38,218 nt of DNA from Flavobacteriia bacterium (lineage in GTDB: Bacteria; Bacteroidota; Bacteroidia; Flavobacteriales_D; Crocinitomicaceae). Below are positions 1-38,218 of the stretch, one piece after another. The notes under the pieces were generated by a model that did not search any database, was not told the origin of the DNA, and was given only the letters and a program-made list of their open reading frames with translations. Made by a program: the position numbers and the translations under genes. The stretch is from NCBI GenBank assembly GCA_016178305.1, contig JACOTM010000061.1:1-38218 (forward strand), written 5' to 3'. Every line of letters starts with the position of its first letter. Position 1 is the first letter of the stretch.

Positions 1-174
1 TGGACGCGCTTGTAATCCAAAATAAGAAGGAAATTTTGTGTCATCTAAATTTTTCTTTTTAGATCTTGTAGAACCTTTTGATTTAATACCATCATTCTCT
101 TGTGCATTTAACAAATTTGAAAAACCAAATATGAAAAAAAACAGAAAGCAATTTATCAATTTACTCATTATCAT
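1..174 (-). CDS. Exported protein, N-terminal fragment cut by window edge
   Basis: An open frame of 58 codons runs off the left end on the minus strand without a stop. It begins MIMSKLINCF; a second in-frame ATG at 168 (MSKLINCF) is an equally good start. Residues 1-24 form a classic signal peptide: a short polar start, a Phe/Ile/Leu-rich core, and LNAQ as the probable signal peptidase I site. The mature part starts with a polar, lysine-rich linker and then FPSYFGLQARP. That motif would suit the first strand of an outer-membrane beta-barrel, but this is inference from very little sequence. The ORF is too short to name, and its function depends on sequence outside the window. Confidence 0.7.
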   Translation of the reverse strand, partial: MIMSKLINCFLFFFIFGFSNLLNAQENDGIKSKGSTRSKKKNLDDTKFPSYFGLQARP

Positions 175-250
175 AAGCGCAAAGTAAAATTATTTTCTAA
201 TAAATTCTCAATTATCCCTGATCTATTTATTAAAATGTATAAAATTATAC

Positions 251-838
251 TTATTCCGTAATCCATTCAGTTGTATATTCTAATGGTTTTCTATGAGATT
301 TTGGCCAATCAATAGCTGAATAACCAATATAAAACAATCCTAAACAACGATCTTTTACTCCCAATTTTAGATAATTTTTCATCTGCTCGGAATAAATTAA
401 TTGAGGTGTAGCCCAAAAACCACCTAAACCATAAGCTGTACATGACAAATGTAAATTTTGAACGGCACATGCAACAGCCTCAATTTCTTCAATTTCCAAA
501 ATTCTCTCTTCTTTTTGTCTTTCCATACAAATAGCTATTACAACTGAAGATTGCAATGGTCTCGTAATTAATTTAGCCAATTTTGAGTCATTTTGGTTTT
601 CCTTCTCGGTCAACTCTAAATACGTTTTACCTAAAAAGTCACTTAAATTTTGTAAACCTTTCTCTGTAAACACTTTAAACCTCCAAGGTTGCGTATTACC
701 ATGAGTAGGTGCCCATTGTGCATTGGTCAATAATAATTCAATTTGTTCTTTATGAATTTTACGTGAACTAAATTGCTCTGGATAAATAGTCCTTCTATTT
801 TTAATTAAATCATTTATTTCAGAGAGATTATATCTCAT
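251..838 (-). CDS. Nitroreductase family protein (FMN-dependent oxidoreductase)
   Basis: This 195-residue protein has the usual length of a single-domain nitroreductase. The N-terminus carries the FMN-phosphate-binding RRT (residues 15-17), followed by APTHGNTQPWRF around residues 43-55, the family's conserved A-P-(S/T)-x-x-N-x-Q-P-W-x-F segment. The C-terminal half has GLGGFWATP and LGLFYIGY, which match the second FMN-binding region. The short form with HGNTQPWR resembles the YdjA-like subgroup. Family members are cytoplasmic and transfer two electrons from NAD(P)H to nitro compounds, quinones or enones; the natural substrate cannot be told. It stands alone, and a TAATTTTG box lies 14 bases upstream of its ATG. 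Confidence 0.9.
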   Translation of the reverse strand: MRYNLSEINDLIKNRRTIYPEQFSSRKIHKEQIELLLTNAQWAPTHGNTQPWRFKVFTEKGLQNLSDFLGKTYLELTEKENQNDSKLAKLITRPLQSSVVIAICMERQKEERILEIEEIEAVACAVQNLHLSCTAYGLGGFWATPQLIYSEQMKNYLKLGVKDRCLGLFYIGYSAIDWPKSHRKPLEYTTEWITE

Positions 839-851
839 ATACTTTTTTATT

Positions 852-859
852 CAAAATTA
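852..859 (-). promoter_or_regulatory. Putative -7 box (TAATTTTG) of the nitroreductase gene
   Basis: On the minus strand TAATTTTG matches the Bacteroidota -7 consensus TAnnTTTG. Transcription would start near 845, leaving only about seven untranslated bases before the ATG at 838. I see no TTG -33 element at the usual spacing, so this rests on one box in AT-rich DNA. Confidence 0.4.
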
Positions 860-1031
860 ATCAATCAAAAGCATAAAACATAAACGCAAATGACTGAAAA
901 GATAAAATTAATAAAATTTAAAAAAACAATTTCAAACTACGAAAAAAATATTAAACATAAATAACTTATATACAATAAATTAACAAACAAAAAGCTATTA
1001 ATATAAATTTTAAATTATCATTCGATTGATT

Positions 1032-1067
1032 AAAAAAAAAAATAAACTGCCTTTTGGAGACAGTCTC
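1032..1067 (-). terminator. Intrinsic terminator after the PorP/SprF gene
   Basis: On the minus strand, just after the stop at 1095, ACTG pairs with CAGT and CC with GG, with a three-base bulge. TTTA and a run of about ten T follow. The core GACTGTCTCCAAAAGGCAGT resembles the terminator at 11713-11744. The stem is short, but the T-run is strong and the position is right. Confidence 0.65.
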
Positions 1068-1094
1068 AATTTTATTAAGCTCATTTCGAATATG

Positions 1095-2120
1095 TTATTT
1101 AAAAAGAATACTTTTACTACTTATTGAATGATTTCCTCTTGCATATTTAATTGAAAACTCAAAACCTCCCATTCTTGAATTAGCTAATTTTGAAGTTCTT
1201 AAATCTGTTGATGCTAAAAAAACAAATTCATTCCATTCTAACATAAAAGTCGGGATAATAGCATCCATCAATCGATAAGTTACTCCTCCTCCTATTCTAA
1301 AAGGTTTATTATGTGTTGTAACTAAACTATGATTATTAACTTGAGTAGAAATTATTGCTGATAATATTGACTGATATTGTTTTTGCTGAACATATTGATT
1401 AAATTTCACATTCAATAATAAGCGATCCCCAATCATATTTTCCATTTCGGCATGAAAAACAAACTTTCGAGGCAACATTAAGTCGTATTGTTGAAGTTTC
1501 GCTCCTGAATTCAATAAATGATATGCAGAAATCCCTGTTTGAAACCAGAAATTAGATTTAGAATTTAATACCCTAGGATAATTTTTAAACCGATACATAA
1601 ATCCTGCCGCCAACTCTGGAGAGACTTTATTAAAGTTCATCAATGTGCCTTCATGACTACTCAAATTGGAATTAAAATCAACTCCTTGAAATTGATTTCC
1701 AAAATTTAATCGACTAAAATCAACTGTTTGTTGTGCTATACCTCCTTCTACTCCGAAAGAAACAATACTCGTTTTGCTTACTGGTAATATAGAAGAAAAT
1801 CCTATTTTAGCTCCTCTATTAGCAACAGTTCCATTACCAGACATATCATTATAAACTTGTAACCCAAATCCAAAATGAGATTTAGCTATTGCCGTGTGAC
1901 TTTTAAATAATGGACCATCAAAATAAAATAAAGAAGTTGAATATTTTCCAGTACTTAAATTTTGATTTTTTTGATGAATCCCAAATCTTTCCCAACCATC
2001 ATGATTCCCATACGCCGCAGGATTTATCAATTGTGTTGAAAATGCTATTTGAGATAAGTGTATGTCTTGGGCATTTGAAATAAATGAAGCGAATAACCCA
2101 ATAATAAATAATTTTTTCAT
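1095..2120 (-). CDS. PorP/SprF family type IX secretion outer-membrane protein
   Basis: This 341-residue protein starts with a signal peptide (MKKLFIIGLFASFISNAQ) and then DIHLSQ...LINPAAYGNHDG. That N-terminal block, with its NPA motif, is the hallmark of the PorP/SprF family. The rest alternates short amphipathic strands with glycines and asparagines, as expected of a 12-16-strand outer-membrane barrel. Family members are T9SS components, and SprF-like paralogues are needed to secrete specific cargo bearing the type B sorting domain. Its gene lies 18 bases after the stop of exactly such a cargo gene (2139-6296) on the same strand, so it is probably that protein's dedicated partner or surface anchor. 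A terminator follows the gene. The pairing is inferred from family knowledge and adjacency. Confidence 0.92.
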   Translation of the reverse strand: MKKLFIIGLFASFISNAQDIHLSQIAFSTQLINPAAYGNHDGWERFGIHQKNQNLSTGKYSTSLFYFDGPLFKSHTAIAKSHFGFGLQVYNDMSGNGTVANRGAKIGFSSILPVSKTSIVSFGVEGGIAQQTVDFSRLNFGNQFQGVDFNSNLSSHEGTLMNFNKVSPELAAGFMYRFKNYPRVLNSKSNFWFQTGISAYHLLNSGAKLQQYDLMLPRKFVFHAEMENMIGDRLLLNVKFNQYVQQKQYQSILSAIISTQVNNHSLVTTHNKPFRIGGGVTYRLMDAIIPTFMLEWNEFVFLASTDLRTSKLANSRMGGFEFSIKYARGNHSISSKSILFK

Positions 2121-2138
2121 GATTAATATTTTTTCAGA

Positions 2139-5100
2139 TTAATTAATTATTTCAATATAACCTGACAATTTTCCTGTTTTACCACTTATATATTTATACG
2201 TTACATTGTATGTATAAACACCTGAAATTACTTTCTGTCCTTTATAAGTTCCATCCCATTTGTTACCACTATCTTCTGTCTTATAAATTACCTCACCCCA
2301 TCGATCAAATAAAACAAAACTAAATTTATCAATTCCTACTGTATTAAAAAATTCTAATCTTTCGTTGAATCCATCTCCATTAGGACTAAAGCCGGATGGG
2401 ATTTTTAAGTCATGAATTAAACTATCGATTACATACAAAATAGTTGAATCTTGATTGATACATCCATTACCATCAACAACTGTAATGTAAACATACATTG
2501 ATTGTTCTACATTTACAGAACTTGTTAAAGTATTTGTACTTGAATTAAATGCACTATCTGGTGACCAAGTATATGTCCCATTTGAAGCGGTAGCAGTAAT
2601 TGGAAAAGTTTGACCTGCCATTACTTCAATTACTTCAGGAGCATTAACTGAAGGTTGCGTAAAAGTATGTATGTGAATCACATTTGATGTATCAGGAGGA
2701 CAAGTACCCTTTTGCACAATTACATAAAAAGCAGTAATCGTGTTTGAAACGGTATAGGTATAATTTATTGCTGTAACTCCAATTGGATTGTAATTCGTAT
2801 TATCAAAAGATTGATACCAATTTAAAACGTTTCCTTGGTTATTTGAAAGATACAAATCATGATCCGAATTTAAACATACCCAATTGCTATTATGTAAAAC
2901 ACCTGCTTTAGAAGAATTATCCAATAAAACCGTATCCGTATTATAGACACATCCATCTACATTAACCGTTAAAGAATAAGTACCGGGAGATAAATTAGAA
3001 ATAGAGTTTGCAGTTTGAGAATTTGACCATAAATAAGATGGAGTACCTGTGTTTCCTGAAATTGTTGCTGTGATAACACCATCGCTCCCCCCACATATTG
3101 GATCCGTTGTTGTCAATGCGATTGTTGCTTGATTATTTGTTAAAGTTGTACTTCCATTTAAAACACAACCATCAACATTAACGATAACTTGATAAGATCC
3201 TGCTGCTAAACTTGAAATTGTTGTTGAAGTAGCAGAATTACTCCATAAAAAAGTCGAAGAACCACTGTTTCCTGCTATTGTCGCAGTTGCTGAACCATTA
3301 CTTAAACCGCAAGTTGGTTGAGTTGCTACAATTGTTAATACTGGATTCGTTCCTGACAATGTCGAATTATCGGTCAAAGTACATCCATCAACACTCACTG
3401 TAACTGTATATGTACCAGATGCTAGATTTGAAATTGTTGCTGTTGAACCACCATTATTCCAACTATAAGTAGGAGTACCTGTATTTCCGGAAACAATAGC
3501 TGTGATACTTCCATTCGAATTCCCACAACTTGGTTGAATTGAATTTAATGTTAATGTTGATGATGCACTAGAACTCGATAAAGTCGTATTATCAGTTAAT
3601 GTACATCCATCAACTGTAACAGTCAATGTATAATTTCCCGCAGCTAAATTAGAAATGTTTGCCGTTGTTGCACTGTTACTCCATAAATAAGTTGGTGTAC
3701 CTGTATTCCCCGATACGGTTGCAGCAATTGATCCATTATTTTGTCCACAGGAAGGTTGAACAGCGTTTAAACTTAAAGTTGGATTAGTCGATGAAATAAC
3801 AACTTGATTATTTAAGCTACATCCATCAACTGTAACATTAATAGTATAAGTACCTGCTATTAAATTTGTTATATTAGACGTTGATCCGCCATTACTCCAG
3901 ACATAAGTTGGTGGCCCTACATTTCCAGAAATTGTAGCCGTTGCTGTACCTAAATTTCCACAAGTTGCATTCGTAGAAGAAACAGTTAACTGTGGTCCGG
4001 TTCCTGAAGAGATTGTTAAATTTAAATTAAAAGTACAACCATCAACCAAAACTGTAACTGTATAAGTACCTGCTGCTAAGTTATTTTCAACTAACGCTGA
4101 TCCACCACTTGACCATGTAATAGTTGGTGTACCTGTATTTCCTGTAATTGTAAGTGTTCCTATTCCATTATTTTGACCACAAGTTGCATTCGTTCCAGCT
4201 ACTGTTACAGTTGGACCACCTGAACTTGTTAATATAGAGGTACCAGTAACGACACAAGAATTAGCATCTGCTATAGAATAAGCAAAAGATCCTGCCCCTA
4301 AATTCGACACAGTCATTCCTGGTTGAACAGTAGAATTGAATGTTAACACATAAGGTGCAACACCATTTGAAGCAACATAAGTCACATTTCCATTTGTGCC
4401 ACAAGTTGGATTTGTTATTGATTCAGTCGCTGTTGGATTTGCATTAATCGTAATGTAATTCGTTTTTGTTGTTGTTTCAGGAGTAACACCATCTGAAGCA
4501 ATCATAGAAATAGTATATGTACCCGAATTAGCAAAAATCATTTGTGGATTTTGTGATGTAGCACTTGTTCCTCCTGTATAAGTAACCCCTGAAGAAGGTG
4601 TCACAGTCCAATTCCATGAAGTTGGGGTTCCCGAAATTGTTGTACTTGTGAATGTAACTGAAGAATTCGCACAAGAAGTTGTATTATTTGCTGAAAAATC
4701 ACAATCTAAAACCGTAATATTGCTTGTAATATATACTGCATAATCTTCTGTTTGACCGTAAGTTGACGTATGACAAGGACCATTAACACCATTCATATCT
4801 GAAATAATCCTCATTCTTAAATATGTATTCAAAGTTGGAGATGGTGGAATTGTTACATTTTGAGTTACTTGTGCGCCATTAGTACTTGTCAAACCTCCTG
4901 CTGGTGTTACTTCTTCTCCAGCATCAGCAAAACTTCCATTATTATTATAATCAATCCATGCTTTAACAATTTGAGTATTAAACCATGTCGTTATTTTTAG
5001 AGGATATGTCTGCCCCACTTGAGCATTTGCAACATTCAAACATGAAGTTGAAAAATCCATATAACCATTTGTTGGATTATCATTATTTGTTGAAGAAGAA

Positions 5101-6296
5101 ACGTTCGCCAAATTATTAAATATTACTTCAGTTATACCCGCATAGCCTCCTGTTAAACCCTGTCCTGTTGTAATAGAAGTACAAGCAGCAATTGGGGGTG
5201 TAAAAGTTCCTGTTGGTGCTACAGCTCCTAAAGAAGTTTTTAAACTTGCCCGAGAGGTATTCATACATGCTTGTACTCTAGCCTTTTGATCATTTGTAAA
5301 ACGATCGGGACAGCTGGTATAATTCATATAATTATGAATCACATTTCCGATAGGCTGATTTGTACAAGTATTCGTTCCTGTAGTTGAACAAGCGAAATAT
5401 TCCGTATTATTATTGTACCCTAAATAATTCATTATAGGTGGAGTATCACAACAAAAATCTCCTTGGGTCGCACATGTTGTTGCATTTTCTGCTGGTGGAC
5501 ATAATCCGACATCTCCATCTTCAAAAGGATGATATAAATCTAAAAAATGCCCTACTTCATGCACAACAGTTGAGTTATCTCCTCCACAAGCACCAAAATA
5601 ATATCCTTGTGTATTATTGGGATCGTATCCAAACGTTCCAGCCATCATAATAGCACCATTATATTGATCAATACCAACTGGTAGATATGCATATCCTTGT
5701 ATTCCACAGCCCCCGTTATTGCCATTAATTTCTGTTACAATCCAGAAATTCATATATTTATCGGTTGGCCATTTACTCAAATCTTGAAGTGTATTTTGAT
5801 CTGCTCCTACTGATCCACTTCTTTTAACACCATCAGCTGAATATCCTGCGACCCCACTGGCATTTACGCGTACTATACCATTTGTAGCATTACAATTTGG
5901 GTCTCTTTTAGCCATAACAAAACGAACGCCCATATCTATACTTTGACCAGGAGTAGTCACATTTGCCCAAGTATCATTTAAATTCTGAATAGCACTTAAT
6001 ATTTGAGCATCTGAAATGTTTGCTCCTACGCCAACAGCTGTTCCTAAATGCAAAACATGTACAACTACTGGAATAGTATCTATTCCTCCTGATTTTGGAG
6101 GAGGAGAATTTAAATAACTATAAATCATTTGATTGTGCTGCTCCCACATTTGACGATATACAGGATCGAGCATTTTCTGTTGATGAATTTGGTCAAAGCC
6201 ACAAGTTGGGGTTTGTTGTGCAAATAAATCATTTGAAATAACCATTAAACACACTAAAAATACGTAGTTAACAAAGAGTTTGTTAAACTTTTTCAT
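2139..6296 (-). CDS. T9SS type B cargo: M43 metalloprotease with GEVED, PKD and SprB-like repeats
   Basis: This is a 1385-residue cell-surface or secreted protein. Residues 1-27 are a signal peptide ending LFAQ. The M43 (pappalysin/cytophagalysin-type) metalloprotease domain spans about 70-350. It has the zinc site HEVGHFLDLYH at 246-256 (ligands H246, H250, H256; catalytic E247) and a downstream Met-turn YMNYTSC. A GEVED domain follows at about 370-522, with the signature GQTEDYAVYI, and a PKD domain at about 530-620. Seven SprB-like repeats of about 72 residues fill 620-1125; each has a Cys-Gly near its start and most end in VDGC. After an Ig-like linker comes the gliding-motility-associated C-terminal domain (about 1300-1385), with SGFSPNGDG and DRWGE, which directs T9SS type B export. 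The PorP/SprF gene immediately downstream fits this. The active site looks intact, so it should be a working protease held on adhesive repeats; its substrate is unknown. Confidence 0.93.
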   Translation of the reverse strand: MKKFNKLFVNYVFLVCLMVISNDLFAQQTPTCGFDQIHQQKMLDPVYRQMWEQHNQMIYSYLNSPPPKSGGIDTIPVVVHVLHLGTAVGVGANISDAQILSAIQNLNDTWANVTTPGQSIDMGVRFVMAKRDPNCNATNGIVRVNASGVAGYSADGVKRSGSVGADQNTLQDLSKWPTDKYMNFWIVTEINGNNGGCGIQGYAYLPVGIDQYNGAIMMAGTFGYDPNNTQGYYFGACGGDNSTVVHEVGHFLDLYHPFEDGDVGLCPPAENATTCATQGDFCCDTPPIMNYLGYNNNTEYFACSTTGTNTCTNQPIGNVIHNYMNYTSCPDRFTNDQKARVQACMNTSRASLKTSLGAVAPTGTFTPPIAACTSITTGQGLTGGYAGITEVIFNNLANVSSSTNNDNPTNGYMDFSTSCLNVANAQVGQTYPLKITTWFNTQIVKAWIDYNNNGSFADAGEEVTPAGGLTSTNGAQVTQNVTIPPSPTLNTYLRMRIISDMNGVNGPCHTSTYGQTEDYAVYITSNITVLDCDFSANNTTSCANSSVTFTSTTISGTPTSWNWTVTPSSGVTYTGGTSATSQNPQMIFANSGTYTISMIASDGVTPETTTKTNYITINANPTATESITNPTCGTNGNVTYVASNGVAPYVLTFNSTVQPGMTVSNLGAGSFAYSIADANSCVVTGTSILTSSGGPTVTVAGTNATCGQNNGIGTLTITGNTGTPTITWSSGGSALVENNLAAGTYTVTVLVDGCTFNLNLTISSGTGPQLTVSSTNATCGNLGTATATISGNVGPPTYVWSNGGSTSNITNLIAGTYTINVTVDGCSLNNQVVISSTNPTLSLNAVQPSCGQNNGSIAATVSGNTGTPTYLWSNSATTANISNLAAGNYTLTVTVDGCTLTDNTTLSSSSASSTLTLNSIQPSCGNSNGSITAIVSGNTGTPTYSWNNGGSTATISNLASGTYTVTVSVDGCTLTDNSTLSGTNPVLTIVATQPTCGLSNGSATATIAGNSGSSTFLWSNSATSTTISSLAAGSYQVIVNVDGCVLNGSTTLTNNQATIALTTTDPICGGSDGVITATISGNTGTPSYLWSNSQTANSISNLSPGTYSLTVNVDGCVYNTDTVLLDNSSKAGVLHNSNWVCLNSDHDLYLSNNQGNVLNWYQSFDNTNYNPIGVTAINYTYTVSNTITAFYVIVQKGTCPPDTSNVIHIHTFTQPSVNAPEVIEVMAGQTFPITATASNGTYTWSPDSAFNSSTNTLTSSVNVEQSMYVYITVVDGNGCINQDSTILYVIDSLIHDLKIPSGFSPNGDGFNERLEFFNTVGIDKFSFVLFDRWGEVIYKTEDSGNKWDGTYKGQKVISGVYTYNVTYKYISGKTGKLSGYIEIIN
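2925..4440 (-). repeat. Tandem coding repeats (SprB-like, about 216 bp period)
   Basis: Seven tandem coding units of about 72 codons lie inside the M43 protease gene. The conserved spots are the codons for CG near each unit's start, SGNTGTP, YLWSN and VDGC. On the plus strand the last shows as recurring variants of acatccatcaac near 2950, 3170, 3380, 3603, 3819 and 4037. Units 4 and 5 are the most alike. Copy number could change by recombination or slippage. Confidence 0.85.
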
Positions 6297-6401
6297 AGAG
6301 ATACAATTTTAGAAATACTGAGTTTTGCAACGTAAATATATTAATTCAAGATAATTAGTCATAATTTTAATTTACAAAATTATATATTTTTTTCTTTTAA
6401 A

Positions 6402-6431
6402 CTTGTATTTCTATAGCAATTCTTAACTTTG
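6402..6431 (+). promoter_or_regulatory. Promoter of the TruC-like gene (TTG-N18-TAACTTTG)
   Basis: TAACTTTG at 6424-6431 matches the Bacteroidota -7 consensus TAnnTTTG. TTG at 6403-6405 sits 18 bases upstream, within the usual 17-23 spacing for the -33 element. Predicted initiation near 6438 leaves a leader of about 19 bases before the ATG at 6457. Confidence 0.65.
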
Positions 6432-6456
6432 ATTCATTTTTCAGAAAACAAATTCA

Positions 6457-7152
6457 ATGAATCAAAAAATTATTTTCGAAGATAAATATTGCTTTTGTGT
6501 CAACAAACCAAACAACTTATTGGTTCATCATTCTCATTTTGCCCGTAATATTGAAGAAGATTCATTGGTTCAAATTTTAAAGCAGCATGGTTTTGAAACA
6601 CCAATTCCAATTCACCGCTTAGATCGAAAAACTTCTGGACTTATCCTGTTTAGCAAATCTAAAGAATATGTCAAAAAATTTCAAGAATTATTTGATAATG
6701 AATCAATTAAAAAGAAATATATCGCATTAGTTCGTGGATATGTTTTAGAAAAAATGATTCTTAATTCTCCTGTAAAAAATGAAAAAGGAAATTATAAGGA
6801 TGCTTTATCAGAACTAATCCCTATTAAAACAATCGAAATAAATATTCCTGTTCAACCATACAACACTGCTAGATACAGCTACATAGAATTTTACCCCAAA
6901 ACAGGAAGAACTCATCAACTTAGAATTCATGCAAATAAAATTAGTCATCCCATAATCGGAGATCATAAACACGGAAACCGACATCACAACCACATGTTTC
7001 AAGAAGTATTAAATTTACATAATTTATTTCTACACGCTGAAGAATTAACTTTTATGCATCCCTTAACTAATGAAAACATTCATTTAACAGCCCCAAAACC
7101 AGATTTCTGGAATGAATTTGAAGCATTATCCCTAAAGTATAAAACTTGCTAA
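6457..7152 (+). CDS. truC: RluA-family pseudouridine synthase, TruC-like (tRNA U65)
   Basis: This 231-residue cytoplasmic enzyme has the RluA-family core. The catalytic motif HRLDRKTSG at 53-61 supplies the catalytic Asp56, and EFYPKTGRTHQLRIH (about 148-162) is the conserved second block. The N-terminal CVNKPNNLLVHHS and the later HPIIGDHKHGNRHHN and LFLHAEELTFMHP match E. coli TruC closely as I recall it. TruC isomerises U65 of some tRNAs. There is no S4 domain, as in TruC and unlike RluC/RluD. It is the first gene of its own unit, divergent from the metalloprotease gene. The superfamily is certain; the exact target uridine is inferred. Confidence 0.88.
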   Translation: MNQKIIFEDKYCFCVNKPNNLLVHHSHFARNIEEDSLVQILKQHGFETPIPIHRLDRKTSGLILFSKSKEYVKKFQELFDNESIKKKYIALVRGYVLEKMILNSPVKNEKGNYKDALSELIPIKTIEINIPVQPYNTARYSYIEFYPKTGRTHQLRIHANKISHPIIGDHKHGNRHHNHMFQEVLNLHNLFLHAEELTFMHPLTNENIHLTAPKPDFWNEFEALSLKYKTC

Positions 7153-7299
7153 TTTCAAATAGTTTTTATATACCACTTAAAGTTCTTTTACCCCCTGAAA
7201 TTTTAGAATCTGAGTGACTTGACTAGCTACTTTTTTTGATTTTAGAACTGCTTCTAAGCATACTAAAGAATTTAACCATATCAAATTTTCATGCCCAAT

Positions 7300-7998
7300 T
7301 TATTCCATTCTAAATTTAATTGCTTTAGCACATTTTTTATGTTCATAATAATACTTCAAATGCGAATAGTTTATTGAAAGGTTTTTCACATAACAACAAT
7401 GTCTATAAAATTTATCATCATATATTAAAAAGTCACAATATCCCTCATAGTCAGGGTAAGTTTTAATTATCTTTAGTTTTTCCAAATCTACCTTATGTCC
7501 ATTAATACTAATTGACATATCATAATTTACAGAATCTTCAATACAACTAAACCCAAAATTTTTAAGTGTGTCATTAATTATTCTTATATGCGAATTTTCA
7601 AAAAATATCACCCCCTCATATTTTTGTTTTTTTTCGACCGTAATATTAATTTCTCCCGACATTCCATGTAAAAAATAGATATTATTTTTATCAACTCCAA
7701 ATGTTCCATAATAATTGAAACTTGCAATATCCAGAAAGCATGAATCAACAAGAATTGTATCAAAACTTAATTTTCTCAATTTAAATTCATTTTTCATTAC
7801 GAGATAATCATACAAATATTCATCTTTTTCTTTATCATAATAAAACAATTTGTTTACCTTAACTACATTTGGAGGTATATCAAAACTTAAACGTTTATCA
7901 TTAATTCGGGTGCAACTAATAATTCCTAAAAATAAAATCGAAAATTTAAATTGCAATATCAATAAAACAAACACTTTGTATCTATAAAAAACACTCAT
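7300..7998 (-). CDS. Unknown lipoprotein with a DKNYY-like segment
   Basis: I do not recognise a named family. The protein has 232 residues. Residues 1-28 are a hydrophobic signal ending IIS, followed by Cys29 (lipobox IISC), so it should be a lipidated membrane protein. The residues after Cys29 (TRIND) lack the acidic K-D/E-D/E export signal seen in surface lipoproteins of this phylum, so it probably faces the periplasm. The mature part is rich in Tyr, Phe, Lys and Asp. FGVDKNNIYFLHG around residue 100 resembles DKNYY-type repeats (DKNxxY), and EGVIFFENSHIRIIND may be a second repeat-like strand pair. The C-terminus has a Cys cluster (HCCYVKN...KKCAKAI). It is a single gene with no clear promoter box. 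Confidence 0.7.
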   Translation of the reverse strand: MSVFYRYKVFVLLILQFKFSILFLGIISCTRINDKRLSFDIPPNVVKVNKLFYYDKEKDEYLYDYLVMKNEFKLRKLSFDTILVDSCFLDIASFNYYGTFGVDKNNIYFLHGMSGEINITVEKKQKYEGVIFFENSHIRIINDTLKNFGFSCIEDSVNYDMSISINGHKVDLEKLKIIKTYPDYEGYCDFLIYDDKFYRHCCYVKNLSINYSHLKYYYEHKKCAKAIKFRME

Positions 7999-8272
7999 TT
8001 TATCTAAATTAATAAAATCTATACTTTAACTAAACTCAATTGATTGAAAGCTTGAAATATAATCTAAATTCGCTATAACTAAATAAAACAATATACCCGT
8101 CAAAACATTACAAACTTCTATCAACAATTAATTTAACACCAAGAAAATGTAGTAAATCATTTGAATTTATTTAAAAATTCTCAGAACAAAAGAACACTAA
8201 AACTGAATTTATTATGTGTAATTTGAATACATAAATCAGTTAATCTCTAATCTAGACTTTTGTTTTTAAAAC

Positions 8273-9529
8273 TTATGTTTTTCTTTTCTTTTTCTTTGCT
8301 GCGGGGAATAAAATGTTATTCAAAATTAAGCGATAACCTGGTGAATTGGGGTGTAAACTTAAATCTGTTGGTGGATCCATTACACGATGTTCGTAATCTT
8401 CGGGGTCATGTCCTCCATAAAAAGTCCATGTGCCTTGTCCCATCTCTCCATGAACATATCTCGCTGTACCTAATGCTTTATTTTCTCCTAAAATTAAAAC
8501 ATTTGGTTTAATAAATTCTTTCACAAAATCAGTTGTTTGTCCCATAAAACCATCAATTACATCTGTGTGGCATTGGGTCAACATCGTTGGAACAACATCC
8601 CATTTAGCTGAAAATTCAAAAAGTGTAAATTTATCTGTACTTTCATTTCGTTGATGTAATTTTGTTCCATCAATATTTGAATATTCATATTCCATTGGAT
8701 TTCTTTCCAGCTTAAAATTTTCAAAAGCAAAAGTATTCGCATAATCTAACTTCGATTGACAATTTGGATCTGCCGGATCACCATCAAACATTGATTCACA
8801 AATATCTGTATTATGTGCTGCTAACGCAATATCAAAACTATCTGTCCCACTACACATTGTAAATAAAAAACCTCCTCCTAAAACAAAATTCTGAATATTT
8901 GTAGCAACAGCTAATTTCATTTGTGAAACTTTTTCAAACCCCAATGATTTGGCATCCGCTTCTAATTGGGCTTGCTGCTCTTTATACCAAGGATAAGTAT
9001 GAAAAGAAGCATAAAATTTGCCATATTGTCCCGTAAAATCTTCATGATGTAAGTGTAACCAATCGTATTTTGGCAAATTCCCCATAATTATGGCTGAATC
9101 GTAAATTTTATCGTAAGGAATTTCTGCATATTCTAATACCAATGTAACGGCATCATCCCAAGGTTGTTTTCCTTTTGGAGTATAAACAGCAATTTTGGGA
9201 GCTTTTTCCAATTGAACAATTTCCATATTAGCCTCAGGACTTGCAATTTGGGTTCGAATATTATTAGCTTGTCCATCTGCAATCACCTCATATTTAACAC
9301 CTTTTAAAATCAATTCCTCTTCAATTGCTTTCAAATGTGGCGTTAAAAAAGATCCGCCTTTATAATTCAGTAACCATTCGATAACTATTTCATGTTCCAA
9401 CATCCAAAAAGCTACACCATAAGCTTTCAAATGATTTGTTTGAGATTCATCCATTGGAACGAGTAGTTGCGTGGCTTTTACATTACCAAAAGACATCAAA
9501 CAAATAAACAATACTAAGATTTTCTCCAT
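8273..9529 (-). CDS. Secreted protein of the family mislabelled asparagine synthetase B
   Basis: This 418-residue protein has a signal peptide (about 1-19, ending VKA) and a basic tail (AAKKKKRKT). It matches my memory of a Bacteroidota family labelled asparagine synthetase B in databases (TQLLVPMDESQTNHLKAYG, EWLLNYKGGSFL). It has none of the features of AsnB: no Cys2 nucleophile, no SGGLDSS pyrophosphatase loop, and it is exported. What is visible is an alternating beta/alpha pattern, KIAVYTPKGKQPWDDAV, LHHEDFTGQYGKF, and GGGFLFTMCSGTDSF near 215-230. That last piece resembles the nucleophile-elbow region of class I amidotransferase/ThuA-like folds, so a GATase-like fold is my inference. 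Its start lies 48 bases after the dnaB stop, so the two may be co-transcribed. Its function is unknown. Confidence 0.8.
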   Translation of the reverse strand: MEKILVLFICLMSFGNVKATQLLVPMDESQTNHLKAYGVAFWMLEHEIVIEWLLNYKGGSFLTPHLKAIEEELILKGVKYEVIADGQANNIRTQIASPEANMEIVQLEKAPKIAVYTPKGKQPWDDAVTLVLEYAEIPYDKIYDSAIIMGNLPKYDWLHLHHEDFTGQYGKFYASFHTYPWYKEQQAQLEADAKSLGFEKVSQMKLAVATNIQNFVLGGGFLFTMCSGTDSFDIALAAHNTDICESMFDGDPADPNCQSKLDYANTFAFENFKLERNPMEYEYSNIDGTKLHQRNESTDKFTLFEFSAKWDVVPTMLTQCHTDVIDGFMGQTTDFVKEFIKPNVLILGENKALGTARYVHGEMGQGTWTFYGGHDPEDYEHRVMDPPTDLSLHPNSPGYRLILNNILFPAAKKKKRKT

Positions 9530-9577
9530 GACAATTTCAATTTTGAGCGATTAAGTTAATACAATTTTCTTTCCAAA

Positions 9578-11152
9578 TTAAAACGGTGAATCATTTAAAT
9601 CAAAACCTTTGTTAAAATCAGCATCTTGCGTATCAAAAGAATTCATTTTGCTCTGAATTGTAATTGTATTTCTTTCTCCTGAATCAAAACTCGTATTTGC
9701 ATTCATACTAGAAGGTATATTTGTTTGAAGCACTTCTTCATTGTAATTATCAATATTGTCAAAACGGGCATATTCACCGATAAAACGAAGACGCACTCTA
9801 TCTAATGCACCATTTCTATGTTTGGCAATTATTATCTCTCCTACTCCTTGATTTGAATTTCCATCTTCATCTTCCATAAATCCATAATATTCTGGTCTAT
9901 AAATAAATGAAACAATATCGGCATCTTGTTCAATTGCTCCTGATTCCCGTAAATCAGATAATTGCGGTCGTTTATCGCCTCCTCTTTGCTCTACCGAACG
10001 ACTCAATTGTGATAAAGCAATAACAGGAACATTTAATTCTTTTGCAATTTCTTTAATAGAACGAGAAATTTGAGAAATTTCTTGCTCTCGATTTCCAGAT
10101 CCTTTACCCCCTCCTGCGGTCATCAACTGCAAATAATCAATGATAACTATCTGAATATCATGTTGCATTTTCAAACGTCGGCATTTTGCTCTCAAATCGA
10201 AAATACTTATTCCCGGTGTATCATCAATAAAAATTGGAGCTGTTGCTAACTTTGTTATTCGGGAGTGCAACTGTTGAAATTCATGGTCTTTTAAATCTCC
10301 TTTTCTTAATTTTTCAGCGCTCAAACGTGCTTCACTAGCGATTAAACGTTTAACTAATTGAACAGCTGACATCTCCAAAGAGAACAAAGCCACACCTTGA
10401 CCATATTCAACAGCACAATTTCGAGCCATTGATAATACAAAAGCTGTTTTCCCCATTGCAGGTCTTGCTGCAATCACAATCATATCAGAACGTTGCCAAC
10501 CTGAAGTTAATTTATCTAATTCAAAAAATCCTGTTGCAACCCCTGAAATACCATCTGAATTTTGTGAAGCTTTTTCAATTTCTTCAATTGCTAAACGAAC
10601 AGCAACCTGCATTGTTGAAACACCTTTACTCATATTACTTTCAGCAATTTTAAACAAATCACCTTCAGCTTTATTCAAAACATCAAAGACATCATTCGAA
10701 TCGTCATAAGCTTCCCGAATAACTTCGTTACTCATACGGATTAACTCTCTTTTTATATATTTTTCGGCAATAATTCGTGCATGAAATTCAACATGTGCTG
10801 TCGAAGCAACTCTACTTGTTAATTGCGTTATATATACCGCTCCTCCTGCTGCTTCTAATTCATTTTTTTGTTTTAATTGATTTACGACAGTCAATAAATC
10901 GATAGGATTCGAGCTTCCAAACAGATCACGAATAGCACCATAAATATATTGATGTTTCGGATCGTAAAAACTTGCAGGCATTAGAATATCAATCACATCA
11001 GTAACTGCATTCTTTTCCAACATCATCGCACCTAAAACAGCTTGTTCAATATCCACAGCTTGAGGTGGAACTTTTCCTAACTCTGTCGTGAAATTTGCTG
11101 TGCTTTTTAGTCGTGAAGCTGGTTTTCTTATATTTTCTGCATTATTATCCAT
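9578..11152 (-). CDS. dnaB: Replicative DNA helicase DnaB
   Basis: DnaB is the hexameric 5'-3' helicase that unwinds DNA ahead of the replisome and recruits primase. At 524 residues, this one has the N-terminal helical domain (about 25-175, opening KVPPQAVDIEQAVLGAMM) and the RecA-like C-terminal ATPase. Walker A is ARPAMGKTA at 229-237 (Lys235), and Walker B is IVIIDYLQLM. The conserved LSQLSRSVEQR, LSDLRESGAIEQDAD and AKHRNGALDRV, which includes the arginine finger region, are all present. There is no intein. The last 60 residues are a polar, Asn/Asp-rich tail ending NDSPF. A TTG-N21-TATCTTTG promoter ends only four bases before the ATG. No other Met fits before the conserved core, so the transcript should be leaderless or nearly so. 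Confidence 0.98.
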   Translation of the reverse strand: MDNNAENIRKPASRLKSTANFTTELGKVPPQAVDIEQAVLGAMMLEKNAVTDVIDILMPASFYDPKHQYIYGAIRDLFGSSNPIDLLTVVNQLKQKNELEAAGGAVYITQLTSRVASTAHVEFHARIIAEKYIKRELIRMSNEVIREAYDDSNDVFDVLNKAEGDLFKIAESNMSKGVSTMQVAVRLAIEEIEKASQNSDGISGVATGFFELDKLTSGWQRSDMIVIAARPAMGKTAFVLSMARNCAVEYGQGVALFSLEMSAVQLVKRLIASEARLSAEKLRKGDLKDHEFQQLHSRITKLATAPIFIDDTPGISIFDLRAKCRRLKMQHDIQIVIIDYLQLMTAGGGKGSGNREQEISQISRSIKEIAKELNVPVIALSQLSRSVEQRGGDKRPQLSDLRESGAIEQDADIVSFIYRPEYYGFMEDEDGNSNQGVGEIIIAKHRNGALDRVRLRFIGEYARFDNIDNYNEEVLQTNIPSSMNANTSFDSGERNTITIQSKMNSFDTQDADFNKGFDLNDSPF

Positions 11153-11156
11153 GTAA

Positions 11157-11188
11157 CAAAGATAAAGAAATCAAACGCTGTCTCCCAA
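11157..11188 (-). promoter_or_regulatory. dnaB promoter (TTG-N21-TATCTTTG) abutting the start codon
   Basis: On the minus strand, TTG (11186-11188) and TATCTTTG (11157-11164) are separated by 21 bases and match the Bacteroidota -33/-7 pattern. The A of the dnaB ATG is at 11152, four bases past the box. Initiation about seven bases beyond the box would fall at or in the start codon. Confidence 0.6.
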
Positions 11189-11237
11189 TAAAGATTCTAT
11201 CATTTGTAAAAAGATATGAATAAGAGTTATTAACAAT

Positions 11238-11260
11238 CGTTGAAAACATTAACATCAACG
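11238..11260 (-). terminator. Weak hairpin at the end of the NTF2-like gene
   Basis: CGTTGA and TCAACG form a six-base-pair stem with an 11-base loop. The TGA stop of the gene (11255-11257) lies in the first arm. The sequence after it is AT-rich but not a T-run, so this may only be a 3'-end stabilising hairpin. Confidence 0.35.
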
Positions 11261-11707
11261 TTCTCTTAATTGGATAAACTCCTTGATTTTTTCATTTTCA
11301 ATGAGTACCGTTAAATTATAATAAATAATTTTCCATTTTCCTTTAACTTTTTTTATAATACCACTCCCTCTACACCCTTTCATCCAGGTATCTAAGTTTT
11401 CATCAAACCAAGCAATATTTTTTTCAATTTTCCAAATTCTATTACTCGGTTTAAAATCCCAAGCTTTTCCTTTATCAAAATAAGGCTTAGAAAAAGTTAT
11501 AAATTGATTTTTATCCCATCGTTCTCCTGGAGCAGTTCCTAAAAAAACAAAATCATCTGTCATTAAATTAAAGTAGCCATCAAAATTGGCATTTGAGGCT
11601 GCCTGATGCCAATTGTTTATTAACAAATCTAATTCTTTCGTTGAAATATCTGATTCCATAGAAAAAGACACCAAAAACAATGAACCTAAAAAAAGTAATC
11701 TAATCAT
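11255..11707 (-). CDS. NTF2-like (SnoaL/DUF4440-type) small protein
   Basis: I place the start at 11707 (MIRLLFLGSLFL), giving 150 residues with a hydrophobic export signal or anchor (1-16). The frame is open further upstream to 11758. That extension would read through the terminator hairpin of the preceding gene and would bury the signal, so I reject it. The mature part has the NTF2-like fold pattern: a first helix LDLLINNWHQAASNANFDGYFNLMTDDFVFLG, then paired strands (AWFDENLDTWMKG, GSGIIKKVKGKWKIIYYNLT). The W(x)KNQFITFSKPYF stretch resembles DUF4440/SnoaL-like proteins. These small cone-shaped domains bind diverse ligands or act in stress responses; no catalytic residues can be named. The gene lies between a subtilase gene and dnaB on the same strand. 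Confidence 0.8.
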   Translation of the reverse strand: MIRLLFLGSLFLVSFSMESDISTKELDLLINNWHQAASNANFDGYFNLMTDDFVFLGTAPGERWDKNQFITFSKPYFDKGKAWDFKPSNRIWKIEKNIAWFDENLDTWMKGCRGSGIIKKVKGKWKIIYYNLTVLIENEKIKEFIQLRER

Positions 11708-11712
11708 CGTAC

Positions 11713-11744
11713 AAAAAACAAGACTGCTCTTTGGGAACAGTCTT
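11713..11744 (-). terminator. Intrinsic terminator after the 550-residue subtilase gene
   Basis: On the minus strand, AAGACTG pairs perfectly with CAGTCTT around an 11-base loop (TTCCCAAAGAG), and G plus six T follow. It begins 23 bases after the stop at 11768, and the T-run ends five bases before the next gene's ATG at 11707. Confidence 0.8.
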
Positions 11745-11767
11745 TTAAAATTAATCAATACTTGTTA

Positions 11768-13420
11768 TTATTTTTTTGTAGCTTCAAGAGCCAAGCACAT
11801 TTTAACAGCATTTTCAACATTTACAATTCCACCTGTAACAGATAAAGAAGCAAAATCTACCAATTCCTCCGTTCCTGGCTTAAAGTATTTACGTCCCTTA
11901 TAACTTGTTGCGGATTTTAAAATAATATTTTTAATCTCATTCATAGTCAAATTAGGGAAATATGAGGCTAATAACGCAGCTACACCTGCAACCATTGGTG
12001 CCGCCATTGAAGTACCTTGTAAAATTTTATATTCACTCTGTGGAACTGAATTATAAATTTCGGAACCAGGGGCAAAAACATCTACTTTTGTTTGACCATA
12101 ATTTGAAAAATCAGCAGGAAGTTTATGATTCGTTTTATAGTTTTCGCAAACAAATAAAGAAGAAAAAAAACCTTTATCTTCATCTTTATTAAGATTACTG
12201 GTAGATGCTCCAATTGTCAAAAACAAATCTAATTTTTGAGCTTGAAAACTATATAATGAAGTTGGAAAATTAGGGTCTGTATCCACATTAGCATTATCAT
12301 TACCCGCTGCATGAATCAATAAAACACCTTTTGAATCAGCATATTTAAATGCTTCAAAAACTTCTTTTTGATGAGGAGAATAGGGTTTACCAAAAGACAT
12401 ATTAATTACTTTTGCGCCATTATCAACAGCATAACGAATAGCAAGAGCTATGTCTTTATCATTTTCATCACCATTCGGAACAGCACGCAGTACCATTAAT
12501 TTCACATTTTCTGCAACGCCATCACCTCCTAAATTATTTCCACGAATAGCACCAATTATTCCTCCAACATGAGTACCATGTAGAGCTTCTGGCCCTTCAA
12601 CATCATTGTTTCCATAATGTGTATCTGAAAAATCATTTGGATTATCTCCAATTAAAGTTCTTTCATTAAAATCAACATTTAAATAATAATTAATTTGATC
12701 ATTGATATAATTCATTTGTTCATCCAAAACAGCTTTTGTCAATCTTCCTGAAAAAATATCTAATGCTAAACCTTTAATTTGGTCTTCTTCTTGAGATTTT
12801 GTTTTCCAATTTTCTAAATCTTTTTCCGTATAATCTTTAATACCAATCATTTTAGAAACAATCCCTGGAATTTTATCTATTAAACCTGAAAGAGATTCCA
12901 GCTGTTCAATATATTTAACATAATTCGCTTTTTCCGTTTCTACTTCTAATTTTACTTTTTGATATAATTTAAAATCTGACTGATCAGAAGCTGATACTAA
13001 AAGAGGATCTACATCTTTAAATTTCACACTTAAAGTACGTAATATTCTTGTTTTTTCAAGATTTGCTTGGTTTACATTTTCTCCTTTCGAATTCCCTAAA
13101 AAATTCCAACCATGAATATCATCGATATATCCATTATTATCATCATCAATACCATTATTAGGAATTTCTTTTTCATTTGTCCAAATTTTCCCTTCTAAAT
13201 CTTTATGTTCAATGTCAATACCAGAATCAATTACGGCAACGATTACAGTTGTTGATTTTTTTCCTTCTAATTGTTTATATGCTTTTTCGGTATGCATTCC
13301 TGCACCTGTTCCATTATACCAATTTAAAATTTCTTTTGAAGGTGTATTTTGACCATAAAATACGTTTGTAATCCCTATACTAAAGATAGTAATTGATAAT
13401 GTGATAAAAATTCTTTTCAT
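11768..13420 (-). CDS. Exported subtilisin-like (S8) serine protease
   Basis: This 550-residue protein has a signal peptide (about 1-23, ending FYGQ) and an intact S8 triad: Asp65 in VIAVIDSGID, His281 in LHGTHVGG and Ser471 in QGTSMAAPMVAG. The oxyanion Asn lies in LIHAAGNDN. The segment NNGIDDDNNGYIDDIHGWNF, soon after the Asp, is the Ca-binding-type loop common in this subgroup. The Asp-His spacing is about 215 residues against 40-60 in classic subtilisins; the extra block (about 110-245) is Lys/Glu-rich and probably helical. There is no long propeptide and no T9SS tail (the C-terminus is VKMCLALEATKK), so it is probably periplasmic or membrane-associated. It is divergent from another subtilase gene and followed by a strong terminator. 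Confidence 0.93.
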   Translation of the reverse strand: MKRIFITLSITIFSIGITNVFYGQNTPSKEILNWYNGTGAGMHTEKAYKQLEGKKSTTVIVAVIDSGIDIEHKDLEGKIWTNEKEIPNNGIDDDNNGYIDDIHGWNFLGNSKGENVNQANLEKTRILRTLSVKFKDVDPLLVSASDQSDFKLYQKVKLEVETEKANYVKYIEQLESLSGLIDKIPGIVSKMIGIKDYTEKDLENWKTKSQEEDQIKGLALDIFSGRLTKAVLDEQMNYINDQINYYLNVDFNERTLIGDNPNDFSDTHYGNNDVEGPEALHGTHVGGIIGAIRGNNLGGDGVAENVKLMVLRAVPNGDENDKDIALAIRYAVDNGAKVINMSFGKPYSPHQKEVFEAFKYADSKGVLLIHAAGNDNANVDTDPNFPTSLYSFQAQKLDLFLTIGASTSNLNKDEDKGFFSSLFVCENYKTNHKLPADFSNYGQTKVDVFAPGSEIYNSVPQSEYKILQGTSMAAPMVAGVAALLASYFPNLTMNEIKNIILKSATSYKGRKYFKPGTEELVDFASLSVTGGIVNVENAVKMCLALEATKK

Positions 13421-13559
13421 TTAAATATATTAATTGTTAATTACCAGCTTTATTTTAAACAAAAATGATAATTATTTTTTAATTAATTACTATATTCTTC
13501 CTCAGAAGATTGTATATTTACTTTGCATTCACTTTATTTAATAAATAAACGGCATTCCG

Positions 13560-16304
13560 ATGAAAAAAATTTATTCACTGATTTTCCTTATTTGGACAAC
13601 TTTTTCCTTTGGTCAAACTTCTAATTTTCGTTTTATCGATTTCTTAGAAAAAAAGCCGAATGAAATCACAACATTTTGCATTCCAAACAATGCTCATAAT
13701 CGCCAATTATTAATCACTGAGAAAATAAAAATTAAATATCAATCCACTGCCTGGTTGTTTATTTCAACTTCTGCTTTATGGATAAATACACAACAAAAAG
13801 CAGGAAACTTAGAACAATTTTACTTTGAATTTGCTCCACCTGTAGCTTTAAATGACACTACAAGAATGCTTTTACATGTAGATGAAGTACATGCGGGATC
13901 TAACGGCTTACCAAGTGCTTTTACTGGTGAAAATGTATTAATCGGTTATGTTGATACAGGTGTTGACTTTTTACATCCTGATTTAAAAGATAGCAATGGA
14001 AAAACAAGAGTTCTTAGATATTGGGATCAATCAGATGCAAGTGGCATCAATACATATATGCAATATGGCTATGGCAGATTATGGGATAGTACGGCCATAA
14101 ATAATGGACTTTGCACTGCCGTTGATAATGTCGCTCATGGAACATTAGTTGTAGGGAGAGGATCTGGAAATGATAATGCAAATGGTCAAGAAAAAGGAAT
14201 GGCTCCAAATTCAAAAATTGTAATGGTTGAAACAGATTTTAATGCTGCAAATTGGACATTAACAGTTGCTGATGCCTGCGACTATATTTTCAAATTTGCA
14301 GATTCTTTAGGCGTTCCTGCTGCAATTAACTTAAGTTTAGGAACCTATTTTGGAAGTCATGATGGTAATGACCCTGCTGCAATTTACATGGAACAATTAT
14401 TAGATGAACATAGTGGTCGTATTATTATATCAGCAGCAGGAAATGCTGGTGCAAAAGGAAAATTTCATATACATGGTACTGCAAGCAATGACACAACTTT
14501 TGTCTGGTTTTTAAACAACCCTACATCATCACTTGGTGCTAATACAATTTATTTTGATTTATGGACAGAAACCGCTGATGCTACTAACATTGATTTTGCA
14601 ATTGGAGCAGACAAGCCAGCGCCAAATTATGGATTTAGGGGGAAAACAAATTTTTTCAATATGGCAGGTATTGCTGGAACAGTAGTGTATGATACCATTT
14701 TCAATTCAAATAACGATCGAATTGCTACTGTTGAATTATACCCAGAACTAATTAATGGTGTTTACCATTTAGAAGTATATCTGTCTCATGTTGATTCCAC
14801 CTCTTATTATTACCGCTTTATGACAAAAGGAACAGGTAGTTATGATGCTTGGAGCGGATCATGGCAAGGTTTAAATGATATGGTTTCCTCCATTCCAAAT
14901 AGTTCTATTGTACCTGAAATTATTAACTATCAAATGCCCGATTCATTACAGTCAATCGTTTCTTCTTGGAATTGTTCCGAAAAAGTCATTTCAGTAGCAA
15001 ATTTTAAAGGTAGAGCACATCACACCAACAAAAACGGAGGTACTTATACAACGCAACCTGCATCAACGTTAATTGGAGAAATGACAGTTAACTCAAGTAG
15101 AGGCCCATCAAGATTAGGGGTCATAAAACCTGATATTTCATCTGTTGGTGATGTGGGATTGGCTGCTGCTCCATTGTGGTTATTAAACAATTCAGCATAT
15201 AATGGAAGTATTGATATTGATGGCTGGCATGCACGTAATGGTGGTACTTCGATGGCTTCACCTGTCATTGCTGGAATTGCAGCTCTTTACCTAGAAAAAT
15301 GCAATCAAAGTAATTACACTAATTTTAAAACCGATTTGTTTGCAACAGCTGATACAGATCAATTTACGGGAACTATACCTAACAACGTTTATGGATACGG
15401 TAAACCAAATGCTCTTAATTTGCTTTTAGGAAATAATCAAGCTTCAATTGTTGGCTCAAATGTTTTATGTGATAACTCAATCATTTTAACAACATCTATT
15501 CATGACCAAATAGATTCTGTTATTTGGTCTAATGGTTTAATAAATGATTCAATCAGCATCAATCAAATTGACACGTTATCTGCAACGATATATTACGGAA
15601 ATGGGTGTAACGTAAAAACAGATACATTGATTATTGAATTAAACCAAGTAAACCCTTACACTGGAAATACAGGGATATGCTCAACACCTATTGAAATCAC
15701 TGCAAATTATACAGGTAATTTAGATTCATTAGTTTGGATTACAAATGAAACAACAAATACTATTTCGGTTTCGAATCCAGGCGAATATTCAACTATTTAT
15801 TATTTTAATTCAGGTTGTATTTTATATGATACCGTAATTGTAAATCAAAATATCGTTTTACCAATTCCAATAGTTACGGTTATTAATAATTCTACATTAA
15901 TATCTGATAATCAAATAAATTATCAATGGTCAATAAATGGAATCAATGTAATCGGTGCTAATTCTCAATCATATATTGTAACTCAAAATGGTAATTACAA
16001 CGTATCAGTTACGAGTTCTGATAATTGTGTCTCTACCTCCGAAACAGTGTTTATAACAGGTAGTTTAAAAGAATTAAATTCAAGTTCAATAACTATCTAT
16101 CCTAATCCTACAAGAGATGAATTTATGATTGAATCAAATATATTAATTTCAAATTTAAAAGTTATTGATTCAAAAGGAAAGGAAACAATTCTTTGCCCAA
16201 TTCAGGAAAATAAATATACATTAAACAACCTAAGTTCAGGTGTATATTATTTAGAAATACAATCTTTAACAGGAATATTTCATACTAAAATGATAAAAAT
16301 GTAA
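13560..16304 (+). CDS. T9SS type A cargo: subtilisin-like (S8) serine protease
   Basis: This 914-residue protein has a signal peptide (1-19, ending SFGQ). The S8 domain spans about 100-625, with triad Asp132 (GYVDTGVDFLHPDL), His193 (AHGTLVVG) and Ser564 (GGTSMASPVIAG). The 371-residue His-Ser gap holds a large beta-rich insert, as in CspA/C5a-peptidase-like subtilases. After it come Cys-containing Ig-like segments (about 640-830), the last with SQSYIVTQNGNYNVSV. That segment is nearly the same module that precedes the sorting domain of the 1595-residue adhesin (23012-27799). The C-terminal about 75 residues (ITIYPNPTRDEF...LSSGVYYLEI) form a type A T9SS sorting domain. It should be a cell-surface or secreted protease. 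The 139 bases between it and the divergent subtilase at 13420 may hold promoters for both. Confidence 0.94.
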   Translation: MKKIYSLIFLIWTTFSFGQTSNFRFIDFLEKKPNEITTFCIPNNAHNRQLLITEKIKIKYQSTAWLFISTSALWINTQQKAGNLEQFYFEFAPPVALNDTTRMLLHVDEVHAGSNGLPSAFTGENVLIGYVDTGVDFLHPDLKDSNGKTRVLRYWDQSDASGINTYMQYGYGRLWDSTAINNGLCTAVDNVAHGTLVVGRGSGNDNANGQEKGMAPNSKIVMVETDFNAANWTLTVADACDYIFKFADSLGVPAAINLSLGTYFGSHDGNDPAAIYMEQLLDEHSGRIIISAAGNAGAKGKFHIHGTASNDTTFVWFLNNPTSSLGANTIYFDLWTETADATNIDFAIGADKPAPNYGFRGKTNFFNMAGIAGTVVYDTIFNSNNDRIATVELYPELINGVYHLEVYLSHVDSTSYYYRFMTKGTGSYDAWSGSWQGLNDMVSSIPNSSIVPEIINYQMPDSLQSIVSSWNCSEKVISVANFKGRAHHTNKNGGTYTTQPASTLIGEMTVNSSRGPSRLGVIKPDISSVGDVGLAAAPLWLLNNSAYNGSIDIDGWHARNGGTSMASPVIAGIAALYLEKCNQSNYTNFKTDLFATADTDQFTGTIPNNVYGYGKPNALNLLLGNNQASIVGSNVLCDNSIILTTSIHDQIDSVIWSNGLINDSISINQIDTLSATIYYGNGCNVKTDTLIIELNQVNPYTGNTGICSTPIEITANYTGNLDSLVWITNETTNTISVSNPGEYSTIYYFNSGCILYDTVIVNQNIVLPIPIVTVINNSTLISDNQINYQWSINGINVIGANSQSYIVTQNGNYNVSVTSSDNCVSTSETVFITGSLKELNSSSITIYPNPTRDEFMIESNILISNLKVIDSKGKETILCPIQENKYTLNNLSSGVYYLEIQSLTGIFHTKMIKM

Positions 16305-16323
16305 TTTTGATTCAAAGAATTTA

Positions 16324-16331
16324 TATTTTTG
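16324..16331 (+). promoter_or_regulatory. Possible -7 box (TATTTTTG) of the DUF5606 gene
   Basis: TATTTTTG matches TAnnTTTG and ends 22 bases before the ATG at 16354. The only nearby TTTG (16306-16309) is 14 bases upstream, shorter than the usual spacing, so the gene may also be read from the subtilase gene 49 bases upstream. Confidence 0.35.
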
Positions 16332-16353
16332 AGCTCGAAAACAATTTATAAAA

Positions 16354-16926
16354 ATGAAATTAACAGGTATAATAGCAATATCAGGAAGACCAGGACTTTT
16401 TAAAGTTATTGCTCAAGGAAAAAACAACGTAATTGTAGAATCGTTGATTGATAATAAACGTTTCCCGGCATATTCGTCAGATCGTATATCTGCTTTAGAA
16501 GATATTAGCATCTATACTTATGAAGAAGAAAAACCTTTAAAAGAGATTTTTTTAGCTATACATACCAAAGAAAATGGTGGAGAAGCAATTTCTCATAAAG
16601 ATTCGGAAAACAATTTAGTGAATTACATTTCAGAAATTCTACCTAATTACGATAAAGAAAGAGTTTACATATCTGACATTAAAAAATTATTCCAATGGTA
16701 TAATTTATTACATAAATCTGGTAATTTAAATCTGGCTGAAGTTATTGCTGAAAATAATGAAGCAGCAAATGATGAACCTAAAAAAGAAGAGAAAAAAGAA
16801 AAAGCTCCTGCAAAACCAAAAGCAGCAGCAAAACCAAAAACCACAACTGAAAAAGGAAGTGCGGCTAAATCTTCTGGAGCAAAGAAAGTTACCGCTACTA
16901 AAACGAGTACAAGTAGAGGCAAATAA
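16354..16926 (+). CDS. DUF5606 protein with Lys/Ala/Pro-rich tail
   Basis: Residues 1-130 of this 190-residue protein match the DUF5606 family, which I know mainly from Bacteroidota (KLTGIIAISGRPGLFKVIAQGKNNVIVESL...RFPAYSSDRISALEDISIYT). No function is established. The first 60 residues look like a small beta-barrel, and the middle is helical (VNYISEILPNYD...ISDIKKLFQWYNLL). From about residue 138 the sequence becomes low complexity: acidic-then-basic Lys/Glu, followed by Ala/Lys/Pro/Thr repeats (KEKAPAKPKAAAKPK) ending in SRGK. The tail resembles histone H1-like bacterial tails that bind nucleic acids. It has no signal peptide, so it is cytoplasmic. A nucleic-acid role is only an inference from the tail and the Sm-like start. 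Confidence 0.88.
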   Translation: MKLTGIIAISGRPGLFKVIAQGKNNVIVESLIDNKRFPAYSSDRISALEDISIYTYEEEKPLKEIFLAIHTKENGGEAISHKDSENNLVNYISEILPNYDKERVYISDIKKLFQWYNLLHKSGNLNLAEVIAENNEAANDEPKKEEKKEKAPAKPKAAAKPKTTTEKGSAAKSSGAKKVTATKTSTSRGK

Positions 16927-16945
16927 TGAAATAATTTTACATCAT

Positions 16946-16985
16946 AAAAAATGAGACTATCGGAAAACGATAGTCTCATTTTTTT
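16946..16985. terminator. Strong bidirectional terminator
   Basis: TGAGACTATCG and CGATAGTCTCA pair perfectly around GAAAA. Six A precede the stem and seven T follow it, so the hairpin has a T-run on both strands. It ends the DUF5606 gene (stop 16926) and the TonB-receptor/lipoprotein operon arriving from the other side (stop 17063). Confidence 0.92.
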
Positions 16986-17062
16986 ATACTACAGATTTAA
17001 AAATCAATTGAATGAAATTTTATCAAATTTAAACTTCATATACTTTTCTATTATCCAATGAC

Positions 17063-17470
17063 TTATTGAGCTGTCACATTCAATGCTACTTGATTTGTTA
17101 ATCCATCTCTATTTGTTATTGTAAAAACATATTTAACAACTTGTCCAGCAGTTGCATCTATAGTCGTAGTCAAATCATAAGCATAACTATCTTCTTCGCT
17201 TTTTGAAATATCTTTATTAAAAATTGAAATAGCAGCTCCTCCATCTATTGATTTAGAAATATTAAACTTTTTTAATACATCTCTTTTTTCTGATTTAGAA
17301 GAATTAATTCCAATTAAAATAGAACTTCCTACCGTTTTTACAACATCTGAACTTAAATAAGTTCCTCCTGTTTTAAAACTAATATTTGGTAAATTTCCTT
17401 CATCTTTTTCACAAGAAGAAATAAAAAAAATACTCATCGATACAATAATCATTTTTGCTAAATTTTTCAT
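17063..17470 (-). CDS. Small lipoprotein, probably surface-exposed, in TonB-receptor operon
   Basis: This 135-residue protein has a lipoprotein signal with Cys20 in ISSC. The residues after Cys20 are EKDEGN. K-D-E at positions +3 to +5 matches the lipoprotein export signal (a Lys followed by two acidic residues) reported for surface lipoproteins of Bacteroidota, so display on the cell surface is likely. The rest forms one small beta-sandwich-like domain (FKTGGTYLSSDVVKTVGSSILIGINSSKS...YVFTITNRDGLTNQVALNVTAQ). No family is recognised, and it has no HmuY-like signature that I can see. Its gene begins 38 bases after the second TonB receptor gene and ends the operon, so a role in ligand capture for those receptors is plausible. 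Confidence 0.75.
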   Translation of the reverse strand: MKNLAKMIIVSMSIFFISSCEKDEGNLPNISFKTGGTYLSSDVVKTVGSSILIGINSSKSEKRDVLKKFNISKSIDGGAAISIFNKDISKSEEDSYAYDLTTTIDATAGQVVKYVFTITNRDGLTNQVALNVTAQ

Positions 17471-17508
17471 AATTTGAATTTATTTTGATTGTTTATTAAT
17501 TTACTAGT

Positions 17509-19545
17509 TTATTTAATTACTGATTTAAGTGGTGTTTCGTTTATTTTAATTTTTATGCTTAGTGTAACATTTCTTCCAATATTATATAAATTATAATTTT
17601 TAAATCTGGAAAGATGATCATAATAGTGAACATTTAATAAATTATTACCTGATAATGTAAGCAAATAAGTTAATTTTTCATTCACTATATTTTTTGAAAT
17701 TGAAGTATTCAACAGCCAATATTCAGGTGTCTTTTTTTCATAAAGAGCACAAAAATTTTGCTTAAAATAATAATCAATATTGATATTAAATTGAACTGGA
17801 TTCAATGTTTTTTTACCAATTAAACAGTTAAAATTAGAAGCTATTTTCTGCGAAGGAATATAAGGTGTGTAATTACCATCATTTGTTTTACTTAACATTC
17901 CTGAATATGCGACCATACTTGAAATGTATTTTGAAAATAATATATTCAATATTATTTCAGATCCATATTGCGTTGCATTTTGTTGTTTATACCTATAAAC
18001 AGGAAAGCCAAACCAATTTTCATCCGTTGGACTTAAATAAACATAATTGTTAAAATAGTTATAAAATGGGCTTAACGTAAAATGTATATACTTTAATTTA
18101 AAATTAACAAATACATTTCCAGCAATAATTTGTTCATTTTTTAAATTTGGGTTTCCTATTTCATAAGTAAATATCCCTTCATGTAAGCCATTTGATGCTA
18201 ATTCTGCTAAATTAGGAACTCTAATGCCTGTAGAAAAATTTGCCTTTATATTAAATCTTAAACTTGGGAAATAAGTAAATCCTGTAAATACATTATAAAA
18301 AGGTGATTTTTTTTCAAAAGGATGAATTAATTTATCACTTGTATTTACAGTTTTTGTTAAAAGTGTTTGTATAAATTTATAGCCTATCCCAAAGCCATTT
18401 TCAAATATTAATTTAGATTTCACAGTCGATTCAAGATATGCCGACATATTCGTTTCAAATAAATAAGCATCAGGCACAATCTTACGTGAACCATAATTTG
18501 TATTTTTTTCAATAGATCCTAAATTTGAAATTATAAGTTTGTTATATTCATTTAAAAAACGTTCCCATTTTAATAAATACTGAAAAGTAAATAAATGCAT
18601 ATTTAAACTAATTGCTCCACCTCCTTCATTTTCCATTCGAATGTTTGACTGAATACCTAAATTTATATTCAATAAAGAATTATTTTTTAATTCAATTTTA
18701 TTTTCTGAAGACACAATGTTTAATAAAACTAAATGACATGGATTTTGAGAAAGACTCCTACTCCATCTTTTATCTGGTTCAACAAAATCATAAATATCTT
18801 TAAAAATAAATCCGTATCGATTAAAAGTCCCCATATAATTATTCGTACTCGTCCAGTTTTTTTTATTCAACCCATAAGTTGATTTTATTTGGTATCCATC
18901 AAATCGACTGTTTAATACTCGAACATTATTTCCATCTGAGTAATCAGCATTATTTTCAATTCCAACACGAATTCGAAACCATTTCTTACCAAAATTTGCT
19001 TTGTATCCACCTTGAAAATTTCCTCCTAAAGTATTGGAATTTAATTTTACAGAATAATCAGATGTTTTTGAATTGAGTTTTGGTTTATCTTCCTCAATCA
19101 CATTTATCACCCCTCCTATTGCTTCTGTTCCATATAAAACACTCATCGGACCTTTAATTATTTCAACACGGGATAACCCTAAATCAGACAATCCTAAACC
19201 ATGCTCCTCTTGCCATTGTTGATTGTCAAATTTCAATCCTGAAATCAACATTAACACACGATTTCCATAAAGACCTCTAATCACAGGTTTAGCAATTGCT
19301 ACACCTGTTGAAAACATAGCAATCCCAGGTGTTTTTGACATTAAATCAGTTAAGTTATAATTCCCAAATCTAGATAAACTATCTATTTTTAATGATGTAA
19401 TATTTAAGGATGATTTTCTTAAAGATTTAACTTTAAAGGATGAAATTATCACAGAATCAATTTCTGTAACCTTATTCGTATCTAATATTTGAGAAAAGAA
19501 CATTCCCATCTTCATAATAAATAGATATTTTATTAAATCTTTCAT
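17509..19545 (-). CDS. TonB-dependent outer-membrane receptor (second of a pair)
   Basis: At 678 residues, this has an N-terminal hydrophobic segment, a TonB-box-like IDSVIISS (about 29-36) and a plug domain (about 45-155). The plug has IAKPVIRGLYGNRVLMLISG and VEIIKGPMSVLYGTEAIGGVINVIEE, and the C-terminal barrel ends in YNIGRNVTLSIKIK. Unlike its neighbour it has no carboxypeptidase-regulatory-like N-terminal domain. The plug segment QQWQEEHGLGLSDLGLSRVE is typical of siderophore/haem-type plugs, but the ligand cannot be assigned. It lies 45 bases after the 809-residue receptor gene and 38 bases before the lipoprotein gene, as part of one operon. The last residues (NETPLKSVIK) run past the usual terminal aromatic. 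Confidence 0.93.
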   Translation of the reverse strand: MKDLIKYLFIMKMGMFFSQILDTNKVTEIDSVIISSFKVKSLRKSSLNITSLKIDSLSRFGNYNLTDLMSKTPGIAMFSTGVAIAKPVIRGLYGNRVLMLISGLKFDNQQWQEEHGLGLSDLGLSRVEIIKGPMSVLYGTEAIGGVINVIEEDKPKLNSKTSDYSVKLNSNTLGGNFQGGYKANFGKKWFRIRVGIENNADYSDGNNVRVLNSRFDGYQIKSTYGLNKKNWTSTNNYMGTFNRYGFIFKDIYDFVEPDKRWSRSLSQNPCHLVLLNIVSSENKIELKNNSLLNINLGIQSNIRMENEGGGAISLNMHLFTFQYLLKWERFLNEYNKLIISNLGSIEKNTNYGSRKIVPDAYLFETNMSAYLESTVKSKLIFENGFGIGYKFIQTLLTKTVNTSDKLIHPFEKKSPFYNVFTGFTYFPSLRFNIKANFSTGIRVPNLAELASNGLHEGIFTYEIGNPNLKNEQIIAGNVFVNFKLKYIHFTLSPFYNYFNNYVYLSPTDENWFGFPVYRYKQQNATQYGSEIILNILFSKYISSMVAYSGMLSKTNDGNYTPYIPSQKIASNFNCLIGKKTLNPVQFNINIDYYFKQNFCALYEKKTPEYWLLNTSISKNIVNEKLTYLLTLSGNNLLNVHYYDHLSRFKNYNLYNIGRNVTLSIKIKINETPLKSVIK

Positions 19546-19590
19546 CCTTTAAAGTCAGATATGCTTACCAATTTCAGTTAAATATATTTC

Positions 19591-22020
19591 TTAAAAATTA
19601 CCTCTTAATGTAACTATAAAATTTCTACCTGGAGCTGAAATATTTGAAGCAAATTGTCTGTAATTTTGATCAAATATATTTTCACATGCTGCCTGTAAAC
19701 TAATATATTTGTTAAATTGATATGTCAACCTAATATTTGCAGTGTACCAAGCTGGCATTCCAAATGGAGTTGCATTTGATTCATTATCTTCCCCCATTAA
19801 ATTATAATCTTTCATTCTTTTCCACCCATTGTAGTTTACAAAAAACTCACCTCTGAATTTTTTCAATTTTACATTAAAACTTACCTTTCCAAAAATCGGT
19901 GCAATATGGTCTAACGGATAATCTGTTGTGTCTGTAACAATTCTTCCATAAGTATAATTAAATGATCCTAATACAGATAAATATTCATTTAAATTACCAG
20001 AAATAGAACTCTCTAAACCGTAAATATACGCCTTAGCTGCATTTGTTGTTGCAGTTACTTTACTCATAACTCCATCATAAATTATTGAATCTTGACCATT
20101 AAATGTAAAATTTTGTGTTGTCAAAGCATTCACATAATTTGTATAATATCCATTGAGAGAAACTAATATTTTTTTATGTAGTAATTGAGATATTCCTAAC
20201 TCATAAGTATAAGTATATTCTGGTTTTATATTTGGATTCGGGACGATGATATTTCCTTGAGTAGATTCAAAAACTTTACTCAAATCATCAACGTTTGGAG
20301 CTCTAAATCCAGAAGAAACTCCTGCTGTAAATCTAGACGTATTATTGGGCATATATACGATTCCTATATTTCCATTTACAGCATTATTTTTTTGAATTAC
20401 GTTCTCGAAGGGAAATGGAAAAAATGTTTTATTAATCCATTTAGAATTTAAATTTACATTCGAAAAACGAATTCCATCATTCAATATAATTTTTTTACTT
20501 ATTTCCCATGTATGCGTAAAATATCCAGCAATTGAATACATTGCAGAACCCCCATCTGAATATCTAGTACTAATTAATCCAACAGTATCCATTTTCAAAT
20601 TTTTCCCAAAAGCCGTTGAATTTACTTTGTTATAATACGCATCTATACCAAATCGAATTTCATTTTTACCTAATTTATTATCAAAATCTGCATTAAATGT
20701 TATAATATCCAATTTCTCAACATGATGATTTTCTATTGATTTTTTATATTTACGGTCAATCCTACTCTCTTCAATGTTTTGATATCCAACTATTATTCTT
20801 GCATGGTCATAAATTCGATTATTATTTGTTAAATTCAAGGTATATGACCCAAACATTCTCTTTTGAGGCCCATAATACCATGTTCCAAATTTAGGATTAT
20901 TTAAATTTGTTAACGGTTTTCCATCATTTGTTAATGTCAGTCTATCATATCGATCAATGTTTGATGAAGTTGAATATTGAAAATTTAATATATGGTTTAC
21001 TTTTTCAGATTGCTTAAATAATATTTTTTGTAAAAAATCAATTTGTGAATATGAAGAACCTATTTGTAAATTTGTATCATTATTTACAAAAAGAGAATCT
21101 ATACCATTTATTTGTTTAACATACCAATTTCTAGAGCCAAAATTCCCATAATATGGATTTCGAACGGCACCTTGTCTTAAATCTCCATAATTTGAATATG
21201 AAAACGAAGTCAATGAAGCTACTTTACTATTTCCAATTGAAATATCAGTGTGTGCTGCTGAACCAGAATTTGCAGTAGTATATCTCGTAAATGCCGAAGC
21301 TGCAATTTTTATTTTATTTGATTCTGATAATAATGGATTTTTAGTATAAAAATGCATAACTCCCCCCAAAGCATCACTTCCATAAACAACCGAACCGGGA
21401 CCAAATGCTACTTCTATTTTATCAAAAACAGAATTATCCAAAGTAATAATATTTTGTAAATGCCCTCCTCTATAAATTGCATTATTCATCCTTACACCAT
21501 CAACAACCATTAAAACTTTATTTGTTTCAAACCCTCGAATTATTGGACTTCCTCCACCTTGTTGACTTTTTTGAACTAAAACATTACCACTGTTAGACAT
21601 CACATCTGCAGTAGATGTTTGATTCATATTTTGTAAATCAGAGGTTCTTAATACTTGTATCCTTTGGACAACATCTCTTCTTTTTTCTTCAAATTTACTT
21701 GCAGATACTACAACTTCATCTAATGAATTAGTATTTTCTACTAAATAAATTACATAATTCACTTTAGCCAACTCTTCTTTCGTAAAAGAAATTTCATCGT
21801 ACATTTTTTTCTTAAAATAAAGTACCTCTGTATTTTTAAAGCTACTAATATCAATTTTACCATTGAGATCAGAAAGTAATGGGTTTGACTGATCAGAATT
21901 TTGAGATACTGAAACTCCATTTATCGGAACTAAAGTGTTTTTATCTAATATTTCAACTATTTGACTATAAATCGATGATATATTGACAATTAAGAATAAC
22001 AAAGTAATTTTTAATTTCAT
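19591..22020 (-). CDS. TonB-dependent receptor, haemoglobin/transferrin-receptor-like plug
   Basis: At 809 residues, this has a signal peptide (1-19), a carboxypeptidase-regulatory-like domain (about 20-100: IVEILDKNTLVPINGVSVS...LLSDLNGKIDI), a plug (about 105-225) and a barrel ending FIVTLRGNF, with the C-terminal aromatic needed for outer-membrane assembly. The plug has GGGSPIIRGFETNKVLMVVDGVR, MNNAIYRGGHLQN and VAFGPGSVVYGSDALGGVM. This resembles the haemoglobin/transferrin/lactoferrin receptor group (HemR/HmuR-like), making haem or haem-protein uptake the first guess. I did not identify the FRAP/NPNL pair as such; FRAPNVDDLSKVFE and VPNPNIKPE are present in the barrel and are the usual counterparts. 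It is first of a three-gene operon with the second receptor and the lipoprotein. Confidence 0.94.
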   Translation of the reverse strand: MKLKITLLFLIVNISSIYSQIVEILDKNTLVPINGVSVSQNSDQSNPLLSDLNGKIDISSFKNTEVLYFKKKMYDEISFTKEELAKVNYVIYLVENTNSLDEVVVSASKFEEKRRDVVQRIQVLRTSDLQNMNQTSTADVMSNSGNVLVQKSQQGGGSPIIRGFETNKVLMVVDGVRMNNAIYRGGHLQNIITLDNSVFDKIEVAFGPGSVVYGSDALGGVMHFYTKNPLLSESNKIKIAASAFTRYTTANSGSAAHTDISIGNSKVASLTSFSYSNYGDLRQGAVRNPYYGNFGSRNWYVKQINGIDSLFVNNDTNLQIGSSYSQIDFLQKILFKQSEKVNHILNFQYSTSSNIDRYDRLTLTNDGKPLTNLNNPKFGTWYYGPQKRMFGSYTLNLTNNNRIYDHARIIVGYQNIEESRIDRKYKKSIENHHVEKLDIITFNADFDNKLGKNEIRFGIDAYYNKVNSTAFGKNLKMDTVGLISTRYSDGGSAMYSIAGYFTHTWEISKKIILNDGIRFSNVNLNSKWINKTFFPFPFENVIQKNNAVNGNIGIVYMPNNTSRFTAGVSSGFRAPNVDDLSKVFESTQGNIIVPNPNIKPEYTYTYELGISQLLHKKILVSLNGYYTNYVNALTTQNFTFNGQDSIIYDGVMSKVTATTNAAKAYIYGLESSISGNLNEYLSVLGSFNYTYGRIVTDTTDYPLDHIAPIFGKVSFNVKLKKFRGEFFVNYNGWKRMKDYNLMGEDNESNATPFGMPAWYTANIRLTYQFNKYISLQAACENIFDQNYRQFASNISAPGRNFIVTLRGNF

Positions 22021-22435
22021 CTTAAATATTTTTTTTATAAATTTTTCTAATCTTGATATTTTTTTACCTCGGTTCGAATAAATAATGTTTTTTTACGGTT
22101 ACCTATTAAATAGAAAATGACTAATTAAAAGAAAATCAGTCGAAATGAAACAATGAAAAAATTTAATTCTTTCTTTACTATTTAACTCATTAATATTCGG
22201 AAACACATTCGCTTTTCCAAACCCAACTGTAGCTACAATTAATTATAAACAAAACATCATTTAACTGAGGATAAAAAAGATAATAGGGTTATTTTTATTT
22301 GATAATCCCTTGCTAAAATTATTAAAAATTGCCTTGAAATATAAATTGCTAAAATTATAAATCTGTTTATATACAATATAAACCATTTCAAACAGAATGT
22401 TCTATTTGATTTTTTTCAAGACAATAATATACAAT
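22021..22435. other. 415-bp intergenic region holding a decayed signal-peptide ORF
   Basis: This AT-rich gap lies between the PPQA-protein gene and the first TonB receptor gene and must hold the receptor operon's promoter. I find no good TAnnTTTG box and no clear Fur-like palindrome. It contains a plus-strand signal-peptide-like frame at 22145-22264 and a bulged hairpin near 22287-22315 (GGGTTAT/ATAATCCC) without a T-run on the plus strand. Confidence 0.6.
22145..22264 (+). pseudogene. Remnant of a small exported protein (frameshifted signal peptide)
   Basis: From the ATG at 22153 the frame stops after ten codons. If the six-A run after that ATG had one base fewer, it would read on to the TAA at 22262 for 36 codons: MKNLILSLLFNSLIFGN followed by TFAFPNPTVATINYKQNII. 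That is a near-ideal signal peptide (hydrophobic core, TFA cleavage site). In the same frame an ATG at 22145 exists but meets a TGA at 22154. The downstream part is short and may continue in another frame (HHLTEDKKDNRVIFI). It could be gene decay, an error in the A-run, or chance in AT-rich DNA. Confidence 0.3.
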
Positions 22436-22960
22436 TTAAGCTTGTGGTGGTTTTATAGGAATTTCTAATATCGTTTTATAAACTCTATCAAGATGGAAAA
22501 AATTATTTCCAATATTTTCTACTTTTGAAATTTGACTGAAATCAAATTGGTAATTAAAAATTGATGGCCTTGCTGATGAATTAATCAATTTACTCCAAAA
22601 TTTAGTAGGTAATTTAGACGATTTTCCTTGTGGATCTGGTTGATTTTTATCCATAAATGAATTTATCAAGTCAGTTTCATTTGTATCATTTAAACAAAAA
22701 ACGATAACTTGATTCTCTTTTTTTTGAATTTCTTTTACATCATATAAAGATTCATTATATGCAAATTCATTTTTATCAATCCAAAGTAATTTTTCATAAT
22801 CTTCTGAAGAAAAATTAAATTGAATAATTTTACTTTTATTTTTCAAATTAATATTTGCTTCTTTTTTTGCGATATATCTCATGTGCTCAAAATGAATGTT
22901 CATTCCGATAAACTGCCAGAAATAAATCCCAATAAATAATATTAAAATGTATTTTTTCAT
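22436..22960 (-). CDS. Unknown exported or anchored protein ending in PPQA
   Basis: The protein has 174 residues. Residues 1-19 (MKKYILILFIGIYFWQFIG) are a hydrophobic signal or anchor, so the rest lies in the periplasm or outside. I recognise no family. Visible pieces are NIHFEHMRYIAKKEANINLKNKS near the start, an acidic middle with many Lys, Asn and Glu, and the C-terminus DRVYKTILEIPIKPPQA. A terminal PPxA-type tail recurs, as I recall, in small Bacteroidota proteins encoded beside metal- or haem-related TonB receptors (for example the HYC_CC_PP group). This protein lacks that group's cysteines. Its gene is on the same strand as the receptor operon, 415 bases upstream. The start codon lies two bases after the T-run of the upstream gene's terminator. 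Confidence 0.7.
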   Translation of the reverse strand: MKKYILILFIGIYFWQFIGMNIHFEHMRYIAKKEANINLKNKSKIIQFNFSSEDYEKLLWIDKNEFAYNESLYDVKEIQKKENQVIVFCLNDTNETDLINSFMDKNQPDPQGKSSKLPTKFWSKLINSSARPSIFNYQFDFSQISKVENIGNNFFHLDRVYKTILEIPIKPPQA

Positions 22961-22962
22961 TT

Positions 22963-22994
22963 AAAAAAATGGCTCTCAATTTCATGAGAGCCAT
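22963..22994 (-). terminator. Intrinsic terminator after the 1595-residue adhesin gene
   Basis: On the minus strand, ATGGCTCTCA and TGAGAGCCAT pair perfectly (10 bp) around a six-base loop, followed by seven T. It starts 17 bases after the stop at 23012 and ends two bases before the next ATG. Confidence 0.9.
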
Positions 22995-22995
22995 C

Positions 22996-23003
22996 CAAAT
23001 TTA
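22996..23003 (-). promoter_or_regulatory. Possible -7 box (TAAATTTG) for the PPQA-protein gene
   Basis: On the minus strand TAAATTTG matches TAnnTTTG, and TTG at 23020-23022 lies 16 bases upstream, one base short of the usual range. Initiation near 22989 would fall inside the terminator hairpin of the upstream gene, so part of that hairpin would be in the new leader. Confidence 0.35.
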
Positions 23004-23011
23004 ATTAATTA

Positions 23012-26000
23012 TTAGTAAACAATAACCTTTTCCATTTTTTTATTTCTTCCATCAAAGATATTTAAGAAATATTCCCCTTTTCCATATTCTGTAACATCAA
23101 AATATTTAGTGTAAATTCCATTAAAATCTTTAATTTCCTCTTCATAAACAACTTGTCCAATAGCATTGTGTAATACCAATCTGAATTTACTCATTTCAGT
23201 CGAAGTAAATACTAATGTAAATTTACCATTGCTAGGATTTGGATACAAAGTAAAATGTGTCCCTGTGTTCGTAACCTCATCTAAAGACACAGTTGATACT
23301 GTTTGAATAGAAGACGTCATTGAAGAACAACCATTTCCAGTTACAACTACTGTATAGTTTCCATTTTGTGTAGCTGTATATGATTGACTTACTGCCCCCA
23401 CAATAGCAATTCCATTTAAATACCATTGATTTCCTGTCGTAGCACTAGATGTTAAAGTTAAACCACTTTGGGAAATTGTTGGTGTTGAAGGAATTGGATT
23501 CACTGTCATTGTCATCGTAGAAGATGTTACTGTTGAAGGTGAAGCACAAGCCGCATTCGAAGTTAATACACATGAAACAATATCATTATTAGCTAAAGTT
23601 GATGAACTAAAACTAACATTATTTGTTCCAACATTTACGTTATTAACTTGCCATTGGTAAGCTGGTGAACTACCTCCATTTGTTGGTGTAGCAGTAAATA
23701 CAACATTTGAACCTTGACATAATGGATTTGAACCACTAGTTATTGCAAAAGAAACTGAAGGTGTGACATTGCTATTCATTGTCATTGTTACAGAATTTGA
23801 AGTAGCTGTTGAAGAAGTCACACAACTTGCAGTTGATGTCATTATACAAGTTACAACATCATTATTTGCTAGAGATGTACTTGTGTAAGTTACTCCTGTT
23901 CCTACAGTTGCTCCGTTTATTTGCCAAACATAAGATGGTGTTCCTCCATTTGTCGGTGTAGCTGTAAATGTTACGGAAGTCCCGATACAAGCAGGATTAC
24001 TACTTGCCGCAATAACTACTGATGGTGTTACTGATGATGTTACATTCATTGTAATAGCTGATGAAGTTGCAGTTGTTGTAGTTGCACATGTAGCATTTGA
24101 AGTTAATATACACGTAACTGAACTTCCATTAACTAATGAAGAACTCGTAAAAGTAGTACCTGTTCCTGATGCCGTTCCATTCACTTGCCACTGATATGTT
24201 GGTGTAGAACCGCCATTTGTTGGTGTTACAGTAAATGTTACTGGTGTACCAGAGCATGTTGGATTAGTACCTGATGTAATTGCAATAGAAGCTGATGGTG
24301 TAACTGTATTGTTTATAGTCATTGTTACACCACTTGATGTTGCTGTTGTTGGACTTGCACAAGACGAACTTGATGTCATCACACATGTTACAACAGCTCC
24401 ATTTGTTAACGCAGAACTCGTATAAGTAGTTCCAGTACCTACAACTGTACCATTTACTTTCCATTGATAAGTTGGAGTTGTACCTCCATTTGTTGGTGTA
24501 GCTGTAAACGTAACTGAAGAACCTGAACAAGCTGGATTACTGCTAGCTGCAATAACTACACTTGGAGTTACTGTTGTTGTTACGGTCATTGTAATACTAG
24601 ATGAAGTAGCTGTTGTTGGACTTGCACAAGCAGAATTTGAAGTCATTACACATGTAATAACATCGTTATTTGCAATTGATACTGGAGTAAAAGTAGCTGA
24701 ATTTGTTCCAGCATTTACACCATTCACTTTCCATTGATAAGATGGAGTTGTGCCTCCATTTGTTGGTGTAGCAGTAAAAGTAACTGATTGAGAAGCACAT
24801 GTTGGGTTACCACCTGCTGTAATTGCAATAGAAACCGTAGGCGTTACAGTGGTATTAACAACAACTGTTGCTGTACCAGCAGCACTTGAACAACCGTTTT
24901 TAGTTACGATTAAACTATATATACCTGCCATTGCAGTAGTTGCTCCAGTAATTGTTGGATTTTGTGTTGTATTTGCAAATGAATTTGGACCACTCCAAGC
25001 ATAAGTTGCTCCCGTTACTGTAGCTGTTGTTAAATTAATTGAAGACCCTGCACAAACAGGAGAGTTTGTCGTTACAACAGGAGTTGATGGAATTGCATTA
25101 ACTGTGTTTACAATAGCATTTGATGTTGCTGGCGAACCAGTTACACCTGATAAATTAGAAGTCATAATACAAGTAACAGATTGACCATTTGTCAATGTTG
25201 TAGTTGTATATGTAGCTGAATTTGTTCCAACATTTGTTCCATTCACTTGCCATTGATAAGTTGGGGCAGAACCTCCGTTTGTTGGAGTTGCAGTAAAAGT
25301 CACAGATGCACCAGCACAAAAAGTATTATCAGCATCATTTGATGTAATTGCTACTGATGCTACAACTGCCGCTGTACTGTTAATATTTATATCATCAATG
25401 TATAAATTATTACCATATCTATTTCCAACCTCAAATTTCACTTTGATACTTTGTCCTATATATGACGTTAAGTTAATTGTATCAATATCCCAATCTGCTG
25501 CTGTAGCTGGTGAAAAAGTTGTATTTAATGTCCCACTAGTAGCTAGTTGAGCTCCTTTTTTGAAATAAACTGCAGATCCCCAAGTTGCACCACAATCAGT
25601 TGAAATATAAACTTTCAATTCATCATGATATTTTGTTGGAGCTGTAGAACTATTGTAATATTTATAAGCTCTTTTAAAAGTTAATTTAGGTGCTGATGCA
25701 GAAACTAAACTCACAGGAAGTGAAATTAAATTATCAACCTGAGCTGAATCACTGTAATTAAACAATTCAATTCCTGCACACCCTGTTGCACTTCCAGTAT
25801 TTCCTGTTGCTGTTCTTCTTTCTAAACCTTTTGCTCCAGCTGTTCCCCAAGCGATTGATGGTGCATCAGCATTTTCTAATGTCCAACCTGTTGGAGGAAA
25901 AGTAGCTCCTTCAAAATTTTCCACAAAAGGTAAAGAGCCCGCAGACAAAGGATTGATATAAGCCGTTTTTGTCATCGTATTACTTCCAGAAGCATTCGTT

Positions 26001-27799
26001 GCAACTAAAGTAACGGTATAAGCGCCTGCTGCATTAAATATTACTTTTGGATTTTGAGAGGTTGCTGAAGTCCCACCTGTATATGTAACTGTAGTTGGAC
26101 TAAAAGTCCAAGCCCATGAAGTTGGAACACCTGATGTCATGTCTGTAAAATTAACAGTAGAACCAATACATGGCGCAACATTATCTGCTGAAAAATCTGC
26201 CACAGGAGCTCCAGCAACTACAGGAAGTTGAAATGAATAAACTCTTGTAGTTGTTCCACCTGCTATCGTATATTCTCCTGTATGCCAAAATGTAATACCA
26301 TCTGGATCTAATGACAATTGAGAGTAATCTCCAAATCTATTTCCTGATGTTTCTGCTGCTGTTCCAGCTGCTGCAACTGTTTCTGCAAATGTAAAAGTTC
26401 CCAATGGATCTGTCGATAATCTTCCAGTATAACATAAACTTGGATAAACTGTTGTACTAGATTTGCAATATGCCATACCTATACTTCCGTTATTATCCAT
26501 TGCTATAGAACCAATCCATCTTGTGTGGGCATCTGGTGTATAAGTACCTTCTTGGTATAAACTCCACACACCTGTTGTTTGATTCTGTCTTAATTCAACC
26601 CATTTAATACTTCTTTGTGAAGCTGATATTTTTACACCCCAATTCAATACTACCGTATTATATCCAGTCCATTTCCTCCATTGTGCTCGAAAAGTTGGGA
26701 CCCCTCCAATACCATCTAATTTTTGAGTTGTTCCTGGTTGAGATACATCGTTCCAACTTGCATCATAAGAAGCATCAAATGCAGCAGTTGCAAGAGTATT
26801 ATTTAAAGCAATTGAAGCTGAAGGTGTTGCCCCCCAAGTTACCGACATGTTCCAAATTTTCACACCATCAATTGCACCAGTTCCCCAAGCATTATCAGAA
26901 TATGAAAAGAATGGACATGGTGTTCCAACTGTAGGTAATCCACCATCTGCATCAGCAGGAAGCGGAACGAAAAATGAACTTACAGGTCCTGTAGTAAAAG
27001 TTGCACTAACAGATCTAGCTGAAGGATTTCCCAATAACATTTGATCTCTTTCAAAACAAAATACTTTGTCTGTCGCTTGATTGGAAGTCATATAATATCC
27101 ATCAGCCCAAATTCCAAATTTTAAATAATCTGGAAATTCCGGTGATGTAAAAGTATAAGTATAGTAAGAACCTAAAGGATCTGCAGTTTGAGAAATAGCA
27201 ATATAAATTTTATTTCCTGTTTGACCAAACTGACTGATTAGCCATCTATCTGCATATTTATCATATAAAATAATTGGATCTCCATCATTTGGTGTAGCAG
27301 GACTCCATAAAGAACCAATATTTGCAGTTAACATGTTTGCACCAGTAGATTTATTAAAAACTCTAAATGGTGTTCCATTAATTGCTTGAATGTAATGATT
27401 CGGTCCAGCAGCACCTGAAGGATCAAATGGTCTAAAACCAGAACCAGATTGCCCCGGCCAGTTTTTTATTGGCGCTTTTGATGCATCTGATTTTTGTCCC
27501 ATTTCAGTTTGCATTGTCGCAGGATCATTTCCATACAAAGCAGGATTCTCTTCTGCTGTATGTTCAAATTTTTGAGGATCACGGTATTTTCTATCGAAAG
27601 ACTCGATATATTGTTCCACTTTACCTTGTTTATGAGGCACGTAAGGATGCTCCTTAGCAAGCTCTGAAAGTGGTTTTGTGATGTGAAAATCTGTACAAGT
27701 TATTACTTGCGTCTGACTTACACCCGTGGCGTTTGGTTTTTGAGAAAATGCTGAAGTAACAGCAAATGCCCCCCATAGAAATAAGAGTACCTTTTTCAT
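23012..27799 (-). CDS. Giant repetitive T9SS type A adhesin-like protein
   Basis: This 1595-residue surface protein has a signal peptide (1-19, ending AFSQ). Residues about 100-525 form an N-terminal domain probably built as a beta-propeller or similar (FDPSGAAGPNHYIQAINGTPFRVFNKSTG, DPIILYDKYADRWLISQF, HTRWIGSIAMDNNGSIGMAY, RFGDYSQLSLDPDGITFWHTGEY). No catalytic motif is recognised there. A PKD domain follows (about 530-615), then a jelly-roll, cleaved-adhesin-like domain (about 620-806: LPFVENFEGATFPPTGWTLEN...LYIDDININ). Six near-identical Ig-like repeats of about 90 residues (FTATPTNGG...YQWxVNG...TSNAxC) and two divergent ones fill 812-1500. The type A sorting domain covers the last 80 residues (TLYPNPSNGKF...YFLNIFDGRNKKMEKVIVY). 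Export by T9SS and cell-surface anchoring are expected. It ends in a strong terminator. Adhesion is inferred from the architecture. Confidence 0.92.
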   Translation of the reverse strand: MKKVLLFLWGAFAVTSAFSQKPNATGVSQTQVITCTDFHITKPLSELAKEHPYVPHKQGKVEQYIESFDRKYRDPQKFEHTAEENPALYGNDPATMQTEMGQKSDASKAPIKNWPGQSGSGFRPFDPSGAAGPNHYIQAINGTPFRVFNKSTGANMLTANIGSLWSPATPNDGDPIILYDKYADRWLISQFGQTGNKIYIAISQTADPLGSYYTYTFTSPEFPDYLKFGIWADGYYMTSNQATDKVFCFERDQMLLGNPSARSVSATFTTGPVSSFFVPLPADADGGLPTVGTPCPFFSYSDNAWGTGAIDGVKIWNMSVTWGATPSASIALNNTLATAAFDASYDASWNDVSQPGTTQKLDGIGGVPTFRAQWRKWTGYNTVVLNWGVKISASQRSIKWVELRQNQTTGVWSLYQEGTYTPDAHTRWIGSIAMDNNGSIGMAYCKSSTTVYPSLCYTGRLSTDPLGTFTFAETVAAAGTAAETSGNRFGDYSQLSLDPDGITFWHTGEYTIAGGTTTRVYSFQLPVVAGAPVADFSADNVAPCIGSTVNFTDMTSGVPTSWAWTFSPTTVTYTGGTSATSQNPKVIFNAAGAYTVTLVATNASGSNTMTKTAYINPLSAGSLPFVENFEGATFPPTGWTLENADAPSIAWGTAGAKGLERRTATGNTGSATGCAGIELFNYSDSAQVDNLISLPVSLVSASAPKLTFKRAYKYYNSSTAPTKYHDELKVYISTDCGATWGSAVYFKKGAQLATSGTLNTTFSPATAADWDIDTINLTSYIGQSIKVKFEVGNRYGNNLYIDDININSTAAVVASVAITSNDADNTFCAGASVTFTATPTNGGSAPTYQWQVNGTNVGTNSATYTTTTLTNGQSVTCIMTSNLSGVTGSPATSNAIVNTVNAIPSTPVVTTNSPVCAGSSINLTTATVTGATYAWSGPNSFANTTQNPTITGATTAMAGIYSLIVTKNGCSSAAGTATVVVNTTVTPTVSIAITAGGNPTCASQSVTFTATPTNGGTTPSYQWKVNGVNAGTNSATFTPVSIANNDVITCVMTSNSACASPTTATSSSITMTVTTTVTPSVVIAASSNPACSGSSVTFTATPTNGGTTPTYQWKVNGTVVGTGTTYTSSALTNGAVVTCVMTSSSSCASPTTATSSGVTMTINNTVTPSASIAITSGTNPTCSGTPVTFTVTPTNGGSTPTYQWQVNGTASGTGTTFTSSSLVNGSSVTCILTSNATCATTTTATSSAITMNVTSSVTPSVVIAASSNPACIGTSVTFTATPTNGGTPSYVWQINGATVGTGVTYTSTSLANNDVVTCIMTSTASCVTSSTATSNSVTMTMNSNVTPSVSFAITSGSNPLCQGSNVVFTATPTNGGSSPAYQWQVNNVNVGTNNVSFSSSTLANNDIVSCVLTSNAACASPSTVTSSTMTMTVNPIPSTPTISQSGLTLTSSATTGNQWYLNGIAIVGAVSQSYTATQNGNYTVVVTGNGCSSMTSSIQTVSTVSLDEVTNTGTHFTLYPNPSNGKFTLVFTSTEMSKFRLVLHNAIGQVVYEEEIKDFNGIYTKYFDVTEYGKGEYFLNIFDGRNKKMEKVIVY
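23470..25370 (-). repeat. Tandem Ig-like coding repeats, about 270 bp period
   Basis: The plus-strand phrase ccatttgttggtgtagc, or a close variant, encodes the PTNGG core. It recurs near 23676, 23946, 24213, 24486, 24756 and 25274. Spacing is about 270 bp, except for the last interval, where one divergent Ig-like unit is interposed. Near-identity at DNA level suggests recent duplication or ongoing homogenisation. Confidence 0.88.
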
Positions 27800-28226
27800 A
27801 GTATATTTTTATAATTTTAGCAATACAATTTTAATTGTTATTTATTTAACAAACAAATTTTAAACGCCTTTTTTATTAACAATGATTAAAAAAAGTTCAA
27901 AATATTCGATTAAAACCCTATATTAATCGACAAAATCAGACAAATAATCAATACTATTTTTTTTAAGCGGATAATTTTCAAAAATTGAAGAAATAAACAA
28001 TTATATTATTTTCAATAAAGGCATTCAATTTTTATTTATACAAATTGACAAACTATATGTTTACACTCAGAGTTAAAACCTGAGTGTAAATTTTAATCGA
28101 ACGAAGGTCTTCAAGAATAATTCTATTTTTTAATCAATTTTTAGATAGAAAATGTAAGTATTTTTTCTTAAAAGTCATGCGTTTCAAATCAAGAAAATTT
28201 AACAAAAAAAATAACAATCTAAAATT
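27800..28226. other. 427-bp intergenic region between argS and the giant adhesin gene
   Basis: No gene is found; the only frames are 14-codon runs such as the one after argS. It holds a perfect 11-bp inverted repeat at 28060-28090 and, at 27852-27866, a stretch resembling part of the motif at 31321-31371. The adhesin gene's promoter must lie here, but I find no clean TAnnTTTG box. Confidence 0.6.
28060..28090. repeat. Perfect 11-bp inverted repeat (hairpin)
   Basis: TTTACACTCAG and CTGAGTGTAAA flank a nine-base loop. Neither strand has a good T-run after it (plus strand has only TTTT), so it is a weak terminator candidate for argS, 137 bases past its stop. It may instead be an operator or an intergenic repeat, as related sequence occurs at 31321-31371. 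Confidence 0.7.
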
Positions 28227-30140
28227 TTACATTCTTTCAGGTACATTAACTCCTAACAAATTCATCGAAGTTGCAATTACTTTGGAAACATTTTGACTTA
28301 ATGTTAATCGCATGTTTTTCACATCTTCATTTTCTTCTATTAAGATTGGTATCGCTTGGTAAAATTGATTAAATAATTTTACTAATTCAAAAATATAATT
28401 GGCAATAACAGCAGGTGAATAATCTCTTCCTGCTTCTTTTATTACTTGCGGAAAATCCAATAATATTTTTACAATTTCAATCTCCTCAGGTTTTAAAGTA
28501 ACCGAATTATATGACTTCAATCCACCAGATCGATTTATTAGTGAATTTATTCGAGCAAAAGCATATTGAATAAAGGGTCCTGTATTTCCATTCAATTCTA
28601 TGGATTCTTCAGGATTAAACATCATTCGTTTTCGTGGATCTACTTTTAATAAATAATATTTCAAGCCCCCCATTCCAATAGTTCGACATAAAGATTGAAT
28701 TTCTTCTGAATTCATTCCCTCTAAATGTCCTCTTTCTTTTGTTAATTCAGAAGCTTGAATCACAATATCCTGCATCAAATCATCCGCATCAACTACTGTT
28801 CCTTCTCTAGATTTCATTTTTCCAGACGGTAAATCAACCATTCCATACGACAAGTGATAACAATTATTAGCCCATGAATATCCTAATTTTTGAAGAATTA
28901 AAAACAACACCTTAAAATGATAATCTTGTTCATTGCCGACGGTGTAAATAATCCCACTTAAATCTGAAAAATCTTTATATCTATCAACAGCAGTACCAAT
29001 ATCTTGAGTCATATAAACAGTGGTACCATCTGAACGCAGTAATAATTTTTCATCCAGACCTTCTGAAGTCAAATCAATCCATACAGAACCATCTTCTTTT
29101 TTATAAAATACTCCTTTCTGTAATCCTTCAATAACAATATCTTTACCTAATGTGAAAGTATCCGATTCATAATATAATTTATCAAAATCAACTCCCATAT
29201 TTTTATAAGTCACCGCAAAACCATCATAAACCCAATTGTTCATTGTAGTCCACAACAAATATACCTGAGGATCTCTCGCCTCCCATTTCACAAGCATTTC
29301 TTTCGCTTCTTTTAATAAAGAGGTCTCATTTTTAGCTAATTCTTTGATTTTATCATCAATTCCTTTTAATGCTTTTTCATCTTTACCGCTTTTTAAAGCT
29401 GTTAATTTTTCAAATTCAGAAATGCTTGTTGAAGCATAATTGGAAGTCTCTCCTTTTTCCCAATCTGCTATAATTAATTGTGCTTCTTGATTAATTTTTT
29501 TGTCAAATTCAACATAGTATTTACCAACCAATTTATCTCCTTTTAAGCCTGTATTTGCTGGTGTTTCTCTTTCTCCCTTTGCATTAATTGGAGAGAACTT
29601 TTCCCAAGCAAGCATACTTTTACATATATGTATTCCCCGATCATTAATTATTTGAGTTTTAACGACTTTATGTCCATTTGCTTTCAATATTTCCGCTACC
29701 GAAAAACCTAAAAAATTATTTCTTAAGTGACCTAAATGCAAAGGTTTATTCGTATTTGGAGAAGAATATTCAACCATTATAGTTGATTTTGAATTTGGCT
29801 TTTCCAATCCATATGCAGCATCTTGATTAATTCTATTTAATTGAGTCAACCAATAATCTGAGGAAATAACGAAGTTTAAAAAACCACTAACGATATTAAA
29901 AGAGTGAATAGCTGGAAGTTTTTCTTTCAAAAAAGAACCTATTTTTTCTCCTGCTTCTATTGGGGAACATTTTAAAGTTTTTACAAAGGGAAAAATAACA
30001 AGCGTAACATCTCCTTCTACCTCTTTCCTTGTTTTTTGAAATTGAATTAAATTGACTTCAATCTGGATTCCAAATAACAACATTGAATTTTCAAATAAAA
30101 TCTCTCTGATTTGATCATTGATAGAAACTGATGTACTCAT
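28227..30140 (-). CDS. argS: Arginyl-tRNA synthetase
   Basis: This class I synthetase charges tRNA-Arg with arginine, using ATP, in the cytoplasm. At 637 residues it is somewhat longer than the common 550-600. The N-terminal tRNA-recognition domain (about 1-110) is followed by EYSSPNTNKPLHLGHLRNN, where HLGH (135-138) is the HIGH signature. Later GKMKSREGTVVDADDL replaces the KMSKS loop, as is common in ArgRS. A DALR-type anticodon-binding domain ends the protein (about 520-637: NGPFIQYAFARINSLINR...LNLLGVNVPERM). The extra length comes from a charged, probably helical insert around 200-270. Its gene starts 17 bases after the arginase stop on the same strand, so the two are almost certainly co-transcribed. 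Confidence 0.97.
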   Translation of the reverse strand: MSTSVSINDQIREILFENSMLLFGIQIEVNLIQFQKTRKEVEGDVTLVIFPFVKTLKCSPIEAGEKIGSFLKEKLPAIHSFNIVSGFLNFVISSDYWLTQLNRINQDAAYGLEKPNSKSTIMVEYSSPNTNKPLHLGHLRNNFLGFSVAEILKANGHKVVKTQIINDRGIHICKSMLAWEKFSPINAKGERETPANTGLKGDKLVGKYYVEFDKKINQEAQLIIADWEKGETSNYASTSISEFEKLTALKSGKDEKALKGIDDKIKELAKNETSLLKEAKEMLVKWEARDPQVYLLWTTMNNWVYDGFAVTYKNMGVDFDKLYYESDTFTLGKDIVIEGLQKGVFYKKEDGSVWIDLTSEGLDEKLLLRSDGTTVYMTQDIGTAVDRYKDFSDLSGIIYTVGNEQDYHFKVLFLILQKLGYSWANNCYHLSYGMVDLPSGKMKSREGTVVDADDLMQDIVIQASELTKERGHLEGMNSEEIQSLCRTIGMGGLKYYLLKVDPRKRMMFNPEESIELNGNTGPFIQYAFARINSLINRSGGLKSYNSVTLKPEEIEIVKILLDFPQVIKEAGRDYSPAVIANYIFELVKLFNQFYQAIPILIEENEDVKNMRLTLSQNVSKVIATSMNLLGVNVPERM

Positions 30141-30157
30141 TTGTTTTTATATTTTTT

Positions 30158-31114
30158 TTATCTTTTAGCAATACTATCTAAAACAGATTCAACCAAATCT
30201 GAAGTAACTTCTGCCATTTTATTTGTTTTTTCATCCAAGCAAGGATTTACTTCTACAAATTCGATGCAAACTGTTTTATCATTTTTTGCTAACAAAGTTA
30301 ATATTTCTTTCGCTTCTTCTGGCATTAATCCATTTTTAACTGGAGTACCTGTACCGTGTGAGGTGTAAATTGGGTCCATTGAATCCACATCAAAAGAAAC
30401 ATATATCAAATCACATACTGCTAATTTCTGTTCAATTTCAGAAAGAATCGACTTTACTCCTTTTGCACGAAGCTCATCAACCTTATAATTCTTAATGTTT
30501 AATTCCTTCATGATAGCATCTTCTTGATCCTCAGTATCTCGAACAGCTATATAAATTAAATTTTCTGCATTTGCTTTTGGAGTAATCCCTCCGACATGTT
30601 TCAATTGTTCCCAAAGAATTTTAGTATCCTCGCTAACATTGTTGATTTTACATGCTAAATTATCTTCATTCAACACGGTAGCCAATGGCATTCCATGCAT
30701 GTTTCCCGAAGGAGTTGTATATGGTGTGTGGATATCGGCATGTGCGTCTATCCAAATAATTCCAAGTTTTTTAGTCGGGTATGCTGATTTTATCCCCGCT
30801 ATTGTTCCACCTGCAGAGCCATGATCAGCAGCAATAATTAATGGAAATTTTTGATTTAAAAGTATTTTTGAAACCGAATCGTTTAATGAATTATATATTG
30901 CTAATAATCCGTCAATTCGTTTAGCATAAGGGTGATTTGTGGTATGATCAAGTAAATGGTTTACATGTTTAATTTCTTCTATCGGGTAATCTCCAAAATA
31001 GGATTTCCCCTTCATCCTGGCGGCCGTCATTACTGCTTCAGGTCCCAATGAAGCCCCACGGGTTCCCGCAGTAATTTCAGACCTGTTTATTAAAATCACA
31101 GTTTCCTTATTCAT
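30158..31114 (-). CDS. rocF: Arginase (ureohydrolase family)
   Basis: Arginase hydrolyses L-arginine to ornithine and urea at a binuclear Mn centre in the cytoplasm. This 318-residue protein has the metal-site motifs in order: AADHGSAGG with His98 (usually GGDHS or AGDHS), WIDAHADIHTP with Asp123/His125/Asp127, and SFDVDSMDP with Asp242/Asp244. SGNMHGMPLA (137-146) carries the substrate-site His, and GTGTPVKNGL and FVEVNP are also present. The start GTRGASLGPEAV fits the arginase substrate-entry strand. Related agmatinases are possible, but the SGNMHGMPLA context favours arginase. It is the first gene of a unit with argS, and a TACATTTG box lies upstream. Confidence 0.92.
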   Translation of the reverse strand: MNKETVILINRSEITAGTRGASLGPEAVMTAARMKGKSYFGDYPIEEIKHVNHLLDHTTNHPYAKRIDGLLAIYNSLNDSVSKILLNQKFPLIIAADHGSAGGTIAGIKSAYPTKKLGIIWIDAHADIHTPYTTPSGNMHGMPLATVLNEDNLACKINNVSEDTKILWEQLKHVGGITPKANAENLIYIAVRDTEDQEDAIMKELNIKNYKVDELRAKGVKSILSEIEQKLAVCDLIYVSFDVDSMDPIYTSHGTGTPVKNGLMPEEAKEILTLLAKNDKTVCIEFVEVNPCLDEKTNKMAEVTSDLVESVLDSIAKR

Positions 31115-31179
31115 AAATTTTTATTTAGTCGTTTAAAATCTATCAAATTAATTCTATTCAATATAGAACCTTACAACCG

Positions 31180-31187
31180 CAAATGTA
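31180..31187 (-). promoter_or_regulatory. -7 box (TACATTTG) of the arginase-argS unit
   Basis: On the minus strand TACATTTG fits TAnnTTTG, and initiation near 31173 would give a leader of about 60 bases to the ATG at 31114. No TTG is seen 17-23 bases upstream, so the -33 element is poor. Confidence 0.5.
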
Positions 31188-31391
31188 ATAGAATAAATTA
31201 AGTTAGTTATTCTACCGTTGAAAATTCTGTTGATAAGCTTATTTTATATCAAATCATATTACCTAATAAAAGTCTAAATTTACATAATAGTAACCAATAG
31301 AACATTGAATGGTTATAAGTAACCTGAGTGCGTTTAAAATCTGAATGTAAAATTTTAATCAAACTTAGCAATTTGCAAATAATAAAAACAC

Positions 31392-32057
31392 ATGAAAAAC
31401 ATTACCTTATTCTTATTCATATTAATGACTGCATCCGTGTTCTCACAAAATGAATACAAACCATTCCAAGGAAAACTTGTTTATACAATTGATATTGTTG
31501 ATACAGCATTTCAAAAAATGTTCCCAACAAAATTGATGACTATTTATACCAATGACACAATCGTTCGAATTGAAAACGAATCGGATCAATTGGGAAAACA
31601 AGTCGTTATTAAGCATACTGTTTTAAACAAATCAATATTAATGCTTCAGGCGAAAAACAATTATTATGCAATTCAAACAGATTTAAACAAAGTAAAAGTT
31701 GATTCTATAGATAGCAATCGAACCAACAGAAATAATGAATTGTCATATCATAAAAAATGGGGAAAAAAACACATTGCCAATATGAAAGCAAATAGAATGA
31801 AAGTTACAAATAACAAAACGAAACAAACAATTGAAGTTCTATATTTAAAAAATTATTCTCCTAAATATATTGATGCCTATAATGACTTACCTGGATTAGC
31901 TGTCAAATATTACATTACGACTCCTGACGGAACTTATGTTTACACCTTAATATCCATGGAATATTCTGTACTAAATAATGATTTATTCGGAGTCCCTTCA
32001 AATTATAAAAGAGTTAGTTTTTCTCAATTTTTAGATGAAATAATAGGCACAAATTAG
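31392..32057 (+). CDS. Unknown exported protein, DUF4412/GLPGLI-like
   Basis: The protein has 221 residues with a signal peptide (1-19, ending SVFSQ). The mature part begins with FQGKLVYTIDIVDTAF and has MTIYTNDTIVRIENES, then YLKNYSPKYIDAYNDLPGLAVKYYITTPDGTYVYTL. The strand pattern, and the sequence Y-x-D-L-P-G-L-x-V-x-Y before a strand ending the domain, resemble the periplasmic GLPGLI/DUF4412-type lipocalin-like proteins of Bacteroidota, whose function is unknown. The assignment is by pattern only. A Lys/Asn-rich segment sits around 105-140. It is divergent from arginase and 98 bases ahead of the DUF3822 gene, which has its own promoter box. Confidence 0.75.
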   Translation: MKNITLFLFILMTASVFSQNEYKPFQGKLVYTIDIVDTAFQKMFPTKLMTIYTNDTIVRIENESDQLGKQVVIKHTVLNKSILMLQAKNNYYAIQTDLNKVKVDSIDSNRTNRNNELSYHKKWGKKHIANMKANRMKVTNNKTKQTIEVLYLKNYSPKYIDAYNDLPGLAVKYYITTPDGTYVYTLISMEYSVLNNDLFGVPSNYKRVSFSQFLDEIIGTN

Positions 32058-32129
32058 TTAAATACATATCGTTAACAAGTTCAATTTTATTAAATCCAGG
32101 CAGTAAGTCAAAAACTTCTATTAAAACAT

Positions 32130-32137
32130 TAGCTTTG
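32130..32137 (+). promoter_or_regulatory. -7 box (TAGCTTTG) of the DUF3822-rsmD-coaD operon
   Basis: TAGCTTTG fits TAnnTTTG. Initiation near 32144 gives a leader of about 12 bases before the ATG at 32156. No clear TTG is found at the -33 position. Confidence 0.5.
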
Positions 32138-32155
32138 TACAAGAATCAAAATTAA

Positions 32156-32917
32156 ATGAAAAAACATTTAGCAATACAAATATCTGAAAACGCTGTTTAC
32201 TTTAATAGTATTCATGATGAATTAGTTACTGAAGTTGATTGTTTCTTTTTCAAAGATAAAATTGATTATAGATATAAAGAACAACTCGAGCAATTTTTTC
32301 TAGAAAAAAAATACAAAGAACGAGAATATGACGAATATTCACTTTCATGGCATTCAGCACTAACGACTTTAGTTCCAAACAATGTTTTTAGCGAAACAAA
32401 TCCTGAATCTATATTTCGTTTATGTTTTAGTGCGGATATTCCATCAAATCATATTGATTACAATCGAATTCCGGAATTGTCGATTGTCAATGTTTTCATG
32501 ATTCCATTATGGGTCAAATCATTTTTTGTCATAAAATTCCCTCGAATTATCATACAACATGAAGGAAGTTATTTAATCCGATCCATTTTTAGAGGAAATA
32601 CTTTTAATTTACAAACAGTAATAACAATTCATCAAGATACTTTTAATTTAATAATTACTCAAAAAAACGAAATTATCTATTATTCAAATTTCAACTATAT
32701 CAATTGTGATGATATCATTTATCATCTAGTTTTCTCACTTCAACAACATCAGTTAATGAATGAAAAAAATCAATTGTTAATTTGTCATGGAATTGGAGCT
32801 TCTGAATCAATTGTTGAGGAAACAATTACGAATCTAAAAAAATTAAAAGAATTTGACCGTTCTAAAATTGAGAACAACAATCAATTACTCATTAAATCTC
32901 ATATCCAGTGCGTATAA
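32156..32917 (+). CDS. DUF3822 protein
   Basis: This 253-residue cytoplasmic protein belongs to DUF3822, found in Bacteroidota next to rsmD and coaD as it is here. The family is predicted to have an actin-like/ASKHA fold, and its role is not known. Visible pieces are the first strand-turn (AIQISENAVYF), IIIQHEGSYLIRSI (about 135-148) and the later TIHQDTFNLIITQKNEIIYYSNFNY, the usual two halves of such a fold. I cannot see a clear phosphate loop. Its last ten bases overlap the start of rsmD (GTG at 32908, TAA at 32915), so translation of the two is probably coupled. Confidence 0.85.
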   Translation: MKKHLAIQISENAVYFNSIHDELVTEVDCFFFKDKIDYRYKEQLEQFFLEKKYKEREYDEYSLSWHSALTTLVPNNVFSETNPESIFRLCFSADIPSNHIDYNRIPELSIVNVFMIPLWVKSFFVIKFPRIIIQHEGSYLIRSIFRGNTFNLQTVITIHQDTFNLIITQKNEIIYYSNFNYINCDDIIYHLVFSLQQHQLMNEKNQLLICHGIGASESIVEETITNLKKLKEFDRSKIENNNQLLIKSHIQCV

Positions 32918-33477
32918 TTAGAGGTAAATTAAAATCAAGAAGATTTTCTGTCCCTAAGAATTTCCCTTCTAGACCAACAACAGATTATGCCAAAGAAGGG
33001 TTATTTAATTTAATTGAAAATCGATATTCATTAGTCGAATTTGATATTTTAGACTTATGTGCAGGAACAGGTAATATAACTTTTGAATTTTTATCAAGAG
33101 AAGCGGGAAAGTTAACTGCGGTAGATAAAGATTACTTTTGCACCAAATTTATTCGATCAAACGCTAAAGAATTAGATGTTGAAGAAAATTTATTAGTTAT
33201 CAAACAAGATATTATCCAATACCTACTTAAAACAACAAACCAATACGATATTATTTTTGCTGATCCACCTTATAAACTTACATTTCATCATGAAATTGTT
33301 GAAATTGTTTTTAAACGTAATCTTTTAAAAGATAATGGAGTATTGATTATTGAACATGGAAGAGAAACAAAGTTGGAGAATTATCCTAATTTTGAAAACA
33401 AAAGAAGTTACGGAAATGTACATTTTAGCTTTTTTAGTAATGAGCAATTAGATAATAAAACTGATGAAATTATATGA
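32908..33477 (+). CDS. rsmD: 16S rRNA (guanine966-N2)-methyltransferase RsmD
   Basis: RsmD methylates G966 of 16S rRNA using S-adenosylmethionine. The gene encodes 189 residues, as expected. It opens RIIRGKLKSRRFSVP, typical of RsmD and fixing the start at a GTG codon. The SAM-binding motif is LDLCAGTGNITFEF (about 49-62), AVDKD is motif II, and DIIFADPPY (about 112-120) is the N2-guanine catalytic motif. The SRPTTDYAKEGLFN block recognises substrate. It overlaps the DUF3822 gene by ten bases and coaD by four (ATGA), so the three genes form one tightly coupled operon. Confidence 0.95.
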   Translation: MRIIRGKLKSRRFSVPKNFPSRPTTDYAKEGLFNLIENRYSLVEFDILDLCAGTGNITFEFLSREAGKLTAVDKDYFCTKFIRSNAKELDVEENLLVIKQDIIQYLLKTTNQYDIIFADPPYKLTFHHEIVEIVFKRNLLKDNGVLIIEHGRETKLENYPNFENKRSYGNVHFSFFSNEQLDNKTDEII

Positions 33478-33932
33478 AAAAAATCGGTCTTTTCCCTGGT
33501 TCTTTTGACCCTTTTACAAAAGGACATGAAGCAATGGTCAAAAAAGCCATTACTTTATTTGATGAAATAATAATCGGAATTGGTGTCAATCAACAAAAGT
33601 CCTATATGTTTGATTTAGAAAAACGAATTAAACATATTCAATCTCTTTTTCTTGATTTTCCTCAAATTAAAGTTAAAACATATCAAAAATTAACTGTTGA
33701 TTTTTGTAAAGATTGTGGTGCAAATTTTATCATTCGGGGATTGAGAGACTCAAAAGATTTTCAGTTTGAAAAATCAATTGCTCACATGAATATTGAAATT
33801 TCAGGAATTGAAACAGTATTCTTCTTAACTGAACAGAAATACAGCGCTATAAATTCTACTATCATTCGTGAAATTTATAAAAATAATGGTCCAATTGATG
33901 CATTTGTAACAAATCCCCACCTTCTCGTTTAA
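33474..33932 (+). CDS. coaD: Phosphopantetheine adenylyltransferase CoaD
   Basis: CoaD makes dephospho-CoA from 4'-phosphopantetheine and ATP, the fourth step of CoA synthesis. It is a standard-length protein of 152 residues. The nucleotidyltransferase motif GSFDPFTKGHEAM (9-21, with the T/HxGH signature TKGH), IIRGLRDSKDFQFE (about 86-99) and the late INSTIIREI (equivalent to the ISSSLVREI block) are all present. Its ATG overlaps the rsmD TGA as ATGA, so translation is probably coupled. It is cytoplasmic and essential in most bacteria. Confidence 0.97.
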   Translation: MKKIGLFPGSFDPFTKGHEAMVKKAITLFDEIIIGIGVNQQKSYMFDLEKRIKHIQSLFLDFPQIKVKTYQKLTVDFCKDCGANFIIRGLRDSKDFQFEKSIAHMNIEISGIETVFFLTEQKYSAINSTIIREIYKNNGPIDAFVTNPHLLV

Positions 33933-33972
33933 ATAAATGGTATAATAAATGTTAGTATTTTAAAAAAAAAAT

Positions 33973-35394
33973 ATGAAGTCAACTGTTTTATTCATTTTCT
34001 CATTACTTTTTGTTGTAAATAGCTTTACTCAAAAAACAACAATTACAATTAAAGGTTATGCTCCAGCATACATCGGAAAAACAATTGAAGTGTATAAAAT
34101 TCAAGATTATTTTTCTATGACTGAAGAATTATTGAGCACAACAATTGTACAGAAAGATAGCACGTTTGAATTTAAGTTGAATTCAAATGAAATTCAAAAA
34201 ATTATCATTCGATCAAACAAAAATAAATCGTATTTATACGTTCAACCATCAGGAAATTATGAAGTATTTTTACCCGAAAAAGACAAATATGATCCTTTTC
34301 GTCCAAGTGGAAATACTGTTGAATTGACATTATATAATCTAGATAGTAACGATATTAATTATAAAGTTTTAGGCTTTAACCGTTGGGTTGATGATTTTAT
34401 TGGTAATAATTACTATATAAAAAACAGTAAACCTATTGAGTTTATTAAAGAGTTGGATACTTTTAAAATGAATGCTGAAAAAGCTTATGCACAAGATACC
34501 AATCAATATTTTAAAACTTATGTCAAGTTCACATTCGCTTCCTTGGATGAAATTCAAAGTATTGGAAACAGAAACAAAGATGAAAAACATGATTTTTATC
34601 TAAAACACAATACTGTAATGTATAACAACGATGTATATATGCAATATTTAATCAAATTTTATGAAAACTTAATGCCTCGATTAGCTATTGAAACAGCAGC
34701 CAAAGTCAATTTGGGCATTGAAAAAAGCAGTCCCACACAAATAATGAAAGCATTAAGCGGAGAATATACCTTAATTAATTTAAGAATTCGTGAAATTGCA
34801 ATGATAAAAATGCTTTCAGAAGAATATTACAAAGGAGAAAATTATCAAACTAATATTTTAACCATTTTAGATAGTTTATCAAAAAAATGTATGTTTAAAA
34901 ACAATGAAATAATTGCTAAAAATGCTAAATTAAGATTATTGGAATTAGTTCCTGGCGCAAAAACACCTGATATTAATTTTGTATCTGCTGATGGTTCAAT
35001 TAAAAACATTAAATCATACAATGGAAAACACGTTTATTTACATTTTTATAATCCTTTAAGTTTAAATTGTAACAATGAAATTCCTTTGTTACTAAAACTG
35101 TATGAAACATATAAAAACGATGTAAATATCATTACGATTTACCCTGCAAATGAAAAATACAATGAAGCTGATCTAAAATTATTAAAAACAATTCCATGGG
35201 ATAAATTTGAAATTACAGATAATGACCCTTTATTAAAAAGTTTTAAAGTTGAAAATTATCCTTACTATGTATTAATTGATCAAATGGGATATATTGTATC
35301 TTCACCATCTTTAGGTCCACAACCTAATGGACAATACGAAACAATCGAAAAAACCTTTTATTTCATTCACGATTATAATACTAAAAAACAATAA
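33973..35394 (+). CDS. Exported thioredoxin-fold protein with Cys-to-Ser active site
   Basis: This 473-residue protein has a signal peptide (1-19, ending SFTQ), a beta-rich N-terminal domain (about 20-110, DUF4369-like), a long helical middle (about 130-330) and a C-terminal TlpA/ResA-like thioredoxin domain (from about 332: LELVPGAKTPDINFVSADG). At the CxxC position it reads NPLSLNCNNEIP: Ser363-Leu-Asn-Cys366. The resolving-type Cys is kept, but the nucleophilic Cys is Ser. The cis-proline is present (YPYYVLID, Pro430). It therefore should not carry out ordinary dithiol exchange; it may be a redox-inert binding protein or act by another chemistry. It sits 40 bases after coaD and may be read from the same promoter. 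Other Bacteroidota proteins of this layout have unknown substrates. Confidence 0.85.
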   Translation: MKSTVLFIFSLLFVVNSFTQKTTITIKGYAPAYIGKTIEVYKIQDYFSMTEELLSTTIVQKDSTFEFKLNSNEIQKIIIRSNKNKSYLYVQPSGNYEVFLPEKDKYDPFRPSGNTVELTLYNLDSNDINYKVLGFNRWVDDFIGNNYYIKNSKPIEFIKELDTFKMNAEKAYAQDTNQYFKTYVKFTFASLDEIQSIGNRNKDEKHDFYLKHNTVMYNNDVYMQYLIKFYENLMPRLAIETAAKVNLGIEKSSPTQIMKALSGEYTLINLRIREIAMIKMLSEEYYKGENYQTNILTILDSLSKKCMFKNNEIIAKNAKLRLLELVPGAKTPDINFVSADGSIKNIKSYNGKHVYLHFYNPLSLNCNNEIPLLLKLYETYKNDVNIITIYPANEKYNEADLKLLKTIPWDKFEITDNDPLLKSFKVENYPYYVLIDQMGYIVSSPSLGPQPNGQYETIEKTFYFIHDYNTKKQ

Positions 35395-35444
35395 AACTTC
35401 TAAAAGAATTAAGAAATTAAAAAACTCCTGAGATTATTTGAGAA

Positions 35445-35486
35445 CTCTATTTTGTTGTTTTTTTTGTTCAATAGAGGCTATTTTTT
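35445..35486 (+). terminator. Possible terminator in the convergent gap
   Basis: CTCTATT (35445-35451) pairs with AATAGAG (35470-35476) around an 18-base, T-rich loop, followed by GCTA and six T. It is 51 bases after the thioredoxin-fold gene's stop. The large loop weakens the call. No good terminator is seen on the other strand for the phosphatase gene. Confidence 0.5.
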
Positions 35487-35621
35487 AGTCATAATAGTCT
35501 TTAACTTCGTTGAAGTTTCGTCTTCTTATGAATTTTGAATAGAAATGACTTAATGCTTAGCTTGATTAAATTTTAAAACCACACTAAATTTAGACGAATT
35601 CTAAAAAATTGATTATCTAAA

Positions 35622-37124
35622 TTATTTCGTCAATATTTCTACAATTGGCTGACCTGTAGTTGCATTTGGAGTTTGTAAAAATAAAATATGCGTTAATGTA
35701 GCAGTAATGTCAGTAATATTTATATTCCGGAATATTTCTTGCTTTTTAATTCCTTTTCCATACCAAATCAATGGAACATGTGAATCATAGTTAAAAGCCG
35801 ATCCATGACTTGTTCCTTTATGTCCAAGTTCAGAATCAGTACTTTTAGCTAAAAATCCAGGCTGTAAAATAAAGATTACCTCACCACTTTTTGAAGGAAA
35901 GTAACCTAATCCAACCATTTCAGACCAATTTGAGTTGTTTGAATTTTGAAGGAAATCAGATGTAGTGAAAACAGCTTTAACACCTTCCCAACGCGAAATT
36001 TCTTGTGCAATAAAAGCTTCGACTTCTTTGGAATCAATATTCAATTGATGAATCGTCTCTTGATCTAAGTAAATATTATTATTCATTTCCTTTAATATCA
36101 AGTCAGCATTAAATTTTTGTTTAATTGCATCATTTAATTCCAATAATTTATCTTCTTTATAGACATAACCACCTGGTAATTTTTTATCTATTAAATATTG
36201 AGGAACTGGAACAACCGCATGATCCGCAGTTAAAAATAAGACAAACTCATCCTTCCCTACTTTTTGTTCAAGTTCAGAAATTAACCGTGCAATTTCTAAG
36301 TCTAAACGAATGTAAATATCTTCTAGTTCTACAGAATAAGGTCCAAATTTATGACCTGCAATATCTGGAGTAGAATAACTTATACATAACATATCCGTTT
36401 GATTATCTTGACCTAACATTTCATTATAAATAGATTCTATCGCGAAATTTGTTAAATACGTGTTTGCAAAAGGAGTAAAAGTAAATAAATCATAATTGGG
36501 TTTACCATAATCGGGTTGTTTTTGAGAATTAAAATTTTCAATCCAAAAAGGCAACTGTTCTTTATAAAAAGTACTTGTAATAAATTGACCTGTGGCATAA
36601 TCAAACCAATATGAACCATTTGACAAATGCCCCCCTGGAAGAATGGCTCCTCTATCTTTAATAGACATCGAGATAACCTTAGAATTTGAATAAGTGAGTT
36701 TTAATTGATCCGTAATGGTATTCACTTTCAAATTAAATGGAGAACATTTTCCTTCATCAGAATTAGAACCAACACCAATCACAGTTGAATCATCGACACA
36801 ATTCATCAATAAACCCGTTGATCTATCATACCAATCATTAGCTACAATTGCATGGTTACTAGGTGTTGTACCTGTATAAATCGAAGCATGTCCTGGTCCA
36901 GTATAAGTTGGCACATAATTATAATGAGTATTTCGACAATGAGTTCCATTATTCATCAATTTCAAAAATCCATTTTGAGAAAATTTAGATTGATAACGAT
37001 ATAAATATTCATAACACATTTGATCAATCACAATACCAACTACTAATTTTGGCTTTTTATTTTTTTGACTTAATAAGGAAGAAGAGCAAAAAATGATTAT
37101 CAAAAAACTACAAAAAATTTTCAT
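35622..37124 (-). CDS. PafA-type alkaline phosphatase (exported)
   Basis: Members hydrolyse phosphomonoesters in the periplasm or outside at a two-zinc site. At 500 residues with a signal peptide (1-19), the protein has the nucleotide-pyrophosphatase/alkaline-phosphatase fold. Asp34 is in VIDQM, and the nucleophile is Thr75 in TYTGPGHAS. Asn96 follows, then Lys156 and Arg158 in SIKDRGAILPGGH. The other metal ligands are in STPDIAGHKFGP, TADHAV and GTSHGSAF. The Thr/Asn/Lys/Arg set matches Elizabethkingia PafA (T79, N100, K162, R164), which separates it from diesterases of the family. It is 17 bases downstream of a response-regulator gene on the same strand, so it is probably co-transcribed with it. 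Confidence 0.93.
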   Translation of the reverse strand: MKIFCSFLIIIFCSSSLLSQKNKKPKLVVGIVIDQMCYEYLYRYQSKFSQNGFLKLMNNGTHCRNTHYNYVPTYTGPGHASIYTGTTPSNHAIVANDWYDRSTGLLMNCVDDSTVIGVGSNSDEGKCSPFNLKVNTITDQLKLTYSNSKVISMSIKDRGAILPGGHLSNGSYWFDYATGQFITSTFYKEQLPFWIENFNSQKQPDYGKPNYDLFTFTPFANTYLTNFAIESIYNEMLGQDNQTDMLCISYSTPDIAGHKFGPYSVELEDIYIRLDLEIARLISELEQKVGKDEFVLFLTADHAVVPVPQYLIDKKLPGGYVYKEDKLLELNDAIKQKFNADLILKEMNNNIYLDQETIHQLNIDSKEVEAFIAQEISRWEGVKAVFTTSDFLQNSNNSNWSEMVGLGYFPSKSGEVIFILQPGFLAKSTDSELGHKGTSHGSAFNYDSHVPLIWYGKGIKKQEIFRNINITDITATLTHILFLQTPNATTGQPIVEILTK

Positions 37125-37141
37125 GCTTCATATTTTATTAT

Positions 37142-37798
37142 TTAAATTAATCCATTCTCTAAAGAATATTTCATTAAACCAATTGTTGATTTTACTTGTA
37201 TTTTTTTAAAGATATTTTTTTTATGCCATTCAACGGTCCTTACACTCAGGCCTAATTCATCAGCAATTTCATAATTAGTTTTTTCTAAACAAATTAAACG
37301 AATGACATCTAGTTCGCGAGATGAAATAATGTTTTTCACTAAATTGTTCGCTGATGATTTAATTTTTTTTTCAGCATTTTCTATTAAAATAGCCGAAGTT
37401 CTAGCATTGTAATAAGATCCTTTCGCCATTACCATATCAACAGCATCTAATAAATCCTCTAATACGGAATCTTTTGTTAAAAATCCATGAGAGCCTAATC
37501 GATGCATTTCAATTACATGATCATCCGTATTAAACATGGATAGTGCGATTATTTTTATACTCGGATATAATTTTGTGATTATTTCAGTAGCTCTAAATCC
37601 ATCTAATTTAGGCATTCGAATATCCATAAAAATTATATCGGGTAAATTATTTTTTTTTTGTTCTAAAGCATTTAATAATTCTTGCCCATCTTCCACTTCA
37701 ATCACTACTTTAATATGATCTGTATCTCTCAATAAAGAAACAACACCTTTTCTAAAAAGTGATTGATCATCTGCAATTGCTACTTTAATCTTCTTCAT
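37142..37798 (-). CDS. NarL/FixJ-type response regulator
   Basis: This 218-residue cytoplasmic transcription factor has a receiver domain (1-125) with acidic pocket Asp10/Asp11, phospho-acceptor Asp59 (FMDIRMPKLDG), a switch Ser/Thr in ALSMF and Lys in FLTKDS. A short linker leads to a LuxR-type helix-turn-helix (about 150-215: ISSRELDVIRLICLEKTNYEIADELGLSVRTVEWHKKNIFKKI). No sensor kinase is in the window, so the partner is encoded elsewhere or beyond the right edge. Its stop is 17 bases before the phosphatase gene, which it may regulate. A TTG-N19-TAACTTTG promoter ends ten bases before the ATG, implying a very short leader. Confidence 0.96.
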   Translation of the reverse strand: MKKIKVAIADDQSLFRKGVVSLLRDTDHIKVVIEVEDGQELLNALEQKKNNLPDIIFMDIRMPKLDGFRATEIITKLYPSIKIIALSMFNTDDHVIEMHRLGSHGFLTKDSVLEDLLDAVDMVMAKGSYYNARTSAILIENAEKKIKSSANNLVKNIISSRELDVIRLICLEKTNYEIADELGLSVRTVEWHKKNIFKKIQVKSTIGLMKYSLENGLI

Positions 37799-37808
37799 AT
37801 AGTCTTAT

Positions 37809-37838
37809 CAAAGTTATTGAAATTTATGAAAAAAACAA
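37809..37838 (-). promoter_or_regulatory. Response-regulator/phosphatase promoter (TTG-N19-TAACTTTG)
   Basis: On the minus strand TAACTTTG (37809-37816) and TTG (37836-37838) have the Bacteroidota -7/-33 form with 19-base spacing. Initiation near 37802 would leave only about four bases before the ATG at 37798. Confidence 0.65.
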
Positions 37839-38020
37839 TTAAGTTAACCTGTCATAGTTATAAAATTACAATTTTATAACATATTTTGAAATTTCGTCAT
37901 AAGAATCAGACTTAGTAACTCTAAATTTATTATGATTTCAATATTTTAAGTCTTTTCCTCTCAAAACACGTTAAGTTTTTAAGAAATAAAGATCCATTAT
38001 TACTGAAAATCTTGCCTTTT

Positions 38021-38140
38021 ATGAGTAAAAAATACAATAAAATCTTTTATCAAATAATTTTAGACAGATTCTGTGTTAATATCCTAATAAAAATATTTTA
38101 TTTTTTTATACCTTTGAATCCTAAAGCAGTCAAAAACTAG
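38021..38140 (+). CDS. Possible small ORF (39 residues) before orphan terminator
   Basis: The frame from ATG 38021 to TAG 38138 encodes a 39-residue basic peptide with a hydrophobic stretch (VNILIKIFYFFIP, about 19-31) that could cross or lie in a membrane. A perfect-stem terminator begins five bases after the stop, which gives the ORF context. Codon content is what AT-rich non-coding DNA would give, and no good promoter precedes it. An alternative is a non-coding RNA of about 60 bases from the TACCTTTG box at 38109. Confidence 0.3.
   Translation: MSKKYNKIFYQIILDRFCVNILIKIFYFFIPLNPKAVKN
38109..38116 (+). promoter_or_regulatory. Possible -7 box (TACCTTTG) for a short RNA
   Basis: TACCTTTG matches TAnnTTTG. 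It would start an RNA near 38123 that reaches the terminator at 38182, about 60 bases. The 25 bases upstream contain no G and so no TTG, so the -33 element is absent. Confidence 0.35.
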
Positions 38141-38145
38141 CTTGT

Positions 38146-38182
38146 AAGAGTGTTTTCTATTAATAGAGGCACTCTTTTTTTT
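38146..38182 (+). terminator. Strong orphan intrinsic terminator
   Basis: AAGAGTG (38146-38152) pairs with CACTCTT (38170-38176), and the intervening sequence holds the palindrome CTATTAATAG. Eight T follow on the plus strand only, so it works in the plus direction. No annotated plus-strand gene precedes it. Confidence 0.85.
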
Positions 38183-38218
38183 GCTTCATAATCTTGATCA
38201 AATACTGTATTATTTTTA

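Follow-up and report, generated by a model that had tools for sequence, protein, structure and literature searches.

The 174-aa PPQA protein at the head of a TonB receptor series in a Flavobacteriia bacterium (Crocinitomicaceae) probably acts in cis, as a nascent-chain leader that regulates the following receptor gene or genes, and would do so through a stalled ribosome. The window, i.e. the whole stretch of DNA analysed, comprised 38,218 nt of contig JACOTM010000061.1 (assembly GCA_016178305.1), with the locus at 17,063-22,960. All features described here lie on the minus strand, where the open reading frame list gave in 5' to 3' order the PPQA gene (22436..22960), TBDR1, TBDR2 and a lipoprotein gene, in agreement with the four genes named in a preliminary description. 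The PPQA gene and TBDR1 were separated by 415 nt, the two receptor genes by 45 nt, TBDR2 and the lipoprotein gene by 38 nt. The description had taken all four products for a capture system. Its reading as an uptake locus stands for a haem-receptor-like receptor, a ZnuD-like receptor and a surface-type lipoprotein, and is supported at the level of sequence by profiles, matches to solved structures and co-occurrence. Participation of the PPQA protein in capture found no support. Its Pro-Pro tail, a linker of fixed length, the position before several receptor types and the presence of mRNA stems together argue for a cis-acting leader and against a capture component. Nor did the four genes co-occur as one conserved unit; PPQA-TBDR1 and TBDR2-lipoprotein represented two modules, usually apart. 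Associations beyond chance were observed within each module: the lipoprotein and a ZnuD-like receptor were found together in 17 of 20 loci, and a PPQA family member preceded a TonB receptor directly in 71 of 86 cases.

Both receptors matched the Pfam plug and beta-barrel models above the gathering score. TBDR1 (809 aa, 19591..22020) was haem/haemoglobin-receptor-like, with TonB-hemin TIGR01785 as best NCBIfam model (199.5 bits, cut-off 316.85) and PhuR as best solved-structure match (2.3e-16). TBDR2 (678 aa, 17509..19545) was ZnuD-like according to model NF038289 (110.4 bits, cut-off 950) and structure 4rdr (1.3e-18). Haem receptors and ZnuD were thus the best matches, yet far below the curated cut-offs. 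The lipoprotein (135 aa, 17063..17470) carries C-E-K-D-E-G from the lipobox cysteine onward, which agrees with the Bacteroidota export motif C-X-K-(D/E)2-X, given as the optimal surface-export signal of C. canimorsus (PMC5080379) and in line with the surface-export signal proposed earlier from CEKDE. Its predicted structure was an Ig-like beta-sandwich with many matches at a Z of about 10, among them SoxYZ chain 2ox5_A (rmsd 2.4, 95 aligned residues); this fold is widespread and carries no functional information. For the lipoprotein, Pfam gave nothing at E 1, and none of the NCBIfam families exceeded the cut-off. Its occurrence marks it as a partner, with an Ig-like fold, of TBDR2-type receptors.

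Members of the PPQA family were present in 24 of 79 relatives and in 67 of 345 genomes of the phylum. A comparison of the family with Pfam and NCBIfam matched no model, and no family scored above chance. Among the 86 members with a neighbour, a TonB receptor was encoded directly downstream in 71, compared with 19 of 883 other ORFs; the median gap to the following receptor was 77 nt, against 415 nt in the window. The following genes coded for receptors of different types and also for PAP2/haloperoxidase-type proteins. Eighty-seven of 88 members were complete, L069_01 lacking its 3' end. All 87 complete members had Pro-Pro within the last 12 residues, 65 of them as PPP, while this was the case for only 9 of 903 other ORFs. 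Of the members fetched at a later stage, 13 of 13 likewise had Pro-Pro. Seventeen complete members had been recognised solely via residues up to 132, and Pro-Pro in 17 of these 17 means that the search had not selected for it. Small ORFs with a hydrophobic N-terminus had no such tail (0 of 100, from 40 stretches of two genomes), which speaks against a C-terminal Pro-Pro as a general trait of small secreted proteins in the phylum. The Pro-Pro near the end of the PPQA protein is the sole feature common to every complete family member, a conservation that was invisible to the preliminary description. The proposed stall site in the window is the pair of proline codons at 22445..22450. HYC_CC_PP and DUF6660 are names of families that we take to have Pro-Pro near their end; a literature search by these names found no paper.

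An AlphaFold2 model and the family alignment divide the PPQA protein into a hydrophobic N-terminal helix (residues 2-40, 22841..22960, block pLDDT 89-97), presumably a signal anchor or signal peptide, a folded domain (residues 45-104, 22649..22828) and a linker (residues 105-170, 22451..22648) of mostly low confidence and non-conserved sequence. The alignment A3 contained 84 of the 88 members; L069_01, L080_06, L054_10 and L184_08 were omitted as incomplete or shorter than 150 aa. W60, E65, F66, Y73, D74, D92 and E95 were conserved in the folded domain. Two of the 84 rows had no D/N in the D92 column, hence one count used 82 rows, while the spacing count used all 84. From E95 to the prolines the spacing was on average 73.3 residues (SD 3.0, range 65-80, n=84), a near-constant value despite a pairwise identity of only 0.108 in the linker. 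A conserved Cys/His motif was absent from the family, CxxC/CxxxC occurring in 1 of 84 members. Neither Foldseek nor VIA-align retrieved a convincing structural relative of the domain (best E 0.09; Z no higher than 5.2, located on the long helix), a result still compatible with a known fold, and a sequence search of solved structures with the family profile yielded nothing useful. A match of one of 84 members to a Shr-like haem protein (E 0.0034) was treated as chance.

The mRNA between PPQA members and the next gene was more structured than that of other gene pairs. All mRNA tests were restricted to same-strand pairs within set gap limits and covered 63, 71, 74, 68 or 84 loci, depending on the test; the controls were random samples, 150 gene pairs for the structure test and 90 of 259 for the arm-swap test. 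The mean z of the intergenic structure was -2.08 for PPQA loci (n=63) and -0.74 for control pairs (n=150; p 7e-8). Complementarity to the intergenic target reached its peak at the base immediately following the last proline codon (z -1.11 in 71 loci, -0.05 in 259 controls; p 2e-6). Between the bases after Pro-Pro and the start region of the gene that follows, pairing was -8.14 kcal/mol for matched arms and -5.30 kcal/mol for swapped arms (n=74, permutation z -11.5). Loci share ancestry, thus the p-values of these tests are not independent. Eleven loci fetched later, mostly relatives of the first set, reproduced the difference (-8.15 vs -5.93, p=0.005); 8 of them carried leaders with 50 % identity or more to a member of the first set, and the other 3 on their own gave p=0.50, a comparison of no power. 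A strong stem starting -3 to +9 nt from Pro-Pro was present in 22 of 68 loci and in 13 of 246 controls, while equally strong pairing anywhere in the leader end had similar frequencies in the controls (208 of 246) and in the family (56 of 68). Across 84 loci the stem starts tracked the proline codons and not the stop codon (p=0.003); this is the fair version of the test, as the comparison of stem start with tail length in 68 loci was biased by its own selection window. An RGPP leader of the same genome had a similar stem (z -3.55). In the lipoprotein set a leader stood before the lipoprotein and not the receptor in 8 of 13 cases, with a small pairing excess (p=0.045) and p=0.26 for 10 new loci.

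The 415-nt gap of the window matches this stem pattern only partly. A predicted mRNA structure starts right after the proline codons (22307..22447), and the fold of 22290-22447 was unusually stable with -33.7 kcal/mol (z -4.72), a stability that 0 of 200 shuffles reached. The structure stops about 290 nt short of the start of TBDR1. Pairing between the leader tail and the intergenic target was, at its best, not unusual (z -0.8). No Rfam family matched in the window at the gathering threshold, thus no curated riboswitch accounts for the gap. Sigma-70-like sites were rarer in the promoter scan than in shuffled sequences (37 vs 49.7), and an alignment of the gap with those of four congeners was poor and revealed no shared element.

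The following course of events may be envisaged. As suggested by sequence and model, the PPQA protein would be exported during its synthesis via the N-terminal helix. The ribosome would pause at the C-terminal Pro-Pro, about 73 residues past the folded domain; tail and spacing were observed, the pause is what we infer from them. At this point the domain could just reach the periplasm. For a considerable share of the family, the stem that starts at the proline codons would have its 5' arm under the paused ribosome and its 3' arm at the next gene's start, so that the pause may open this start and increase receptor synthesis. The stem and its position at Pro-Pro are supported statistically, whereas the regulatory effect is deduced. 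The state of the periplasmic domain, either ligand binding, folding or pulling force, may then set the duration of the pause. In the window, a single leader would head the TBDR1-TBDR2-lipoprotein series. More tentatively, and with slightly less than even confidence, we propose that such nascent-chain sensors occur throughout the Bacteroidota: a periplasmic domain free of Cys/His motifs, held at a fixed 73 residues from a PPP stall site, a length that spans ribosome and translocon, would switch TonB receptor synthesis by melting a stem anchored at Pro-Pro. It would constitute a PPP arrest class that the two published screens, limited to RAPP/RGPP and to proteins of at most 150 aa, would by these criteria miss in all but few members, and it possibly senses iron, haem or another non-thiol ligand.

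The Pro-Pro tail might instead be a short linear motif for a periplasmic or inner-membrane partner, with the PPQA protein, once completed, acting in trans as accessory or assembly factor of the receptor. Such a role accords with the conserved folded domain, with Pro-Pro in every complete member and with the residue that follows it, in 74 of 84 members one of K, R, E, Q, D and N; it leaves unpredicted both the fixed spacing over a non-conserved linker and the stems from the proline codons to the next start, and against it the number of residues after Pro-Pro varies from 0 to 10. We consider it improbable. The earlier view that the PPQA protein and the lipoprotein both belong to a system for the capture of haem or metal is very unlikely to hold. 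The surface-export-like signal of the lipoprotein, its place beside ZnuD-like receptors, the haem- and zinc-receptor-like character of the receptors and a sub-threshold NEAT haem-domain match of the PPQA protein (E 0.016) speak for it. The NEAT match was dropped, as it reached 16.1 bits with a cut-off of 32.8 bits and recurred in 0 of 84 members at E 0.01, and the position of the family before different receptor types and also PAP2/haloperoxidase-type genes speaks against this view.

A stall-type leader could also sense the state of export or of the envelope, by the pulling force at the translocon, rather than a ligand. The absence of a conserved Cys/His metal motif agrees with such a sensor, and the spacing is suitable for a domain that has just cleared ribosome and translocon. 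The known arrest peptides SecM, VemP and MifM provide a precedent, being described as export monitors (PMC9973294). However, the genes downstream of the family code mostly for uptake receptors and not for export factors, and the domain has retained particular residues (E65, D92, Y73), as is expected of a binding site; we consider export sensing rather unlikely. Finally, the stems may have no relation to the Pro-Pro tail and be attenuators or processing sites of the usual kind in receptor operons. Control gene pairs showed a matched-arm excess as well (z -3.9, n=90) and equally strong pairing elsewhere, and the structure in the window is far from the receptor start. But a T-run followed only 3 of 30 strong stems, and stem starts that follow the proline codons and not the stop, with a peak of complementarity at the first base after Pro-Pro, make this explanation quite improbable.

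If the leader reading is correct, pauses in the translation of a small sensor protein control many receptor genes of Bacteroidota, besides whatever repressors act on them, and a function can be assigned to a family of proteins that has no annotation. PPP outside a RAPP/RGPP core as programmed arrest in Bacteroidota becomes testable, as does control of initiation by stalled ribosomes in this phylum: the 73-residue ruler can be lengthened or shortened, and the receptor genes to test are named. For copper, comparable leader control is already known in other bacteria.

In its features the PPQA family resembles the arrest-type leaders CutF and CruR, minus their Cys motifs and RAPP/RGPP. CutF of Rhodobacter capsulatus is likewise a small exported protein with a C-terminal polyproline tail and a same-strand gene downstream, whose start is masked by an intergenic stem-loop (PMC9973294); the PPQA family has its pairing excess in this region. 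CutF-like proteins have already been reported in Bacteroidota with TonB-like genes as frequent neighbours; that screen dropped proteins above 150 aa, and its clusters carry Cys/His motifs, whereas the PPQA protein has 174 aa with a folded domain and its family no conserved motif of this kind (PMC9973294). At least 150 aa were counted in 84 of 87 complete members, and in 87 of 87 Pro-Pro lies at most 15 residues from the C-terminus, the CutF-like limit. As a point against the leader reading, the CutF proline motif by itself caused no stalling when fused to LepB (PMC9973294). The DUF2946 protein CruR of Bordetella pertussis shares the role as TonB receptor leader, Pro-Pro a few residues from the C-terminus and a fixed spacing between sensor motif and Pro-Pro; it differs by RAPP, a CXXC copper site and Rho-dependent termination (PMC9426467), while the PPQA tail is xPPP or xKPP, CXXC is lacking and DUF2946 matched none of 84 members at E 0.01. 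The RAPP/RGPP arrest peptides, also small secretory proteins with Pro-Pro near the C-terminus upstream of TonB receptors, were surveyed by RAPP or RGPP, present in 0 of 87 complete PPQA members, and both motifs were shown to stall despite EF-P (PMC12992588). Plain PPP stalls can be relieved by EF-P, a point against stalling in the PPQA family. The PPP-type candidate uA_LPPP differs in its position upstream of secA and gave no stall in E. coli in vivo; it stalled ribosomes of B. subtilis in vivo (PMC10987492), thus PPP-type arrest has a precedent.

The two TonB receptors, the lipoprotein and the PPQA protein named in the preliminary description were all present as minus-strand open reading frames, thus the observation itself is confirmed. 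First in the order of transcription is the 174-aa PPQA protein (22436-22960), followed by the receptors TBDR1 (19591-22020) and TBDR2 (17509-19545) and, as the last of the four genes, the 135-aa lipoprotein (17063-17470), with gaps of 415, 45 and 38 nt. Both receptors passed the Pfam cut-offs for plug and barrel. TBDR1 was nearest to haem receptors (TIGR01785, 199.5 bits, under the cut-off; PhuR, 2.3e-16) and TBDR2 to ZnuD (110.4 bits, under the cut-off; structure 4rdr, 1.3e-18). In the lipoprotein, C-E-K-D-E-G follows the lipobox and agrees with the optimal export signal C-X-K-(D/E)2-X, as stated in PMC5080379, in line with the suggestion of CEKDE as a likely surface-export signal. Its predicted model is an eight-stranded sandwich (pLDDT 88) resembling many Ig-type domains. 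The interpretation as an uptake locus is partly supported: the profile and structure matches of the receptors speak for it, but the PPQA protein is, on the balance of probability, best explained as a stall-type regulatory leader. The Pro-Pro tail of its family, the linkage to receptor genes, the spacing of domain and tail and, by statistics, the mRNA stems are results of the analysis; we infer that this leader may be exported, pause its ribosome, sense a signal and affect expression. A terminator-like hairpin with a T-run (22967-22996, minus strand) ends two bases 5' of the PPQA start codon; one such hairpin was found in the scan versus 1.6 expected in shuffles. Due to its position the leader gene may be transcribed by readthrough from upstream or from an own promoter inside this hairpin segment.

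A profile search across 345 genomes of the phylum detected PPQA members in 67, a lower bound because only the best candidates were scored. The window and 100 fetched stretches yielded 88 members, 87 of them complete; the 84 aligned members gave only scattered chance-level matches to Pfam and NCBIfam, and none of these families fits them. All complete members carry a Pro-Pro (PP) within 12 residues of the C-terminus, 65 of them as PPP, versus 9 of 903 other complete ORFs of at least 100 aa on the same stretches. Detection was independent of this tail, since the 17 complete members recognised by residues up to 132 only all possess it. Among 40 spaced stretches from two genomes, the tail was present in 7 of 699 ORFs and in none of the 100 small ORFs that carry a hydrophobic segment at the N-terminus. 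Small ORFs outside the family with a PP tail were seen at L077:3753-4190 (CNGKC motif, end VPPPQVLYI), L186:2012-2353 (end RAPPNLLT) and L083:11422-11808 (end SPPPKS). Of the 86 members that have a neighbouring gene, 71 are directly followed by a TonB receptor, at a median distance of 77 nt, compared to 19 of 883 other ORFs; receptors were identified with a profile built up from TBDR1 and TBDR2. For the other 15 members, a receptor lies just upstream in three and one gene further on in one; in several of the remaining 11, the next gene is of the PAP2/vanadium-haloperoxidase type, as confirmed with Pfam for two loci and assigned by ORF similarity for the others. At five PPQA loci the receptor is followed by a binding protein, permease and ATPase of the iron/haem/B12 kind; the binding protein has IsdE as best match in L070, matches Peripla_BP_2 in L145 and L178, and was assigned by reading in L077 and L163.

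The AlphaFold2 prediction from 84 sequences comprises a long N-terminal helix (residues 2-40), a compact domain at residues 45-104, for the most part with pLDDT above 90, and a stretch of mostly low confidence leading to the tail. Conserved residues lie within the domain: E65 and D92 (77/84 each), Y73 (75/84), D74 (73/84), F66 (71/84), E95 (70/84) and W60 (59/84). A CxxC or CxxxC motif was found in one of 84 members. E95 and the aligned prolines are 73.3 ± 3.0 residues apart (65-80) despite a mean pairwise identity of 0.108 in the linker, and the part before E65 has a length SD of 13, partly from start-codon choice. In the linked receptors, intervals of comparable length had median SDs of 4.2 at identities of 0.2-0.3 (8 intervals) and 3.2 at 0.3-0.6 (17 intervals), an imperfect control because no interval had an identity as low as the linker. 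The residue before the last two prolines is a third proline in 63 of 84 members, else mostly K or H, and 2-5 residues follow the PP in 73 of 84; RAPP or RGPP occurred in none of the 87 complete members.

A ribosome paused at the PP would cover the bases that follow. Between the end of the leader and the start of the following gene, the mRNA has more structure than in control gene pairs (mean z -2.08, n = 63, versus -0.74, n = 150; p 7e-8). With a sliding 18-nt leader window, pairing with the intergenic target peaked at the first base after the last proline codon (z -1.11 versus -0.05 in 259 controls, p 2e-6). In 30 of 82 loci z was below -1.5 (30 shuffles); the 3' arm ended at -25 to +5 of the next start in 28 of these and in about 32 of the 52 others, and a T-run followed the stem in just three of the 30. 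Arms of the same locus paired better than arms swapped between loci (-8.14 versus -5.30, z -11.5, n = 74), and 27 of the 74 loci ranked in the best 5 %, where 3.7 were expected; control pairs gave -6.87 versus -5.90 (z -3.9), with 7 of 90 in the best 5 %. Pairing of equal strength anywhere was just as common in controls (56/68 loci, 208/246 controls), but a strong stem starting -3 to +9 nt from the PP was present in 22 of 68 loci versus 13 of 246 controls. When tail lengths were shuffled among loci (68 strong stems from 84 loci), the PP-anchored peak of stem starts dropped from 24 to 17.4 on average (p = 0.003), thus the position at which stems begin is tied to the PP codons and not to the stop codon alone. 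Fourteen later-fetched stretches contained 13 members, all with the PP, and 11 testable loci gave -8.15 versus -5.93 (p = 0.005), but in eight of these the leader is at least 50 % identical to some first-set member, and the other three alone gave -7.37 versus -6.92 (p = 0.50). In the lipoprotein set, where the leader precedes the lipoprotein in 8 of 13, the excess was small (p = 0.045), and it was absent in the 10 loci not seen before (p = 0.26). The statistical stem signal rests therefore mainly on the first 74 loci and the positional tests.

In the window, the PP codons are directly followed by a predicted structure of very high stability (22290-22447, -33.7 kcal/mol, z -4.72). However, about 290 nt separate its end from the TBDR1 start, and the score for direct pairing does not stand out (z -0.8). 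Congener gaps measure 159-212 nt and align poorly with that of the window. A CruR-like mode with Rho-dependent termination in a long gap is a candidate here, equally probable as masking of the start. Within the 415-nt gap, an apparent decayed short secreted ORF with stops and a frameshift was read by eye (22150-22270, plus strand).

The four genes fall into two modules, both present at one site in the window. In a panel of 79 genomes, including the window's own, 14 had a lipoprotein match and 24 a PPQA match. PPQA-type genes precede receptors of the TBDR1 or TBDR2 kind, and the lipoprotein accompanies TBDR2 in the fetched surroundings. Among 20 lipoprotein loci of GTDB genomes (all metagenome-assembled by title, four on contigs also fetched from the relatives), a TBDR2-like receptor adjoined the lipoprotein or was one gene off in 17, and a PPQA member was present in 13; two of the three loci lacking a nearby TBDR2-like receptor lie at contig ends. 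Relative G003 (L051) has the order TBDR1-TBDR2-lipoprotein, G009 (L064) a PPQA-TBDR1 pair without TBDR2 and lipoprotein. In several congeners and in the window's own genome (L055, L056, L057, L061, L062, L063), another type of this lipoprotein is encoded close to lepA with no TonB receptor in the vicinity, lepA being recognised by Pfam LepA_C in L063 and by reading in the others.

Leaders with which the PPQA protein may be compared are known from Rhodobacter and Bordetella. According to PMC9973294, the Rhodobacter protein CutF senses copper, is exported during its translation, and controls CutO through a C-terminus rich in proline and a stem-loop that covers the start of the next gene. Its relatives were screened for among proteins of up to 150 aa with a PP no more than 15 residues from the C-terminus; the CutF-like clusters have Cys/His motifs, many of the relatives are from Bacteroidota, and TonB-like genes rank with the most frequent neighbours. 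The DUF2946 protein CruR of Bordetella heads a TonB receptor operon and acts via Rho; expression needs the RAPP motif, at fixed spacing from CXXC (PMC9426467). Fujiwara et al. (PMC12992588) report RAPP/RGPP close to the C-terminus of small secretory proteins whose genes precede TonB receptors in Gram-negatives. A related survey reports uORFs with proline at the end that lie ahead of sec genes and are confined to Bacteroidota, and an LPPP candidate stalling ribosomes of B. subtilis, not E. coli, in vivo (PMC10987492). Searches among open papers for leader or polyproline control of TonB receptors gave none that, judged by title and abstract opening, concerns the PPQA family. Contig 95 of the own genome encodes a 102-aa protein with His/Cys that ends RGPP-SF (L089:8446-8754, minus strand), directly followed by a TonB receptor (L089:6032-8350, minus strand; 26 % identical to TBDR2), a few kilobases from ZnuA/ABC-3-type transporter genes. 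Directly behind its RGPP codons, the bases pair with a segment whose end lies some 13 nt ahead of the receptor start (-24.4 kcal/mol over 113 nt, z -3.55, 2 of 200 shuffles equally stable). This protein is a candidate for a canonical arrest-type leader, possibly for zinc or manganese, and the case speaks for leader control of receptors in this organism. The PPQA family differs from CutF and CruR in length, Cys/His and RAPP and is for this reason not filed as a member, but it appears to share their working anatomy.
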